Source: Streptomyces katrae (lineage in GTDB: Bacteria > Actinomycetota > Actinomycetes > Streptomycetales > Streptomycetaceae). Taken from it: a DNA stretch of 64,000 bases. The position numbers were made by a program, and so were the translations under genes. The DNA is taken from positions 1-64,000 of the forward strand of contig NZ_JNZY01000025.1 of NCBI RefSeq assembly GCF_000717655.1. The letters are read 5' to 3'. Positions 1 to 64,000 of this stretch are shown in pieces (the stretch's first letter is position 1; the number at the start of each line of letters is the position of its first letter). The notes beneath the pieces were generated by a model, which saw only the letters and a list, made by a program, of their open reading frames with translations, ran no database searches and had not been told where the DNA came from.

Positions 1-240
1 CCGGACATCGCGGACGTCGCCGTCGTCGGCGTCCCCGACCCCCGCCTCGGCGAGGTCGGCAAGGCGTACGCGGTCCGCCGCCCCGGCTCCACCCTCACGA
101 CCGACGACCTGATCGCCTGGTCCCGCGCCGCCAGATGGCCAACTACAAAGTCCCGCGGACCGTCGAGTTCGTCGCCGAACTGCCGCGCAATCCGAAGGAA
201 CGGTCCTGCAGCGGGAACTGCGCGCCGGGCTATGGGCCAG
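1..240 (+). pseudogene. acyl-CoA synthetase C-terminus, frameshifted
   Basis: The first frame reads PDIADVAVVGVPDPRLGEVG, the C-terminal subdomain of AMP-forming acyl-CoA/fatty-acid ligases (FadD-like), which activate a carboxylate to the acyl-CoA. After about base 130 the homologous reading moves to another frame (MANYKVPRTVEFVAELPRNP), and near base 205 to a third (VLQRELRAG). At least two indels therefore break the last 80 residues, including the region around the usual conserved C-terminal lysine. The gene begins outside the window. Two sequencing errors would explain it equally well. Confidence 0.75.
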
Positions 241-399
241 GAGAGGGAAGTGTCGGCACGGCACGCCGCGAGCCGTGCGGGGTGGCGGGTCCTTCCGATA
301 GACACCGCCCGTGATCAACAGCTACCGCAGACCAGCTGTCTCCCGCTGCCGATGCGCGGGCGGGAGCGGACTTCCGAACGAGGCTGAAGGGGGGAGCCC

Positions 400-3180
400 G
401 TGTCGATGCGACGGCCTCGCCGAATGAACCGACGTGTGAAGCGCGCGGCGCGCGGCTGGCCGCGTGCGCTGCTCCTCGCGCTGGCCGTGACGCTCACGGT
501 GGTCGCTCCCGCTGGCGGGGTGGCCGCCGAGCCGCAGCCTAGCGTCCCGCCCACCGCCGTCAGCCCTTTGCCTTCGGACGGCGGTGGGAAGCTCTCGCGG
601 GTCACGCCGAAGCGGCGCGTGGACGTGCGGAGGCTGCCGCGGCCGGAGCGCACCGGCGAGCCGCAGGTACAGCGCTACCTCGCCCCACCGAAGCGGCGGG
701 CGCCCGTGGGACCGATGCGACAGCCGAGTCTGCCGGTCATCACTGCGGCGCTGACTCCGAAGGGCGCGACGCCGCGGAATGCGGTGCCTTCCTCAGCCGT
801 CGTGGAGCAGCTGAAAACGTTCCCCACGCTTGGGAACATCGACACCATCACTCCCTCCGACACCAATCTCGCGGTGGGGCCCACCTACATCGTCCAGGTC
901 GTGAACCACTCCGGCCAGATCTACGACAAGGCCGGCAGCGCGGTGGGCTCGCCCTTCGACCTGGGTGCATTCTTCGGATTCGCGGCGGAGACGGGCGGGG
1001 ATCCACGGGTGCACTACGACGCGGGGTCCGGCCGGTTCTTCGCCTCGTACGAGGGGATCCTGTCGAACGGCGATGAGGTCGACGTCGCGGTCAGCGACAG
1101 CTCCGACCCCCGCGGACAGTGGACCGTGTACAACATCGGAAGCAACAGCTCCAACGTTCAGCAGGACCGGCCGCTGCTCGGGTACAGCAACGACAAGGTC
1201 ACGCTGAGCTGGAACAACTTCGACCTCGCAGCCGACCCCGAAGTGTTCCTGGGCGCGGTGAACGTGGTCGTCAACAAGGCGGACCTGCTGGCCGGCGGCA
1301 CGATCAGCTTCACGACGTTCGCACAGGACATCAGCCTGGACGACTCCGTCCCGGCCACCTCGCTGTCGGGGATCAACGATCAGCTCTCGATGAAGCACGA
1401 GGGCACCAACGTGATTGTGTCCACGATCACCGGCGTGCCCGGCGTCAGTGCGGTCAACCGCACCCTGAACACCATCGCCATCGGAACCGCACCCCCACCA
1501 CCGACGTGTGGCGGCGAAAGGGGATGCGCGGCTCAGCCGCCCGGGGGCGACGCCACCATCGCGACGAACGACGACCGGATGCTCTCGGTCGCGTGGCAGA
1601 ACAACCACCTGTGGGGCGTCTTCAACGTCAGCTGCACCCCCCTCGGCGACACCGCGGTCCACACCTGCCAGCGCTACGTCCAGATCGCGACCGGTGGTGG
1701 CCAGAGCCTGGCGACCAACCTCAATCTCGGCCTCGTGGGCGGAGACATCTACTACGGCTCGTTGACCCTGAACGACGAGGACGACCTGTTCTCGGGCTTC
1801 ACCGCATCCTCGTCCACGATGTTCGCCACTGCCGTCGCGATCGGAGTGCCGGGCGGCAACTTCCCGGCCAGCACCTTCGGCGACTTCTACGCCGCGGGCA
1901 CGCAGGCGTACGCCTGCCGCTGCAACGGCGACAGCCGCTGGGGCGACTACTCCGGCACCGCGCGCGACCCCAGCAACCCCAAGGACGTCTGGACGGTCCA
2001 GCAGATCGGAGCCACCGGCGACACCGGGATCTTCGGCGGTGACTGGGGCACCGCGATGGACCGCGTCACGCTGTCCCCGCCCACCGTCACCAGCGTCACC
2101 CCGAACCACGCTCCCGAACTCGCCCAGTGCGTGAACAGCGTGACCGTGCGCGGTACGGAGTTCCCGACGAGCGGCACCACCGTCAGCTTCGGCTCAGTGG
2201 CCGCCACGAACGTGAACGTGAGCGGGCCGGAGGAATTGACCGCGCAGGTGCCGCCGCAGGCACGGGGCACGGTGGACGTCACCGTGACCACCCCGAACGG
2301 CACCAGCCCGATCACCGCCGCCGACCAGTTCACCTACGATCCGGACACGACCGCACCGACCCTCTCCGCGAGCATCTCCCCCGCACCGAACGGCGCGGGC
2401 TGGAACACCACCAGCCCGGCCACCGTCAACATCAGCGCCAGTGAGGGGGCCTGCGCCTCCGGCGTCCAGAAGATCACCTACAGTGCGAGCGGCGCCCAGC
2501 CGATCGCATCCACCGTCGTCTCCGGCGCCAGTGCCGCCGTCCCGATCACGGTGAACGGCGTGACCACCGTGACCTACACCGCCACCGACAACGCCGGCAA
2601 CACCTCCACACCGCAGACCATCACCGTGCGGCTCGACACGGTGGCGCCGTCGATCACCATCGTCCGACCGGCGGCCGGCACCTACCTGTACCGCCAGGCG
2701 GTCACCGCGTCCTACTCGTGCACGGACGCCACCTCCGGAGTGGCAAGCTGCGTCGGCACAGTTCCCAACGGCAGCCCCGTCAACACCTCGACGCTCGGCA
2801 CGCACACGTTCACGGTCAATGCGAAGGACGTTGCCACGAACCCGTCCACCAAGAGCGTCACCTACACGGTGGCGTACCGGATCTGCCTGCTCTACGACCC
2901 GGCCCGCCCGGTCCGCCTCCTCGGCCAGGTCGTCATCTCCCTGCGGATCTGCGACGCCAACGGCAACAACCTCTCCAACTCCAACATCACCGTCACGGCC
3001 ACCCGGATCACCGGCCCCGTCACCAGGACCGTCGGCGCCCGCATGCTCTACACCCCGCTGTCCGCCGGCTACAGCCTCCCCGTCAGCACGCAGGGGCTGC
3101 CCAACGGCAACTACAACCTCGAATTCACCATCAGCGGAGCAGACCCCACAACCCACGTAGCACCCTTCACCCTCCGCTGA
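400..3180 (+). CDS. large secreted protein with IPT/TIG and Ig-like domains
   Basis: A 926-residue exported protein that starts at GTG behind an AAGGGGGGAG ribosome site. The basic N-terminus (RRPRRMNRRVKRAARG) is followed by a hydrophobic stretch and an AA-E cleavage region near residue 45, so it is secreted. Residues ~110-555 are beta-rich with repeated SF/YxGS-like turns and look propeller-like; I see no catalytic motif I can name. Residues ~560-650 form an IPT/TIG immunoglobulin-like domain (TVTSVTPNHAPEL, then VTVRGTEFP). Two Ig-like domains follow (TATDNAGN; TVNAKDVATNPSTKSV), then a C-terminal beta domain. The function is unknown; cell-surface adhesion or polymer binding is inference. 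Confidence 0.85.
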   Translation: MSMRRPRRMNRRVKRAARGWPRALLLALAVTLTVVAPAGGVAAEPQPSVPPTAVSPLPSDGGGKLSRVTPKRRVDVRRLPRPERTGEPQVQRYLAPPKRRAPVGPMRQPSLPVITAALTPKGATPRNAVPSSAVVEQLKTFPTLGNIDTITPSDTNLAVGPTYIVQVVNHSGQIYDKAGSAVGSPFDLGAFFGFAAETGGDPRVHYDAGSGRFFASYEGILSNGDEVDVAVSDSSDPRGQWTVYNIGSNSSNVQQDRPLLGYSNDKVTLSWNNFDLAADPEVFLGAVNVVVNKADLLAGGTISFTTFAQDISLDDSVPATSLSGINDQLSMKHEGTNVIVSTITGVPGVSAVNRTLNTIAIGTAPPPPTCGGERGCAAQPPGGDATIATNDDRMLSVAWQNNHLWGVFNVSCTPLGDTAVHTCQRYVQIATGGGQSLATNLNLGLVGGDIYYGSLTLNDEDDLFSGFTASSSTMFATAVAIGVPGGNFPASTFGDFYAAGTQAYACRCNGDSRWGDYSGTARDPSNPKDVWTVQQIGATGDTGIFGGDWGTAMDRVTLSPPTVTSVTPNHAPELAQCVNSVTVRGTEFPTSGTTVSFGSVAATNVNVSGPEELTAQVPPQARGTVDVTVTTPNGTSPITAADQFTYDPDTTAPTLSASISPAPNGAGWNTTSPATVNISASEGACASGVQKITYSASGAQPIASTVVSGASAAVPITVNGVTTVTYTATDNAGNTSTPQTITVRLDTVAPSITIVRPAAGTYLYRQAVTASYSCTDATSGVASCVGTVPNGSPVNTSTLGTHTFTVNAKDVATNPSTKSVTYTVAYRICLLYDPARPVRLLGQVVISLRICDANGNNLSNSNITVTATRITGPVTRTVGARMLYTPLSAGYSLPVSTQGLPNGNYNLEFTISGADPTTHVAPFTLR

Positions 3181-3203
3181 CACCACCACCCCACCGAAAC
3201 GTG

Positions 3204-3236
3204 CCGGCTCGGCCCCGACCCCCGGGGCCGAGCCGG
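3204..3236. terminator. bidirectional hairpin terminator
   Basis: Perfect 13-bp arms, CCGGCTCGGCCCC and GGGGCCGAGCCGG, around a 7-base loop, lie between two convergent genes. There is no U-tract, as is usual in streptomycetes. Confidence 0.8.
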
Positions 3237-3323
3237 TACGCAACGGGGAAAGACGTTCGGCAGCCGCCTGCCGCCGACCGCTACACAAAGGCTCCGGACC
3301 TTCAGCGTGAAATGACAGCAACG

Positions 3324-4013
3324 TCACCACGCATGACCTCGGCGCCCCTCCCGCCACACGCAGAGATGCCTGCGGCGGGAGGGCTGGGCAGGCCAGAGAG
3401 TGCCTACGTTCCGGCTCGAACTGCGCTCGGCCTTCTCCAGGGTTTCCAGCACCTTGCTCGCGATCGCGACGGCCTTCTCGTCTCCTCGCGCCAGCGCTCC
3501 CTTGGCCCAGTCCACATGCTCAGTGAAGGCCTTGTCGAGGCAGGCCCTCGCTGGTGGCACGCCGTGGGTATCAAGGAAGTCGTAGAAGGCGGTCCACTGA
3601 ACGTCGGAGGCGGCGCTGGCGGGTTCCGGAGTGCTGCGGGTGGCAGTGGCCCGGTCCATTGCCTCCGCGAAGTCGGGCTCACGGCTGCGGCGCTGATAGA
3701 CCGTCGCGGAAGTGATGCCGACCTCAGCCGCGGCCTTCGTCGTCGCCATCCCGGCCCGCAGATACTCGAGGAACTGCCGCCGCCGCTCCGGCGGAAAACG
3801 GGAGGGGCGACGCTCCGCCCGCTTCACGGTCGCGGCGGCCACCGCGTCGCACGCGGCCGCGAACGCCGGCTGCTCACTGCGCCAGGTGTTGGCCTGCCCG
3901 CCACCGTCGAACAGGATCTGGGACGCCAGGCTGGCCGACGCGCCCAGAGCCGGCAGCCGCAGGTCGTCCGCGCGACCGACGATGCCCACTGCCTCGGCGC
4001 CGCCCGGGTCCAC
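3324..4013 (-). CDS. tandem helix-turn-helix protein, terminase-small-subunit-like
   Basis: The best-defined part is an HTH unit, FLEYLRAGMATTKAAAEVGI then TSATVYQRRSREPDFAEAMD, the layout of small-terminase/homeodomain-like DNA-binding domains in phage proteins. An earlier stretch (LGASASLASQIL...TWRSEQPAFAAACD) looks like a degenerate first copy of the same unit, so the protein probably has two tandem HTHs. The C-terminal ~100 residues are helical and not recognised. The GTG start has no clear ribosome site, so the true N-terminus may lie elsewhere or be frameshifted. The role is unknown; a phage or mobile-element origin is inference. Confidence 0.55.
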   Translation of the reverse strand: MDPGGAEAVGIVGRADDLRLPALGASASLASQILFDGGGQANTWRSEQPAFAAACDAVAAATVKRAERRPSRFPPERRRQFLEYLRAGMATTKAAAEVGITSATVYQRRSREPDFAEAMDRATATRSTPEPASAASDVQWTAFYDFLDTHGVPPARACLDKAFTEHVDWAKGALARGDEKAVAIASKVLETLEKAERSSSRNVGTLWPAQPSRRRHLCVWREGRRGHAW

Positions 4014-4203
4014 GCCGTGGCCACGGAGGTTTCCGTCCTCCCCGTCCGGTGCGCTGGTGGCGCAGCCCCGGCTTCAACGTATCCACCGGCCTCCTGGGCG
4101 GCCTTCCCCCGAAAGGGCGGCGTCCGGGCGGCCCAGAGATCGACGTCGGGGTGGAGGTCCAGATCCTGGTGTCGGCGTCTCGCACGGCGATAGCGTGGGC
4201 TCC

Positions 4204-4725
4204 ATGATCGTATGGCTCAACGGCACCCACGGCGCAGGCAAGACGACGACCAGTGCACTCGTGCAGCAGCTGATCCCGGATTCACGGGTGTTCGATGCCG
4301 AAAAGGTCGGCGAGACGCTCATGGACATCAAGCCGGGACTGCCCTGGACGGGCAACTTCCAGGACTGGTCGCCGTGGCGGCCACTCGTGGTCGAGACCGC
4401 CCGCCGCGTACTCGACTACACCGGCGGCACTCTGGTGATGCCCATGACTGTCCTGGTCGAGCAGTACTGGCGCGAGATCAGCTCGGGCCTCGCCCAGCAT
4501 GCGATTCCAGTACGGCACTTCGTTCTCCACGCTGACCAGGAAACTCTCCGCGGGCGCATCGAGGGGGACACGGACCTTGGTCCTTCCCCGTTCCGTCTCG
4601 CATACCTCGAGCCCTACGCCGAGGCGGCCCGCACCTGGCTGCACGGTGAGGCTGAGGTCATCGACACCACACACCTCACGCCCGCCCAGGCCGCCCTGCA
4701 GATCGCGGAGGCCGTCAAGAGTTGA
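4204..4725 (+). CDS. TmrB-like P-loop kinase/ATPase
   Basis: A 173-residue protein that starts MIVWLNGTHGAGKTTTSALV. This is a Walker A loop (GTHGAGKTT) right at the N-terminus, as in TmrB-type and other small nucleoside/nucleotide kinase-like NTPases of actinomycetes. The later segment RHFVLHADQETLRGRIEGD matches the lid region of the family, with an arginine that would contact ATP phosphates. The length is normal for the family. The cytosolic substrate is unknown; relatives phosphorylate or detoxify nucleoside antibiotics such as tunicamycin, but that is family knowledge and is not shown here. The ATG at 4204 fits because the P-loop follows immediately. Confidence 0.8.
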   Translation: MIVWLNGTHGAGKTTTSALVQQLIPDSRVFDAEKVGETLMDIKPGLPWTGNFQDWSPWRPLVVETARRVLDYTGGTLVMPMTVLVEQYWREISSGLAQHAIPVRHFVLHADQETLRGRIEGDTDLGPSPFRLAYLEPYAEAARTWLHGEAEVIDTTHLTPAQAALQIAEAVKS

Positions 4726-4750
4726 CGTGTGTCCGTCGACCTTCGCTACT

Positions 4751-4865
4751 GGTGACACATGGGGTTGCTGAATCAGCATCCGTGACAAGCCGCGTGCCTC
4801 ACTGGTGACAACCAGGCTGCTTCGGCCGGTCCCATTGCCCATGTCATCCGGCTCTGCCGGTGACA
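4751..4865. repeat. four GTGACA repeats, possible IS terminus remnant
   Basis: The heptamer (G/C)GTGACA occurs at 4751, 4781, 4804 and 4859, three copies as GGTGACA, in an otherwise non-coding stretch. Multiple GTGACA-type repeats are typical of IS21-like ends, so this may be a leftover terminus. No transposase accompanies it and the assignment is weak. Confidence 0.3.
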
Positions 4866-5012
4866 ACTACTGAGCTTCGGCTCACACATGTACCGCTCCG
4901 GGAAAGGCGGTGGCGGTCACCGGCACGGTGTCCGCCACCGCCGTTTCCTGCCCCGGCCTCGACCTCCACGCCGACCGCCCCACCTTGAGCTGACCTGCGA
5001 CCTCACAAAGTC

Positions 5013-5588
5013 TCAGCGCGCGTAACAGGAGGAGTCGGGTGACTTGTTGGACGTGCGAGGTCGGTCGTTGCGGAACTCGAAGAACTTCCTTTGACCACCG
5101 CTCGGCGACATGCACCATGAGCGGCTGCTGCGGCTTGTCCTGGGTGACGAGCAGCGGGCCCGGGTCGGCAATGCGCTGGTAGCTGAGGTCGTTGGAGTCG
5201 ACGTTGTAGCTGAACGAGCCCAGCTCACTCCCGTAGAAAGCCGGCGCGGGCTCGGACGGGGAGGCGCCCTTGCGCCGGAGCTCCAGACGGGCACCGTCGA
5301 TAACTTCCACGGTCTCAGTGCGATGGCGCGTCGACATCGTCGGCTGCAGATACAGCCACACCTCACTCCCCTGGGCGATCCGCCAACGTGAGCCAGCGTC
5401 ACGTCAGTCTTCGGCTCGGCCTGCAGGGTCACCAGGTTGTAGAGGGCGATGGCCATCGCGGCCGCACCAGTGACGGTGGTGCCCCACTGGTGCACAGCAT
5501 CAAAAAGCTTATGGCCCTGTCGCTGTGAGGCCTGATCCGCGCTCCTCACCACACCAACGTGTACCGGCCTATTCGTCCTGCCCGGCAA
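5013..5588 (-). pseudogene. small membrane-anchored protein, two frameshifts
   Basis: One coherent protein can be read only by joining three frames. The N-terminal part contains the hydrophobic TGAAAMAIALYNLVTLQAEP. A central part starts near VWLYLQPTMSTRHRTETVEV and continues through SFSYNVDSNDLSYQRI. The C-terminal part is GGQRKFFEFRNDRPRTSNKS and ends at the TGA at 5013. The frame changes fall near 5390 and 5100. I do not recognise the family. A decayed gene and two base-call errors are both possible. Confidence 0.5.
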
Positions 5589-5744
5589 CTCAACGGGCGG
5601 GTCAAAGCGGCCTGCTGCTGCGCGACGGCGGCCCGCGCTTCGCCAGTCTCTTGAACGGGGCCACCGCCGCCTGCTCGTCAGGTTGCCCGCTCGAGGGCGA
5701 GGTCCTCGTTCGGGCAGTCGGCCGCTTACGTCGGAGGCGCCTCA

Positions 5745-5832
5745 GGGCCCGCTCTGGTCCACCTCCAGTCCCCGCCGATGCTCGGTGGCCACCCACTCAC
5801 CGATGTACCGGCAGTGCACCGCTGGTCGGCTG
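5745..5832 (-). pseudogene. possible DUF1524/HNH C-terminal scrap
   Basis: On the minus strand a short frame reads CRYIGEWVATEHRRGLEVDQ and stops soon after. This resembles the C-terminal CxYxxxWxxxKxRWxLxVD block of secreted DUF1524-type HNH proteins of Streptomyces. Nothing upstream extends it. Weak call from one short motif. Confidence 0.3.
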
Positions 5833-5858
5833 GAAGTCGCCGGGTTCCGGTCTGACTG

Positions 5859-6124
5859 TCAGGTGTGCAGGCGGCTGTTGGCGCCGTCGGCGCTCTCGTC
5901 GTTGAACCAGTAGTCGCCCGCTGCCAGGGAGCGGAACGGCTGGATGGCCGCCCGCCAGTGCGACCGCGACCGCCCGCTTGCCGTCCTTGCGCGGCTGGAG
6001 CGTGTGGGCGCCGGGCCGCCAGTCGATGAAGTCCTCCACCACGCTCATCGGCCCCGGCGGATCCTCCCGCGGCAGAACGAACGTCACCTCGGTACCGCCC
6101 CTTCCGCGGCCTGCGCTCCAGCAT
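5859..6124 (-). pseudogene. CBM48 / isoamylase early-set domain protein, frameshifted
   Basis: Joined frames give MLERR, then VTFVLPREDPPGPMSVVEDF, IDWRPGAHTLQPRKDGKRAV, and finally FRSLAAGDYWFNDESADGAN to a TGA at 5859. That is the single-domain CBM48 (isoamylase N-terminal, glycogen-binding Ig-like fold) protein common in streptomycetes. An extra base sits near 6093 and another shift near 5945, so no frame spans the domain. These proteins bind alpha-glucans; this copy is probably inactive unless the indels are sequencing errors. Confidence 0.65.
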
Positions 6125-6179
6125 GAGTGGCTCCAGTCGATGAGGAGCACAACGGAAGGCCCCCTCCTCAGGTCGCCCC

Positions 6180-6705
6180 GATGCCGGCCGCGCCCCCGCG
6201 TAGCCGAAGGCGTGAGCGGGGCCGTCAGCCCGTGGTCGGCGGACAGGGCCTCCAGCAGGGCGAGGCGCTCCCGGTACGGGCGGGACAAGAGCTTCACCCC
6301 GTCCAGCTGCGGCACGTCGAACGCGACGAAGTAGGCCGGCCACCGGGCGGCCAGTTCGATCCGCCGTGGCCGCGGGCGGCGGCCCGGCGCTGCAACGCCT
6401 CGAACGACAACCGGCCCCTCTCCGGGTGCCACACCAGCAACTCGCCATCGCGTACCAGGCCGCCCGGCAACTGCTGCGCGGCAGCCTCGAGGAGATCCGG
6501 GAACCGGTCCTGCACGAGGAAACCGCGCCGGGTCTGCACCACCACCCGACCTCCTAGGCTGGCCCCGGTGAACAAGAGCGCCCGTGCCCCTCGAACTTCT
6601 GCTCAAACGCCAGCGGGCCCAGCACACCCGGGCCCGGCACCGACTCCGCAGCCTGCGCCGGCATCGGCTCCACCGGCGGACAACGTCACCCAGGAACCTC
6701 CTCAA
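6180..6705 (-). pseudogene. ATP-dependent DNA ligase fragment (copy a)
   Basis: Several frames together give PGVLGPLAFEQKFEGH, then LLFTGASLGGRVVVQTRRGF, then LVRDGELLVWHPERGRLSFE, then WPAYFVAFDVPQLDGVKLLS. This is the nucleotidyltransferase domain of an actinobacterial ATP-dependent (LigC/LigD-type) DNA ligase, with the motif I lysine in QKFEGH and motif III in VAFDV. A missing base just after EGH and further shifts downstream break it. The OB-fold C-terminus is absent. It is the longest of five fragments of this family in the window, and the only one that shows an uninterrupted AACTTCTG motif (6594-6601) at the active-site codon. Confidence 0.75.
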
Positions 6706-6803
6706 GGCCGCCCTCCCCCTTCCCGAGTCACCCTGGCCGCCGCGCACGTGTCACGAGGCGACCGTTCTTGTCGCCGCGGCCCTGCGGCTCGGGGTGAAGC
6801 GGC

Positions 6804-7376
6804 TCACCTGCCGTTGCAGACCCGGTTGAAGGCGCGGTTGGCCGCCTGGGTCCAGGCCTGCCAGTAGGCGTCGCTGTGCTGCTGGCCGGACTTGTCCGCC
6901 ACCGGCTTGGTCTCGCAGCTCTTCTTGGCCGCCGCGGCGCCCGCCTGGGTGCCAGCCTCGCGGCCCTGGGCAGTGTCCCGCCGGGAGCCCGGCTGGACCG
7001 GGGGCGTGTTCTGCGGGTTCTGAGGCTTCGGTGTCGCCGCCGAGCCCACCTTCTTGCAGTTCACGAAGGTGAAGTTCTGGTCCTCGTTGACCGCGAGGAC
7101 CGTGTAGTCGACGTTCTTCTGGAAGCGCTGCACGCGGAAGGTTCCGTCCGGGCCTATCGCCAGGTCCACGGTGCTCTCGCCGTCGTTGAGCTTGCGGGGT
7201 TCCGTGAACCCCTCGCCGGTGATCACGACGTACGTGTCGTTCGGCCCCGGCGTGACCGTACAGCTGGCGGCCGGAACTGCCGCGCCAGCGGCCGGTGCGA
7301 AGATGACGGCGCCACTGCATACGGCCGAGGAGACAAGCACGGACGTGACCACGGCGCGCCGGGTGCGTCGGTACAT
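6804..7376 (-). CDS. small secreted protein of unknown function
   Basis: A 190-residue protein starting MYRRTRRAVVTSVLVSSAVC, a Sec-type signal peptide ending near GAAVPAA. A GGGAGAA ribosome site supports this start over one 15 codons upstream. The mature protein has a beta-rich N-terminal half (TYVVITGEGF; DGTFRVQRF), a Pro/Gln/Gly-rich linker and a C-terminal helix, SDAYWQAWTQAANRAFNRVC, with a terminal Cys that could pair with the Cys in FVNCKKV. No family recognised. Confidence 0.75.
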   Translation of the reverse strand: MYRRTRRAVVTSVLVSSAVCSGAVIFAPAAGAAVPAASCTVTPGPNDTYVVITGEGFTEPRKLNDGESTVDLAIGPDGTFRVQRFQKNVDYTVLAVNEDQNFTFVNCKKVGSAATPKPQNPQNTPPVQPGSRRDTAQGREAGTQAGAAAAKKSCETKPVADKSGQQHSDAYWQAWTQAANRAFNRVCNGR

Positions 7377-8044
7377 GAGGGTTCTCCCATCAGAAGTGGA
7401 GGGGGAGGGGGAGGGGGACATGACTTGGCAGCCCTCGAGTTCATGCTCCCCCGCCCGTCACGGGGTGTCGACCGGAGGCCCGCGCGGCTGCCGCGGCCGC
7501 CGAGCCGACGTAGCACTGGCGGCCGTCGCACCGCCCGAGCATCTCCCGCCACACCTTCGCCAGTAACGTGCGGTAGGCATCCGGACCGCGCCATCGGGGA
7601 AACGCGCGCGCACTACCGATGGATCAGCCGCTCCGTCCAGGTCCCGCCGCGGCGGCACGGACGGCAGAGCGGTTGAACGTTCCCGTCACGTCGTCGAGGG
7701 GGATCCCTGCTTGATCGCCAACGCGCCGTGCCTGATCCGGTCGTTTCGGGCCTGGCCGATGCCGGGCTGGACGTCGTCACCGCATGAGCACACCCGCGAT
7801 CTCCGAAACTGATCGCCACACGTCATCCGCCCCCTTGCAGCTCGAGAGGCGGCTCCGCCAAAACCCGCCGCTCGCCCCGCCGACCACGGCCGCGTCACTC
7901 GTCCCTGACCGGGCGGGCTCGCTCCAGGGGCGTCCGCCCACGGACGGGCGCCACCCGACCGGCCCGTCGCCTTGTCCGGTGCGGTGCCGCGTGGCACCGT
8001 CGGAAAGCCTCAGCCCCCAGCCCCCACGACAGAGGAGGCCGCGC
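7377..8044. other. intergenic region with a possible coding scrap
   Basis: Between divergent genes. A GAGGGG-rich repeat (7398-7417) lies just upstream of the 6804-7376 start. On the minus strand 7441-7640 is open and has coding-like codon use (AYRTLLAKVWREMLGRCDGR, ending TGA at 7441), but no start codon or family is visible. The rest holds nothing I can support. Confidence 0.4.
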
Positions 8045-8248
8045 ATGGCCGACGACCTGGCCGCGGACACCATCCGGAAACTGGAAGACGTCATGGCGTC
8101 CCGCTCCCTGCCGGAACACACCACCGAACTGCTTCGCGTCTCCCTCAGCCAGGCCAGGGCGGCGAAGACGGCCGGTCACGACCAGGAGGCGATCACCATC
8201 GCCGCCCAGGCCCTCCAGATTGCGGAGACCGCGTCCACGGACCGGTAG
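8045..8248 (+). CDS. small conserved helical protein
   Basis: 67 residues, MADDLAADTIRKLEDVMASR onward, mainly amphipathic helix, acidic at the start and Ala/Gln-rich at the end (AAQALQIAETA). A perfect AGGAGG at 8032 with good spacing fixes the ATG; the frame upstream has no ribosome site. The composition looks like a small cytosolic streptomycete protein. Function unknown. It converges on the SH3-like gene across a strong hairpin. Confidence 0.65.
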   Translation: MADDLAADTIRKLEDVMASRSLPEHTTELLRVSLSQARAAKTAGHDQEAITIAAQALQIAETASTDR

Positions 8249-8256
8249 CGGCACGC

Positions 8257-8300
8257 CCCGGCCCCCGGCCCCCGGCGGCAGCTGGGGACCGGGGGCCGGG
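8257..8300. terminator. hairpin between convergent genes
   Basis: 12-bp perfect arms CCCGGCCCCCGG (8257-8268) and CCGGGGGCCGGG (8289-8300). It can serve both the small + gene and the - strand SH3-like gene. Confidence 0.75.
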
Positions 8301-8319
8301 ATCCGAGCCGGTGGGACCG

Positions 8320-8676
8320 TCAGCAGTGGCCGACGCTGGTCTGGCCGGCCACCAGCGATGAGTGGACGTAGCCGGTCCCCACGTAGCTGGAGACGCGGAA
8401 CCAGCGGTTCGAGGCATAGTTCGAACTCGGCGGGTAGACCCACTGGCTGTCGGTCCAGCACAGCATCGTGACGCCGGTCCCGTTGGACAGGTAACCAAGC
8501 GAACCGCACCCGGTGTTCGCGCAGGTGCGCTCGTTCGCCCCGCCGCTGTTGGACGAGATGTAACTGCCGGCCGCGTCGGCGCCGCCGGCGCCGGCGAGCA
8601 GACCGGTCAGGGCGACGGCGGCCGCGGCGGCGGCCAGTCCGGCCCGGGACCGCAGGGTGGTGATCGTCATGCGCAT
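8320..8676 (-). CDS. secreted SH3-like (SH3b) protein
   Basis: 118 residues. The ATG at 8676 is preceded by GAGGAGAA. MRMTITTLRSRAGLAAAAAA leads into a signal peptide with a likely AxA cleavage at GADAA. The mature ~85 residues carry the bacterial SH3 pattern: ERTCANTGCGSLGYLSNGTG, then MLCWTDSQWV and NRWFRVSSYVGTGYVHSSLV. Four Cys residues could form two disulfides. Such domains bind cell-wall peptides or accompany hydrolases, but no catalytic domain is attached. Probably a free extracellular wall-binding protein; the ligand is unknown. Confidence 0.8.
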   Translation of the reverse strand: MRMTITTLRSRAGLAAAAAAVALTGLLAGAGGADAAGSYISSNSGGANERTCANTGCGSLGYLSNGTGVTMLCWTDSQWVYPPSSNYASNRWFRVSSYVGTGYVHSSLVAGQTSVGHC

Positions 8677-8838
8677 CGTCGTTCTCCTCGGGAGACTCGC
8701 GGTGGTGTGCGGCGCCCCGGCCGATCCGGCGGCGCTCCACCAGAGAGCCATCCCGACGGCGGCGGGGGAAGGAATCAACCGCAGGTCGACCAGGCCCGTA
8801 CGACGGTCCGTACAACTCCGTACAGCCCGGCGGCCCGT

Positions 8839-11800
8839 TCACCGGCACGGCGGCGCGTACGGCAGTCCGGGGACGAGCTGGGCCCACTCCTGAGCGGTGA
8901 TGACCGTTCCCGCGCGCTCGCACAGCCTCCGGGCGATCTCCTCCTCGTCGCGGGACCACAGCAGGGCGGCCGGGCCGGCGCCGCCGGCGGCGAGGGAGCG
9001 GCCGTCCGGGCTGTACGCGACGGCGTACGCCTTCCCGCCGAGGCCGCTCAGTACGGTGCGGGGCCGCGTCCGCCGCGGATCGGCGGTGTCCCACAGCCAC
9101 ACGGTGCCGTCCGTACTGGCGGCGGCGAGCGTGCCGCCCTCCGGGGCGAACGACAGGGCGTACACGTAGCTGCTCGGCCCCGTCAGCGTCGGCCCGGCGA
9201 TGCGCGGACGGTCCCCGCTCACGTCCCACAGCCACACGTCCCGGTCGGCGGTACCGGCCGCCAGGATCCGGCTGTCGGGGCTGAACGCGACGGACATGAC
9301 GTAGCTGCCCGGCCCGCGCAGGATCGACTCCAGCACCGGCCGGCCGCCGCCCTGCGGGAGCCGCCACAGCAGCACCTGCTTGTCGACCGTGCCGGCGGCG
9401 AGCCGCCGCCCGTCCGGGCTGAACGCCACCGAATAGACGTAGTTCGTCGGCTCGGACAGTTCCGCCGAGAGCTGCGGGTGCGCCGGGTCCGCCGTGTTCC
9501 ACACGCGCACCGTCCGCCCCTCGCTGCCCACGGCCAGGGTCCGGCCCGTCCGGTCGAAGGCGGCGGACTGGATGGTTCCGGTGCCGCCGGTCAGGGGTTC
9601 TCCGTAGGGCGCGGCGCGGTCGGGGTGGGAGAGGTCCCACAGCCACAGCTTGCCCTCCCGGCCGCCCACCGCGAGGGTGCGGCCGTCCGGGGTGAAGGAG
9701 ACCGTCGCGGAGTACCCCGTGGGATTGGTCAGGGGCGGCCCAACCGGGCGCGGGATCCAGGGGTCGGAGACGTCCCACAGCTGTACGTCGCGCCCCGCGA
9801 CGGCGAGCAGCTTCCCGTCCGGCGCGTAGCCGATCGCGTTGACCGTGCCCTGGAAGCCGCGCAGCGGGCGGGGAGGCAGCTGCCACAGGCGCACGGTCCC
9901 GTCGGCGGCGGCCGTCACCAGCTGCCGGCCGCCGGGATGGAACGAGAGCGAGGTGACCGGACCCGGGTGCGGGAACACGCCGGCGAGGACGCGCGTCCGG
10001 GCGTCGTACAGGCGCACCTGGTTGTCCGCGCTGCCGGTCGCCAGCCACTGCCCGTCAGAACTGCATGCGACGGCGTTGACGTAGCTGGCCGGGCCGTCGG
10101 GGGCGGCCGGGGCCCCGCCGATCACCGCGGGCGGGGCGGGGGCGGAGCCGGGGGCGGGTACGTCCCACACCCGCGTGGACCGGTCCTGGCTCCCGGCGAC
10201 GAGCCGTGCGCCGTCGGCCGTGAAGGCCAGCCCGAACACCGGGCCGGCCGCTCCGGTCAGCGGCTGCCCGTACGCGAGCGGGTGCCCGGGATCGGCCAGG
10301 TCCCACAGGCGTACGGAGCCGTCCGCGCCCCCTGCGGCCAGCAGGGCCGCGCCGGGGCCGGGGCCGGAGCGGAACGCGACCGTGTGCACCGCCCCGGTGA
10401 AACCGGTGAGGCGCGTCCCGGTGGCGGCGCTGCTTTCGGGGCTGTTTCCGTGGTTACTCGCAGAGCTGCTTGCGGAGCCGTCCTCGGAGCTGCTCGTCGA
10501 GTTGCGTTCGGCTCCCGTCGAGGGGGCCGTCACCTCCGGGTCCGGCCACAGGTACACCCCGCCGTCGGCGCCCGCCGCGGCCAGCGTCTTGCCGTCCGGC
10601 GCGAAGGCCACCCCGTACACGGCCGAATCCGGCCCCTTGAACGACCGGGCCCCGGCCGCCGCCGGGCCGGGGGCCGACGGCTCCCACACCCGTACGGTCC
10701 CGTCCCCCGACCCGGCGGCGAGCCGCCGGCCGTCCGGACTGAAGGCGAGCGCGTACACCGTGTCGGCGAACGTGACCGGCGCCGTCCCCAGCGGTCGCGG
10801 CCGCTGCGGATCGCGCAGGTCCCACAGCGCGACCTGGTGGTCCAGGCCGCCCGCGGCCAGGGTGTGTCCGTCCGGGCTGAGGGCCACCGCCTGTACGACG
10901 CCACGGAACGCGAGGATCCGGCTCACGGCGGGCAGCGCCGAGGCGTCCATCAGCGCCTCCCGGGCCTCGGCCGTGGGTGCCGTGCGGTACGCCACCAGAC
11001 CGAGTTGTGCGGAGAGGGCCAGGTCGCTGCCCCGCAGCCGTTCGGCGCGCGCCGCCACCAACCGGGACAGCGCGACGGCCTGTTGTCTCTGCGCGTCACG
11101 GCGCTGGACCACGGCGACACCGGTGAGCAGGCCGGAAAGGACGACCAGCAGCGAGAGCAGGACGAGGAGCCGGCGCAGTCGGCGGGCGCCGCGCCGCTCG
11201 CGCCGGACCCTGCCGTCCTCCGCCAGCCGGCTCGCGTCGAGGAACCCGCTTTCCCGAGCGTCGAGTTCCCGGGCGTGACCGCTGTCCCGGGCCCAGCCGG
11301 AGGCCACGGCCAGGCGGGTGCCCCGGTAGAGCAGCGAGGAGTCGCGGTCGTGCGCGAGCCAGCGCTCGGCGTCACGCGTCAGGTCCTGCCGGACGATCTG
11401 TCCGGCCCGGTCGGTGTCGATCCAGCCGCGCAGCCTCGGCCAGGCGGTGAGCAGCGCCTCGTGGGTGATCCTGGCGCCGTCGCCGTCGAGCATGACCAGG
11501 CGGCGGTCGACGAAGCGCTCCAGGACCGCGTACACCTCTCCGGCCCGGTCGGGGTGCCCCGTGGGCGGGGGCAGCGGCAGCAGCCTGCGCGCGTCGGGCA
11601 CCCCGTCGCCCACCGCGACCATCCGCAGGAACAGCTGCCGCGCGCGTGCGCACTCGGCCTCCGACAGTCCTGCGTAGACCTCCTCCGCCGTCTCGGAGAC
11701 GGCCGCGGACATCCCGCCGCCCGCGCGGTAGTCGGCGATGGTCAGGGCAGTGCCGCGGCCGCGTTCCCAGGTCGACAGCAGCGCGTGTGACAGGAGGGGC

Positions 11801-12822
11801 AGGGCTCCGGGGCCCGAGTCCCGCAGGTCGGCGAGGAGTACGTCGACGAACCCTTCGTCCAGGACGAGACCGGCCTTGGCGGCGGGGCCGCCGACCGCGG
11901 CGCGGATCTCGTCCTCGCTGAGCGCGCCCACGACGGTCTGGCCCTTCTGCAGGGCTGCGGCGAGGGGACGCTGGTCGAGGGCCTGGCCGTAGAAGTCTGC
12001 GCGCAGGCAGCCCGTGACGCGCACGTGGGGGGAGGGGAGGGCCGCGAGGCACCGCAGGAACCGCTCGCGTCCGGCGGGGTCGGGGCACGCGGTGAACACC
12101 TCCTCCAGCTGGTCGACCGCCACGACGATGCGTACGCCCTCCCGCTGGGCCACCGCTTTGACGCGTGCGGCGAGTTCGAGGGGATCGCCCGCCAGGTCCG
12201 CCCACTCCGCGGGCAGGGCGGTCTCCGCGGACAGCGCGGCCTCCCCGGACAGGGCGGACGCCAGGGCGCGCATCGGGTCGCGGCCGGGGGCGAGCAGCAG
12301 CGGTGTGCAGCCGTGCTCACCGCGTAGGACGGGCAGCACGCCTGCCCGCAGGAGTGAGGACTTCCCGGAACCGGAGGCTCCGACGAGCAGTTGCGGTACG
12401 TCGGCGCCCCCCTCGGCGAGGATCCGGTCCACGATGACCGCCCGCAGGCGCTCCCGGCCGAAGAACCAGTCGGCGTGGCGTTCCTCGAAGCCCGCGAGCC
12501 CGCGGTAGGGCGACGTGCCTCCCGCGACGCGCAGGACCCGGGACCGTCGCAGCTCGGCGAGCCGTTCCAGCCAGCGCTCAATTTCGGCCGCGTCGGTCAC
12601 CCCGCAGACGTGCAGGACCCGGCGGAACAGGGGCAGGGACCCCATTGACGGCAGGTTCTGGCCGGCGAACCAGCCGCCGATGGTGCTGTGGGCGCCCGGT
12701 GCGCCGACCCGGGCGGCGACGGCGCGGACGGTCAGGTCGGCCTTCTCGCGCAGATGCGTCAGCTCGGCCGCGAACCCCTCGCGGGATAAAGGGGGTTGGG
12801 GGAGGAACGGGGTCGGGTCCAT
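8839..12822 (-). CDS. HTH-nSTAND1 NTPase-TM-WD40 signalling protein
   Basis: 1327 residues from the ATG at 12822 (GGAGG upstream); an earlier in-frame ATG lacks a ribosome site. Residues 10-90 form an XRE-type HTH (LTVRAVAARVGAPGAHSTIG). SPYRGLAGFE at 104-113 opens the novel-STAND P-loop domain. Walker A is GASGSGKS at 148-155 and Walker B is RIVVAVDQLEE at 231-241. A single membrane helix (LLVLLSLLVVLSGLLTGVAV) lies near 550-575. The C-terminal half has 14 WD40 repeats, enough for two seven-bladed propellers, with a Ser-rich insert (SSSEDGSASSSAS) after repeat 3. Family members act as nucleotide-switched sensors in signalling or conflict systems; the ligand and output here are unknown. Confidence 0.9.
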   Translation of the reverse strand: MDPTPFLPQPPLSREGFAAELTHLREKADLTVRAVAARVGAPGAHSTIGGWFAGQNLPSMGSLPLFRRVLHVCGVTDAAEIERWLERLAELRRSRVLRVAGGTSPYRGLAGFEERHADWFFGRERLRAVIVDRILAEGGADVPQLLVGASGSGKSSLLRAGVLPVLRGEHGCTPLLLAPGRDPMRALASALSGEAALSAETALPAEWADLAGDPLELAARVKAVAQREGVRIVVAVDQLEEVFTACPDPAGRERFLRCLAALPSPHVRVTGCLRADFYGQALDQRPLAAALQKGQTVVGALSEDEIRAAVGGPAAKAGLVLDEGFVDVLLADLRDSGPGALPLLSHALLSTWERGRGTALTIADYRAGGGMSAAVSETAEEVYAGLSEAECARARQLFLRMVAVGDGVPDARRLLPLPPPTGHPDRAGEVYAVLERFVDRRLVMLDGDGARITHEALLTAWPRLRGWIDTDRAGQIVRQDLTRDAERWLAHDRDSSLLYRGTRLAVASGWARDSGHARELDARESGFLDASRLAEDGRVRRERRGARRLRRLLVLLSLLVVLSGLLTGVAVVQRRDAQRQQAVALSRLVAARAERLRGSDLALSAQLGLVAYRTAPTAEAREALMDASALPAVSRILAFRGVVQAVALSPDGHTLAAGGLDHQVALWDLRDPQRPRPLGTAPVTFADTVYALAFSPDGRRLAAGSGDGTVRVWEPSAPGPAAAGARSFKGPDSAVYGVAFAPDGKTLAAAGADGGVYLWPDPEVTAPSTGAERNSTSSSEDGSASSSASNHGNSPESSAATGTRLTGFTGAVHTVAFRSGPGPGAALLAAGGADGSVRLWDLADPGHPLAYGQPLTGAAGPVFGLAFTADGARLVAGSQDRSTRVWDVPAPGSAPAPPAVIGGAPAAPDGPASYVNAVACSSDGQWLATGSADNQVRLYDARTRVLAGVFPHPGPVTSLSFHPGGRQLVTAAADGTVRLWQLPPRPLRGFQGTVNAIGYAPDGKLLAVAGRDVQLWDVSDPWIPRPVGPPLTNPTGYSATVSFTPDGRTLAVGGREGKLWLWDLSHPDRAAPYGEPLTGGTGTIQSAAFDRTGRTLAVGSEGRTVRVWNTADPAHPQLSAELSEPTNYVYSVAFSPDGRRLAAGTVDKQVLLWRLPQGGGRPVLESILRGPGSYVMSVAFSPDSRILAAGTADRDVWLWDVSGDRPRIAGPTLTGPSSYVYALSFAPEGGTLAAASTDGTVWLWDTADPRRTRPRTVLSGLGGKAYAVAYSPDGRSLAAGGAGPAALLWSRDEEEIARRLCERAGTVITAQEWAQLVPGLPYAPPCR

Positions 12823-13255
12823 GGGGCCTCCGGGGTCCGGTTCCGCTAGGGCGGTGATGCGGTGGACCACCCTTCCCGCGCCCATCCGGCCGCGTGGCCG
12901 GAACACCTCGATCCGGTCCCTTTCTACGCCGCCTCCACACCTCTTTCCGGCCACTCACCCCCACCTCCGAGCCCCCACGCGCCCCGCCCGCCCCGGGCTC
13001 GCTGTGTCCCGGCCGGGCGGACCCGCCGCTCACGGCGCCGCACCGGACTGCCGCCCGCCCCTGCCTGTATCAGGCGTCGACACCGTCACCCGGGGAACCG
13101 GCGCCAACCAAGCAGGCGTTAGGCGTTTGCTGCGCCAAGGCCTCGAGTCCAACATCGACCTGACCCGTGGACGGTGCATTCGGGAGCCCACCAGCTCCAA
13201 GGCCGGAGGTCGCGGGACCTTGACAGCCCAAGTGATTAGCCGCCATATTACTTGC
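12823..13255. other. divergent intergenic region
   Basis: Holds the promoters of the nSTAND gene (leftward) and the marR-type gene (rightward). Apart from the promoter entry at 13220, I see no gene, repeat or RNA in it. Confidence 0.5.
13220..13255 (+). promoter_or_regulatory. promoter giving a leaderless marR-type transcript
   Basis: A -35 TTGACA at 13220-13225 and an 18-base gap to CATATT (13244-13249), with the ATG only six bases on and no Shine-Dalgarno. This predicts transcription starting at or next to the ATG at 13256. Confidence 0.6.
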
Positions 13256-13774
13256 ATGACGAGGGACAGCATCGATGGCGAGGCCCCCACGCTGGATCAG
13301 GCCAGGCGCCAGATCGAGCACTACGGCCTGGAGGTCGATCCGCAGGCAGTGCTGGTCGCCGTTCAGCTGATCTCGGCGGGCGCGAGGGTCGGCCGGGCGG
13401 CCGAGGCGCACTTTGCCAGGTTCGGCCTGTCAACGGGGCGTTATCGTCTGCTCGCCGACCTCGAAGGCCACGGCGGGGAGAAATCCCCCTCTCGCCTTGC
13501 AGGCGACCTCGATGTCTCCAGGGCCACGGTCACCGGCCTGCTGGACGGCCTTGAGCGCGACGGCCTGATCGCCCGTCGCCCGTCCACGGAGGACGGCCGG
13601 GGCACGGTGGCCGTTCTGACCGCGCGCGGTGCGCAGCGCTTGCGCGACATGGCATCCGAGCATTTCGGGCGGCTTGAGGAGATGGTGAGCGGGCTTTCCA
13701 TCGAGGAGCGCGCGGTGTTCTTGGATCTGCTCGCCCGCGTCGTGCGTGGCAGTGCGGCTCTGGCCGCTGACTAA
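13256..13774 (+). CDS. MarR-family transcriptional regulator
   Basis: 172 residues. The winged HTH reads SRLAGDLDVSRATVTGLLDG then LERDGLIARRPSTEDGRGTV, the classic MarR recognition helix and wing (the DxR wing appears as TEDGR). N- and C-terminal helices would form the dimer interface. MarR proteins repress a nearby operon and release it on binding small aromatic ligands. Likely targets are its own leaderless promoter and the AT-rich region before 13918, because the membrane-protein and NmrA genes follow on the same strand. Confidence 0.88.
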   Translation: MTRDSIDGEAPTLDQARRQIEHYGLEVDPQAVLVAVQLISAGARVGRAAEAHFARFGLSTGRYRLLADLEGHGGEKSPSRLAGDLDVSRATVTGLLDGLERDGLIARRPSTEDGRGTVAVLTARGAQRLRDMASEHFGRLEEMVSGLSIEERAVFLDLLARVVRGSAALAAD

Positions 13775-13824
13775 CCCGGCTCTCGTGGCTGGTTTGGCCC
13801 CACCTCCGGGTAGGGCCCTTTTTA

Positions 13825-13860
13825 CGAGGTAATAGTTAGCTACCTAATTATATTCCCGGG
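13825..13860 (+). promoter_or_regulatory. AT-rich promoter/operator before the membrane-protein gene
   Basis: A markedly AT-rich patch, TAATAGTTAGCTACCTAATT followed by ATATT, in an otherwise GC-rich region. GGTA...TACC arms flank a TTAG core, so it could be the MarR operator and a -10 region. Placed by composition only. Confidence 0.45.
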
Positions 13861-13917
13861 GCTGCGACCTCCGCCGCAGACCTTCGCTCCGCTCACCCGA
13901 ACGAGAAAGAGGCCAGC

Positions 13918-14382
13918 ATGCACACAAAGAAGGACAGAACCAGCCGAAACCGCGCAGCCTCCCGGCCGTTCACCCTGTGGCGCGAGGTGCTGACCGCCTA
14001 CGCCGCCCCCGCGCTGATGGCCGGTACCGCCGGAGTCGTCACCGGGCAGCAGGACCTGGCCGTGGCCGCCTGCACCTCCATCGCCGGCACCTCCGCCGCG
14101 GTGGCGTTCCTGACCGGCACCTGGCTGCGGCACGGCGGGCAGCCCCGGCAGTGGACCACCACCACGCCGCGTGTCGCCCTGACCGCCGCACTCGTCATCA
14201 CCGCCGCCGGCGCGGCGGCCCTGCTGGGATGGTTCACCGCCCAATGGCTGCCCGCCCACAGCCCGGTCCCCGCCACCCCACGTCTGGAGCGGCTGCGCAT
14301 CGACCTGCCCGTTTCCGCAGCTCTCGCCACCACCATCGTCACCCTGCGCTGGCGCAGCAGCATCACAGCATCCCCGGCATAG
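13918..14382 (+). CDS. four-helix small membrane protein
   Basis: 154 residues after a GAAAGAGG ribosome site. Hydrophobic segments sit at about 27-42 (YAAPALMAGTAGVV), 48-67, 90-112 (TAALVITAAGAAALLGWF) and 132-145. The basic N-terminus suggests it stays in the cytosol. No catalytic or transport motif and no named family. It lies between the marR-type gene and the NmrA reductase on one strand, so it is probably co-expressed with them. Confidence 0.65.
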   Translation: MHTKKDRTSRNRAASRPFTLWREVLTAYAAPALMAGTAGVVTGQQDLAVAACTSIAGTSAAVAFLTGTWLRHGGQPRQWTTTTPRVALTAALVITAAGAAALLGWFTAQWLPAHSPVPATPRLERLRIDLPVSAALATTIVTLRWRSSITASPA

Positions 14383-14500
14383 CCCACTCCGGCACCGGGC
14401 CCACCCGCCCCACGAGCCCAAGCCCGACCGAGCCCGACCCGACCGAACCCACCCCGGCAGCACGCGCCGACGGGAAATCCACCCAAGGAATGAGCACACG

Positions 14501-15367
14501 ATGATCGTTGTCATGGGAGCGACCGGAGCAACGGGGAACGCCCTGCTCCACAGCCTGCTCGCACTCGGCACACCCTTTCGCGCACTGACCCGCACTCCGC
14601 ACAAGCCCATCCGCGGGATGACCGGCACACACCAACCGCCCGTCGAGGTTCAGTACGCCGACGCCACCGATCCCCACTCCCTGCACACCGCCTTCAAAGG
14701 CGCCAGCCAGCTCTACCTCGCCATGGCCAACAGCCCCGCACAGGTCGAACTCGAAACCCGCGTCATCGACATCGCCGCCCACGCCGGCATCAGACACATC
14801 GTCAAAATCTCCGCACCTGCCGCCGAACCCGACTCCCCGGTCGCCATCTCCCGCGGACACCACGCCGTCGAGGAACACCTGCGCGCCAGCAGCCTCACCC
14901 ACACGATCCTGCGCCCCTACGCATTCATGCAGAACCTCCTGCGCCTGGCCCCCGCCGTCGCCCAGGGCGTCATCCTGGGCGCGACGGGCGACGCGCCTTG
15001 CAACTACATCGACTGCCGCGACATCGGCGAGGTCGCCGCAGCCACCCTCACCAGCCCCGGCCTCGCCGGCGGCACCTACACACTGACCGGACCCGAGGCC
15101 GTCTCCTCCCCCGAACTCGCCTCACGCCTGGTTGCCCTGACCGGCCATCAGATCCGTTACGTCAACCTCACCCCGAACGAACTGCGCGACAACCTCATCC
15201 ACAACGCCCACATGCCCACCTGGCTCGCCGACCACGTGACGGAGATCCAGCAACTCGCCATTGCCCGACCCGAAACCCCCACCACCACCGTCGGCGACAT
15301 CCTCGGCCGCCCGCCCCGCACGCTCGACGCCTTCCTGCACGAACACCACACCTCCTTCTGCCGATAG
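14501..15367 (+). CDS. NmrA-like NAD(P)-binding SDR protein
   Basis: 288 residues beginning MIVVMGATGATGNALLHSLL, an atypical-SDR dinucleotide-binding GxxGxxG motif. FRALTRTPHK follows at the end of beta-2, where basic residues favour NADPH. The LTHTILRPYAFMQNLLRLAP and YNCIDCRDIGEVAAATL-type segments are typical of the NmrA/QOR2 group. There is no Tyr-x3-Lys catalytic pair, so it may be a reductase of quinone-like substrates or a redox sensor. With the upstream MarR regulator it makes a plausible electrophile/quinone-response cluster, which is inference. Confidence 0.82.
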   Translation: MIVVMGATGATGNALLHSLLALGTPFRALTRTPHKPIRGMTGTHQPPVEVQYADATDPHSLHTAFKGASQLYLAMANSPAQVELETRVIDIAAHAGIRHIVKISAPAAEPDSPVAISRGHHAVEEHLRASSLTHTILRPYAFMQNLLRLAPAVAQGVILGATGDAPCNYIDCRDIGEVAAATLTSPGLAGGTYTLTGPEAVSSPELASRLVALTGHQIRYVNLTPNELRDNLIHNAHMPTWLADHVTEIQQLAIARPETPTTTVGDILGRPPRTLDAFLHEHHTSFCR

Positions 15368-15422
15368 GACGCACCCTCAAGCCTGGTCACGAAGGACGAT
15401 GACGGGAAAGCCACCTCAGGGC

Positions 15423-15690
15423 CACCCCGATGTGGACCGCTTCTGGCAGGCATTTCTCCGCCGCTTCGGTCTGGAGCACACCTTCCGCTTCACGAAACAG
15501 ACCCTGGGCTTTGCGACCCCGAAACTCCGTACTGCCGAGGCGGCGGACCGCTGGACCTGGATCCTGGTCGTCGCCCACACCCAGCTCCGGCTTGCCCGGC
15601 CTCTCGCAGCGGACCTCCGCCGGCCCTGGGAGAAACCCGCCGCCTCCGACCGGCTCACCCCGACCCGGGTCCGCCGGGGGTTGAGAAGAT
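15423..15690 (+). pseudogene. transposase C-terminal remnant
   Basis: The frame reads HPDVDRFWQAFLRRFGLEHT, then FRFTKQTLGFATPKLRTAEA and ADRWTWILVVAHTQLRLARP. This is the last catalytic (DDE-type, E of LEHTFR) block and C-terminal region of a transposase common in Streptomyces. The N-terminal two thirds, including the earlier acidic residues, are missing, and the C-terminal tail runs into the next gene's 3' end. No terminal repeats visible. Confidence 0.7.
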
Positions 15691-15724
15691 CACGGTCTCC
15701 GGCGGGGCGGTCCCTCCTCACGGC

Positions 15725-16624
15725 TCACTTCTCCTGTGGTCCCTTGGCGTGGCGCGGAATGAGCAGCACGGGGCACTGGGCATGGTGCAGGAGGCTGTGC
15801 GTCGCCCGCCCCAGGGTGGGTCCCATGGAGCCAGGTGACCGTCGGCCGCCCATCACCAGCAGCTCCGCGCGGTGCGAGGTTTCGACCAGGACACCGGCCA
15901 CGGATACGCCTGGGGAGGTATCCGCCTGGAGGGTCAGGTTCGGGTACTCCTCGCGGATCCGGTCGACGATCGCAGCCAGGGGCCGGACGTCATCACCGGC
16001 GTTCCCCCGCAGATCTTCGCGGGTGCCGCCCACGTTGCCGACGGACCGCAGGACGGTCTCCACATGGAGGAGGCGCAGTGGGGACTTACGTAGTTCGGCC
16101 TCTCGTGCCGCGTACCGGACACAGTCGAGGTCCTTCTCGTCCCGTACCGCGACGAGGACCGCACCGGCCTGGATTCCGTTGTCGGTGCCCCTGACCACGA
16201 CGACAGGTGTCTTCGCGCCTGCGGCGACCTTCAGCCCCACCGAACCGAGCATGAGGGAGCTGAAACCGCCCAGACCCCGGTTGCCGACCACGATCGTGCC
16301 GCGGCGGCCGGCCGAGCGGTGCAGGCTGGGGACCGGTGCGCTGCGGCTGAACTCCGTGGTGACGCTGAGGCGGGGACACCGCTCGGCGAGCGCGGCAGCA
16401 GTGTCGCGGAGTAGCTCGCGGCCGACGTTGTGGATTCGTTCGATGTCCGCCGTGGACACGTAGAGGGCCCGGCCCCCCGTGTCGGCCGCGTAAAGGAGGT
16501 GAAGCGGGCGCTCGCGGCGCGCGGCCTCGTCCGCTGCCCACAGTGCCGCCCGGTGGGCGGTCAGAGAGCCGTCGATGCCGACGATGACCGAGCCGAGTTC
16601 CAGGCCGCTGACACTGCCTTCCAT
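15725..16624 (-). CDS. universal stress protein, tandem UspA domains
   Basis: 299 residues with two UspA folds (about 10-150 and 160-295). The first has the ATP-binding signature VGNRGLGGFSSLMLGS (G-x2-G-x9-G-S); the second has VMGGRRSPGSMGPTLG. The AGGAGGA ribosome site ends 3 bases before the ATG. UspA tandem proteins bind ATP and accumulate in stationary phase, hypoxia or stress. It is last in a leftward run after the ADH and XRE-PNPOx genes; the 83-bp gap has no clear DevR-type box, so it may be read from the upstream operon. Confidence 0.88.
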   Translation of the reverse strand: MEGSVSGLELGSVIVGIDGSLTAHRAALWAADEAARRERPLHLLYAADTGGRALYVSTADIERIHNVGRELLRDTAAALAERCPRLSVTTEFSRSAPVPSLHRSAGRRGTIVVGNRGLGGFSSLMLGSVGLKVAAGAKTPVVVVRGTDNGIQAGAVLVAVRDEKDLDCVRYAAREAELRKSPLRLLHVETVLRSVGNVGGTREDLRGNAGDDVRPLAAIVDRIREEYPNLTLQADTSPGVSVAGVLVETSHRAELLVMGGRRSPGSMGPTLGRATHSLLHHAQCPVLLIPRHAKGPQEK

Positions 16625-16707
16625 GGTTCCTCCTAGCGCTCGGTCCCTCGAGGTCGGCTCTCATGTCGGCTCCGCGGAGTGTGGGACGGCGAGAGGCTCG
16701 ACGGGCC

Positions 16708-17397
16708 TCACGGCTGTACCACGCGGCGCCCGGTGATCCGGGTCGGGGTGATCTTCATCCAGTGCGTCCGCGGTCCGCCGGCCCACGGCAGTGAGTGCGC
16801 AACGGCATCGAGCCGCTGAAGCTCCTCGGGGTCCGTGACGTCCTCGGCCCCTCCCCCGGCCAGGACGCTCCGGCCCAGTCGGGCGGCGTCGTCGATGTGG
16901 TCGACCTCGAAGGCCGCTTCCGTACCGGCTGCCCGGGCCAGCGCTGCGTCGGCAGCGGTCCGGAACGCGATGGCGCTCCCCGTCACCACGTAGTTCACCG
17001 GGAAGATCGCCGGCCCTTCCGCGGTGAACACCGCCACCCTGCCGATGCCGTGGGTGGACAGCAGCCGTCGGCAGTCTTCGTCCGTCAGCTCGACCAGTTC
17101 GGCATCACGCAGAGCGGTGGCCCTACCGGGCGGGTACTCAGCCGTCGAGCCGGTCAGCTCCGCGACCGAGGTGCCCAGCGCGTCGGCGATCCTCATGAGG
17201 GAGCCGATGGCCGGTGCCGCAGCGTGTTCTTCGAGGTGGGCGACGTACGAGCCGTCGGCGCCGCAGCGTTCGCCCACCTGTTCCCGGGTAAGGCCGAGTT
17301 CCTCGCGGCGGGCGGCCAGCCGTCGCCCCAGATCGGTACGTCCCGTCGGTGCTCCTGTGGGGGCCGGGCGGGAGTGGGCACCTTCCACGTTCTTCAC
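16708..17397 (-). CDS. XRE helix-turn-helix fused to a PNPOx-like flavin domain
   Basis: 229 residues. Residues ~22-82 are a Cro/CI HTH (LGRRLAARREELGLTREQVG, then DGSYVAHLEEHAAAPAIGSL). Residues ~95-229 are a pyridoxamine 5'-phosphate-oxidase-like split barrel (GRVAVFTAEGPAIFPVNYVV; ALARAAGTEAAFEVDHIDDA) of the type that binds FMN or F420. The GTG start overlaps the ADH stop by four bases (GTGA), so the two are translationally coupled. A DNA-binding head on a flavin barrel suggests redox-sensitive regulation, which is inference; it may instead act enzymatically. Confidence 0.85.
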   Translation of the reverse strand: MKNVEGAHSRPAPTGAPTGRTDLGRRLAARREELGLTREQVGERCGADGSYVAHLEEHAAAPAIGSLMRIADALGTSVAELTGSTAEYPPGRATALRDAELVELTDEDCRRLLSTHGIGRVAVFTAEGPAIFPVNYVVTGSAIAFRTAADAALARAAGTEAAFEVDHIDDAARLGRSVLAGGGAEDVTDPEELQRLDAVAHSLPWAGGPRTHWMKITPTRITGRRVVQP

Positions 17398-18482
17398 GTC
17401 CTCGTGTACTGAGGGTTAGTCGGGATGGCGAGCGTGTTGTGCTGCGGGCCACCGAGCACCACCTTGAGGGCGCCGGTTTCGGCGGCGCGTGAGAAGACGT
17501 CGTACGCCTCCTCCATTTGTCCCAGTTCGAACCGGTGGGTGATGAGGGATGACGTGGGCAGGCGGCCGGCCTCCGTCATCCGAAGGAGCATGGGGATGGA
17601 GGAGGTGTCGACCAGCCCGGTGGTGATGGTGATGTCCTTGATCCATAGGTCTTCGAGGTGCAAGGTGGCCGGCTTGCCATGGACGCCGATGTTGGCAACG
17701 CGGCCGCCGGGGCGGACCATGCGGGTACACGTCTCGAAGGATTCGGGCAGGCCCACGGCCTCGATGACGACGTCGGCCCCCAGCCCGTCGGTCAGGTCCT
17801 CGACGAACTGCTCAGGTTCTTCGGCGGCACCCACCGTGGCGTCCGCGCCGAGGGCGCGTGCGGCGGCCAGCCGGGTCTGGGCCGGATCGACCGCGACGAT
17901 CCGGCCGGGGCTGTACAGCTGGGCGGTGGCGATGGCGGCCAAGCCGATGGGGCCGGCGCCGACCACGACGACGGTGTCCCCGGGCCGGACATTACCGTTC
18001 AGCACGCCCACTTCGTAGGACGTCGGGAAGATGTCCGCCAGCAGCACGGCGTCGTAACTGTCCACGGCGGCGGGCAGCGGGTGCACGGACAGGTCGGCGA
18101 AGGGAACGCGCACGTACTCGGCCTGGGTGCCGTCGACGGTGTGGCCGAGTACCCAGCCGCCGCCTCCACGGCACTGGCCGTAGTGGGCCTCGCGGCAGAA
18201 GCGGCACCGGCCGCAGGCGGAGATGCAGGAGATCAGCACGCGGTCGCCGGGCCGTACGGTCCGGACCTCGCCACCGGTCTCGACGACCGTGCCGACCGCC
18301 TCGTGACCGAGCACCCGGCCCGGGACGACCTCGGGCACGTCCCCCTTGATGATGTGCAGGTCGGTACCGCAGATCGTGACGGCGTCGACGCGCACGACGG
18401 CGTCGGCGGCGTCCTTCATGCCAGGGTCGGGAACGTCCCGCCACGCGGTCCGCCCGGGGCCCTGGAAGACGAGTGCCTTCAT
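17394..18482 (-). CDS. zinc-dependent alcohol dehydrogenase (MDR family)
   Basis: 362 residues. Catalytic zinc ligands are seen in TICGTDLHI and VLGHEAVG. The structural zinc site is the four-Cys cluster CGRCRFCREAHYGQC. The Rossmann motif is VVVGAGPIGLAAIATAQLY. It would oxidise a secondary alcohol/diol or reduce the ketone with NAD(H). Ribosome site GGAAGAAGGGG. It heads a leftward operon with the XRE-PNPOx fusion. Zinc ADHs next to Usp genes recur in actinobacterial dormancy regions, where they may dispose of reductant under low oxygen (family context, not proof). Confidence 0.9.
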   Translation of the reverse strand: MKALVFQGPGRTAWRDVPDPGMKDAADAVVRVDAVTICGTDLHIIKGDVPEVVPGRVLGHEAVGTVVETGGEVRTVRPGDRVLISCISACGRCRFCREAHYGQCRGGGGWVLGHTVDGTQAEYVRVPFADLSVHPLPAAVDSYDAVLLADIFPTSYEVGVLNGNVRPGDTVVVVGAGPIGLAAIATAQLYSPGRIVAVDPAQTRLAAARALGADATVGAAEEPEQFVEDLTDGLGADVVIEAVGLPESFETCTRMVRPGGRVANIGVHGKPATLHLEDLWIKDITITTGLVDTSSIPMLLRMTEAGRLPTSSLITHRFELGQMEEAYDVFSRAAETGALKVVLGGPQHNTLAIPTNPQYTRT

Positions 18483-18737
18483 GACGTTCCCCTTCTTCCT
18501 GTGCTGTTTACCGTGCCACTGTCAGGGTGCTCGGGCCGGACCCAGTCGCGCACGGGCCGGGTCGGTCCCCTGCCAGGGCCCGTCCGGCCTTTTCAGGCCC
18601 CGCTGCCGCCTTTCCCAGCGGAGTACGCACCGGGCACTGATCGAGACGGGGCCGCCCCCGGGTTGCCGGCAGTCTCTTCCAGGGTTTCGCGGACCTGGGG
18701 CGCCGCAACCGGCAGAAGCCGCGTGCGGTCGGTTGGG

Positions 18738-19607
18738 TCAGTCGTGCGGCACGACCGCCACGGGAGCCGGGGAGTGGTGCACCACGGCGTGCGTGACGGC
18801 CCCGATGTGGGTGCCGAGCCGCGCGCGCCGGTTCCTGCGGCCCACCACGACCAGGCGGGCGTCGCGCGACGCCTCCGCAAGGTCCTGCGCCGCCCGGCCC
18901 TGGTGGCAATCGCGGACGACGGCTACGCCGGGGTACTTGTCCCTCCACGGGGCCAGGGCCTCATCAAGCGCCCGGCGCGCGTCCTGGGCGATCTCCGTCA
19001 GAAGCAGCGGCAGGGCACGGCCCATGTCCGGCCCGTAGACCGCCGGAACGGCCCAGCTGTGCAGCACCCGCAGTCCACAGCCGTACCGGTCGGCCGCCGC
19101 GAAGCCGAAGGCGAGCACCTCGTCCCCCGGGGCGGACACGTCCAGACCGACCACGACCTCCCCGGCCGGACCGTCCTCCCCTAGCGCCGGTCGGTTGTGC
19201 GGGCGGACAAGAACGACGGGGCGCCGCGCGCGGGCGAGCACGGACAACGAGACCGACCCGGCCAGGAAGCCTGCCAGACCGGCCAGCCCCCGGGAGCCCA
19301 GCACCAGCGGCCCCGCCTCCTCTCCGGCGGCACACAGCGCCTCGGCCGGGTCCCCGGCGACCCATGCCGTCTCGACGTCAAAGCCCGGGTGGCGACGACG
19401 CAACCGCCTCTCCGCCGTACCGAGCCTGCGCTCGCCCCAGCCGCGCGCGGTGCCCGGGTCGACGAGACGCGTGCGGGGGTCGTCGCCGCTCCACGCCTGA
19501 ACCAGCCGCAGCGGCACCCTCCGACACAGTGCCTCCTCGGCGGCCCAGTCCACGGCCGCGAGGCTTTCCCGGGATCCGTCGAATCCGACCGTGACGGTGT
19601 GACGCAT
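18738..19607 (-). CDS. universal stress protein, tandem UspA domains
   Basis: 289 residues starting MRHTVTVGFDGSRESLAAVD. The AAGGAG ribosome site selects this ATG over one nine codons upstream. Domain 1 ends in LGSRGLAGLAGFLAGSVSLS, an intact ATP-loop signature. Domain 2 has VVVGRRNRRARLGTHIGAVT, a weaker version. It is divergent from another Usp gene. The shared 265-bp spacer carries two palindromic boxes, the nearer one (19701) about 95 bp upstream of this start. Presumed ATP-binding stress protein under DevR-type control. Confidence 0.88.
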   Translation of the reverse strand: MRHTVTVGFDGSRESLAAVDWAAEEALCRRVPLRLVQAWSGDDPRTRLVDPGTARGWGERRLGTAERRLRRRHPGFDVETAWVAGDPAEALCAAGEEAGPLVLGSRGLAGLAGFLAGSVSLSVLARARRPVVLVRPHNRPALGEDGPAGEVVVGLDVSAPGDEVLAFGFAAADRYGCGLRVLHSWAVPAVYGPDMGRALPLLLTEIAQDARRALDEALAPWRDKYPGVAVVRDCHQGRAAQDLAEASRDARLVVVGRRNRRARLGTHIGAVTHAVVHHSPAPVAVVPHD

Positions 19608-19700
19608 GGGGAGGGCTCCTTGAGAGAACGGCATCGGCACTGCACCTCCCACAGTGATCGGCCGGGGCCGCCCGCACAGCGGGCCACAGGTCCCGGTCGA

Positions 19701-19714
19701 GGGACCGTGGGCCC
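19701..19714. promoter_or_regulatory. DevR/OsdR-type box GGGACCGTGGGCCC
   Basis: Fits GGGMC-N4-GGCCC exactly. It lies in the divergent Usp spacer, on the side serving the leftward gene. Confidence 0.6.
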
Positions 19715-19772
19715 TCACGGCGGCGCAGGATCGGGGACCGGCGTCACGACGCGGCCGAACGGCCGCGACATA

Positions 19773-19786
19773 GGGCCGACCGGCCC
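19773..19786. promoter_or_regulatory. DevR/OsdR-type box GGGCCGACCGGCCC
   Basis: Fits the same consensus, with AGGGCC/GGCCCT outer arms. It lies 87 bp before the rightward Usp start. Confidence 0.6.
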
Positions 19787-19872
19787 TCGGCGGGCGGCCT
19801 CCGCCTCGCTGATGCTGAGGGAAGAGAGGGGGGCCAAGCGGCCGTCCCCGTCGACCGTATGGAGGCATTCCC

Positions 19873-20745
19873 ATGACCCGCGCCATCACCGTAGGAGTGG
19901 ACGGATCCCCGGAAAGCCTGGCCGCGGCCGACTGGGCGGCCCGCGAGGCCGAGCTGCGCGGGGTGCCGCTGCGCATCGTGCACGCCTGGCTGTGGCAGCC
20001 CCTGGACGTACCCGTGGTGCAGGACGAGGAGACGCAGGCCACGTCCGCCAACGCCGTGTTGCGGGAAGCCGAGACGCACGTCGCCGGCAACCACCCCGAC
20101 CTCACCGTCACCGCCGAGGTGGTGCAGGACACCGCGGTCGCCGCCCTGCTGAGGGAGGCCGAGGGGACGGACATGCTGGTGCTCGGTTCGCGGGGGCACG
20201 GGGCCATCGTCGGCTTCCTCCTCGGCTCGTACGGGCAGCAGGTGATCGCCGGCGCGACACGGCCAGTGGTGTCGGTACGGGCCTGGGACGGGCAAGTGGG
20301 TCAGGCGGCGGGCGGCGAAGTCGTCGTGGGCCAGCAGGGCACGCCGGAGGACAGCGACGCGGTCCTGGGCTTCGCCTTCCAGGCGGCGGCCGCACGCGGC
20401 GCGGCCCTGCGCGCGGTACGGGCCTGGAGCCTGCCCCCGGTCTACGCCTACAGCCCAGGCTCGCTCTACCTCGCGGAGCAGGCCGGAGGACTGGAGCCGT
20501 TCGAGAAGAAGGCACTGGCAGAGGCGCTCGCTCCGTGGCGCGAGCGGTTCCCCGACGTCCCGGTGACCGAGCACGTCGAGATCGGCAGCGCGGGACAGGT
20601 ACTGCTATCGGCCGTGTCCCACACGCAGCTGCTCGTGGTCGGCCGCAGGGCACGCCGCGGGCCCGTGGGCCCCCGCATCGGGTCGGTCGCCCATGCCGCA
20701 CTGCACCACGCGCGCTGCCCCGTGGCGGTCGTGCCGCACGACTGA
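19873..20745 (+). CDS. universal stress protein, tandem UspA domains
   Basis: 290 residues from MTRAITVGVDGSPESLAAAD, with GGAGG upstream. Domain 1 carries LGSRGHGAIVGFLLGSYGQQ, an intact G-x2-G-x9-G-S ATP loop. Domain 2 carries VVGRRARRGPVGPRIGSVAH. It shares the typical VVPHD C-terminus with the divergent Usp, so the two are recent paralogues. A palindromic box lies at 19773. Likely induced with the rest of the dormancy-type island. Confidence 0.9.
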   Translation: MTRAITVGVDGSPESLAAADWAAREAELRGVPLRIVHAWLWQPLDVPVVQDEETQATSANAVLREAETHVAGNHPDLTVTAEVVQDTAVAALLREAEGTDMLVLGSRGHGAIVGFLLGSYGQQVIAGATRPVVSVRAWDGQVGQAAGGEVVVGQQGTPEDSDAVLGFAFQAAAARGAALRAVRAWSLPPVYAYSPGSLYLAEQAGGLEPFEKKALAEALAPWRERFPDVPVTEHVEIGSAGQVLLSAVSHTQLLVVGRRARRGPVGPRIGSVAHAALHHARCPVAVVPHD

Positions 20746-20811
20746 TGATCTCGGCCCGCACCTGGACGGCCTCGGGGCCGTGTGTCGTCCGAGTTGATTT
20801 TCGCTCGCGCT

Positions 20812-21543
20812 TCAGCTGCGCGGGGGGCCTTCGAGCCCCGATGCCGAGCCGCCCTGGGCTTCTCGGGCGGCCGCTGCCTGGGTGGCGATGACGGCGGCCT
20901 GCACGCGGCGTTCCACGCCCAGCTTGGCCAGCAGCCGGGAGATGTTGTTCTTGACGGTCTTCTCCGCCAGGTAGAGCCGCTTGCCGATCTCCCGGTTGGT
21001 CAGCCCTTCCCCCACCAGGGCGAGGATCTCCCGCTCCCGCTCGGTCAGGCCGGGCAGGCCCTGCTGTTGTTCCTGCTGGGCAACTGCGTCGCCGCGAAGC
21101 CGGGCCATCACCCGCGCAGTGGCGCCGGGATCCAGCAAGGACTGGCCCGAGGCGACCGTGCGCACAGCGTGGACCAGGTCGGTGCCGGTGATCTGCTTGA
21201 GGACGTAACCGGACGCGCCGGCCATGATCGCGTCCAGCAGCGCCTCTTCGTCGTCGAACGACGTCAGCATCAGACAGGCCAGGTCGGGCATGTGCGAGCG
21301 CAGTTCCCGGCAGACGCTCACACCGTCCCCGTCCGGCAGACGCACGTCCAGGACGGCGACCTGGGGGCGCAGTGCGGGAACCCGTGCGAGCGCCTGCTCG
21401 GCCGTGCCGGCCTCCCCGACCACGATCAGGTCGGGCTCGGCGTCCAGCAGGTCGTGCACGCCGCGGCGCACCACCTCGTGGTCGTCGAGGAGAAAGACTC
21501 TGACCGGCTCCCTCTCGGTGAGGCCGCCCGTGCTGTCCGTCAT
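20812..21543 (-). CDS. NarL/LuxR-family response regulator, DevR/OsdR-like
   Basis: 243 residues. The receiver domain has [20 protein letters not shown] and the phospho-acceptor Asp in [12 protein letters not shown]. The C-terminal LuxR HTH is [20 protein letters not shown] then [20 protein letters not shown]. The start at 21543 is chosen from CTGGAG; an ATG 19 codons upstream is possible. In this neighbourhood it is the obvious partner of the DevS-like kinase at 22914-24638 and the likely reader of the GGGMC-N4-GGCCC boxes. One box lies at 21629, just upstream of the gene itself, which suggests autoregulation. Confidence 0.9.
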
Positions 21544-21628
21544 CACACACTCCAGGTTCACCGCGTTCTCCGCCCCCTGCACCGACGGATCCACCCGCAT
21601 CGTCTCGCGTCAGCAGGACCTTCGACCA

Positions 21629-21642
21629 GGGCCGGATGGCCC
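21629..21642. promoter_or_regulatory. DevR/OsdR-type box GGGCCGGATGGCCC
   Basis: Exact match to GGGMC-N4-GGCCC with AGGGCC/GGCCCT arms, 86 bp before the response-regulator start. Confidence 0.6.
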
Positions 21643-21799
21643 TCACGCGTGCGCTCGCCCGAGATGCTCGTGCCCGGTACGCCTGTTCCCCACGGTCGCC
21701 GCGGATCGACGCTCGCAGGCGGCGCATGGCCGGGCGGCGGCGCCCTGTGCGTAGCTGTTGGGTCCCCTGGCCCTTGCTCGCAAAGGGGGAACCGTCGGC

Positions 21800-21813
21800 G
21801 GGACCTTCGGCCC
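21800..21813. promoter_or_regulatory. DevR/OsdR-type box GGGACCTTCGGCCC
   Basis: Exact consensus match, and the one most like mycobacterial DosR half-sites (GGGAC). It lies 120 bp before the STAS gene. Confidence 0.6.
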
Positions 21814-21933
21814 ACTGGTGGGGGACGTTCCGGACCTGCCGTCCTGCGTGCGCTCTCTGGTGGACTTCACGCGCCGCCACGACCAGGGCGATCAGGGCCC
21901 CGGCCGTCACCTGTACGGAGAAAGGCCTCCGCC

Positions 21934-22260
21934 ATGACGACGACCTACGTCAGCTTGAGCACGAACCTGTCGGATCCGAGCATGGTGGCTGTTGCCCTGG
22001 CCGGGGAGCTGGACCTCTACACCGTCGAACGGATCGAGCCGACGCTGGCCCGCCTCACGGGCGGCGGGGGGAGCGAACTGGTGCTCGACCTCGCGGGCGT
22101 CACCTTCTGCGACAGCTCTGGCGCTGCGCTGTTCCTGCGTATGCACCGGCGGTGCGTGGCGGCCGGTGTGCGCTTGAGCCTGTGCCGTATCCAGCGGCTT
22201 CCCGGCCGGGCCATCCGCGCCCTGGGCGTGGAGCGCGCCGTTCCCTGTTCCTTCGCCTGA
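21934..22260 (+). CDS. STAS-domain anti-sigma-factor antagonist
   Basis: 108 residues, one STAS domain. It has VALAGELDLYTVERIEPTLA and the switch loop LDLAGVTFCDSSGAALFLRM; the serine of DSSG is the usual phosphorylation site. Such proteins bind an HATPase anti-sigma kinase and release a sigma factor when dephosphorylated. No partner kinase adjoins it, although ATPase-domain proteins occur at 58.4 and 62.0 kb. It sits inside the dormancy-type island with a box upstream, linking that island to sigma-factor control (inference). Confidence 0.85.
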   Translation: MTTTYVSLSTNLSDPSMVAVALAGELDLYTVERIEPTLARLTGGGGSELVLDLAGVTFCDSSGAALFLRMHRRCVAAGVRLSLCRIQRLPGRAIRALGVERAVPCSFA

Positions 22261-22315
22261 CCGACCGGTAGGCCGGAAACTGCGCCAACAGGCGGGAGCC
22301 TGGCCGCGACTACAA

Positions 22316-22329
22316 GGTCCGTTCGGCCC
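22316..22329. promoter_or_regulatory. imperfect DevR/OsdR-type box GGTCCGTTCGGCCC
   Basis: Nine of ten fixed positions match. It lies about 83 bp before the PNPOx-like gene at 22412. Confidence 0.45.
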
Positions 22330-22411
22330 TGTTGCGGGGGTAGGCGGCGGGAGACGCTGGCTGAAGGCACCCAAGTGCCCGAGGACCGAGCCTGAGCTGA
22401 AGGTGGGCGCG

Positions 22412-22873
22412 ATGAACGACGAAGCCACGCATCGCACGGTGGACGACCACCGTGAGGCGGCGCCGCGGCGCCTGGCGCAGCTCGACCGCGCCGAGGCTCT
22501 GCGGCTGCTCGGCACCGTCTCCCTGGGGCGGATCGTTTTCACTCAGCAGGCCCTGCCGGCTGTCCGCCCGGTCAACCACTTCATGGACGGGGAGGACGTC
22601 ATCGTCCAGTTGCACGACGGTGGGACACTCGAATCCATCGTGGGGCCCACCCATGCGGCAGGTGTGGTGGTGGCTTATGAGGCGGACGTCATCGACCCTG
22701 AGACGCACATCGGCTGGAGCGTGGTGGTCACCGGTTACGCCCATCGGATCACCGATGACGGCGAACTCGCGCGCTTCGCCGCCCGCCTGCGCCCTTGGGT
22801 GGAGGACCCCGCCGTGAACGCCGCGCTGCGCATCCGGCCGGACCTGGTGACAGGTTTGCAACTCACCGCATAG
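22412..22873 (+). CDS. pyridoxamine 5'-phosphate oxidase-like flavin protein
   Basis: 153 residues, a split-barrel PNPOx fold: LLGTVSLGRIVFTQQALPAV, then RPVNHFMDGEDVIVQLHDGG and HIGWSVVVTGYAHRITDDGE. This is the group found as DosR-regulon Rv2004/Rv3129-type proteins. The cofactor is probably FMN or F420. It is short and single-domain, unlike the HTH fusion at 16708. The order with STAS upstream and the sensor kinase converging downstream suggests a role in redox adaptation. Substrate unknown. Confidence 0.82.
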   Translation: MNDEATHRTVDDHREAAPRRLAQLDRAEALRLLGTVSLGRIVFTQQALPAVRPVNHFMDGEDVIVQLHDGGTLESIVGPTHAAGVVVAYEADVIDPETHIGWSVVVTGYAHRITDDGELARFAARLRPWVEDPAVNAALRIRPDLVTGLQLTA

Positions 22874-22913
22874 CGCGGACGGGATCCAACGTCGGCAGCG
22901 GCGCAGCCTGCGG

Positions 22914-24638
22914 CTATTGGGCGCGGCCGGTGGCGAGCGGCGCTCGCCAGAGGAGCCGGCTGCCGCCCTCGGCGGGGCATTCGATCGTCAGGGTGCCACC
23001 CACGCTGTGGGCACGTTCCTCAAGGTTGCTCAGGCCGCTGCGCCTGCCGTCGGCGGGGATCCCCCTGCCGTTGTCCGTCACGGTGAGGACGACCTCGTCG
23101 GTGGTGGCTTGCAGGGCGACCTCGACCCGGGTGGCGTGCGCGTGGCGGGCGGCGTTGCTCAGCATTTCGGTGAGCGCCGCCATGACGTGATCGGCGACCT
23201 GCGGAGCGACATCCGTGTCGAGCAGGCCCTCCATGCTCAGGCGGGGTGGAAAGCCGAGCGTCGTCGCCGCTTCTCCCACGGCGCGGGCCGTGCGGGCCCG
23301 CAGGCTCGGTCCGGTGTGCTCCTCGCGGGCGCGCAGGCCGAAGATCGTGGAACGGATGATCTTGATGGTTTCGTCGAGGTCTCCGACGGCGCGCGTGACG
23401 CGTTCGGCAGCGCCCTCGTGCTGGACGAGCCGGGCCGCGCTCTGCAAGGTCATCCCCGTCGCGAAGAGCCGTTGAATGGCCAGGTCGTGCAGGTCCCGGG
23501 CGATGCGGTCGCGGTCCTCCAGGAGGGCCAGCTGCTCGGCGTCGCTGCGCCGTTCGGCCAGCTCCAGCGCGAGAGCGGCTTGGCCGGCGAAGGCCAGCAG
23601 CGGCTGCAGTTCCCCTTCGGTGAAGAGCGGCTCTGCCTCGTGCCGCGCCAGCAGCAGGACGCCTCGGGTGTCCTTGGCGGCGGTGCCCAGAGGGACGGCG
23701 ACCGCTGGCCCCAGGCCGTCGAAGCGGCGGGGCCCTGCAGTGTACCGGTCGTCCTTCGCGAGGCCGGCGGTGGTCACGGGCGCGCCGGCCTGGTACGCGG
23801 CGCCGGAGAGAGTGCCCTCGACCGGGACCACCAGGCTGCGGCGCGTGTCGCCGTCGGCGCCGATGGCCAGCTCGACCACGAGGTTGTCCGTCCCCGCGAC
23901 GGGCACGGTGACATCTGCGAGCGCTGCCCCCGTGATCTCCTGGGCGCGGCGGGCGATGAGCTCCAGGACCTCCAGCCGCGGGCTGCCGGAGAGCAGGCTG
24001 TTGGTGATCTCGGCGTTGGCCTGCAGCCAGCGCTGCTGGCGCTGTGAGGCTTCGTAGAGCCGGGCGTTGTCGATGGCGACACCTGCCGCGACGGACAGGG
24101 TGGAGATCACCGATTCGTCCTCGGCGTCGAAGTCCTGGCCCCCGTGTTTGTCGGTCAGGTAGAGGTTGCCGAACACCTGGTCCCGCACCCGGATGGGTAC
24201 GCCGAGGAACGTGCGCATCGGCGGGTGGTGAGCGGGGAAACCGTACGACGCCTGGTGTGCGCCCAGTTCGGTCAGCCGCAGCGGCTCGGGCTTGCGGATG
24301 AGTTCTCCGAGGATGCCGTGCCCGGCGGGCAGGGGGCCGATCCTGGCGATCTCCTCTTCCGTCACTCCGACGGTGAGGAACTGCGACAGCGTCCGGCCGT
24401 CAGGGCCGATCACCCCCAGGGCTGCGTACTGGGCGTCTACCAGGAGCGCGGCGGCCTCCACGATGCGCCGCAGTACTTGGGCGAGGTCCAGCTCGCGGCC
24501 CACCGAGACGACCGCTTCCAGCAGGCTGTGCACCCGGTCCCGGGTTCCGCGGGCGGCGTTGATGCGCGCCTGAAGCTCCTCCAGCAGCTCGTCGAGCCGC
24601 ATCTGAGGCATCCGCGACAACGGCTCCTCCATGCCCAC
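22914..24638 (-). CDS. two-GAF sensor histidine kinase, DevS/DosT-like
   Basis: 574 residues. GAF1 is at ~35-195 and GAF2 at ~215-362. The HisKA_3 box is IARDLHDLAIQRLF with His384. The HATPase has ALTEMLSNAARHA and DNGRGIPADGRRSGLSNL. In GAF1 the segment HHPPMRTFLGVPIRV through NLYLTDK puts His138 and Tyr160 22 residues apart. That is the spacing of the haem ligand His149 and distal Tyr171 of mycobacterial DosS, so haem binding and O2/NO/CO or redox sensing are likely. There are no membrane helices. The presumed partner is the response regulator at 20812-21543, from which it is separated by two genes. Confidence 0.92.
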   Translation of the reverse strand: MGMEEPLSRMPQMRLDELLEELQARINAARGTRDRVHSLLEAVVSVGRELDLAQVLRRIVEAAALLVDAQYAALGVIGPDGRTLSQFLTVGVTEEEIARIGPLPAGHGILGELIRKPEPLRLTELGAHQASYGFPAHHPPMRTFLGVPIRVRDQVFGNLYLTDKHGGQDFDAEDESVISTLSVAAGVAIDNARLYEASQRQQRWLQANAEITNSLLSGSPRLEVLELIARRAQEITGAALADVTVPVAGTDNLVVELAIGADGDTRRSLVVPVEGTLSGAAYQAGAPVTTAGLAKDDRYTAGPRRFDGLGPAVAVPLGTAAKDTRGVLLLARHEAEPLFTEGELQPLLAFAGQAALALELAERRSDAEQLALLEDRDRIARDLHDLAIQRLFATGMTLQSAARLVQHEGAAERVTRAVGDLDETIKIIRSTIFGLRAREEHTGPSLRARTARAVGEAATTLGFPPRLSMEGLLDTDVAPQVADHVMAALTEMLSNAARHAHATRVEVALQATTDEVVLTVTDNGRGIPADGRRSGLSNLEERAHSVGGTLTIECPAEGGSRLLWRAPLATGRAQ

Positions 24639-24960
24639 CGGCCCTCCTCGCCTTGATCACCCGGTGTACACGGTTCAGCCTATCGGCATGCGGGTGATCC
24701 TACGGTCACACGAGGTGGTATTGGTCGTGGACCGGCCTGGTGGGCAGCTCCCGTGATCTCCTCCGCTGCGGCTGCGTACGAGGCCACGCCTCCGGCGGGC
24801 GTGCAGGCCGCCAACCCTGAGGAGGCGCGATTTCCCGGAAGCGCCCGGGTAGCTCTGGTACTCGGGCCGGTGCAGTGCCATGGTCCGCCGGAGGAGCATG
24901 CTTTCACCGCGAGGCCGAAAAGCCCTGGGAGCCGGGAAAGTTGGGGTTCCTCGGTATCGC
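24639..24960. other. intergenic region between sensor kinase and phosphoketolase
   Basis: Carries a degenerate box (minus strand GGGCTTTTCGGCCT, 24912-24925; eight of ten positions). A short minus-strand frame at 24675-24899 starts MLLRRTMALHRPEYQSYPGA, but I cannot support it as a gene. Probably regulatory for the kinase gene. Confidence 0.4.
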
Positions 24961-27345
24961 TCAGCCGGTCCAGGTCCAGTCGGCGACTTCGGGCATGTCG
25001 GTGCCGTGTTCGCGGATGAAGGCGTGGTGGCGGGTGCGGGCGTCGGCCATGGCCTGCCGTACGCCCACTGCGCGTACGGCGAGTCCGGGCACCCGGTCGA
25101 TGACGTCCATGACGAGGCGGTAGCGGTCGAGGTCGTTGCGTACGACCATGTCGAAGGGGGTCGTGGTGGTACCCATCTCCTTGTAGCCGCGTACGTGCAG
25201 GTGGCGGTGTCCGGTGCGGCGGTAGGCGAGCCGGTGCACAAGCCAGGGGTAGCCGTGGTAGGCGAAGATCACCGGCTTGTCATGGGTGAAGAGAGCGTCG
25301 TACTCCCCGTCGGTCATGCCGTGCGGGTGCTCCTCGTGGGGCATGAGGCGGGTCATGTCGACCACGTTCACCACCCGGACGACGAGGTGGGGCAGGTGTC
25401 GGCGCAGCAGGCCGGCGGCGGCCAGGACCTCTTGGGTGGGTACGTCCCCGGCGCAGGCGAGGACAACGTCGGGTTCGCGGCTGCCGTCGTCGGTGCCGGC
25501 CCATGCCCACATTCCGGCGCCCCGGGCGCAGTGGGCGCGGGCTTCGTCCAGGGAGAGCCAGTCGAAGCAGGGCTGTTTGCCTGCGACGACCACGTTGACG
25601 TAGTCACGGCTGCGCAGCACGTGGTCGGCCACGGACAGCAGGGTGTTGGTGTCCGGCGGCAGGTAGACGCGGACGACTTCGGGGCTTTTGTTGAGGACGT
25701 GGTCGACGAAGCCCGGGTCCTGATGGGAGAAGCCGTTGTGGTCCTGGCGCCACACGTGGGACGTCAGCAGGTAGTTCAGCGAGGGAACGGGGGCGCGCCA
25801 CGGCAGGGCGCGGGAGGTCCTCAGCCACTTGATGTGCTGGTTGACCATGGAGTCGACGATGTGGACGAACGCCTCGTAGCAGGAGAACAGGCCGTGGCGG
25901 CCGGTCAGCAGGTATCCCTCCAGCCAGCCCTGGCAGGTGTGTTCGGAGAGGATCTCCATGACGCGGCCGTGCCGGTCGAGGTGTTCGTCGGTGTCCAGGA
26001 CCGGCTCCTGCCATGCCTTGCCGCTGGCCTCGTACACCGCCTGCAGGCGGTTGGAGGCGGTTTCGTCGGGGCCGACGATCCGGAAGTCACGGCGGTCGGC
26101 GGTGGCGGCCATGACGCCCTCCAGCAGATCGCCGAGGATGCGGGTCGGCTCGTGCTGCGTACTGCCCGGCCGGTCCACGGAGACGGCGAAGCGTTCCAGG
26201 GGCGGCATGGGCAGGTCCCGTACCAGCAGGCCGCCGTTGGCGTGTCGGCTGGCGCCCAGCCTGCGCCCGCTCTCCGGTATACAGGCGAGCACCTGCGCCC
26301 GCGGCCTGCCCTCCTCGTCGAAGAGCTCCTCGGGGCGGTACGAGCGCAGCCAGGATTCCAGTTGTGCGCGGTGTTCCGCGTTGTCACGCACCCCTGGCAG
26401 CGGAACCTGGTGGGAGCGCCAGGTGCCTTCGACGGGCAGGCCGTCCACCTCTCGGGGGCCGGTCCAGCCCTTCGGCGTACGCAGGACGATCACCGGCCAT
26501 CGCGGCCGGCCGTCCTGTCCGCCGGTGCGGGCCTCCTGTTGGATGTGCCGGATGCGGTCGAGGGCCGTGTCCATCGCTGCCGCCATGGCCCGGTGGACCC
26601 TGCGGGGGTCGTCGCCGGTGACGTGGAAGGGCTCGTGACCGTAGCCACGCAGCAGCTCGTCGAGTTCCGCTTCCGGGAGTCGCGAGAGCACGGTCGGATT
26701 CGCGATCTTGTAGCCGTTGAGGTGGAGGATGGGCAGCACCGCGCCGTCGTGGACGGGGTCGAGGAACTTGTTGGAGTGCCAGGAAGCAGCGAGCGGCCCC
26801 GTCTCCGCCTCGCCGTCACCGATGACGCACGCCACCAGGAGGTCAGGGTTGTCCAGCGCGGCGCCGTACGCGTGCGACAGCGAGTACCCCAGTTCACCAC
26901 CCTCGTGGATCGAACCGGGAGTTTCGGGCGCCACGTGGCTCGGCACCCCACCGGGAAAGGAGAACTGCCGAAACAGGCGGCCCATGCCTTCCTCGTCCCG
27001 GCTCACGTCCGGGTAGGTCTCGCCGTAGCTCCCCTCCAGCCAGGAGTTGGCGAGCACGGCGGGACCGCCGTGCCCAGGCCCCCAGATGCACAGGGCATCG
27101 AGACCACGACCTCGGATCACCCGGTTGAGATGGGTGTACACGAGATTCAGGCCGGGAGACGTGCCCCAGTGCCCCAGCAGCCGCGGCTTGATGTCCTCCG
27201 CCTCCAGCGGCTTCCTCAGCAGCGGGTTGCCCATGAGGTAGATCTGCCCGGCCGACAGATAGTTCGCCGCCCTCCAGTGGGCGTCGAGCGAGCTGAGCTC
27301 GTCGTCGGTCAGCGGTACGCCCTCCGGACGCTGGTCACTGCGCAT
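24961..27345 (-). CDS. xfp: D-xylulose 5-phosphate/fructose 6-phosphate phosphoketolase
   Basis: 794 residues, the full family length. The ATG at 27345 follows GGGAGGA. Thiamine-diphosphate signatures: [40 protein letters not shown] and [20 protein letters not shown] (GDGE...N magnesium/TPP motif). It cleaves xylulose-5-P or fructose-6-P with phosphate to acetyl phosphate plus an aldose phosphate. It is cytosolic and bypasses part of glycolysis without NADH formation, which suits an oxygen-limited programme. It stands alone, with an imperfect box 131 bp upstream. Confidence 0.95.
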
Positions 27346-27475
27346 GCTTCCTCCCTCGTCGCGGTCCCCCGCGGCCTGTGGACCGGACCGCCGGCATCGG
27401 GGGCGTGTGATCCCTGCGTCTGTAACGGATTCACCCCGACACGGCACGGTGACACAGGCAGAAGGCCCCCAAGAA

Positions 27476-27489
27476 GGGCCGGATGGGCC
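27476..27489. promoter_or_regulatory. imperfect DevR/OsdR-type box GGGCCGGATGGGCC
   Basis: Nine of ten positions; its core equals the box at 21629. It is upstream of the phosphoketolase. Confidence 0.4.
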
Positions 27490-27631
27490 ATCCACAGATC
27501 CCGGCTTCCGCGCCCGGGCTCCGCGCCGTGATCACGGAACCGAACCAGCGGATACACAGGGTCACCGCCTGCGCCGTGCTCACACCCGACGCCATCCGGC
27601 CCAGCGGTTCAGCAAGGGTGGGACCGGTCGA

Positions 27632-27645
27632 GGGCCGGCGGGCCG
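27632..27645. promoter_or_regulatory. imperfect DevR/OsdR-type box GGGCCGGCGGGCCG
   Basis: Nine of ten positions. First of two boxes before the Usp remnant and the Acg gene. Confidence 0.4.
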
Positions 27646-27672
27646 TCCTGCCCCTGCCCTCACACCGGCCGA

Positions 27673-27686
27673 GGGACGTTCAGCCC
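27673..27686. promoter_or_regulatory. imperfect DevR/OsdR-type box GGGACGTTCAGCCC
   Basis: Nine of ten positions; 99 bp before the Usp-remnant ATG at 27785. Confidence 0.45.
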
Positions 27687-27784
27687 CCCCGGACGCAGCC
27701 CTTCGGCCCCTGCCGGTTCCTCCCGGCGGGTGGAGGCTGGAGGTGTGGCCACGAAGCGCACCCCTCGCCCCAGGGAGGACGGTC

Positions 27785-27990
27785 ATGAAAGGCAAGGTCA
27801 CCGCCAGGGTCGCTGGCTCCCGGAGACCAATCGCCGCGGTGCACTGGGCTACCCCGCGAGGCGGAGCCCAGGAAGGCAGGATCACACGGCGCGCATGCCC
27901 GGGGCGGTCCGTCACGGGCGAGCGGCAGGGGCTCCTGCTCCGTGCCCGGTTCTTGACCGCCCGGCCCGAGGCTCCCCTGCACGGCGTGGT
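27785..27990 (+). pseudogene. universal stress protein, decayed
   Basis: A perfect GGGAGGA ribosome site precedes MKGKVTARVAGSRRPIAAVH. That is recognisably the UspA N-terminus (xVDGSxxSxAAVHWA) with the binding Asp of VDGS replaced. Straight after WA the frame breaks; in the next frame REAEPRKA matches the usual REAELRxV helix. The remainder is unrecognisable. The promoter-proximal signals look better preserved than the gene. Confidence 0.6.
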
Positions 27991-28164
27991 GGCGGCCGGA
28001 ACGGGCACACGCACCCGGCCGCCTCGGACCGCCGCACCGGAGGGGACGCCCCCGCGGCGACCGGCGACGCCGACTCCGCGTCGACGGGGGATGTCGGCGA
28101 CCGATTCACGTCGCGGTGCCCCAGCCTCGACGCCGCAGCCCATGCCCCTCGGAAGGTGACCATC

Positions 28165-29145
28165 ATGCCCACCCGTAGACCGGACACGGACTCGGTGGAG
28201 TCCTGGGTGGCCGCTGCCACCGCGGCCCCGTCCATGCACAACGCCCAGCCCTGGCTGTTCCGCTACACGCGCGACAGCGGCGAGTTGCTGCTGACGATGG
28301 ACCCGGAGCGGGCCATGCCGCAGACCGACCCCTCGACTCGTGGCCTGCACGTCGGCTGCGGCGCCGCGCTGTTCAACCTGCGCGTGGCCGCAGCCCACGC
28401 GGGTTGGGAGGCGCGAGTCCGGCCTCTGCCCGACCCAGCCGACCGGAAGCAACTGGCCGCCGTCACCTTCGCCCCTGCCGGCACCGAGGACGAAGCGACC
28501 GCTCTGTACCCGGCGATCCGCAGGCGTCGAACCAGCAGGGAGCCGTTCTCGGACGAAGCGGTACCCCAGGCCGTACTCGACGGGTTGAGCGGTGCCGCTC
28601 GAGCGGAAGGCGCGCGTCTGACCTTTCCCGGCGCCTGGCAGGTACAGGCGATGCTCGACCTGCTGCGGAACGCCGAATACGCGGAGGCGCTGTCGCCCGA
28701 GGCACGGGACGAGATCGCCCGGTGGACCGGAACCGGGACCGAGGAGGAGACGCACGAGGGAGTGCCGTCCTCCGCGTTCGGCCCTCGCCGCTACGGCGGC
28801 GCGGCGCCCGTGCGTGACTTCGCCGGTGACCGCCCCGTCGAAGGCCGCCGTTCCGCCGTCTTCGAGCACTCACCCTGCCTGGCGGTCCTCGGTACCCGGG
28901 AAGACGGCCCGCAGGACTGGCTGCGAGCCGGACAGGCCATGGAACGCGTGCTGCTGCAGGCGACGCTGGACGGCCTCTCCACCTCCCTCAACTCCCAAGC
29001 CCTCGAGTGGCCGGAACTGCGCTGGGCAATGCGCGATCCGCTCTCCCCGACCGGATACCCCCAGATGCTGCTCCGCCTGGGCTACGGCCCCGACGTGCCA
29101 CCGACCCCGCGCAGACCGGTCTCCGACGTACTCGACGTCGTATAG
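28165..29145 (+). CDS. Acg-type nitroreductase-family protein
   Basis: 326 residues. APSMHNAQPWLFRYTRDSGE is the FMN-side signature of the Acg/Rv3131 group. RRRRTSREPFSDEAVP and a second half (ERVLLQATLDGLSTSLNSQA) complete the pseudo-symmetric nitroreductase fold. Family members lack parts of the flavin lid, and several sit in DosR-type regulons; they may sequester flavin rather than reduce substrate. Ribosome site GGAAGGTGA. The last few codons (VLDVV, stop) abut a DNA-ligase fragment in the other orientation, so the gene's 3' end lies at a recombination joint. Confidence 0.88.
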   Translation: MPTRRPDTDSVESWVAAATAAPSMHNAQPWLFRYTRDSGELLLTMDPERAMPQTDPSTRGLHVGCGAALFNLRVAAAHAGWEARVRPLPDPADRKQLAAVTFAPAGTEDEATALYPAIRRRRTSREPFSDEAVPQAVLDGLSGAARAEGARLTFPGAWQVQAMLDLLRNAEYAEALSPEARDEIARWTGTGTEEETHEGVPSSAFGPRRYGGAAPVRDFAGDRPVEGRRSAVFEHSPCLAVLGTREDGPQDWLRAGQAMERVLLQATLDGLSTSLNSQALEWPELRWAMRDPLSPTGYPQMLLRLGYGPDVPPTPRRPVSDVLDVV

Positions 29146-29288
29146 GTCGCCGTCGGGCAACTGCTCCGCGGCGGCGACCAGGTCAAGGAAGCGGTCCTGG
29201 ATTAGTAAGCGCCGCCGGGCCTGGAGGAGCACCCTGCCATCCGGGCCGGCCGGGGTGAAGAGGAGGGGCGGTGGCCGTCGAACTTCTG
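29146..29288 (-). pseudogene. DNA ligase fragment (copy b), left side of the insertion
   Basis: On the minus strand QKFDGHR (motif I) is followed, one frame over, by LLFTPAGPDGRVLLQARRRL and LIQDRFLDLVAAAEQLPDGD. The upstream side ends exactly at the CAGAAGTT codons; the matching N-terminal piece is 890 bp away as copy c. Confidence 0.75.
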
Positions 29289-30187
29289 TTATGCGCTGCT
29301 GGACCGTCCGCCGCTTCGGCATCGCATCGCTCGGACCATGCCATGCGGAATCGACTCGTCTCTCTTCGAGAACCCTGGCACTCTGCCCCTCATGCAGCAT
29401 GTAGACCCCATCGACCAGGCGCGACGTCTCGTCCGCAGCCGTTTCCCGGAAGCGCTCTCCGTCGTCCTCGCCGGCTCCACGGCTACCGGAAGAGCCACTG
29501 CCAGCAGCGACCTGGACATCGCGGTGCTCATCGAGGATGGCGGCGCGACCTGCCGCGAGACGATCCGGTTCGAGGAACGTGTCGTAGAACTCTTCGTCCA
29601 CACCCGTACCGGTCTCCTGGAGCTCTTCGCCGCAGACGTCGCCGCACGGCGGGCGGTGCTTCAGAACATGTATGCCTCCGGTCTCGTTCTGGTCGACTCC
29701 AAGGGCGAGGCCGGGCGCGCTCGCGCGCTGGCCGAAGCGGACCTTCGTGAAGGTCCGCCTGCATTGGAACCAGAGACAATCGATACGAAACGTTACGGTC
29801 TGACGGATGCGCTGGACGACCTCGCTGACGCGAGCGACCCCGTCGAGCGTCTGGCCGTGGCCGGGTACGTGGTCAATGCCGCCGCCGATCTGCTCTGCGA
29901 CCACCATCACGCGTGGATCGGCGGCGGGAAGTGGTTCCCCCGCCGCCTGTTGGAAGCCGACCCACACCGCGGAGCCGCCCTTCTCGAAGGACACCACCGC
30001 TTGTGCGGCTCAGGCGAGCCCACAGCACTGATCAGCGCAGCCTCGACGGTGCTCGACCTCGTCGGCGGCCCCCTCCGCGAGGGCTACCGCAGAAACTGGC
30101 ACGGCACCATCGACTCGGTTGCCGCGACGCGCTAACGAGACCGCCAACACCGCAGCGGACAACTGGCAACCCCGTCCATAACTTCTG
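29281..30187. mobile_element. segment inserted at the ligase active-site codon, flanked by AACTTCTG
   Basis: AACTTCTG at 29281-29288 and again at 30180-30187 bracket about 890 bp. Outside the repeats the two halves of one DNA-ligase fragment resume (copies b and c). Copy a shows the uninterrupted site at 6594-6601. Just inside, GTTATG and CATAAC form a 6-bp inverted pair overlapping the repeats. The only gene inside is a nucleotidyltransferase. The 8-bp repeat looks like a target duplication; no transposase or integrase is present. Confidence 0.55.
29392..30135 (+). CDS. MNT-type nucleotidyltransferase-domain protein
   Basis: 247 residues. The nucleotidyltransferase motif is VVLAGSTATGRATASSDLDI (GS-x9-SDxD), with a third acidic position likely in ERVVELFVHT. 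The C-terminal ~120 residues are helical (LTDALDDLADASDPVERLAV; FPRRLLEADPHRGAALLEGH), resembling the helical tail of aminoglycoside-type or MNT proteins. It would transfer a nucleotide to a small molecule, protein or RNA. There is no HEPN partner next door. The start is uncertain: no strong ribosome site, and ATG 29338 is an alternative. It is the sole gene of the inserted segment. Confidence 0.75.
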   Translation: MQHVDPIDQARRLVRSRFPEALSVVLAGSTATGRATASSDLDIAVLIEDGGATCRETIRFEERVVELFVHTRTGLLELFAADVAARRAVLQNMYASGLVLVDSKGEAGRARALAEADLREGPPALEPETIDTKRYGLTDALDDLADASDPVERLAVAGYVVNAAADLLCDHHHAWIGGGKWFPRRLLEADPHRGAALLEGHHRLCGSGEPTALISAASTVLDLVGGPLREGYRRNWHGTIDSVAATR

Positions 30188-30325
30188 CTCCAAGGCCAGA
30201 CCGCCCGCCAAGACGCCAGGACCGGGGACGGACTCGGCGGCCTGGGCGGCCTGGGCGGCCTGGGCGGCCTGGGCGGCCTGGGCGGCCTGGGCGAGCATCG
30301 GCTCGAAGGGCGGGGGCTGACCACT
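30180..30325 (-). pseudogene. DNA ligase N-terminal fragment (copy c), right side of the insertion
   Basis: The minus strand reads PPPFEPMLAQAAQAA (repeated), then ESVPGPGVLAGGLALEQK, which is the start of the ligase adenylation domain up to the motif I lysine. It stops at the AACTTCTG repeat. An AQA/QAA expansion interrupts the normal MLAQAAESVPG. Confidence 0.75.
30236..30289. repeat. six tandem 9-bp GGCGGCCTG units
   Basis: Exact tandem copies within ligase copy c, in frame on the minus strand (QAA repeats). The probable origin is replication slippage. Confidence 0.9.
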
Positions 30326-30329
30326 CGGG

Positions 30330-30554
30330 GGCGGCCTCCCTCACCGCTTGTTTCGGGCCTGGCACCCGACAACCTCCCCCGGCCAGGCATGCATCGCCTG
30401 CGGGTACGGCCAGAGGGCCCTGCCAAGTCAGGCTCCAGGGTGGGCCGGCTACTTCCAGCTAGCGTGATTCGTTCGAACTGCGCGTCTGGCGCAACGACCG
30501 CCTCCCCGCCGTCCCGGGGTGGCCCCCGGCCGGCTCACGCGCGGGCCCGAGTCG
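30330..30554. other. intergenic, nothing recognised
   Basis: GC-rich spacer between ligase copy c and the terminator of the FG-GAP gene. I see no gene, RNA or repeat in it. Confidence 0.5.
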
Positions 30555-30600
30555 GGCGCGGGCCCGGTCGCCGGCCGGGGCCGGCGGGCGGGCCCGCGCC
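30555..30600 (-). terminator. two-tier hairpin after the FG-GAP gene
   Basis: Outer arms GGCGCGGGCCCG (30555-30566) and CGGGCCCGCGCC (30589-30600) enclose an inner GCCGGCC/GGCCGGC hairpin, about 30 bp past the stop codon. Confidence 0.75.
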
Positions 30601-30630
30601 GTCGCTCTCGGCGGCTCGGGGCCGCTGGGG

Positions 30631-32412
30631 TCAGAGCATGTTCTTGTAGATGTTCCACCCGGTGCCGAACTTCACCCGGGGGGCGAAGGTAGCGGTGCCG
30701 CTCTTGCCCGTCGAGGTGTACGTGTACACGTCGCCTCCCGGGAGCCGGGCCATCAGGTCGCCCTTGCTGTCACCGTTGATGTCGCCCGGGACGAACAGCG
30801 TGTCGTACTGGCTGAAGCCGCTGCCGACCTGCTCCCGGGCGGCGAAGGGCGCGCTGGCCGTGCCGGTGCCCTTGTAGAGGAAGAGACCGCCGGCGGTGTC
30901 CCGGGCGAGCAGGTCGGGTCGCCCGTCCCCGGAGTAGTCGCCCGCGCCGACGAGGGTGTTGTAGGCGTTCCAGCCGGCGCCGACCTTGATGCGCGTGCCG
31001 AACTTCGTGTACGGCAGGCCGTCACCGGGGTGCAGCCACAGGACGCCGGCGGAGTCACGGCTGACGAGGTCGCCCTTCCCGTCGCCGGTGAGGTCGCCGG
31101 GGCCGGCCATCATGGTGTAGTTCCACGACGTGCTGACCTTCACGCCGCGGACGTAGAGGTCGGTGCCGATGTTCTGCACGTAGCTGGCGTGGTTGTGGCT
31201 GTTGAGGCCCGTGGCGTACGTGTTGCGGGAGCCGGGCGTCTCCCTGCCGGCCTCGTACGGCGGCGAGTAGTAGGTGCTGTTGGCCAGGGCGTGGTACTTG
31301 ACCAGGACGTTGTCAGTCTGGGTCATCACGTTCTGGCCCTTGCCGAAGAGCGATGTGGTGCCCGCGCCGACGATGAACTTGTTGAGTTCGTAGCCGCTGC
31401 CGAAGTAGGCGGGTGCGGCGAACTTGCCGCCGCCGATCGACTTGAACCAGTACTCCACGCCGTCGTGGTTGCGGGCGAGCAGGTCGCTGCGGCCGTCGCC
31501 GTCGCCGTCGTCCGAGCCGGTGATCACGTTGTACGTGTTCCAGCCGGTGCCGACCTTGACGGCGGGCTTGAGCGGGGCCGTGGCGCTGCCGGCTCCCTTG
31601 TGGAACCACAGCTCGCCGGCCAGGGTACGGGTGAGGACGTCGCCGATGCCGTCACCGTCGACGTCATTGGCGCCCACGACCTGGTCGTAGATCCCCCAGC
31701 CGGAGCCGACCTTGACCCGGGAGTTGAAGGGCTTGCTGACCGTCCCGGTTCCGGTGTACAGCCACAGGTCACCGGCGGGGTCCCGGGCCAGCAGATCGGG
31801 GCGGCGGTCGCCGGTCAGATCGCCGGTGGCGATGAGGCGGTTGTAGATCTGCCAGCCGCGGCCCGACCACAGGGGCGCCGAGGTGCTCTTCACACCCGCC
31901 TCGTAGAGCGTGAGCACGCCGTCGAACGTGAGTGAGAGGAGTTCGGGCCGGGTGGTGCCGCCGACGTCGCCGACCGGCAGTAGGTCCTTGAACGAGGCCT
32001 CGGGATCCGGATCGGTCTTGATGATCGTGTAGTCGCTCCAGGCCTTGATCGATGACAGGTAGACCGCCGTGACCTGGTCGTACTCCATGACGATCATGTC
32101 GCTGACGCCGTCGCCGTCGACGTCGTGCCGCGGCTTGGCGGCGGCGGCCACTTGGGCCGGGACCCTGGCCGGCATGACGACGGTCGGGAGTCCTTGGCCG
32201 CCGGCCGTTCCGGTCACGGCCGACGGACCCGGCGCCGGCACGGCCGGGCTCGGCACGGCCAAGCTCGGTGCGGCGATACTCGGCGTGCCCAGGCTCGGCG
32301 CGGCGATGCTCGGCGCGGCGGCCAGAGCGCCGGCGGCCAGGACGAGAACGCTCCCGGCGGCCAGGGCGCGCAGCCGTCTGCGCTGCGGTGACGTGCGATG
32401 CGATGTAGTCAA
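30631..32412 (-). CDS. secreted FG-GAP/VCBS-repeat protein
   Basis: 593 residues from a TTG at 32412, chosen because AGGGGGGA lies five bases upstream; earlier in-frame starts lack one. The signal region RRRLRALAAGSVLVLAAGAL is followed by a low-complexity APSxAxPSxxVP linker. About eight integrin-alpha-like repeats follow, each with a calcium loop of the DxDGDGxxD type (HDVDGDGVSDMIV; GDLTGDRRPDLLAR; NDVDGDGIGDVLTR; GDINGDSKGDLMAR). It should fold as an extracellular calcium-binding beta-propeller. No enzyme domain is present. Function unknown, possibly surface binding. Confidence 0.88.
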   Translation of the reverse strand: MTTSHRTSPQRRRLRALAAGSVLVLAAGALAAAPSIAAPSLGTPSIAAPSLAVPSPAVPAPGPSAVTGTAGGQGLPTVVMPARVPAQVAAAAKPRHDVDGDGVSDMIVMEYDQVTAVYLSSIKAWSDYTIIKTDPDPEASFKDLLPVGDVGGTTRPELLSLTFDGVLTLYEAGVKSTSAPLWSGRGWQIYNRLIATGDLTGDRRPDLLARDPAGDLWLYTGTGTVSKPFNSRVKVGSGWGIYDQVVGANDVDGDGIGDVLTRTLAGELWFHKGAGSATAPLKPAVKVGTGWNTYNVITGSDDGDGDGRSDLLARNHDGVEYWFKSIGGGKFAAPAYFGSGYELNKFIVGAGTTSLFGKGQNVMTQTDNVLVKYHALANSTYYSPPYEAGRETPGSRNTYATGLNSHNHASYVQNIGTDLYVRGVKVSTSWNYTMMAGPGDLTGDGKGDLVSRDSAGVLWLHPGDGLPYTKFGTRIKVGAGWNAYNTLVGAGDYSGDGRPDLLARDTAGGLFLYKGTGTASAPFAAREQVGSGFSQYDTLFVPGDINGDSKGDLMARLPGGDVYTYTSTGKSGTATFAPRVKFGTGWNIYKNML

Positions 32413-32636
32413 GATCCCCCCTGAGGATCGAGCCGTGGGGCTCTGCCCCGGCACACGTCACATGTGTGTCCGGTATCACGCGTCCGTGCGTGAACGGCCC
32501 CCCGCTTCCGTCCGTGCACGCTGAGCCCCGTCACCGACGTTCACGCCGGCACGATCACTCCGGTTCCCGTTCCCGGCAGATCAGTTGGGCTTTCTGCACC
32601 GGGCGTGTGAGGACGACGTGCCGGCGCGTCTCCTGC

Positions 32637-32937
32637 TCAGGGGCCGGCGGTCAGGTGCACGTGGACGGTCTTGCCGCCCTCGGAGACCGGCCGGACCTCC
32701 ACCGCGTCGGCCAGCCAGCGCGTTGCGGCGGGGGCGGGCGCCGTCCCGGCCAGTGGCCGTGGCGCCGTTGAGCGTGACGCGGTGCGCTGGCTGCCCTTGC
32801 GGGTCGTACTGCGTGACGGTCAGATCCGGGTGCTCCTCGTCGGGCTTCTGCTCCGCCAAGATCTTCTTGACCCAGCCGGTGAAGGCGGGACTCTGGTCCC
32901 TCCCGCGCACGACGGTGATGTCCGCAGGTTGCTCATG
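32637..32937 (-). pseudogene. phage tail tube (gp19-like) protein C-terminal remnant
   Basis: Minus-strand frames join DITVVRGRDQSPAFTGWVKK and LTVTQYDPQGQPAHRVTLNG, then RWLADAVEVRPVSEGGKTVH up to the TGA at 32637. That is the C-terminal half of the T4 gp19-like tail protein used in phage and contractile-injection particles. The frame shifts near 32760, and the N-terminal half is missing. Confidence 0.6.
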
Positions 32938-32966
32938 ACCGGTCTGCTTCCTGGCCTGCCTTCCGA

Positions 32967-33001
32967 CGCCTGCCGCCTGCCGCCTGCCGCCTGCCGCCTG
33001 C
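32967..33001. repeat. five tandem 7-bp CGCCTGC units
   Basis: Exact tandem heptamers in the spacer before the secreted-protein gene at 33086. As non-multiples of three they mark non-coding sequence. Confidence 0.9.
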
Positions 33002-33085
33002 CGCCTTGACGATCTTGTCGGATGGCGGCTACCTTCCCTTCTTTTCGACTATTGCCCCAAATGGGGTGAAGATACGGGGAGTTCT

Positions 33086-33532
33086 ATGTCCAAGGTCCTG
33101 AGAAGCCTTGTCGTCCTGATGTCCGCTCTGACGCTCGCCTTCGTTGCGGCGGGTCCCGCCTCGGCCGCGACCTGGGGCAGCCCCAATCTCTCGGGCAGCC
33201 GGGCGTGCAGCGCGAAGCAGTACCACCGTGGGACCCCTACGGTGGTGATGTACGCCTGCTACGTCCTGGTACCCAACTCGAGGACCAAGGTCGTGATGAT
33301 TGTCGGCAACGGTGGAGGCAAGGCTGTCCCGATCGGCGGCGAGATCACCACCATGGACGGTTCGAGCGACACCTGCCCCAATAGCTATCTCAGCGCGAAG
33401 AAGAGCACCGGGTGTTATGCCCGGGCCACCGAAGTCAACTGCAACTACTTGCACGGCACGGTGACGCTGAGGATCAACGGTGTCTCGCACACGATGCGCA
33501 CCCCCAAGTTCAATGCCGGGAACGGTTGCTGA
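33086..33532 (+). CDS. small secreted cysteine-containing protein (paralogue 1)
   Basis: 148 residues. The signal peptide MSKVLRSLVVLMSALTLAFV ends at PASAA. The mature domain has six Cys and an all-beta look (YACYVLVPNSRTKVVMIVGN; DTCPNSYLSAKKSTGCYARA). CGGGGAG lies just upstream of the ATG. It aligns with the protein at 35478-35939 around the VLVxxN...C-P-x2-YLS...C pattern. The family is unnamed to me. Extracellular role unknown. Confidence 0.75.
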   Translation: MSKVLRSLVVLMSALTLAFVAAGPASAATWGSPNLSGSRACSAKQYHRGTPTVVMYACYVLVPNSRTKVVMIVGNGGGKAVPIGGEITTMDGSSDTCPNSYLSAKKSTGCYARATEVNCNYLHGTVTLRINGVSHTMRTPKFNAGNGC

Positions 33533-33683
33533 CGTTCAGCGCAGTGGCCGGAGGGCTGCAAGCCCGGCTTGAAGCACGGCGGCTTACCGTCACGCCGGCA
33601 AGTACGGCGAAGAAGACAAGGAGCGCTGGATTCGCATCCATGTCCGTCGGCGCATCGCGGGCACGGCCCTGACCGTTTCACGA

Positions 33684-33721
33684 CAGCGCGGGCCGCCACC
33701 GGGTGCTGGCGGCCCGCGCTG
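33684..33721. terminator. strong hairpin
   Basis: Perfect 15-bp arms CAGCGCGGGCCGCCA and TGGCGGCCCGCGCTG around an 8-base loop, downstream of the secreted-protein gene. Confidence 0.85.
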
Positions 33722-33997
33722 GGGACGTCGGAGGCGGTCTCTCGAGCGGAGGACCGCAGGAGCTTTGACAAAGGGTTGCTGCCCGCCAGCTTGCCAGCTC
33801 GAAGGCCGGGTTCGCGTTCAGTGACGCATCGTCCTTCGAGAGCCGGGTGACCTCCGTGCCCCGTTCATCAGTGAAGAGGTGCCCCGTGTCTCCGTGGTAT
33901 CGGCGTCGTCCGCGACGAGGGCTGAGCGACCGTCGGCCTCTACGAGTGAGTCCGAGGTCTTCGAGTGCATGAAAGCGAGGGTCTCGTTGATCCGTTT

Positions 33998-34186
33998 GTG
34001 ACGACAGATCTCGAAACCCTCGCGACAGCGCTTTACGTGAAGAACTGCTGACGGTGGCCGTGATGCAGGCCGTCCTCGGGTTCGCCTCCGAAGCTGGGTG
34101 GATGCGGTTCGCCCGCTGCCGGCTGGCAGCAGCGTTCCTCTACGTGCCCGGCCAGTCCGGCTACGACAAGGGACGTGCTCACACTG
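33998..34186 (+). pseudogene. IS982-type transposase remnant
   Basis: VTTDLETLATALYVK is followed by a deletion and frame change to ELLTVAVMQAVLGFASEAGW and FLYVPGQSGYDKG. These are the N-terminal block and the first third of the IS982-family transposases common in streptomycetes, with about 20 residues lost between them. The catalytic DDE part is absent. The remnant runs into the 3' end of the hydrolase gene. Confidence 0.65.
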
Positions 34187-35312
34187 GCAGGTGACGGGCG
34201 AAGAACGACCGTACGAGGTAGCGAACGGCGGGCACGGTGACGCGCGGGCCGGCCCGACCGACCATGGCGGCGCGTCCGGCATCGGTCATCAGGCCGGCCG
34301 TGTGGAGCTGTGGAACGAGGGCCGCGTAGTCGGTGAAGACCCAGTGCGCGGTGTCGTCGAGCTGCCGCCGGGTGACGGGGCCCGCGTGAGCGAGGAGGGC
34401 TGCCCAGGACCGGTCCAGCCTGCCGTCGGGGAAGCCGTCGGTGCCGGCCAGGAGCAGCGGCCGGTCCGTCCCCTGCCGCGCCACCGGCAACAGTTCGCCG
34501 TCCATCTGGTCGAGGTATCCCTCCAGGTTGACGGCGGCAGCGATCCGCCGGTCCTCGTGGAGCGCCTGCGCGGCCGCGGTGCCGCCCGCGGAGTGCCCGT
34601 AGACCCCGGCCCGGTCCAGCCCGAGGGTGTCGAGGACGAAGCGGAGGTCGGCGACCCGGGTGTCGATCATGGTGCGGAAGGTTGCTGCGTCGATGTCCGG
34701 GCGTAGCACGGTCGTCCGGATCCGGGGGCGTTCCGGTCGCCCGTCGGGGAACTCCACCTCGCTCGCGTCGCCGGGGTGGTCAACGGTGACGACGGTCCAG
34801 CCCTGTGAGGCGAGGTCGATCGCCAGGGAGCTGCCCATCGTGCGGGCGTCGCCGCCGCCGGGGCTGTAGAGCAGCACGGGGCGCCGGCCGGGAAGCGGCG
34901 GGGCGCCGGCTCGGGCATGGGTGAGGGTCGCCGCCCAGTCCACTCCGGCCGCCGGCAGGTGCGGACGTATCAGGTGGGCGAGGTCGGCGAACTCGCCGGC
35001 GGCGCCGGGCGTGAGCTGCGGAGCGCGCGCGAAGCCACGGCCGGGGACGGCTGGCCGCAGGACGGTGACCATGAGCTCCCGTACGCCGATTCCGGGCTCC
35101 CACGGGTCGTTGCGGGAGCGGTCCACGAGGTGAAGGACCCGGGCGCCGACGGAGTACGGGCCGGTGGGCGCCGGCAGCCGGAGGCGGGGCGCGCCGGAAC
35201 GGCCTGAGGCCGAGGCGGCGCCAGGAGCGGCGGTCGCAAGGAACAGGGCGGCCGCACCGGCGAGGGCGCCCTGAACAAGGCACCGGCGACCGGGTGTGAA
35301 GGAGGAGTTCAT
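34179..35312 (-). CDS. exported alpha/beta hydrolase, PAF-acetylhydrolase/lipase-like
   Basis: 377 residues. The N-terminus MNSSFTPGRRCLVQGALAGA has a twin-arginine-like pair before the hydrophobic stretch, with AxA cleavage near GAASAS. The nucleophile elbow is VYGHSAGGTAAAQ (Ser of GHSAG). Candidate acid and base are in LLLAGTDGF and LDDTAHWVFTDY. The oxyanion region RPVLLYSPGGGDART matches bacterial PAF-AH/chlorophyllase-like hydrolases, which cut small ester or lipid substrates outside the cell. The second ATG is preferred because AGGA lies seven bases upstream. Its 3' end is next to the IS982 scrap. Confidence 0.85.
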   Translation of the reverse strand: MNSSFTPGRRCLVQGALAGAAALFLATAAPGAASASGRSGAPRLRLPAPTGPYSVGARVLHLVDRSRNDPWEPGIGVRELMVTVLRPAVPGRGFARAPQLTPGAAGEFADLAHLIRPHLPAAGVDWAATLTHARAGAPPLPGRRPVLLYSPGGGDARTMGSSLAIDLASQGWTVVTVDHPGDASEVEFPDGRPERPRIRTTVLRPDIDAATFRTMIDTRVADLRFVLDTLGLDRAGVYGHSAGGTAAAQALHEDRRIAAAVNLEGYLDQMDGELLPVARQGTDRPLLLAGTDGFPDGRLDRSWAALLAHAGPVTRRQLDDTAHWVFTDYAALVPQLHTAGLMTDAGRAAMVGRAGPRVTVPAVRYLVRSFFARHLPV

Positions 35313-35477
35313 TGACGACATCCTGAGAGCGGCGGGAAGTTTGCTATGCCGGCCAGCGCGGTGATCCGCGCGATGGCGTCCTCCCAACTGCCATCCGGCC
35401 GGGAGGGTCGCATCAGGTCCGGCCCTCGTCCCGGATCAGGCCAGGACGAGGGCTGTTCACCTGTCAAGTGGCGGTGC

Positions 35478-35939
35478 TCAGGCGCTAGCCTCCAGCGTTT
35501 GCCCCCAGTTCCAGGCTCCTCCATTCATGATGCCAAGGTCGCTCCAGGCGGAGTCCGTCCCGCTGGTACCCGTGCCTGTGTAGCCGAGGCATGTGGTGCG
35601 CTGGCCAGAACTCAGGTACGTGGTGGGGCAGTCAGCCGTCGTTCCGCTGAAGTCGGAGTACACGTATCCACGGATCTGGATTGCGTGCGGGGCGTCGTTC
35701 TTGACGACCAGTACGGGCTGCAGGGCACCGCCGGTGCCGCGGATGATGCATGTCTGGAAGCTCACCCTTGTGGTCAGCGGGTGGGCGGTCGTCGACGAGC
35801 ACGTAACGTTGGGGTAGGCGACCCACGGCTGCCACTTCGAAGGTCCCTCGGCGGCCGAAGCCGGACTGGTGGTGAGGACGGCGAGTCCGAGGGTGGCGGT
35901 GGCGGCGGCCAAGGCGTGGGCCGTGCGATGCAAACGCAT
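35478..35939 (-). CDS. small secreted cysteine-containing protein (paralogue 2)
   Basis: 153 residues. MRLHRTAHALAAATATLGLA is a signal peptide, with cleavage at SPASAA. The mature part QTCIIRGTGGALQPVLVVKN, then ADCPTTYLSSGQRTTCLGYT, matches the Cys and CPxxYLS pattern of the protein at 33086-33532. The ribosome site GAGAGGAA fixes the ATG. Likely a disulfide-stabilised extracellular domain. Function unknown; the two paralogues lie 2 kb apart in opposite orientation. Confidence 0.75.
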   Translation of the reverse strand: MRLHRTAHALAAATATLGLAVLTTSPASAAEGPSKWQPWVAYPNVTCSSTTAHPLTTRVSFQTCIIRGTGGALQPVLVVKNDAPHAIQIRGYVYSDFSGTTADCPTTYLSSGQRTTCLGYTGTGTSGTDSAWSDLGIMNGGAWNWGQTLEASA

Positions 35940-36115
35940 GATGGTTCCTCTCGTAGACGGATATGGGTGTGGCGACGCTCCCGGGGTGGGTCGGGCAGCC
36001 GCAGGAGGTGCGTGCCCGAAGCGCTGGGCATGCACGGCATCCTGGGGGCGGGCGCCGCACCGCGGCGAAGGTTGAGGCCAGGCCCGAAAAGCTGGCGCGG
36101 AGTGGGGGAATGTGC

Positions 36116-37093
36116 ATGATTCGGATCCATTTCACGGCGGACGACTTTGCCAGGGTGCGGTTCGCGCCGCGGCCCTCGCCCGTGCCCGAGCTGCACGCCG
36201 CTCTGATGATGCTGGGCGCCCCGCACGAACAACTGCTCTTCGGGCGTTGGCGGAGCAGGCTGCTGCGCAGCTTGCCGGACGCGGCCGTACCGCTCGCGGA
36301 CCTGGTACCCGGAGGGGTGCCCCCCGCCTTCCTCGACGTTGCCGGCGACACGCCGCAGGAGGGCTTCGCGCTGATCAGAAGCGCCCGCCCGGAACTCGTA
36401 CAGGCCGGTCTCGAGCAGGTCTACGCGAGACGGCCGGCTCCGCCGTGGATCCGGGCCCTGCACAGCGGGGACACCGACGCCTGGCGGACCATGCTCCGAG
36501 CGCAGCGGGCGGCCTACACATCGGTCCTGGCCCCGGTGTGGCCCCAGCTGCAGGACCTGCACCGGGGAGAGTTCACCCGCCATGCCCTCGCCGTCGCCGA
36601 ACACGGCATCGGTGCCACCCTGACCGAACTAGCGGCGGGGTCAAGGCTGCGCAACGGGATCTGGGAATGGCCTCTGCCGGGCGTCCCGGCTGTGCGCGAG
36701 ATACGGCTCGACGGGCGCGGGATGATCCTGCGACCGACCTTTCACTGGCGGCGCGGCCCACTCATCCAAGACCTGCCAGACCGTCCGGTGGCCCTTGCCT
36801 ACCCCGCAGGCCAGGGACTGCCGCCCGTCCCGGACGGGGGCAACCCACCGGCCGAGCCCCTCGCGGGAGTTCTCGGACGCACCCGGCTCGCCCTGCTGAG
36901 GTGCCTTGACGAGGTCCGTACCACCACGGAACTGGCGGTGCGTATCGGCGTCAGCAACGCCACGGCCTCAGCCCACGCCTCGGCCCTACGCGCCGCTGGT
37001 CTCCTCACCACGACCCGCACGGGCCGTTCGGTGCACCACGCGCGAACGCCCTTGGCGGAGCTGCTGCTGACGGGCGGCACCGCCGACGGCTGA
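36116..37093 (+). CDS. ArsR-like winged-helix transcriptional regulator
   Basis: 325 residues, an architecture common in Streptomyces. A ~235-residue N-terminal domain opens MIRIHFTADDFARVRFAPRP and contains FHWRRGPLI. The C-terminal ArsR-type winged helix is LGRTRLALLRCLDEVRTTTE, LAVRIGVSNATASAHASALR and AAGLLTTTRTGRSVHHARTP. The ATG at 36116 is six bases from GGGGGA; the ATG at 36110 is too close to it. No metal-binding Cys cluster, so the ligand is unknown. It is divergent from the secreted-protein gene, a possible target. Confidence 0.82.
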   Translation: MIRIHFTADDFARVRFAPRPSPVPELHAALMMLGAPHEQLLFGRWRSRLLRSLPDAAVPLADLVPGGVPPAFLDVAGDTPQEGFALIRSARPELVQAGLEQVYARRPAPPWIRALHSGDTDAWRTMLRAQRAAYTSVLAPVWPQLQDLHRGEFTRHALAVAEHGIGATLTELAAGSRLRNGIWEWPLPGVPAVREIRLDGRGMILRPTFHWRRGPLIQDLPDRPVALAYPAGQGLPPVPDGGNPPAEPLAGVLGRTRLALLRCLDEVRTTTELAVRIGVSNATASAHASALRAAGLLTTTRTGRSVHHARTPLAELLLTGGTADG

Positions 37094-37133
37094 CCCGGGC
37101 AGGGTGACGCGCTTGCCGCACGCCTCCTCTCGG

Positions 37134-37295
37134 TATGACCCCGACCCACTCGCAGGCCACGCCGTCACCGTCGCGGTCGAGGTGTGACCGTATCCGGGAT
37201 CTCCGCGGTGCACAGGGGCGGCGCCGGCTCGTCGGCCAGGAAGCCGGCGGAGCCGATGCCCTTCGCGCCCGGAGTGAGTCACTTCTTCTGGCCGT
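37134..37295 (-). pseudogene. Excalibur calcium-binding domain, frameshifted
   Basis: AGAAPVHRGDPGYG in one frame continues as SHLDRDGDGVACEW in the next. Together they give the Excalibur domain (GxxPxxxxxPGYxxxLDRDxDGxACE) with its DxDxDG calcium loop. The shift falls between them, and no signal peptide remains upstream. Confidence 0.6.
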
Positions 37296-37602
37296 CGGCG
37301 GTGGCAGCGGGTGGTGAAGACGCGAGGTCCTACCCACGTCCTGGTGCTCCGACAGCACCCCGATCAAGTACCCCGGGGCGGATTCCTTCGCTTACGACTC
37401 CACGACGTCGGGTTGCTGTGAGGCTCGCGTCGTCCGGCCTCGCGGGATGCAGCGGGACGGTGGGGGCACAGCCGCCGGTGAATCCTTTATGCGGTACGAC
37501 TGTTACGCCCGGGCGAGTGGACGGGCCGGCGTCAGGGTCGCCGAGTGCGGAGCATGCGCCTATAACAGGGCCGTCATGTTGATCAACTGATGGGTCCTCA
37601 CC

Positions 37603-38298
37603 ATGTTGCAAACAGCCTTGCGGGTCCTCGCCGCGGTCTCCCTCGTCTCGGCCGCCGCCATCACCCCGGCGACCGCCGCTCCTGCCGCACCAGCCGATGA
37701 CTTGACCGCACCCTGCGGTCCGACCGTCGAGTACCGCCCCTGGGACTGGTACCGCACGACGACCAACAAGGCGATCGACCAGGACATCGCGGCCGGCGCG
37801 GCCGACGAGCGCTGGCAGTGGCGCAGCGACGTGAACACCCTGTGGCGCGGGGACACCCGGGAAACCGTCGACGAGATCTTCCGCACCGGCTTCACGCCCC
37901 GGGGTGACCAGGTGACCCCGCTGGCCGAGTACATCGTCAAGGGCGGTGGGCAGAACAGCGCGCACCTGAGCACCAGCTGCGAGAAGTGGGTGGCCCAGAA
38001 GTTCGCCACCTACGGCACGGAAAAGACCGGCTGGGTCTACGAGATCTACGCACCCGGTGGCATCGACGTGAACGCCACGGCGCGCCTGAACAACTACAAC
38101 TCACCGTACCTCTGGAACAAGGAAATCGACTTCCCCGGAGGCGTGAAGGGCCAGTACATCAAGGGGGCCTGCAAGTACCACCTGACCGGTACCGACCCGG
38201 ACACCAAGGTCAGCACCTGGGAGGAGCTCGGCTGTAAGAACAACGCTGGATTCGCCCCGTACAAGGTGGACGTGGCCGCGCTCGCCGCCGCACGCTGA
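37603..38298 (+). CDS. secreted ADP-ribosyltransferase, scabin/pierisin-like
   Basis: 231 residues. The signal peptide is MLQTALRVLAAVSLVSAAAI, with cleavage around TAAPAA. ART motifs occur in order: VNTLWRGDTR (Arg82/Asp84), NSAHLSTSC (Ser-Thr-Ser 123-125), then YLWNKEIDFPGGV where the Gln/Glu-x-Glu motif should be. Here it reads Asn172-Lys173-Glu174. The order and size match the single-domain secreted mono-ADP-ribosyltransferases scabin and ScARP, which modify guanine bases or nucleosides using NAD+. Cys38, Cys126, Cys190 and Cys211 could form disulfides. The catalytic Glu is present; the Asn is unusual. No immunity gene is evident nearby. Confidence 0.85.
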   Translation: MLQTALRVLAAVSLVSAAAITPATAAPAAPADDLTAPCGPTVEYRPWDWYRTTTNKAIDQDIAAGAADERWQWRSDVNTLWRGDTRETVDEIFRTGFTPRGDQVTPLAEYIVKGGGQNSAHLSTSCEKWVAQKFATYGTEKTGWVYEIYAPGGIDVNATARLNNYNSPYLWNKEIDFPGGVKGQYIKGACKYHLTGTDPDTKVSTWEELGCKNNAGFAPYKVDVAALAAAR

Positions 38299-38469
38299 TC
38301 CCACGCCGAGGCCGGTCCGCGGGAGTCCAGCAGTCCGCGGCCCCGCCGGAGCGGTTGGTCCGAGAGCAGGCCGAGCACCAACCGCCTTGCCCGCCGGCGG
38401 GGTTCGACCCGCGTGAACCCCGCACGACCCGTTCCATCAAGGCCTCGCACGCCTCCTGCCAACGGGCAT

Positions 38470-38805
38470 GGGCTGCACCGTGACCTGCGGCCGGCCCGTG
38501 ATCGTTTGTCTTCATTCCATGCTGGAGGAGTTCGCAGAAGGGGTCCAGGGCGCGGTCGGTGCGGTGGCGGTCGCCGGTGGCCGTGAGATCGAACAGGAGG
38601 CCCCGGACGACGGCCATGCCCAGGGTGGGGGTAACGGTGCCGTCAGGGCCGGTGGCGATCTCGCGGACCGTGGCGCCGAGAGTGTGGAACCAGCCCGTGA
38701 TCGCCTCGGCCCGGTCCCGGTACTTCTCCGGGTGGGCCAGGCCGTCGGCGTGCACCTCGAAGATCAGCCGGCCATACGGAGCACGCTCGGGTGCGCCCAT
38801 CCAGG
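38470..38805 (-). pseudogene. TetR-family C-terminal domain remnant
   Basis: APERAPYGRLIFEVHADGLA through LGMAVVRGLLFDLTATGDRH is a typical TetR ligand-binding C-terminus. The frame continues upstream only into non-homologous basic sequence, and no HTH is present. The regulator has therefore lost its DNA-binding half. Confidence 0.55.
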
Positions 38806-39010
38806 CCCGGAGCCCCAGGAGCAGGCCAAGGCGGGACTGCCGACCCGGAAGCCGGAACCGGCGGGGCCGACGAAGGGGGGCACCGACCAACGCCATCCGT
38901 GGGATCGCTTCTCTTCCCCCGCACCCAGCCGGCAGCACGGGCGCGGGGCTCGGCACCCCCAGCGTGGCGCACGACGAAGTCGCGGGCCGATGCCCGCGGG
39001 GGCTTCGGGG

Positions 39011-40264
<1,254 letters not shown>

Positions 40265-40622
40265 CGACCCCCGCCCTTCGCCTCATTGACCGCCCGACCG
40301 GTGTCCGAGCCGCCCGGACACGACACTACGGACACCTCCGCCAAGGGGCAATGTCCCCACGAGCGCGCACGAACTACCGAGTCGTCGGGGCCCGGCACGC
40401 GTCGTCCGCCGACGGCAAACGTGCCTTGACGTATCAGGGCCCACAGCCAGGTGTCCCCCCTCGCACCTCTGGCCCTGTTGGACCCCAGCGGCACCGCCAC
40501 CCCGGTGATGACGCAGTGTCACCGCGCCGGTTCCGCGCTTACACCGACCCGCTGTGGGACGTTGGGCGGCGGCCCGAGCCGGAACGAAGGGACGAACACC
40601 GTCATGCCGGATGTCAGTGTGT
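40265..40622. other. intergenic, nothing recognised
   Basis: The gap between the kinase start and the RidA stop. Neither strand shows a supported gene or strong hairpin. It must hold the kinase promoter. Confidence 0.5.
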
Positions 40623-41030
40623 TCAGTCGATGACGGCGATGGCTTCGATTTCGACCAGGTGCTCGGGTACGTCCAAGGCCGCGACGCCCAGCAGCGAGGC
40701 CGGCGGTACCGGTGCGGCGCCCAGCTTGGCGGCCGCCCGGTCGATCCCCTCCATCAGCAGGGGCATCTTGTCGGGGGTCCAGTCCACGGCGTAGAGGGTC
40801 AGCTTCGCCACGTCGTCGAAGGAGGCACCGACCTCGGCCAGGGCAGTACCGATGTTGACGTAGCACTGCTCGACCTGAGCGGCGAGGTCGCCTTCACCGA
40901 CCGTGACTCCGTCGGCGCCCCAGGCGACCTGGCCGGCGATGAAGACCAGCTTCGACCCCGTCGCGACCGACACCTGCCGGTAGGCGTCGATCTCCGGCAG
41001 TCCCTTGGGGTTCACCAGGGTGATGGCCAT
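40623..41030 (-). CDS. RidA/YjgF-family protein
   Basis: 135 residues. The start MAITLVNPKGLPEIDAYRQV follows GGAGG. The family fold shows in SKLVFIAGQVAWGADGVTVG, the long helix LAAQVEQCYVNIGTALAEVG and the C-terminal VPEHLVEIEAIAVID. The usual catalytic Arg before the last strand is not obvious (ASLLGVAALDVPEHL), so it may not be a classic enamine/imine deaminase. RidA trimers hydrolyse reactive enamines, and divergent members have other small-molecule roles. Divergent from the HxlR regulator, its likely controller. Confidence 0.85.
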   Translation of the reverse strand: MAITLVNPKGLPEIDAYRQVSVATGSKLVFIAGQVAWGADGVTVGEGDLAAQVEQCYVNIGTALAEVGASFDDVAKLTLYAVDWTPDKMPLLMEGIDRAAAKLGAAPVPPASLLGVAALDVPEHLVEIEAIAVID

Positions 41031-41173
41031 GCTGTCCGCCTCCATTGGCATGGGCGCACGTGAGCTCGATTCCCTCGAGCCACGAGGCACCCGCTCTCTT
41101 GTGGTTACTCAGGAACCGTAGGAGAGTGGCTTCTGACATGGAAGAACGCACTTTTCAGTGACTGGGGAACCTG

Positions 41174-41554
41174 ATGGTGACCAAGCAGTTCACGGGCTCG
41201 CCGGACGAGGCGGACCTCAGGCGCGCGGACTCGCTGGGGCGGGAGATCTTCTCGGACGTCGCCAACAAATGGGCGCTCCTGATCATCGAGGCCCTCGGGG
41301 AGCGCACCCTGCGCTTCAGCACGTTGCGTGACGAGGTCGAGGGCATCAGCCACAAGATGCTGACCCAGAACCTGCGGATGCTGGAGCGCTACGGGCTGCT
41401 CGAGCGGACCGTGTACCCCGTCGTGCCGCCGCGGGTCGAGTACACCCTCACCGAACCGGGCCAGGCCCTGCGGGCGACGATCGACGGACTGTGCGACTGG
41501 ACCCACCGGTACTTCGGTCACATCGAGGCCTCACGCCGCCGTTTCGATGCCTGA
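41174..41554 (+). CDS. HxlR-family transcriptional regulator
   Basis: 126 residues. The HxlR winged helix reads VANKWALLIIEALGERTLRF, STLRDEVEGISHKMLTQNLR, MLERYGLLERTVYPVVPPRV. Unlike most HxlR sensors it has no conserved N-terminal Cys. GGGGAA precedes the ATG. It is divergent from the RidA-like gene with 143 bp between starts, the classic arrangement for a regulator and its target, which is often an aldehyde/quinone response. Confidence 0.88.
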   Translation: MVTKQFTGSPDEADLRRADSLGREIFSDVANKWALLIIEALGERTLRFSTLRDEVEGISHKMLTQNLRMLERYGLLERTVYPVVPPRVEYTLTEPGQALRATIDGLCDWTHRYFGHIEASRRRFDA

Positions 41555-41922
41555 GGGAAACAAAGCGCTCTCACGCGAAAGCCGTCGGGCGGCACTCGGG
41601 GCGGCTCGATGGGCCGGCATGGGTGCCAACGTGGGGATCAAGCGGGTGCGGGCGTTACTGAAGCCTCTCAGCGGGAGGCGCAGCGGATCCAGGCGTCCGT
41701 GAGGTTTTGCAGTGTCGGTCGGGTGGCACCGCAGTCCTCCAGGTGTGCCGCCGTGGCCAGAGCCTCGTAGGTGCGGCCGGATGCGGCGCCGTCAGCGCCC
41801 GGCCCGGGATCTGCCGCAGCGGCGCGGGCCCTGCACCGCGGACGTCGGCCGCCGCATACCTGGCCGGCTGACAGGCACCGCCAGGGAGGTGTTCGGACCT
41901 GAATGAGGGGCAGGTGGGTCAC
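41555..41922. other. intergenic, no supported gene
   Basis: A minus-strand frame ends LEDCGATRPTLQNLTDAWIR at 41668 and has coding-like composition, but I cannot tie it to a family or a start. Otherwise nothing recognisable. Confidence 0.4.
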
Positions 41923-42144
41923 ATGACTGATGAACGAGAACCCCACGTGCCCGGAACACCCGAACCGGAGCTGCCCCCCAAGGTTCCCGAGAACGAAGAC
42001 GCCCTCACTCCTGACCTCCCCCCGCTGGACCCTCCGGCGCCCGACTTGCGGGCAGTCAAGGACTCGGAGGGTGAGCAGAACGAACCACAGACCAAGAATG
42101 ATCACCCCGCCAAGGATCCCGCGCCTCAGGAGCCCACGGACTGA
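41923..42144 (+). CDS. small acidic proline-rich protein
   Basis: 73 residues, MTDEREPHVPGTPEPELPPK to the end, about a third Pro+Glu+Asp, with no hydrophobic core and a DHPAKDPAPQEPTD tail; probably disordered. GAGGGGCAGG precedes the ATG. Plausible but unproven as a gene. Confidence 0.5.
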   Translation: MTDEREPHVPGTPEPELPPKVPENEDALTPDLPPLDPPAPDLRAVKDSEGEQNEPQTKNDHPAKDPAPQEPTD

Positions 42145-42394
42145 GGTCGCCGGTTGAGGGGCGAGGCCCCAGGGCTTCGCAGCCCCAGCGCTCCTGCGGC
42201 CACGATGAGAGCCGGGATCGGCGGCCCCGACGCTCAGGGACCCAGATCTGCCACGATCGCGCCGACGGAAACCCCGGGACTGCGGGGAGCCATCGGTCGC
42301 GGGCGGGGTGCGCACGGAAGGAAGCCGATCACCAGCCTCACCACGACCAGGCAGCCGCCCGGCCGCGAAGATGGCCCAACCGTTGTCGGCGGGC

Positions 42395-42620
42395 GTCGCA
42401 TCGAAAGCCGTCAGGCGCGTGACCAACTCCGCCTGATGGGCCGCGGAGATGGTGGCCAGATCGAGGTGCACACGGTTCTTCGCCTCCGTCTTGGACTCCG
42501 GGACCGGAACGACGTCGACGCCGAGGGCGACCGGGGCGGCCAACCGAAGTCGCCGCCGGGTCCCACGTACGTGGTCACGCCTGAGGTCCCGGTGGAAGCA
42601 AATGTCCGACGCGCTGGCGG
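42395..42620 (-). pseudogene. VOC/glyoxalase-like protein remnant, frameshifted
   Basis: TYVGPGGDFGWPP in one frame and VDVVPVPESKTEAKNRVHLD, LATISAAHQAELVTRLTAFD in another give the C-terminal half of the small Streptomyces VOC proteins (PVPExKxxKNRVHLDL). The N-terminal betaalpha half is missing, and a shift near 42530 splits the rest. Confidence 0.55.
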
Positions 42621-42800
42621 CCGTGGTGGTCTGCCGGGTATGGGGCACGACCTGGCCGGACTGGTCGCCGCGCTCGCGCAGATGCCGAAACGCGCACCGC
42701 TCAACGAGACCGCCGTCACCCCGGAGAACCCGTCGGCTGGCACGCTGAGGGAAAGCCGGTCGAACAGCGCCCGGCGGTGCCGTAGGGTGGGGTTCACCGA

Positions 42801-42874
42801 CGCGGGGTGGAGCAGCTCGGTAGCTCGCTGGGCTCATAACCCAGAGGTCGCAGGTTCAAATCCTGTCCCCGCTA
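42801..42874 (+). tRNA. initiator tRNA-Met (CAU anticodon)
   Basis: A cloverleaf is readable: acceptor CGCGGGG/CCCCGCT with the unpaired first position typical of initiators, D-arm GGAGCAGCTCGGTAGCTC, anticodon stem CTGGG-CTCATAA-CCCAG with CAT at 42835-42837 and the three G-C pairs diagnostic of initiators, and a T-arm with GTTCAAAT. CCA is not encoded. It is close to the E. coli fMet sequence. Confidence 0.95.
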
Positions 42875-42882
42875 CTACACCG

Positions 42883-42918
42883 GAAGGGCTCGGATCCTGA
42901 AATGGATCCGGGCCCTTC
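42883..42918 (+). terminator. tRNA transcript terminator
   Basis: GAAGGGCTCGGATCC and GGATCCGGGCCCTTC (one G-T pair) around a 6-base loop, starting 9 bases after the tRNA. Confidence 0.8.
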
Positions 42919-43152
42919 TGCCGTGCCGGAACGCTTCCGGGTGGGAGGCCCGTTCAAGCACCCGGTCCGCCACTGGCAGACACCACGGACGGCCACCACC
43001 ACGCCTGTTCCCGCCCCGCTCCCACGCCACCCTCAGCAGCTTGGCGAACGCCCCATCGACAGACCCGTGAGCCTCTCCACCCACACCGGCTCAGCCCGCA
43101 CCACCCCACCCCTACAGGCAAATGCCCCGAACCGGGCCTTCTGCGACGCCGT

Positions 43153-43734
43153 TCAGCCGAGCAGGGCGGCCGCGGACTCCTCGGCGAGGTCCTCGGCGTG
43201 CGGGGGCAGTGCGTGACCCGACCGCAGGGGGCGGCGGACCACGCCGAGCGGCAGGTCGATCAGGGCCAGGGCGATCCGGTCCCGCCCCTCGGGTCCGGTC
43301 AGGCCGAAGGCCGCGCCGAGCCTGCCGAGTCGGGCGAACACCCGCTCGTTGCCTCGATCCGCGCGTTCCCGGTGCTCCTCGGACCAGCCAGCCCGGCCGA
43401 ACTCCTCGGCGCCGTACAGGAGCAGCGCCGCCTCCCGCGGGTGGTCCCGGCTCCAGGCCACGACGTGTCGGGCGCCGGCGCGGGCGGCCCTGCGGGGGTC
43501 GGGGTCGCCGTCGAGGGCGGCGAGGTAGCCCTCCTGGAAGTACTCGACGGTACGCAGCCACACCTCGGCGAGGAGCGCAGGGCGCCCCGGGAAGCGGTGG
43601 TAGACGGATCCGCTGGGCGCTCCGACGGCCTGGGCGACGGCGGACATGGTGACTGCGGCCGGGCCGCCAGCGGCCGCGAGGAGGACGGCGGCGTCGAGGA
43701 GCTCGTCGGCGTCGAAGCGGGGTGGTCTCGGCAT
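43153..43734 (-). CDS. TetR-family regulator
   Basis: 193 residues. The HTH region is LLAAAGGPAAVTMSAVAQAV, GAPSGSVYHRFPGRPALLAE. The remainder is a helical ligand domain with no named subfamily. The ATG at 43734 has no ribosome site, so the transcript may be leaderless. Divergent from the SRPBCC gene with only 57 bp between; the palindrome and repeats there are the likely operator for both. Confidence 0.88.
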   Translation of the reverse strand: MPRPPRFDADELLDAAVLLAAAGGPAAVTMSAVAQAVGAPSGSVYHRFPGRPALLAEVWLRTVEYFQEGYLAALDGDPDPRRAARAGARHVVAWSRDHPREAALLLYGAEEFGRAGWSEEHRERADRGNERVFARLGRLGAAFGLTGPEGRDRIALALIDLPLGVVRRPLRSGHALPPHAEDLAEESAAALLG

Positions 43735-43741
43735 GAATCAG

Positions 43742-43781
43742 AGAGTACTCTCCAATTCAATTAGAGGTTGCTCTCCAATTG
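43742..43781. promoter_or_regulatory. TetR operator between divergent genes
   Basis: The palindrome AGAGTACTCT (43742-43751) overlaps the first of two direct CTCTCCAATT copies (43748, 43771), and CAATTAGAG...CTC...AATTG adds an inverted arrangement. AT-rich, and it fills the whole 57-bp spacer. Confidence 0.65.
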
Positions 43782-43791
43782 AAGGAGCTCC

Positions 43792-44271
43792 ATGCCCGTC
43801 CACAACGTCCACGAACGCCTGCTGCCGATGAGCGCGGCCGAGGCCGGCGCCCTCCTGGACTCCCTCTCCGACGGGCCGGCCGACCGGCTCTGGCCGCACC
43901 GGGCCTGGTCTCCCATGGAGTTCGACCGCCCGCTCTCGGCAGGCGCGAAAGGCGGACACGGCCCGGTCCGCTACACGGTCGCCGCGTACGTCCCGGGAAC
44001 CTGGGTCCGGTTCACCTTCAGCGGTCCTCGCGGCTTCCACGGCTTTCACGAGTACGCCGTACTGCCGGTCGACGACGAGCGCACGGTGCTGCGGCACACC
44101 CTGTCCATGCGGGTCACCGGAATCGCCCGGCTGAGCTGGCCGCTGGCCTACCGCTGGCTGCACGACGCACTGCTGGAGGACAGCCTCGACCGCGCCGAGC
44201 ACCCGGCCCGGCGCGCCCACTGGTCCCCGTACGTCCGGCTGCTCATGGCTATCGCCCCCAAGGAACACTGA
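43792..44271 (+). CDS. SRPBCC/DUF2867-like lipid-binding-fold protein
   Basis: 159 residues with a perfect GAAGGAG before the ATG. GGHGPVRYTVAAYVPGTWVR, FTFSGPRGFHGFHEYAVLPV and RTVLRHTLSMRVTGIARLSW show the START-like beta-sheet cavity fold used to bind hydrophobic small molecules. There are no catalytic residues I can name. Presumably repressed by the adjacent TetR protein and involved in binding or modifying that regulator's ligand (inference). Confidence 0.75.
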   Translation: MPVHNVHERLLPMSAAEAGALLDSLSDGPADRLWPHRAWSPMEFDRPLSAGAKGGHGPVRYTVAAYVPGTWVRFTFSGPRGFHGFHEYAVLPVDDERTVLRHTLSMRVTGIARLSWPLAYRWLHDALLEDSLDRAEHPARRAHWSPYVRLLMAIAPKEH

Positions 44272-44414
44272 CGGACCCGGACCCCCGCTCCCGGCAAGGC
44301 GCGAGAGACGCGACCCGTTTCCTGCGACCGGGAAGGCAACGGGGGACGTCCGGGCGGTTCCCCGACCGGAGGACGCGTGGTGCTGCCACCCGGCCCGGCC
44401 GCGCATGCGGACGT

Positions 44415-46127
44415 TCAGTTCACCGGAATGATGTCGGGGGCGCCGAGCCGCACGGCGTCGGCGGTCCGGTCGTCCGGCTGTTGCTGGGCTTCGCGCTCGG
44501 CGGCCACGCGCTTGAGGTAGTGGTCGACCTCGCGGTCCTGGTGCGCCCGGTCCCATCCCAGGTGGGGCGCCATCAGCCGGGCCACGGTCGGCGCCGCGTC
44601 CACTCCGCGGTCCCAGGACTCGATGGAGATGCGGGTGCGCCGGGCGAGGACGTCCTCCAAGTGGCGGGCTCCCTCGTGGGTCACCGCGTACACGGCCTCG
44701 ACTTTCAGGTAGTCGTCGGAGCTCGGCAGTGCCTCGCCGAGCGCGGGGTCGGCCGCCACCAGAGCGAGCAGTTCGGGCGCCAGGGAGCCGTAGCGGTTCA
44801 GGAAGTGCTCGATGCGGGCGACATGGAGCCCGGAGCACTCGGCGAGGCGGCGCCGCGAGTTCCACAGTGCCGGGTAGCCGTCGGCGCCCAGCAGCGGAAC
44901 GCGGTGCGTGACGCAGTCGGGAACCTTCTCGTCCAGGCCTCGGACGGCCTCGTCGACCGCATCCTTGGCCATCACCCGGTACGTGGTGTATTTGCCGCCC
45001 GCCACCACGACGAGTCCGGGCACGGGATGGGCGACGAGGTGCTCCCGGGACAGCTTGCTGGTCTCCGCCGCCTCGCCGGACAGCAGAGGGCGTAGGCCGG
45101 CGTAGACGCCCTCGACGTCTTCGGGGACCAGGGGGGTGGTCAGGACGCTGTTGACGTGTTCCAGCAGGTAGGTGACGTCCTTGGAGCTGAGGGCGGGGTG
45201 GGCTTTGTCGAGTGTCCAGTCGGTGTCGGTGGTCCCGATGATCCAGTGCCGGCCCCAGGGGATGACGAACAGCACACTCTTCTCGGTGCGCAGGATCAGC
45301 CCGGTGCGGGAGTTGATCCGGTCACGGGGGACGAGCAGGTGGACGCCCTTGGAGGCGCGGACGTGGAACTGGCCGCGGGTGCCGGCCATGGCCTGGGTAT
45401 CGTCCGTCCACACCCCGGTCGCGTTGATGACCTGCTTGGCCCGCACCTCCGTCTCGTCGCCGCTCTCCAGGTCCGTGACGACGGCGCCGACCACCCGCTC
45501 GCCCTGTCGCAGGAAGCGGCTGACGCGCGTGCGGTTGGCGGTCAGTGCCCCGTACGAGGCGGCCGTACGGGCGAGGAACAGGGTGTGCCGGGCGTCGTCG
45601 ACCTGGGCGTCCCAGTACTGGATGGCACCCACCAGCGCGTCGGAGCGCAGGGCAGGTGCCTCGCGCAGGGCCCGGCGCCTGCTCAGGTGGCGGTGGTGGG
45701 GCAGACCTCCGGAGGTGCCGGAGGCCCGGGCCATCGCGTCGTACAGCAGCACGCCGCTGCCGACGTACGGGCGCTCCGTGACGCGGTGTTGCAGGGGGTA
45801 GAGGAACGGCACCGGACGTACCAGGTGGGGGGCCAGGAACCGGAGCATGAGGCCCCGCTCCTTGAGGGCTTCGGCGACGAGTCGGAAGTCGAGCATCTCC
45901 AGGTAGCGCAGGCCGCCGTGGATGAGTTTGCTGGAGCGGCTGGACGTACCCGAGGCCCAGTCGCGGGCTTCGACGAGTCCGACGCTCAGGCCCCGGGTGG
46001 CGGCGTCCAGGGCGGACCCGCTGCCGACGACGCCGCCTCCGACGACGAGGACGTCGAGTTCGCCCTGTCCCATGTCGGCGAGGGCCTGTGTACGGGCTTG
46101 GGGTGAGAGGGCCACTGGATCGACCAT
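44415..46127 (-). CDS. glpD: glycerol-3-phosphate dehydrogenase (FAD)
   Basis: 570 residues. FAD-binding LDVLVVGGGVVGSGSALDAA (GxGxxG), GTSSRSSKLIHGGLRYLEML (family signature) and the C-terminal cap are all present at normal length. It oxidises sn-glycerol-3-phosphate to dihydroxyacetone phosphate and feeds electrons to the quinone pool as a peripheral membrane enzyme. GAGGAGGAG precedes the ATG; upstream in-frame residues are shadow. Last gene of glpF-glpK-glpD, 37 bp after glpK. Confidence 0.96.
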   Translation of the reverse strand: MVDPVALSPQARTQALADMGQGELDVLVVGGGVVGSGSALDAATRGLSVGLVEARDWASGTSSRSSKLIHGGLRYLEMLDFRLVAEALKERGLMLRFLAPHLVRPVPFLYPLQHRVTERPYVGSGVLLYDAMARASGTSGGLPHHRHLSRRRALREAPALRSDALVGAIQYWDAQVDDARHTLFLARTAASYGALTANRTRVSRFLRQGERVVGAVVTDLESGDETEVRAKQVINATGVWTDDTQAMAGTRGQFHVRASKGVHLLVPRDRINSRTGLILRTEKSVLFVIPWGRHWIIGTTDTDWTLDKAHPALSSKDVTYLLEHVNSVLTTPLVPEDVEGVYAGLRPLLSGEAAETSKLSREHLVAHPVPGLVVVAGGKYTTYRVMAKDAVDEAVRGLDEKVPDCVTHRVPLLGADGYPALWNSRRRLAECSGLHVARIEHFLNRYGSLAPELLALVAADPALGEALPSSDDYLKVEAVYAVTHEGARHLEDVLARRTRISIESWDRGVDAAPTVARLMAPHLGWDRAHQDREVDHYLKRVAAEREAQQQPDDRTADAVRLGAPDIIPVN

Positions 46128-46164
46128 GGTCTCCTCCTCATTGCTGCGGGCGCGCGGCTGGAAC

Positions 46165-47682
46165 CTATTCGACCTTGGCCCAGTCGAGCGTGCGCTCCAC
46201 CGCCCGCTTCCAGCCCTCGTACCCTTCCGTGCGCCGCTCCTCCGACCACTCGGGGGCCCAGCGCTTGGACTCCTGCCAGTGGGTGCGCAGTTCGTCGGTG
46301 TCCCGCCAGAAGCCGGTGGCGAGCCCGGCCGCGTAGGCGGCGCCGAGCGCGGTCGTCTCGGCGACAACGGGACGGCTGACCGGTACGCCGAGCACATCGG
46401 CCTGGGTCTGCATGCACAGGTCGTTGGCCGTGACTCCACCGTCGACCTTGAGCACGTCGAGGTGGACGCCGGAGTCCTGCTCCATGGCTTCCACCACGTC
46501 GCGGGTCTGGTAGCAGATGGCCTCCAGGGTGGCCCGCGCCAGGTGGCCGTTGTCGTGGTAGCGGGCCAGACCGACGATCGCGCCGCGGGCGTCGGAGCGC
46601 CAGTACGGCGCGAACAGGCCGGAGAAGGCGGGCACGAAGTAGATGCCGCCGCTGTCCTCGACGGTGCTGGCCAGGCGCTCGCTCTCGGCGGCGTCGCCGA
46701 TGATCTTCAACTGGTCGCGCAGCCATTGCACGGCCGAGCCGGTGACCGCGATGGATCCTTCGAGTGCGTAGATCGCGGGGCTGTCGCCGAACTGGTACGC
46801 CACGGTGGTCAGGAGGCCGTGCTGCGAGCGGACCAGTTCCGTCCCGGTGTTGAGCACCAGGAAGTTGCCGGTTCCGTACGTGTTCTTCGCCTCGCCGGGC
46901 GCGTAGCAGACCTGCCCGACGGTGGCCGCCTGCTGGTCGCCGAGGACACCGGTGATGGGGATGGCCTGGCGCAGCGGCCTGGAGGTGCGGGTCTGTCCGT
47001 ACGCCTCGGGGTGGGAGGACGGGTTGATGGTGGGCAGCATGGCCCGGGGTACGCCGAAGAATCCGAGCAGTTCGTCGTCCCAGTCGAGGGTCTCCAGGTC
47101 CATGAGCATGGTGCGGCTGGCGTTGGTGACGTCGGTGGCGTGGATGCCGCCGTCGGGGCCTCCGGTGAGGTTCCACAGCACCCAGCAGTCGGTGTTGCCG
47201 AAGAGGGCGTGGCCCTGCTCGGCGGCCTCCCGCACGCCGTCGACGTTCTCCAGGATCCATTGGATCTTGCCCCCGGAGAAGTAGGTGGCCGGTGGCAGCC
47301 CCGCTTTACGGCGGATGACGTCGCCCTGGCCGCCACGCTCCAGTGCCGCGGCGATGGAGTCGGTACGGGTGTCCTGCCAGACGATGGCGTTGTAGTACGG
47401 GCGCCCGGTGCGGGGGTCCCAGACGACGGTCGTCTCGCGCTGGTTGGTGATGCCGACGGCCGCCAGGTCGGAGGCGTCGAGGTTTCCGTGCCGGAGGGCG
47501 TTCTGGATCACCGAGTTGGTGCGTTCCCAGATCTCCACCGGGTCGTGTTCGACCCACCCCGAGCGCGGGAGGATCTGCGAGTGCTCCAGCTGGTGCCGCG
47601 CCACCTCGCTGCCAGCATGGTCGAAGATCATGAAGCGGGTGCTCGTGGTCCCCTGGTCCACTGCGCCGACGAAATCAGCCAT
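46165..47682 (-). CDS. glpK: glycerol kinase
   Basis: 505 residues. [20 protein letters not shown] is the phosphate-1/glycerol-binding start of the FGGY family. [40 protein letters not shown] and [20 protein letters not shown] are further signatures. It phosphorylates glycerol with ATP to give sn-glycerol-3-phosphate for GlpD. The AGGAAGG ribosome site fixes the start. Middle gene of the operon, 83 bp after glpF. Confidence 0.96.
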
Positions 47683-47765
47683 GGGGTGCCGCCTTCCTTT
47701 GGGATGCCGTGCGGGGGGCTGCCGTCCGGGGACGGAACGGGCTGTGACCGCCGCCCCGGATCGCG

Positions 47766-48614
47766 TCAGCTCTCGTCCGGTGTCGGTACGCGTCCGGGGG
47801 GCTCCGGTTCGGCGGTCGGCAGGAACCTGCCGATGAAGAACTTGTAGAGACCGGCTCCCAGGAGACCGCCGATCAGCGGGCCGACGATCGGCACCCAGAA
47901 GTAGAAGTTGCCGTACTGATCCCTCCATGCCGTGCCGTACCCGGTGAGGAAGCTGGCCAGCCGGGGGCCGAGGTCACGGGCGGGGTTGATCGCGTACCCG
48001 GCATTGGTGCCCCAGGCCATGCCGATCGCCACGACGATCAGGCCGACGATGAACGGGGCGAGGTTCGCACCCGGAGGCGTGTTGAGCAGGTCCGTCACCG
48101 CGAGGATCAGCAGGAGCAGGATCGCGGTGCCGATGATCTGGTCGCGCAGTGCGCCCCACTCGGTCACCGGCAGATTCGGATTTCCGTTGGCCGGCAGCGT
48201 GGAGAAGACACCCTGCGTCTTGATGGTGTGGCCAGGGTCGGCCTTCGCCAGCGCCTCGGTGTAGTTCCAGCGGACGATCAGCGCGGCGACGAAGGCGCCG
48301 GCAATCTGGGCCAGCGCGTACGGGGCCACTCTGCTCCACGGGAAGCCCTTGAAGGCGGCCAAGGCGACGGTCACCGCGGGATTGAGGTGGGCGCCGCTCA
48401 GCCTTGCCGCGACGTAGACGCCCAGGGTCACGCCGAGACCCCAGGCCCAGGCGATGCTGTCGTGGTTTCCGAGGCCGCCCGCGGGGTCCGTCAAGGCTCC
48501 GCCGGCGACCACCTGGGCCACGACACCACAGCCGAAGAGTATGAGGATCATGGTGCCGGCGAATTCGGCCGAGAGTTCACCGACCAGCCCTGGTGCTTTC
48601 AGGCGCTCCTTCAT
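47766..48614 (-). CDS. glpF: glycerol uptake facilitator (aquaglyceroporin)
   Basis: 282 residues and six membrane helices plus the two half-helices. The first pore motif is [13 protein letters not shown] and the second is [13 protein letters not shown]; the Asp after NPAR marks glycerol-conducting members. It passively admits glycerol, which GlpK traps by phosphorylation. First gene of the leftward glp operon, divergent from dhaK across a spacer with a perfect 36-bp palindrome. Confidence 0.95.
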
Positions 48615-48779
48615 GGGTGCCCGCTTCCCGCCGGTCCGAAGACCGGCATTCGACTGCCCCGAGCCCACGGTTCAGCGTAAGACGGGTCGCCCGTACCGGA
48701 AAGGCGGAGCGGGGCCGACCCTGCGGAAGCCAGTGCCCGCACGGCATCTGGGGCCTTCTCCGGGGCATCGTCCGAGTAC

Positions 48780-48815
48780 CCGCGGATCTCCGCGAGTACT
48801 CGCGGAGATCCGCGG
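48780..48815. promoter_or_regulatory. perfect 36-bp palindrome in the glpF-dhaK spacer
   Basis: The left half is CCGCGGATCTCCGCGAGT and the right half is its exact reverse complement, centred between 48797 and 48798 with no loop. It lies 166 bp before glpF and 121 bp before dhaK, so it is more likely an operator for both than a terminator. Confidence 0.7.
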
Positions 48816-48935
48816 TGCGGCAGCACACTGTTCGTAGGGCGTGCCCTCACGGACGCGCCTGGCCCGCGCGCGGTGATCTGTGCTCCGTCACGGTGCCGGA
48901 CCACTGACCCGCCGGCTCCGACCGGGAGGCACCCG

Positions 48936-49940
48936 ATGAAGATGCTGATCAACAGTCCCCAGACCGTGGTCGCCGATGCCCTGCGGGGGCTGGCTGCGGC
49001 CCACCCGGAACTGGAGGTGGACGCCGACGCCCGGGTCGTCGTACGGCGTGACGCGCGGCAGGGCGGGCGGGTCGGCCTCGTCTCCGGTGGCGGCTCCGGA
49101 CACGAGCCCCTGCATGCCGGCTTCGTCGGACACGGAATGCTGTCCGCCGCCTGCCCGGGCGAGGTGTTCACTTCCCCCGTGCCCGACCAGATGGTGCGTG
49201 CGGCCAAGGCCGTGGACTCAGGCCAAGGGGTACTGTTCGTCGTCAAGAATTACACCGGGGACGTACTGAACTTCGACATGGCCGCTGAGCTCGCCGAAGA
49301 AGACGGAATCCGGGTCGAGCGGGTGCTGGTCAACGACGACGTCGCCGTGACCGACAGCCTCTACACCGCCGGGCGCCGCGGCACGGGAGCCACGCTCTTC
49401 GTCGAGAAGATCGCCGGTGCGGCGGCGGAGGAAGGCGCGCCGCTGGAGCAGGTCGCCGCAGTCGCCCGGCGGGTCAACGAGGCCTCGGGCAGCTTCGGCG
49501 TGGCGCTGAGCGCCTGCACCACCCCCGCCAAGGGAAGCCCCACCTTCGACCTGCCCGACGGCGAGCTGGAGCTGGGCATCGGAATCCACGGTGAGCCGGG
49601 CCGGGAGCGGCGCCCGATGATGCCGGCAGGGGAGATCGCGGAGGTCGCGGTGGGTTCTGTGCTGGAGGACATGGCGAACGCGGCTCCGGTTGACGGGCCG
49701 GTACTGGCCCTGGTGAACGGGATGGGCGCGACGCCGCTGCTGGAGCTGTACGGCTTCCACGCGGAGGTGGCCCGGGTGCTGGCGGCTCGGGGCGTTCCGG
49801 TGGCCCGGACCCTCGTGGGGAACTACGTCACCTCGCTGGACATGGCCGGATGCTCGGTGACGCTGTGCCGGGCCGACGAGGAAATGCTGCGGCTGTGGGA
49901 CGCACCGGTGCAGACGGCAGCGCTGCGCTGGGGTCGCTGA
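48936..49940 (+). CDS. dhaK: dihydroxyacetone kinase, DhaK subunit
   Basis: 334 residues. GLVSGGGSGHEPLHAGFVGH is the substrate-binding block. The active-site His that forms a hemiaminal with dihydroxyacetone is in GIGIHGEPG. The full DhaK domain is present, but the ATP-binding DhaL or the phosphotransfer DhaM subunit, normally encoded next door, is not: the next gene is an unrelated secreted protein. It would need DhaL from elsewhere, or act as a binding protein or regulator. GGGAGG upstream of the ATG. Confidence 0.92.
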   Translation: MKMLINSPQTVVADALRGLAAAHPELEVDADARVVVRRDARQGGRVGLVSGGGSGHEPLHAGFVGHGMLSAACPGEVFTSPVPDQMVRAAKAVDSGQGVLFVVKNYTGDVLNFDMAAELAEEDGIRVERVLVNDDVAVTDSLYTAGRRGTGATLFVEKIAGAAAEEGAPLEQVAAVARRVNEASGSFGVALSACTTPAKGSPTFDLPDGELELGIGIHGEPGRERRPMMPAGEIAEVAVGSVLEDMANAAPVDGPVLALVNGMGATPLLELYGFHAEVARVLAARGVPVARTLVGNYVTSLDMAGCSVTLCRADEEMLRLWDAPVQTAALRWGR

Positions 49941-50131
49941 CTCCGAGGCCACCCGCGGCCGGCTCCAGTACGCCACCCAGCCTGTGACCAGCAGGACCGA
50001 CGAGTGCGGGCCTGGACCCCTCCGGGAGGTTTCCCCGACAGGGCTCCTTCCTCCCCGGTGACGTCAGGGTCGTGCACCGGCAGAAGTCCGCCGTCTGGGC
50101 GTGTGGGTTGCTGTGGCTGAGCCTTCGTTCA

Positions 50132-50169
50132 GGTCAGGGCCTGCACCACGCGTGGCGCAGGCCCTGACC
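50132..50169. terminator. hairpin between convergent genes
   Basis: Perfect arms GGTCAGGGCCTGC (50132-50144) and GCAGGCCCTGACC (50157-50169), with an inner CCACGCGTGG. It serves dhaK and/or the beta-helix gene. Confidence 0.85.
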
Positions 50170-50180
50170 GACGGGCTCGC

Positions 50181-51515
50181 TCAGCCTGTGCAGCCGGCCA
50201 CGCTGCCGGGCGGGGCGCAGTTGTTCGGGCGGTTGCCCGTGACGCGGCTGCTGGTCAGCGTTACGGCGCCCAGCGCGGCTTCGTTGAAGATGCCGCCGCC
50301 GTCGGCGCTCCCGCCGGAAGCCTTTGCGGTGTTCGCTTTGACGGGACTCCGGTCCAGGGCGGTCGTGCTGTCCGCGCCGTTGAAGACACCGGCGCCCCGC
50401 GCGGTGCCGCCTGGTGCGTCGGCGGTGTTGCCGCTGACCGGAGTGCCGGTCACCGTTGCCGTCCCACCGAGGGCATTGCGCAGGCCGCCGCCTTCGACGG
50501 TGCCGTTGGATGCGCTGGCGCTGTTGTCGCTGATGGAAGTGTTTTTCAATTCCAGCCCCGCCCGGTTGGTGATCCCGGCGCCTCCCACGATGCCCGCTCG
50601 AGAATCGACGCGGTTCTTGTCCACGGAGCCGCCGGTCACGGTGAGGCTGCCTGCATTGCCGATGCCGCCGCCCCGCGCGAACCCTCCGCCCGTGTTGGTC
50701 GCCGTATTGGCGCTGATCTCCGTCTTGGTCAGGGAGGCGTCGCCGAAGTTGTTCAGTCCGCCGCCGACCGCCTGCAGACCAGTCGCGGTAGCAGTGTTGC
50801 GGGTGATGGTGCCGTGTTTCACGGTGAGGGTGGCGAAGTTGCTCATCCCTGCGCCGATGGCCTGCCCGGAGCCGGTGTTGGTGGCCGCATTGCGGTCGAT
50901 CCGCGTGTCGGTGAGCGTGGCCGTGCCCTCATTGTGGATGCCACCGCCCAGCACCGCGTCACCGACGCTGCCCGTGGCGGTGTTGCCGGTCACCCGGCTG
51001 GCACGCAACGCCAGCGTTCCTGCGTTGAGGATGCCACCGCCGCAGACCAGGTCGGGTGCGCTCGGGCAATCGGCGGCATCGGCGGTCCTTCCCCCGGCGA
51101 TCGTGATCCTTTCCAGAGTGAGGTTCCCTTCCCCTGACACGGCGAGGATGCGGAAGTCCGGCGTCGCGACCCGCGAGCTTCGTTTGATCGTGCTTCCGTT
51201 GCCTTGGATGGTGATCTCGGTGGTGATCAGCGGCAGGCCGTTGGCGTCGTCGCTGCTGTCCGGTGCCGTGAGGGTGTACGTGCACTTGTGGGCCAGGCGC
51301 AGTGTGTCGGCGTTCGGTGAGTCGTTGGCTTTCTTGATCGCCTCGACGAGCGCCGGGACTGAGCATGGGACGTGCTTTTCGGCGGCGTGGGCGAGCGGGG
51401 CCGGGAGCGCCGCCACACAGCCGGCTGCCAGGCCGGCCGCGGCCAGGAGGTGGCCCGGGTACGGTCGACGGAGACCGAGGAGCGGACCTTTCGTTCGGAA
51501 GTTCTGCCAGGACAT
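50181..51515 (-). CDS. secreted right-handed beta-helix repeat protein
   Basis: 444 residues. The signal region (LLAAAGLAAGCVAALPAPLA) ends at HAAEK. The body is a long run of ~22-30-residue rungs of the GGGIxNxGxLTxxxSxVxxN type (CGGGILNAGTLALRASRVTG; GGGLNNFGDASLTKTEISAN), as in polymorphic-membrane-protein/pectate-lyase-like beta-helices. No catalytic Asp cluster is obvious, so a structural or adhesive role fits better than a polysaccharide lyase. GAGGAGGAA selects the second ATG. It ends with a Cys pair (NNCAPPGSVAGC). Confidence 0.85.
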   Translation of the reverse strand: MSWQNFRTKGPLLGLRRPYPGHLLAAAGLAAGCVAALPAPLAHAAEKHVPCSVPALVEAIKKANDSPNADTLRLAHKCTYTLTAPDSSDDANGLPLITTEITIQGNGSTIKRSSRVATPDFRILAVSGEGNLTLERITIAGGRTADAADCPSAPDLVCGGGILNAGTLALRASRVTGNTATGSVGDAVLGGGIHNEGTATLTDTRIDRNAATNTGSGQAIGAGMSNFATLTVKHGTITRNTATATGLQAVGGGLNNFGDASLTKTEISANTATNTGGGFARGGGIGNAGSLTVTGGSVDKNRVDSRAGIVGGAGITNRAGLELKNTSISDNSASASNGTVEGGGLRNALGGTATVTGTPVSGNTADAPGGTARGAGVFNGADSTTALDRSPVKANTAKASGGSADGGGIFNEAALGAVTLTSSRVTGNRPNNCAPPGSVAGCTG

Positions 51516-52143
51516 CGGGGATTCCTCCTCATGCACCAGGAGGCGCCCCCTCGGACGCGCTCCACAGAGCGACCCCGGTCCGTCCTGCCGCAGACCGTCG
51601 ACAAGGGGCGCCGGAACCAGCCGACCACGTCCGTCGCGCGTAGCTCCCCTTGGGCTTCCCTGACGTCGCCGTATTCATCCGATGAGCGCACTCGGTGTCG
51701 GCTCGGCGGGGGCCCGACGTCCCGCGAGGGGTCCGCCGCCACGTCGATGGGGACGCTGGTGGACTTCACACGGGCGGTGGCCGCGACACCGACCGCGAGT
51801 CGCCGGCGAGGCTCTGGCCGCCCTCTGCGTCAGCCGCTGTCTACGGCGACTTCCGCCCACCACCCCACGGGCCGGAACCCGTGTGACGGCCCCGCTCTCG
51901 ATGGTCCCGGTCACAGTCACCAGCCATGCCCTGATTGACAGCCGGATCATCTGCTCGGCGACGGCCGGGGCCTCCTTGGTTCAGCCCGGTCGACGGGCAC
52001 CCTCGAGCGGGCGTTTCGACTGCCGCACCGATGCCCCGGTCACTGGTTCGGCCCATCGATCGTGACGGGCAGGCGGCTCGGACGGTTGTGGGGGACGTCC
52101 GTGCCGTACTCCCTGCGGCAGGTATGAGTTCAAGGAGATCTCC
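51516..52143. other. intergenic, nothing firm
   Basis: Spacer between the divergent beta-helix and chaplin genes. A short plus-strand stretch, MGTLVDFTRAVAATP (51750), looks coding-like but has no family and soon loses frame. No repeat or RNA seen. Confidence 0.4.
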
Positions 52144-52434
52144 ATGTTTCGTATCGCCAAGGCCGTAGCCGTTACCGCCGCCGCTGGCGCTGTCCTGGCA
52201 GGCGGGGCCGGCATGGCCGCCGCCGACGCCACCGCCGAGGGCGCTGCCATCGGCTCCCCCGGTGTCCTGTCCGGCAACGTCCTCCAGGCGCCCATCCACA
52301 TCCCGATCAACATCTGCGGCAACTCCGTCAACATCGTCGGCATCCTTAACCCTGCCTTCGGAAACGTGTGCATCAACGACGGCGGAGACTTCAAGGACGG
52401 CCACAAGAAGGCCGACCACAACGGCGAGAACTGA
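52144..52434 (+). CDS. short chaplin (hydrophobic surface protein)
   Basis: 96 residues after AAGGAGAT. A Sec signal (MFRIAKAVAVTAAAGAVLAG) ends at AAADA. One chaplin domain follows: GSPGVLSGNVLQAPIHIPIN, then ICGNSVNIVGILNPAFGNVC, with the two conserved Cys and the beta-aggregating NxxxV pattern. Short chaplins are exported, form amyloid-like films and lower surface tension so aerial hyphae can rise. The C-terminal tail GDFKDGHKKADHNGEN is longer and more charged than usual. No sortase motif. Confidence 0.92.
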   Translation: MFRIAKAVAVTAAAGAVLAGGAGMAAADATAEGAAIGSPGVLSGNVLQAPIHIPINICGNSVNIVGILNPAFGNVCINDGGDFKDGHKKADHNGEN

Positions 52435-52520
52435 CAGCACCAGAGCCTGAACCCGGCGCGCTCATCGCGCCGTACGGCCAGCGCCGCCGTCGAAAGCAGC
52501 CGCAGCGCACAGCCCCGCAC

Positions 52521-52557
52521 AGATCGGCCTCCCCCGTCCTCCGGGGGAGGCCGATCT
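52521..52557 (+). terminator. chaplin terminator
   Basis: 16-bp arms AGATCGGCCTCCCCCG and CGGGGGAGGCCGATCT with a 5-base loop. Confidence 0.9.
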
Positions 52558-52624
52558 CATGACGAGATCCAGTGATGTTCCACATCGGCCCGTCTCGTGT
52601 ACGGAGGGGGCTCTTTGTCCGGCG

Positions 52625-52805
52625 CAGCCTCGGCGCCCGCCTGGGCGGACGTGTCCGAGCTGGCCCGTGCTCGCCTGGATCGGCTTCACCGTGGCCCTGC
52701 TGATCGGAGAGCTCCCCTTCCCCGGCCCGGCCCACGTCGTGCACACCAAAGCCGCGTTCCTGCTCGGTTCGCTCATAGCTGCAGCCTGGCCACACCGTGC
52801 ACGAT
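52625..52805 (+). pseudogene. nhaA: Na+/H+ antiporter NhaA C-terminal remnant
   Basis: WADVSELA, then after a shift WIGFTVALLIGELPFPGPAH and VVHTKAAFLLGSLIAAAWPH. These are the last two helices of NhaA (GIGFTVSLLIGxLAF...VKAAVLLGSL). The transport core with the paired aspartates is gone. Confidence 0.6.
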
Positions 52806-52873
52806 GCCGCCCGTCGCATCCTCGGGAATGCTGCCCGGACCGAAGTACGGGCGTTACCGGCGGCAACGTATCG

Positions 52874-53047
52874 ATGAGCATCACGGTCGGCAGTCGCTTC
52901 GCGGTGGTCGACGGCAGGGACGCGACGGGCTGGGGCTGGAGCGTGGAGCGCGGTGTCGGCGACGGCGACGGATTCGCCCGACGCGAGCACGGCGCGAAGA
53001 CCCTCGAGGAAGCCCTCCGTGGCGTCCGCGGGAAGATCGGCTCCTGA
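52874..53047 (+). CDS. small hypothetical protein
   Basis: 57 residues, MSITVGSRFAVVDGRDATGW through AKTLEEALRGVRGKIGS. A beta-hairpin then a helix, charged and probably cytosolic. No ribosome site stands out. The call rests on composition and a clean end. Confidence 0.4.
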   Translation: MSITVGSRFAVVDGRDATGWGWSVERGVGDGDGFARREHGAKTLEEALRGVRGKIGS

Positions 53048-53170
53048 CGAGTCCCCCGCCGTCTGGGCCGGCAAGCGCTTCGCAGGGTCCCAACCCTCCT
53101 GCGCCGTGCAACAGACCACGCAACGGGGGCCTTTGACTCAAGCAGATCCAGGGTGCAGCCGGTGTGCAGC

Positions 53171-53383
53171 TCAGGTTTCGACGTAGGCCACGATCGTGAT
53201 GGTCCGCAGGGCAGTGACGTGGTAGATGACGCGTACCCGTCGGTCTCGTCCGCGTAGTCGACGCAGCAGGGTGCCGGGCACCTCGGTGCCGAGCTTGACG
53301 CTGACGGCGACGATCGCCCGGTCCAAGCGGTGCGTCTCGTTCGTGGTGAGCTCGGCGAGCTGGGTGAGCGCCGGCTCCACCAT
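53171..53383 (-). CDS. RelE/ParE-like toxin candidate
   Basis: 70 residues. ALTQLAELTTNETHRLDRAI gives the two N-terminal helices; GTLLRRLRGRDRRVRVIYHV and TALRTITIVAYVET give the basic beta-sheet of the RelE fold, with several Arg where mRNA-cleaving members have theirs. It starts 28 bp after the preceding gene's stop in the same direction, the usual antitoxin-toxin order. The frame is open upstream, so the exact N-terminus is uncertain. The activity (ribosome-dependent RNase or gyrase poison) cannot be read from sequence. Confidence 0.65.
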   Translation of the reverse strand: MVEPALTQLAELTTNETHRLDRAIVAVSVKLGTEVPGTLLRRLRGRDRRVRVIYHVTALRTITIVAYVET

Positions 53384-53411
53384 GACGACGCGCGAGCGAC
53401 GCGCGGCGTGT

Positions 53412-53642
53412 TCAGGCGCTACGGGGCTGCTCGTCCGCGAGACGGGCTAGATGGGCGTCGCGAGCGGTCTCCCACAGCACGCCGCTCTCCGGGGACGGGT
53501 AGCCGTTCGCGGCGATGTCCTCGAGCACCGAGGCGAGGACGTCGACCTTCGCTCGCTGGTCAGCCGCGTACGCGAGGACGGACGCGGCGGCGAGCTCGTC
53601 GAGGGGCTGGCGTTCGGGCACGGGGGCCGGCTGCTGGCTCAT
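53412..53642 (-). CDS. putative antitoxin
   Basis: 76 residues from MSQQPAPVPERQPLDELAAA. CCCAGGAG upstream favours this ATG over one seven codons earlier. A long acidic helix (ASVLAYAADQRAKVDVLASV) is followed by a flexible tail, as in antitoxins that wrap a RelE toxin. No clear DNA-binding motif. Role assigned from position before the RelE-like gene. Confidence 0.55.
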   Translation of the reverse strand: MSQQPAPVPERQPLDELAAASVLAYAADQRAKVDVLASVLEDIAANGYPSPESGVLWETARDAHLARLADEQPRSA

Positions 53643-54278
53643 CCGGGGCTCCTGGGCTGTCATCTGGCGTGTGTCACCACGGTATCGCCAGGAGAGGCCG
53701 CCGGAGCCCGGTAGGGACGAATCGCCGCCCGGCGACCGCCGCGCGACCGCTCACCCGACAGCCGCCGCCCGCCCGGCCGGCCGGCGAGGTACGGCGTGAG
53801 GCGTCGCGGGCCCGGCAGGAGCCGAAAGGGACGGCCCAGAGCGGCGAGGGTACGTCCGCCGGAAGCGCGGCAACCCGGTGCCCCCGGTCCCGGGCATCGG
53901 AGTTGGCGGCCCGCGGCGATCTCGGTACAGGTGACGGCCACGGTCTCGTTCCGGACGGCAAGCAGCGTGTCCTCCTGGACGAGCGGCCCTTGTTCGTGGT
54001 GCAGGTCCGCGATTCGAGGGCGTCATTGCCGAGACCGTGCTGGGCGGGCCCACGTGGTGTCGTCGGAACCACGTCGTACGGGGAGTTCATGACCGCGGGC
54101 GGTTTGCGTTGCCCGCCTTCCCGCGCCCGCACCCCCATGCACGGCCGGCCAGGGAAAGGTGCGCCCATCCGGGCGGGGTCAGCGTGTAGCGCCGGTCGGG
54201 GTCAACCCCGGGGACATAGGTTTCGCAGCGGAATGTGCCTGGCCGGGCACCGAAGGAAACAGGAAGTGAGTGCCGGCG
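53643..54278. other. intergenic with unassigned coding-like stretch
   Basis: On the minus strand VRNETVAVTCTEIAAGRQLR (around 53900) has coding character but no start, family or clean boundaries. No other structure seen. Confidence 0.35.
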
Positions 54279-55226
54279 ATGACCGAGCAGCGAACCGTCA
54301 CCGTCTTCGGCGCGACGGGGCACCAGGGAGGCTCACTCGTACGGGCGATCCTCGCGGACCGGGACAGCGGATTCGTGGTCCGCGCGGTGACCCGTCGGCC
54401 CGACTCGGACCGGGGCAAGGAGCTGGAACGGCTCGGGGCCGAGGTGGTCCAGGCCGATCTGGATGACGAGGAGAGCCTGGTCGCGGCACTCGAGGGCGCG
54501 TACGGGGCGTACCTGGTGACCAATTTCTGGGAAGACATGGACGCGGCGCACGAGAAGGCGCAGGCTGCGGCCCTGTCTCGGGCAGCGTCGCAGGCGGGTG
54601 TGCAGCACGCCATCTGGTCCACCCTGGAGGACACGCGCGAGTGCATTCCGCTGGACGACGGCCGGATGCCCACGCTCCAGGGCTCGTACAAGGTCCCGCA
54701 CTTCGACGGCAAGGCCGAAGCGGACCACTATTTCACCGACGACGGTGTACCGACCACCTTCCTGCGCACCACCTTCTACTGGGAGAATCTGTTCGGGGCG
54801 TTCGCCCCGGCGCGCGGCGAGGACGGCGCCTTCGAGCTGAACTTCCCGATGGGCGACAGCAGACTCTCCGGCATCGCCGTCGACGACATCGGCAAGACGG
54901 CGCTCGCCATCCTCAAGCGCGGCACCGACTTCATCCCGGCCACGGTCAGCATCGCGGGCGAACACCTGACCGTCGCCGACATGGCCGCGGCCCTCTCGGA
55001 GTCACTCGGGGAGCCCGTCCGCTACCGCCCCCTGACGCCGGACGCGTTCCGCGCGCTGGGCTTCCCGGGCGCCGACGAGGCCGGCAACATGTTCCAGTTC
55101 TACGCCGACTGCGAGGCCCGCTTCACCGGTGCCCGCGACCTCGACGCCGTCCGCGCCCTCAACCCGGCCCTCCAGGACTTCTCCACGTGGCTGGCGGCAC
55201 ACCGGGACGAGTTCCACTGGAGCTGA
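54279..55226 (+). CDS. NmrA/HSCARG-family NADP-binding protein
   Basis: 315 residues. VTVFGATGHQGGSLVRAILA (GxxGxxG) and VVRAVTRRPDSDRGKELERL (basic, NADPH-type) form the Rossmann part. GAYLVTNFWEDMDAAHEKAQ and IWSTLEDTRECIPLDDGRMP match the HSCARG/NmrA group of redox sensors rather than active dehydrogenases. No Tyr-x3-Lys pair in the usual place. AGGAAG upstream. Monocistronic. It probably reports the NADPH/NADP ratio or acts as a reductase; the sequence cannot decide. Confidence 0.87.
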   Translation: MTEQRTVTVFGATGHQGGSLVRAILADRDSGFVVRAVTRRPDSDRGKELERLGAEVVQADLDDEESLVAALEGAYGAYLVTNFWEDMDAAHEKAQAAALSRAASQAGVQHAIWSTLEDTRECIPLDDGRMPTLQGSYKVPHFDGKAEADHYFTDDGVPTTFLRTTFYWENLFGAFAPARGEDGAFELNFPMGDSRLSGIAVDDIGKTALAILKRGTDFIPATVSIAGEHLTVADMAAALSESLGEPVRYRPLTPDAFRALGFPGADEAGNMFQFYADCEARFTGARDLDAVRALNPALQDFSTWLAAHRDEFHWS

Positions 55227-55491
55227 GGGCTGCGAGCACCGTCAGTGTGCAGACGGGCACGGTGGTCCTGATGCAGGCTGCAAGTGAGTGGCGCGGTCAT
55301 GGCTTTCGGCCCGTCTCGCTCGACGAGGACGCTGTCCCGGTGCGGACAGCGGACGGCGCTGCTCGGGGAGCACCTCGCGCGTCGTCGTGCGTCACCGGGT
55401 ACGGCACTCCTCGTCCGGGGCCTGGGAACCGGCCGCCGGGAGATCCGGCAACGGAGGCGGCCGCCCGCCGCCTGACGGGGATGACCTTTCC

Positions 55492-56603
55492 TCACCCGCC
55501 GTCGGCCCCGCCGCGATCCGGAGACGCGGGCCGGTGCCGGTTGCGGTACGCCCCGGGAGGCTTGCCCTCCCACCGTGTGAAGGCACGGACCAGGGCCGTC
55601 GCGCCGCTCAGACCGACGAGGGGGGCGATCCGGTCCAGCGGCAGGGCTGTGGTCTCCAGCAGCCGCCGGGTCCGGCCGTGGCGGGCCGCGTCCAGGAGCG
55701 CGCGCCACGTCGTGCCCTCCGTGTGCAGGGCCCTGCGCAGGGTCCGGACGCTGAGGTTGAGCTCCTTGGCGGGACCCTCGGGGCCCGCTCCCGCGAGTGC
55801 GGCGTGTTCCAGCCACTGCCCTACGCGCTCGGCGACCGTGGCGACCGCGGACAGCTCGTGCAGAAGCCGGTCGGCGTAGGCCCGGTGCAGGGCGTTGAGC
55901 GCCGGATCGTACAGGGGGCGACGCCTGTCCAGGTCCTCGTTGGCGACCGTGATCGCGTTTTCCGGGGCGTCGAAGGTGACGTGGCAGCCGAGGACGCGGA
56001 CGTAGGACTCGGGCGACCCCGCAAGGGGGTGGGCGAACGACACGGCCAGGGGCGCCCACTCGTCCCCGGCGATCCAGCGGGCGGCTCGCACCATGCTGCT
56101 GACGATCGCCTCCACCTGCTGGGGGTGCATGTCCGCCGGGTCGACGGTCGGCCGGTAGCAGATCCGGCTGGCGCCGCTGCGGCGGTGCAGGGTCACCGTG
56201 CCCGCCTGGCTCACCAGGGGGTGGTAGCGCTCGGCCGCCTCCGCGGCGTCCGCAAGGCTGGCGCAGGTGAGGACGAGGTGGCCCAGGATGTGCAGGCCCT
56301 CCGGCCGGATGCGGTCGCCCACGAGGAGCCCCGTGTGCGGGTCGGCGTCCCGGGCGGCGAGCACCGCGTCCCACAGGGCGCGCATCTCGCCGAACTCCAG
56401 CCTGTCGGTGGGCGGGACCCAGGAACCGGAGCCGCCGGATCATCGTGCTGTTCGAACTCGAACCGGACCAGGCCATCGGACCGGACGGCGTGGAGCCGGT
56501 CGTACGCGGCGTCCACGCCGCGGGCGCGGACCCCGACACGCCCGAAGACCCACTCCCGCAGACCCTCTGCGGTCTGGATACCGACGCCATGGAGCACTCC
56601 CAT
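55492..56603 (-). pseudogene. AraC-family regulator with an apparent frameshift
   Basis: The main frame runs from near 56420: RLEFGEMRALWDAVLAARDA, the arabinose-binding-type domain of AraC/GadX-like regulators, and ends in an AraC HTH (ELNLSVRTLRRALHTEGTTW; FTRWEGKPPGAYRNRHRP). The upstream part, MGVLHGVGIQTAEGLREWVF to PGSRPPT, is in a different frame and joins at WVPPTDRLEFGEM. One indel thus separates the first ~60 residues. If it is a base-call error the gene is intact; otherwise translation could restart at the ATG at 56385. Confidence 0.65.
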
Positions 56604-56853
56604 TACCGACCGACCGGCCCGGGCGAGCCTTGGTATCCCCCTGCACTCCACGAACAGCGGTGCCAGCGGTGCGGGGCAGCGCTCCGCACCCTGTGAAGGC
56701 CGGGACGCGTGAAACGCGACGGTCACCGGACCCGGCTCGCCGCGCCTTACGCCGCCTCTCGGTCGAGGCCATCGCCCCCCGCCTGCTGGCCCGCGAAGCC
56801 GGTTGTGGCGCGGGCAGCTTGGCTGAAGCCGTCGGGCGGGTTAGCGTTTTGGG

Positions 56854-57378
56854 ATGGTCAAAGAGAGCACTTCCGTGCTGGTCGACGTCCGGAAGTACGA
56901 CGGCAGTCTGAGCGCGCGGTGGACTGCTGTCCGGCTGGGCGAAGACGAGCACGGCGTGTGGTTGGGCACGGCGCAGGGTGTCCCCGTCAGTTCGTCCACG
57001 GGCGAGCGGCCAGGCCGGTTCGCGTACGTGGTGTTGGTCCCACGCGGTGGGTGGTGGACGGCCACGTTCTGTGCGGACCCGGGTCCGGAGGTGTACTGCG
57101 ACGTGTGCACCGTTCCCGAGTGGAACGCGGACGGGACCGTCGTGAGCATGGTGGACCTCGATCTCGATGTCGTGCGGCCCCGGGGTGGCGAGGCCCATGT
57201 CGAGGACGAGGATCAGTTCGCCGAACGGCGGATGCGCTACGGCTACCCCGACAGCGTCGCGGCCGCGGCCCGGCAGACATGCGACTGGCTGATGGAGAGG
57301 GTCCGTCGCGAAGGTGATGGTGCTGGCGTCGAACCCTTCGCCTCGGCGTACCGTCACTGGCTCGGGCTCATCGAATAG
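56854..57378 (+). CDS. DUF402 (FomD-like) protein
   Basis: 174 residues. STSVLVDVRKYDGSLSARWT, the glycine-rich middle (FAYVVLVPRGGWWTATFCAD) and the end VEPFASAYRHWLGLIE are typical of DUF402 proteins. The acidic cluster MVDLDLDVVRPRGGEAHVED is where the metal sits in relatives that hydrolyse nucleoside phosphonates/diphosphates. So it is probably a metal-dependent phosphohydrolase of unknown substrate. It stands alone; the ATG follows a short AT-rich TTTTGGG with no good ribosome site. Confidence 0.82.
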   Translation: MVKESTSVLVDVRKYDGSLSARWTAVRLGEDEHGVWLGTAQGVPVSSSTGERPGRFAYVVLVPRGGWWTATFCADPGPEVYCDVCTVPEWNADGTVVSMVDLDLDVVRPRGGEAHVEDEDQFAERRMRYGYPDSVAAAARQTCDWLMERVRREGDGAGVEPFASAYRHWLGLIE

Positions 57379-57618
57379 GCCCGCATCGGATCGCGCAACA
57401 GGGTGTTACCCCTGGTCTGCTTGACGCTGGTGGAGAGGGTGGCGGGTCGGACGGTGCCGTCTCCGTAGCGGGCGTGGGATCCGCGGCCGAGCATGAGGGC
57501 GATCCCGGCCTGCTGCGCCGCCTGCTCTCCCTGACCACCAGCCCGGACCGGCTCTTCCCCATCGTCACCCCCTGACAGCCAGCCCGCCCGCCCCGTCCGG
57601 ACCAGCGCGCACGGCCCG
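57379..57618. other. convergent intergenic region with a possible scrap
   Basis: A minus-strand stretch, GIALMLGRGSHARYGDGTVR, looks coding but has no boundaries or family. Nothing else seen. Confidence 0.35.
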
Positions 57619-58221
57619 TTAGCGGAGGGGGTGCCAGGCGGGTTCGAGGCGGTCGAGGAGGGTTTCGAAAGTCGTTGCGGCGCGGTCCCAGTCGCCGTCG
57701 GCAAGGGGTGCATGCAGCAGCCCCAGCAGGGAGTCGGCCAGGAGCGCGGCCTCGGCATCTGCCCTGTCATCGGGCATGCCCAGGCCCGTGAACGCGCAGG
57801 CCAGAACGTGTCTCCATTCGGTGAGGAGGCTGCGCATCACCGGGCCGTACCGGTCGGGGTTGAGCACGCTTGCGGTCATGACCTCGAAGGTGACCGGCAG
57901 GATGTCCCGCCGTTCGGGCGGCGTGGTGAACTGGCGCCAGACTTCCTCCAGCATCGCCCGCATGCCTGCCGGGTCCGTCGGCGCGCCCGCGACGTCGAGG
58001 GCCCGGCGCAGGACCAGCAGCGGGCGCCCCTCGTCACGGTCCAGCGCCTGGGCCACAAGCTGCTCCTTGCTGCCGAAGTAGTACAAGAGCATGCGGTCGC
58101 TGGTCCCGAGTGCCTTGGCAAGCGGGCGCAGGGAGAGGTCCGCCAGCCCGTTTTCGGCCACGTAGGCGCGGACCTGCCTCAGCAGGTGGTCGCGTTTCGC
58201 CTGGTCAGCCGTACGCGCCAT
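57619..58221 (-). CDS. TetR-family regulator
   Basis: 200 residues from MARTADQAKR, with GGAG eight bases upstream. The HTH is AENGLADLSLRPLAKALGTS, DRMLLYYFGSKEQLVAQALD; the C-terminal domain (TFETLLDRLEPAWHPL at the end) is all-helical. Two identical-class palindromes in the promoter are its probable operator, giving autorepression. The rightward gene that such a regulator would normally control appears replaced by the ATPase-domain gene. Confidence 0.88.
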   Translation of the reverse strand: MARTADQAKRDHLLRQVRAYVAENGLADLSLRPLAKALGTSDRMLLYYFGSKEQLVAQALDRDEGRPLLVLRRALDVAGAPTDPAGMRAMLEEVWRQFTTPPERRDILPVTFEVMTASVLNPDRYGPVMRSLLTEWRHVLACAFTGLGMPDDRADAEAALLADSLLGLLHAPLADGDWDRAATTFETLLDRLEPAWHPLR

Positions 58222-58263
58222 GTCACTCCGCATCCTCGACGCCCGATATGCGAGGTATTTACT

Positions 58264-58305
58264 GTAGCGGGTGCTACGTGTATATTTAAATGTAGCAAGT
58301 GCTAC
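58264..58305. promoter_or_regulatory. two GTAGC-N4-GCTAC operators
   Basis: GTAGCGGGTGCTAC (58264-58277) and GTAGCAAGTGCTAC (58292-58305), centres 28 bp apart, flank an AT-rich TATATTTAAA promoter core. Two dimers on one face of the helix (nearly three turns) would block transcription both ways. Confidence 0.8.
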
Positions 58306-58371
58306 ATGTACCCGCTGGGAGTCGCCACGCGACGCGGCACCAGCCGACCAACCCGGAAGGAATGATCACGC

Positions 58372-58980
58372 ATGGCCGGCCGGCAGACCGACCACGCAGA
58401 GGCACGGCGCAGCGGACCGCAGAAGACCCGGACTCCGAGGCGCGGATGCCTGCGCTCGCACTCGGTTCACGGCGCGCCCTACCAGAACCTCACCCGCCCG
58501 GCATGGGCCGCGCGGCAGATGGCCCTGTGGGGGCGTGTCCTGAACCCGCCCAGCGCGAGGCTCGACCGCGCCGTCACCCGGAACTCGTCCTGGCCCGTTG
58601 TGCGCGCCCCGGAATCGGTCGGCTGTACGCGGCGCCGCCTGACAGCCCAGCTGACCGCGTGGGGCCTCGAGGAGCTGGTCGACACGACTCAGCTCCTGGC
58701 CAGCGAGCTCATCACCAATGCGCTGCGACACACCCGCGGTCCCATCGGCTTCCGCGTGCACGTGCACGGCAGCCTCCTGCGGTGCGAAGCGGAAGACGCC
58801 GACCCGATCGGCCCGACCCGCCGGACCGCCCCCGCCGACGCCGAAAACGGACGCGGCATCGAACTCGTCGACGCCCTCGCCCACAACTGGGGGAGCCACC
58901 GCACCCTCACCGGCAAAACGACATGGTTCGAACTGCCCCTCCCCCACCAAAGCCATGCCGCCACGGCGGTAGGGCGGTAG
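58372..58980 (+). CDS. HATPase-domain protein (anti-sigma-factor type)
   Basis: 202 residues. The C-terminal ~120 form an HATPase_c_2 domain: N-box TTQLLASELITNALRHTRGP, G1-like AEDADPIGP and the G2 region NGRGIELVDALAHNWGSHRT. The DPS/DNG aspartate is there (EDAD), but the spacing is loose. The N-terminal ~80 residues (RRSGPQKTRTPRRGCL) are basic, low-complexity and not conserved-looking, so the true start may be nearer 58520. These proteins act as RsbW-like anti-sigma kinases paired with STAS antagonists such as 21934-22260. Confidence 0.65.
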   Translation: MAGRQTDHAEARRSGPQKTRTPRRGCLRSHSVHGAPYQNLTRPAWAARQMALWGRVLNPPSARLDRAVTRNSSWPVVRAPESVGCTRRRLTAQLTAWGLEELVDTTQLLASELITNALRHTRGPIGFRVHVHGSLLRCEAEDADPIGPTRRTAPADAENGRGIELVDALAHNWGSHRTLTGKTTWFELPLPHQSHAATAVGR

Positions 58981-58996
58981 GGCGGTAGGGCGGTAG
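58965..58996. repeat. four tandem 8-bp GGCGGTAG units
   Basis: Exact copies spanning the 3' end of the ATPase gene. The unit contains TAG, so whichever frame is used meets a stop within the array. Confidence 0.9.
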
Positions 58997-59477
58997 GGCC
59001 CCACCCTCGAGGTCCACCTCCGCGAAGGATCCGATGGCGCCCGCCCGTGCCGGGAGCACGGCGTCGGCAAGGTAGCCCTGGGCGGCGGAGCAGTGGCGGC
59101 GGCATCACCCCGGCGCTCCGCAGCAGCATCGCCCCGCCGGCCAAGGGCGGAGCATCGGTCTGGTCGGCGAGCGCCAATCTCTCAGTGCGACCACGGTCGG
59201 CCTTGGAGTAACGGCGATCTACGCGATCCCGCCCGCCGCTACGAGCTCCTTGAACTTCCGGCGGCCGAGCTGGCCCGCGGTACGGCCCGGACACGGGGCT
59301 GCCCCAGCGGCAAGACTCCCCCGGCGGAGGCGGCGACGGCTTCAACACGGCGTCGGTGATGAGCTCGCACCCCGACGTCGTAGACGGAACCGTCCGGTGG
59401 CCCCGCTCCTTGATGGCTGCCGGGCGCCGAGCCGTATGTGTGAGACTCCCTCTGAATGATCACTCGGGGGGTTCGCG
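58997..59477. other. intergenic, nothing recognised
   Basis: Short fragments of open frame on both strands (e.g. minus YSKADRGRTERLALADQTDA), but none with a start, ribosome site or known family. Confidence 0.4.
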
Positions 59478-60059
59478 TTGAACGCGCTGTTGAAAAGGGT
59501 GTGGATCGGGCTGGCCGCGACCTTGATCGTGAGTCTGGCCGCCGTGGTCCTGCCGGACCGCATCCAGATAGACGACGCCGGGCGCATCCACCTGGGCGCG
59601 CCCGCGCCCACGCCGTCCCCGTCCACGGCGGCGCCCACACCGGAGTCCACGTCACCGCCCCTCACACGGGACGCCGTGGACGAGGTGATCCGGACCGCGG
59701 TCAGCGCGGCGGGCCTCGACCCGGCGCAGGGCCGCCCGACCGGCGCGGCCGGCGCCAACTCGAACAGGACGGGCTGGATGGCCGTCCGCGAGAAGACCGC
59801 CGCACAGTCGGAGATGAACATGATCTGCGCCGACCTGGAGCGCCAGGGCTGGACGCTGAACCCGAACGGCGATCGCCCCGACGCCTCCCGCAGCTACAAA
59901 CGCGGGGGCTGGCACCTGCTCGTGAGCACGTGCGGGAAGACCCAGGCGCCGTCCACCACCTCCACCTTGACCGACTCGCAGACCTACCTGAGCCTGACCG
60001 GGCTCCAGCTGAACCTTTCCGACATACCCCTCCCCGAGATCACCATCCGCATCGGCTGA
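59478..60059 (+). CDS. membrane-anchored secreted protein of unknown function
   Basis: 193 residues from TTG, chosen for the GGGGGG seven bases upstream. One N-terminal helix (LKRVWIGLAATLIVSLAAVV) without a clear cleavage site is probably a membrane anchor. A Pro/Ser/Thr-rich linker (APTPSPSTAAPTPESTSPPL) leads to a ~125-residue outer domain with paired Cys (NMICADLERQGWTLNPN; LLVSTCGKTQ). No family recognised. Confidence 0.7.
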   Translation: MNALLKRVWIGLAATLIVSLAAVVLPDRIQIDDAGRIHLGAPAPTPSPSTAAPTPESTSPPLTRDAVDEVIRTAVSAAGLDPAQGRPTGAAGANSNRTGWMAVREKTAAQSEMNMICADLERQGWTLNPNGDRPDASRSYKRGGWHLLVSTCGKTQAPSTTSTLTDSQTYLSLTGLQLNLSDIPLPEITIRIG

Positions 60060-60129
60060 CCCCTCACAGAGAAGACGGCACGTGGACCCGTCCACCCGGA
60101 CCGACATCCAGAGATGCAGGCCAGGAGCC

Positions 60130-60255
60130 AGGCCTTCCGCGACCTTCGTGTCTGAACCGCCACGCTCCTCGCACAGCCGGTAATGCAGCCGTATCCGCGA
60201 CCGTCGTACCTGTCACTCCAGGGCCGGACCGCCCGCCAGGACACCGGGGCTCTCC
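60130..60255 (-). pseudogene. DNA ligase fragment (copy d)
   Basis: SPGVLAGGPALE, a stop, then one frame over RYDGRGYGCITGCARSVAVQ, TRRS. This follows the ligase layout xGVLAGGxALEQKxDGxRALLFTG...VxVQTRRG, but with the motif I lysine codon changed to AGG. Heavily eroded. Confidence 0.5.
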
Positions 60256-60358
60256 ACCTCCCTGGACCGGGCCACCGGCCGCTCCTCCGCCCTCGGCAGC
60301 TTGCCGGTACCCGTGGGAGGTTCGCCGGAGCGCCCGCCCGGGTCCGGTCACCGGTTCG

Positions 60359-60878
60359 TCAGGCGTCGACGTAGTTGGTCAGGATGCAGCCCTCGACGAT
60401 GGCCTGCTGGGTGGTGGATTGCGGCGGAGCCGCGTAGTGGGGCGCGCAGTTCAAGACGAGCGTGCCGCGGGACAGCATGTCTCTCTCGTCGCTGCCGGTG
60501 GCGAAAATCCGTGCGGCGAAATTCTGGCCGATGAACCAGTGGGTCCGAAGGTCGTGTCCTTCGGCTTCGTGGGGCGGATGTGCAGGTCGTGGCGTTGCTG
60601 ATCAGCCGTACCAGCTCGTCCGTACGGGCCACCTTGGCGAGCCGGGCTTCTACCCGGCCGCCCGTGTCCGCAGTGCCGTCACCGTCCGAGCCGCCTCCTG
60701 CCTGCCCCCCGTTCCTGCCGGAGGGCCCCTGGTCACTCTGGCTCCCGGATGGTCCTGCGCCGTCGTCGCAGGAAGCGGTGCCCATGCGGGCCAGGAGGGC
60801 GACGGCGGCCGCGACGGCCTGCTTCGTGCGTATGGAGGGACCCTTACCTGAGGTCGGGAATGGGAAGATCCCCCGGAA
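60359..60878 (-). pseudogene. lipoprotein, start codon lost and frameshifted
   Basis: RTKQAVAAAVALLARMGTAS followed by C is a lipoprotein signal with a lipobox, but the expected ATG reads ATA (minus strand ...CCATACGCACG...). The domain continues TDELVRLISNATTC, then DLHIRPTKPKDTTFGP in a second frame and MLSRGTLVLNCAPHYAAPPQ to the TGA at 60359 in a third. Two shifts and a dead start make a pseudogene the best reading. Confidence 0.6.
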
Positions 60879-61072
60879 CCCAGCCGAAGTGATCAACGAA
60901 CGGCAAAGGCCAACGACCTGACCCACGCGCTCCATACGGCACGGGCCGCGCGCATCCGATTCCCTGCCGGTCGTCCGACCGGCGTCGGTGGCGTGCCCGG
61001 CCTTGGCGATTCCGCCGGCCCAGCGAGCCGGCGAGCGACGAGTGAAGCGGGCAAGTGGGCGAGCCCGACTCT

Positions 61073-61423
61073 TCAGACCGCGGTCGGCCCCGCGGACGCG
61101 TCGGCCTGGCGACGGTACTCGGCGTTGATGCGCTGGGCTTCTTCGAGCTGGTCTTCGAGGATGACGATGCGGCAGGCGGCGTCGATCGGGGTGCCTCGAT
61201 CGACGAGTTCCCGGGCACGGGCGGCGATGCGCAGCTGGTAGCGGGAGTAGCGGCGGTGGCCGCCAGCGGAGCGGAGCGGGGTGATGAGGCGGGCTTCGCC
61301 GATGGCGCGGAGGAAGCCCTGCGTGGTGCCGAGCATCGCGGCGGCCCGGCCCATCGTGTAGGCGGGGAAGTCGTCGTCGTCCAGGTGACCGCCGAGCGGG
61401 CCGGTCGGGTTCTCTGCTGTCAT
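61073..61423 (-). CDS. MerR-family regulator
   Basis: 116 residues. The start is ATG 61423 behind GAGAGG. MerR HTH: YTMGRAAAMLGTTQGFLRAI, GEARLITPLRSAGGHRRYSR (the conserved GGHRRY wing). A coiled coil follows, CRIVILEDQLEEAQRINAEY, with no effector domain or Cys. Such short MerR-type proteins with a coiled coil are abundant in Streptomyces and regulate development or stress genes. A 32-bp palindrome lies 27 bp upstream. Confidence 0.88.
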   Translation of the reverse strand: MTAENPTGPLGGHLDDDDFPAYTMGRAAAMLGTTQGFLRAIGEARLITPLRSAGGHRRYSRYQLRIAARARELVDRGTPIDAACRIVILEDQLEEAQRINAEYRRQADASAGPTAV

Positions 61424-61449
61424 TGCACCTCTCTCATGAAACGCGTGGA

Positions 61450-61481
61450 GGGGCCCTAGTGCCGTACGGCACCAGGGCCCC
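61450..61481. promoter_or_regulatory. 32-bp near-perfect palindrome upstream of merR-type gene
   Basis: GGGGCCCTAGTGCCGT against ACGGCACCAGGGCCCC, one mismatch, no loop, immediately upstream of the MerR start. MerR proteins bind promoter-internal palindromes, so an autoregulatory operator is plausible; a hairpin in the 5' leader is the alternative. Confidence 0.55.
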
Positions 61482-62049
61482 GAAGGAACTACTACACCAT
61501 CTGCCGGCCCTGATACTGCGCCGGCCTCCTGTGTCCGCGGACCCGACCGAGACGCTGTCGGGGCTGCGGGGATCGCAGTTGCTTGACCGGAGACCACCTC
61601 ACTATCGATGTCCTGCGGTACCCGGGCTCAGACTTCCGCCCGGGCGATCCTGATGGCGCCCGATTCCTCCGTTCGTCCCTCGGATGATCAACTGCTTCGC
61701 GGTACTTCCTGGGCGGCCCCTGATCACTGCGGGCCACCCGGTCCGGCCGTCAGTCCCGTCGCCGTCCTGCAACCGCTCTGGCTTCGGAACTCCACCACCG
61801 CACCGTCCAACAACTGCAACTACGGGTACTACTGCCCGGCAGTTCATCTCTGCCGGGCCTTCTTGACTGGGCTACAAGAGAAACCTTAATCACACCACTG
61901 CCCAATGTCTACTCTTGCCGACGTAGATTTTCGTGCACATGCCACTGAGGTAATCGGGTGCAGTCGGGTTCAACGGCTGCGGGCGGGGGCACAGCGCCGG
62001 CAGGCAGGGCCGGACGCCGACAACGGGCCCGGAGCGCGCGACGACCACG
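61482..62049. other. intergenic with hairpin and promoter-like sequence
   Basis: A terminator-like hairpin at 61834-61858 (listed separately) and a TTGACT (61864) - 17 bp - TTAATC (61887) promoter-like pair facing right. Short open frames such as NNCNYGYYCPAVH just before the hairpin cannot be supported as genes. Confidence 0.4.
61834..61858 (+). terminator. hairpin terminator
   Basis: GCCCGGCAG / CTGCCGGGC arms, 7-base loop, followed by CTTCTT. Confidence 0.7.
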
Positions 62050-62290
62050 ATGAGGGCCGAGCGCACAGGCCCTCGTTCTCTGTCCGCCGCCGCCGAGGCG
62101 CGCCAGGCCGCCCGGGCGTTCCTCGAAGACCTCGGGCAGTCGGCCACCGGACCGGAGCAGACCGACACGGTCGCCCTGGTCGTCTCCGAGCTCGTGACCC
62201 ACGCTCTGCGCCACGGTGGTGGCGCCTACATCCTCCTCCTCGCCGCCCACCCCGGCACGATCGAGGTCGCCGTCCACCAGCCGGCCCGCC
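62050..62290 (+). pseudogene. HATPase-domain protein truncated at a recombination joint
   Basis: From MRAERTGPRSLSAAAEARQA, the N-box VALVVSELVTHALRHGGGAY and LLLAAHPGTIEVAVHQPAR match RsbW-like ATP-binding proteins. The next conserved part (DxxP...GGxGxGL) is absent. From about 62280 the sequence is instead a DNA-ligase fragment in the opposite direction. The open frame runs on to 62535 through unrelated sequence. Confidence 0.65.
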
Positions 62291-62390
62291 TCCACGTCCC
62301 AGACGACCAGCTCGCCATCGAGGACCCGGCCGTGCTGCAACCGTGCCTCGGCGGCCGCCACAGGCGCCATGCCGTCCCCACCTCGCCCGA
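62262..62390 (-). pseudogene. DNA ligase fragment (copy e)
   Basis: The minus strand reads AAAEARLQHGRVLDGELVVW, DVEAGRL, matching the ligase block LVRDGELLVWHPERGRL of copy a. Only about 35 residues survive, joined to the truncated ATPase gene. Confidence 0.55.
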
Positions 62391-62461
62391 AGGGAGGTTT
62401 GGCGGACCACGCCGGTCGAGTCCGTTCCGGTCATTTATGGTGAATGGTCTAGGTTCAGCCC

Positions 62462-63405
62462 GTGAGCTCCTCGGACCGTCCCGCCCGCTTCCTGCTGCCG
62501 TATCCGGCAGCAAACGTGCACGGCATGCCCGATGATCTGCCGGTCACGGTGTGGGATGGCACCGGCCGGCCGGACGCGGAAAGCCTCGAAACGGTGGAGT
62601 TCTTTGTCATCCCTTACGGCTGCACCGATGCTGCTGTACCCATCCTCGCGAGCGCGCCGCGGCTGAGAGTCGTCCAGTCCCTCTCAGCGGGCGTCGACGA
62701 CCTCGCGAAATTCGTTCCCGCCGGTGTGACACTTTGCAACGCCAGGGGCGTTCATGACGCCAGCACCGCCGACCTGGCCGTGTCGCTCGCTCCCGCGTCA
62801 CTGCGGGGCATCCCCGACTTCGTGCGCGGTCAGGAGTCGAGGAGTGGCGGACCGGCTACCGTCCCGCGCTGGCCGACCGTACGGTCATGCTCATCGGCCA
62901 CGGCTCCATCGCCGCCGCGATCGAGGACAGGGTCGCCCCCTTCGAGTGCCAGCTCCTGCGAGTCGCCCGCGGAGCCCGTTCAGCCCCGTTCGGTACCGTC
63001 CACCCCCTCGGCGAGCTCCCCGAACTGTTGCCCCAAGCCGACGTCGTGATCCTCACGGTCCCCCTGACCGAAGAGACACGCGGCCTGGTCGATGCGCGGT
63101 TTCTCGCCCTCATGCCGGATCAATCCCTGCTGGTGAACGTCTCCAGAGGCGCCGTCGTGGATTCCGACGCACTGCTCACCGAGCTCATGGCCGGCAGACT
63201 GCACGCTGCTTCGGACGTCACCGACCCGGAGCCTCTCCCGCCCGGCCATCCGCTGTGGCACGCACCCAACTCCCTGATCGGTCCGCACGTCGGAGGCAAC
63301 AGTTCGGCCTTTGTGCCGCGGGCGCTTCGGCTGATCCGCACCCAGATCCTGAACCACCTCGCCGGAGAGCCGTTGCAGAACGTCGTCCAGCCCCGCAGGC
63401 CCTGA
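62462..63405 (+). pseudogene. D-2-hydroxyacid dehydrogenase with a frameshift
   Basis: Frame 1 (GTG 62462) gives VVQSLSAGVDDLAKFVPAGV and ARGVHDASTADLAVSLAPAS. After VRGQE the homology moves to frame 2: EWRTGYRPALADRTVMLIGH, the Rossmann GHGSIAA, then ADVVILTVPLTEETRGLVDA, VNVSRGAVVDSDALLTELMA and GPHVGGNSSAF. Together this is a ~310-residue NAD-dependent 2-oxoacid reductase with the catalytic Arg (SRGA), Glu (DPEPLP) and His (PHVGG). Only one indel near 62835 spoils it, so a sequencing error is quite possible. No ribosome site; TAGGTT seven bases before GTG suggests leaderless expression. Confidence 0.7.
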
Positions 63406-63563
63406 TCTCGGACCGGTCGTCGCGAGGGGACCACGATTCCGGCCGGAGGCGAAGCGACCACCCATCACGAGCAATCCCTGCCGACCGACTCCGCGCGCGT
63501 CACCTGGTGCGGGTCCCCCGGCGCGGTGGACGAAGGAGCGATGACACTGCAAAGGCCCGCCAC

Positions 63564-64000
63564 GTGACCGGACATCACTCTCCCGAGCAGACCGGGAGCC
63601 AGGAATCACACAAGTCATTCGGCGAATCCCGCTGGCCGATGGCCGCGGCGGTCATCGCTGCGATGGTGCTGACCGTGCTGCTCCCCGACAGCCTGCGCAT
63701 GGCACCTCGCTGGGTATTCCCCGTTGTCGAGGGGCTGCTCCTGCTGGCGCTGATCGCGGGCGACCCGGGTCGCATCGACCGGCGTTCCGCCTTCCTGCGC
63801 GCCGTCTCCATCACCCTGGTCGGAGCCCTTGCGCTCAGTGCCGTCTGGTCGACCGCCCACTTGGTCGACGACCTCATTCACGGGGGGCCGGAGACCGCAT
63901 CCGCCTCAAGCCTGCTGCAGGCCGGGGGCACGGTGTGGGTGGGCACCGTCCTGGCCTTCTCGCTGCTGTACTACGAGCTCGACGGCGGCGGGGCCGCCGT
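63564..64000 (+). CDS. multi-pass membrane protein, 3' end cut by window
   Basis: At least 145 residues from GTG 63564, continuing past the window edge. Four hydrophobic segments: WPMAAAVIAAMVLTVLLPDS, RWVFPVVEGLLLLALIAGDP, VSITLVGALALSAVWSTAHL and GTVWVGTVLAFSLLYYELDG. The (Y/W)ELDGGG end of helix 4 is a hallmark of a streptomycete membrane protein of unknown function. A short frame, MTLQRPAT, overlaps its start and could couple translation. Confidence 0.7.
   Translation, partial: MTGHHSPEQTGSQESHKSFGESRWPMAAAVIAAMVLTVLLPDSLRMAPRWVFPVVEGLLLLALIAGDPGRIDRRSAFLRAVSITLVGALALSAVWSTAHLVDDLIHGGPETASASSLLQAGGTVWVGTVLAFSLLYYELDGGGAA

Follow-up and report, generated by a model that had tools for sequence, protein, structure and literature searches.

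A one-gene cassette in a Streptomyces katrae ligase pseudogene, probably a member of a Streptomyces family of site-specific elements integrating at the catalytic-lysine codon

The stretch of DNA analysed here, called the window below, comprises 64,000 nucleotides of Streptomyces katrae (contig NZ_JNZY01000025.1, positions 1 to 64,000). A decayed gene for an ATP-dependent DNA ligase is split in it at the codon of the motif I lysine by an insert of 893 bp carrying one gene (Table 1). A sequence-only reading of this DNA had placed a segment of ~890 bp between two halves of one ligase, exactly at the active-site lysine codon, and both points are borne out by the junctions, read directly as GTCGAA-CTTCTG-TTATGCGCTGC on the left and CCCCGTCCATAA-CTTCTG-CTCCAAGG on the right. 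On the minus strand, the right flank encodes the N-terminal part of the ligase (...EPMLAQAAQ, with AAQ repeats, ...ESVPGPGVLAGGLALEQK) and the left flank the post-lysine part, QKFDGHR, while the CTTCTG core reads CAG AAG, that is, glutamine and the motif I lysine. Past the lysine the ligase is frameshifted and runs out near 29150, so that the window copy is a pseudogene today. The halves do not come from different source genes, since in Streptomyces sp. NRRL F-2580 (locus L031) an insert of the same kind occupies the same codon with longer readable ligase on both sides. The N-terminal remnant contains nine-base GGCCTGGGC repeats (30226-30302, AAQ on the ligase strand), which the L031 ligase lacks. 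A related ligase copy, likewise indicated earlier, is uninterrupted at 6594-6601, with its CTTCTG site intact. Two minus-strand open frames of the window are one of 844 aa, which we take to be a phosphoketolase (24961-27495), and one of 607 aa with what by eye are presumably FG-GAP/VCBS-like repeats (30631-32454).

Table 1. Features of the insert and of the ligase remnants in the window
Feature	Positions	Strand	Remarks
Whole element, putatively non-autonomous, 893 bp	29289..30181	+	ends align with those of 20 other two-ended elements; copies in G054 and L031
Left junction 6-bp core CTTCTG (codons CAG AAG, Q-K, minus strand)	29283..29288	.	
Right junction 6-bp core CTTCTG	30182..30187	.	
Left terminal motif TTATGCGCTGCTGGACCGTCC (family consensus TTATGCGCTGTTGAGCTGTCC)	29289..29309	+	
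Right terminal motif GCGGACAACTGGCAACCCCGTCCATAA (family consensus ACAACGG.CA.....AAACCCTGTCCATAA)	30155..30181	+	
Cargo gene, MNT-type nucleotidyltransferase, 247 aa, from ATG at 29392	29392..30135	+	PF01909
Ligase remnant, N-terminal part to the motif I lysine, with AAQ repeats	30182..30298	-	
Ligase remnant from the motif I lysine on, frameshifted; lower limit approximate	29150..29288	-	readable as ligase in L031
Second ligase remnant, CTTCTG site uninterrupted; extent by eye	6240..6680	-	

The GTTATG/CATAAC pair noticed earlier at the ends of the insert belongs to the real termini of an element family, left TTATGCGCTGYTG... and right ...CTGTCCATAA, in which TTATG.../...CATAA form a 5-bp inverted repeat. 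A search with the left stretch gave genomes whose similarity extends over 30-40 bp spanning the ligase junction before they diverge; the 121-bp left stretch also matched, apparently by chance, places away from ends. In 392 genomes of the genus, a scan for the left-end pattern GTTATGCGCTGYTGRNCTGTC, allowing up to two mismatches, gave 49 sites spread over 38 genomes, against 9 for the control pattern read backwards (a figure counted from the control columns). Ligase motif I, read in a core-fixed frame, is the site of 31 of the 49 left ends; these come from 26 genomes and fall into 24 clusters when their flanks are grouped at 85% identity over 90 bp. The earlier claim that motif I is targeted is supported. 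The others comprise three element-to-element junctions, three sites sharing KWDG only and 12 other sites, seven of which were judged true elements (L119, L120, L123, L125, L126, L128, L132) and five chance matches. As a background, the motif I regular expression matches 347 of 601,537 positions; among the 3,844 of them that have a core-like 6-mer it matches 80, the loci searched including the ligases themselves. The ligase domain PF01068 is found at E < 0.001 in 10/10 left-flank fragments, picked from 45 mostly for length; eight exceed the Pfam cut-off and two (L056 and L131) fall below it. Right flanks read as a ligase N-terminus in several elements.

With right ends added, 21 two-ended elements are obtained, ranging from 583 to 29,393 bp; the window unit, which has the two termini and, at either junction, a core, is one of them, and three are nucleotidyltransferase cassettes. 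Two were accepted with a changed right end (TATAA in L061, GATAA in L130), and the stretch fetched yielded no right end for many of the left ends. The 6-mers at the two junctions are unequal in 13 of the 21 elements and equal in eight, including the window unit. Unequal 6-mers fit a core present as one native and one brought-in copy, the arrangement of strand-biased circularizing integrative elements (SEs) and Tn554-type elements in the accounts available (PMC10214605, PMC12486829). The direct repeat AACTTCTG of the sequence-only reading has to be shortened: the same 8 bp do stand on both sides, but the repeat proper is the 6-bp core CTTCTG, and the extra AA is contributed at one junction by the right end of the element (CATAA) and at the other by the ligase flank (GTCGAA). 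A DDE-transposase element or a MITE making an 8-bp target duplication AACTTCTG would account for the two identical 8-bp copies flanking short inverted termini in the window, and for the eight elements with equal 6-mers; it is made very improbable by the unequal 6-mers of the other 13, by the sequence specificity of the insertion site and by the tyrosine-recombinase genes beside the left end in larger members. An identical target-site duplication as such is ruled out by the unequal cores.

Several members lie outside recognizable motif I. Three of them (L119, L125 and L128, in G189, G262 and G104, respectively) have one non-ligase site in common, GTGC-CTTTGG and similar, and carry broken recombinase genes; this is a second preferred site of the family. 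In G141 and G314 the right side is ligase-like and the left flank has only KWDG in common with ligase, while the right side of the G319 element adjoins an inverted end, with no ligase. In the latter, an 18.9-kb element (L157/L114), CTTCAT and then a right end in inverted orientation, TTATGGACAGGG, come after the right end, as though another element adjoined it head to head. The flanks of these three elements likely reflect rearrangement after insertion. An exact-pattern scan of viral contigs returned one contig, by eye the sequence of the G007 element.

The nucleotidyltransferase gene is the sole gene found in the window unit. Its product, with a start codon chosen by eye from relatives, matches PF01909 (Pfam, E 7.2e-7), matches the MntA model below that model's cut-off, and gives weak matches to the aminoglycoside nucleotidyltransferase 4ebj (profile match, E 0.0029) and to PADLOC candidates. 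Relatives occur in 88 of 392 genomes (E <= 0.001). At the DNA level, a match in G054 covers nearly the whole unit, while in most genes compared, at ~65-79% identity, the alignment covers the gene alone, without element ends, and because of these gene-only matches we read the nucleotidyltransferase as an ordinary gene that was captured, a passenger. Elsewhere the same ends enclose DUF899, TetR with a zinc dehydrogenase, or an aldehyde dehydrogenase with a flavin oxidoreductase. The sequence-only reading had suggested a minimal mobile unit with the MNT-type nucleotidyltransferase as its working product; the mobility and the ligase motif I target stand, while the role assigned to the nucleotidyltransferase does not, given the unrelated cargo of other members, the relatives without ends, and the tyrosine-recombinase module of the larger members. 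Because other members have unrelated genes between these ends, the nucleotidyltransferase is rejected as the mobiliser.

Since homing elements select the codons of invariant residues, it could be imagined that the window unit is a homing-type element, inserted at the lysine codon through the action of its only visible gene, the nucleotidyltransferase; as the same ends carry DUF899, TetR with zinc dehydrogenase and other unrelated cargo, and related nucleotidyltransferase genes match without the ends, this is the reading to which we give the smallest probability. A homing intron or intein, spliced out to leave the host gene working, was also considered and rejected: the cargo gene and the ligase have opposite orientations, and the ligase sequence past the insert is frameshifted.

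Only the window, L031 and G054 have the nucleotidyltransferase cassette with both of its ends. The L031 insert is 901 bp long, has both ends and interrupts a better-preserved ligase at the same codon; the cargo protein is 97% identical to that of the window. G054 carries an 88% identical copy with both ends and the cores CCCGCG/CCCGGG, at a site with no ligase frame visible. A copy with a ligase left flank has lost its right end in G134, and one in S. flavotricini (L034) is without the left end, has a changed right end (CCATGG) and adjoins a CTTCTG that, by eye, again resembles the ligase site. In a search of the plasmid collection the window cassette was absent. A nucleotidyltransferase at an unrelated site without repeats would have spoken against a mobile unit; the G054 copy does so only in part, because near-repeats are present there too. 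Since it is two-ended and lies elsewhere, the cassette has moved at least once, which says nothing about the present mobility of the window copy. The ligase-site copies may descend from one insertion. The window unit would then be a relic, an old ligase insertion, inherited since, of a cassette no longer moving; the pseudogene state of the window ligase, the lack of a close recombinase in this genome and the same-codon insertion common to NRRL F-2580 and G134 agree with that, and the two-ended copy at another site in G054, proof of at least one move though not of present mobility in the window, argues against it. We regard a relic as unlikely.

For some other members of the family, recent movement is indicated by sequence comparison. 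Element A (3.6 kb; LacI-type regulator, TIM-barrel protein and oxidoreductase) is 95-99% identical in G040, G343, G091 and G104 (loci L063, L117, L132 and L127), with three different flanks among the four genomes, those of G040 and G104 being alike. Between copies with different flanks, identity starts 12-25 bp before the element, within the ligase motif, and stops 4-83 bp after it. In G040 and G104 a further element, B, follows A directly, with the joined junction GTCCATAA-CTTCTG-TTATGCGC; in G236 the start of element B sits at the ligase site where the other two have A and then B, and is 97-98% identical to theirs over the ~800 bp compared. Tandem junctions of this kind suggest the formation of circles joined as CATAA-N6-TTATG.

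Five larger members, 13.9-29.4 kb between the ends, have a four-gene module just inside the left end, followed by cargo: those on plasmid NZ_CP130719.1 (Streptomyces sp. NBC_01334) and in G314, G141, G319 and G275. The NBC_01334 module proteins are of 500 (the tyrosine recombinase IntA), 610, 694 and 133 aa, with a 121-aa open frame in between. In Pfam searches IntA has a SAM-like integrase domain above and a catalytic domain below the cut-off, the 694-aa protein has a SAM-like match only, below the cut-off, and the 610-aa protein has no match. R241, H402, R405, H452 and Y461 of IntA, presumably the catalytic residues, are invariant in 11 sequences, and Y446 and Y520 of the second and third proteins, which we also take to be catalytic, are conserved in three relatives. 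Frame breaks or insertions occur in the modules of G275, G141 and G319; in NBC_01334 the gene for the 610-aa protein is internally duplicated and encodes an odd C-terminus, and the G314 module is unbroken as judged by tblastn alone. Several elements retain the first 34 to 115 codons of the tyrosine recombinase, starting 42 bp inside the left end. Directly behind the module of G314 (L115), ~5.9-6.9 kb inside the element, lies a complete-looking ATP-dependent ligase frame of the EQKPDGFR type, so this element carries a relative of the gene type that the family interrupts; ligase remnants occupy the same place in G275 and NBC_01334, and none was detected behind the module in the 14 kb searched in G141 and G319.

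In a class-wide search (E <= 1e-30) relatives of intA at 34-37% identity occur in 5 of 296 genomes, and the plasmid collection yields 224 matching records, of which a single one exceeds 80% identity and all others stay under 60%. Two of the plasmid loci (L149 and L150, from Streptomyces sp. NBC_01243 and Rhodococcus fascians D188, respectively) have the same four-gene order with no ligase annotated nearby, and so the module family is wider than its ligase-targeting branch. The window genome has no close intA, with only two distant relatives of 31% and 30% identity.

Systems of a known kind are recognized in these elements: they are of the type of GInts, SEs, RITs and Tn554-related transposons (PMC5385486, PMC10214605, PMC3414803, PMC12486829). 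GInts are genomic islands with three integrases, encoded by ginABCD, and the hosts named in the text available are Bacteroidetes, Firmicutes, Verrucomicrobia and Proteobacteria (PMC5385486). The larger relatives described here resemble them in that a four-gene module occupies an end of the element and is followed by cargo of varying length, in having a preferred site, and also in imperfect junction repeats compatible with 6-nt staggered cuts (PMC5385486). Site-specific insertion with imperfect direct repeats of the GInt type is seen at the level of the family (31/49 left ends at motif I, 13/21 elements with unequal 6-mers), the window 6-mers being equal. The window unit lacks a ginABCD-type operon, and the four-gene set of the five larger relatives is likened to it by order alone. 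The GInt targets are an ABC transporter gene and ssb, not ligase motif I, and single-gene derivatives like those of the present family do not figure in the part of the GInt description available (PMC5385486).

SEs, with the gene set IntA-Tfp-IntB-Srap and, in the text available, described from Gammaproteobacteria alone (PMC10214605), are like the larger relatives in the number and order of genes and in a 6-bp spacer of which one copy is native and the other brought in. The window unit has no IntA-Tfp-IntB-Srap set. A possible difference concerns the native 6 bp, located in SEs on the intA side (attL), with the brought-in copy at attR (PMC10214605); in G275 and NBC_01334 the arrangement is the opposite, and L110 leans the same way. 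These two clear cases and one leaning case make up the comparison, poor ortholog matches not being counted. All seven ligases best matching G275 have the right-junction residue; for NBC_01334 the right junction is matched by the nearest relatives (L166, L167, L172) and the left by two more distant ones (L169, L170); for L110 the residue of the right junction (attR) is found in 22 of 26 relatives, and that of the left (attL) in the closest one, P0122. The native 6-mer thus seems to be the one at the end away from intA, contrary to the SE arrangement.

Tn554-related elements with two recombinases are described in Actinobacteria, including Streptomyces plasmids (PMC3414803), and resemble the present family in site specificity, tyrosine recombinases and a 6-7 bp att sequence that is brought in (PMC3414803, PMC12486829). 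A gene resembling the target gene is found behind tnpABC of Tn552-II (PMC12486829), which recalls the ligase gene behind the G314 module. The Tn554-related elements have tnpA/tnpB and tnpC, none of which is present in the window unit, while the larger relatives have three large proteins and a small one; the ligase target, the single-gene cassettes and the tandem arrays also set the present family apart. What is new here is a lineage of actinobacterial elements that targets ligase genes and includes single-gene cassettes as well as tandem arrays; among the literature matches listed, taken at the level of titles and abstracts and covering few subscription papers, there was no report of ligase motif I as a target or of single-gene derivatives.

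The unit in the window is very likely a non-autonomous cassette of a Streptomyces family of site-specific elements whose integration site is the motif I (catalytic-lysine) codon of ATP-dependent ligase genes; there is no module in the unit and no close intA in the genome, hence its description as non-autonomous and presumably moved in trans. The module proteins, supplied in trans, would join both ends across a 6-bp spacer to form a circle with the junction CATAA-N6-TTATG, arranged as at tandem elements. The circle would recombine with the ligase motif I core and leave, after integration, the native 6-mer at one junction and the brought-in 6-mer at the other, and the window cassette would have arrived by such a trans event. 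Motif I may be a good landing place, because the codons around the invariant lysine are alike in many ligases of the genus and the loss of a ligase gene seems to be tolerated.

A broader proposal, to which we give somewhat less than an even chance, is that of a gene-exchange system spanning the genus Streptomyces and resembling integrons. Tyrosine-recombinase elements, some on plasmids and some with their own relative of the target ligase, would serve in trans many cassettes of one to a few genes, which would line up in tandem at a common landing site, the ligase catalytic-lysine codon, and shuttle ordinary genes between species. The likeness to integron gene cassettes is one of working: small units, varied cargo, tandem arrays and a recombinase acting in trans. 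In contrast to integron cassettes, the present units possess a pair of termini and a target gene that is conserved.

Understanding of GInt, SE and Tn554-type elements is poor, and the papers cited, as far as their available text goes, describe them mostly outside Streptomyces (PMC5385486, PMC10214605, PMC3414803, PMC12486829). One-gene cassettes of ~1 kb offer a compact substrate for learning which ends and proteins are needed and how cargo is captured. Insertion by this family, which reuses some of the most conserved codons of DNA ligase, accounts for split ligase pseudogenes, and the family may show how genes without visible mobility travel among antibiotic-producing bacteria.
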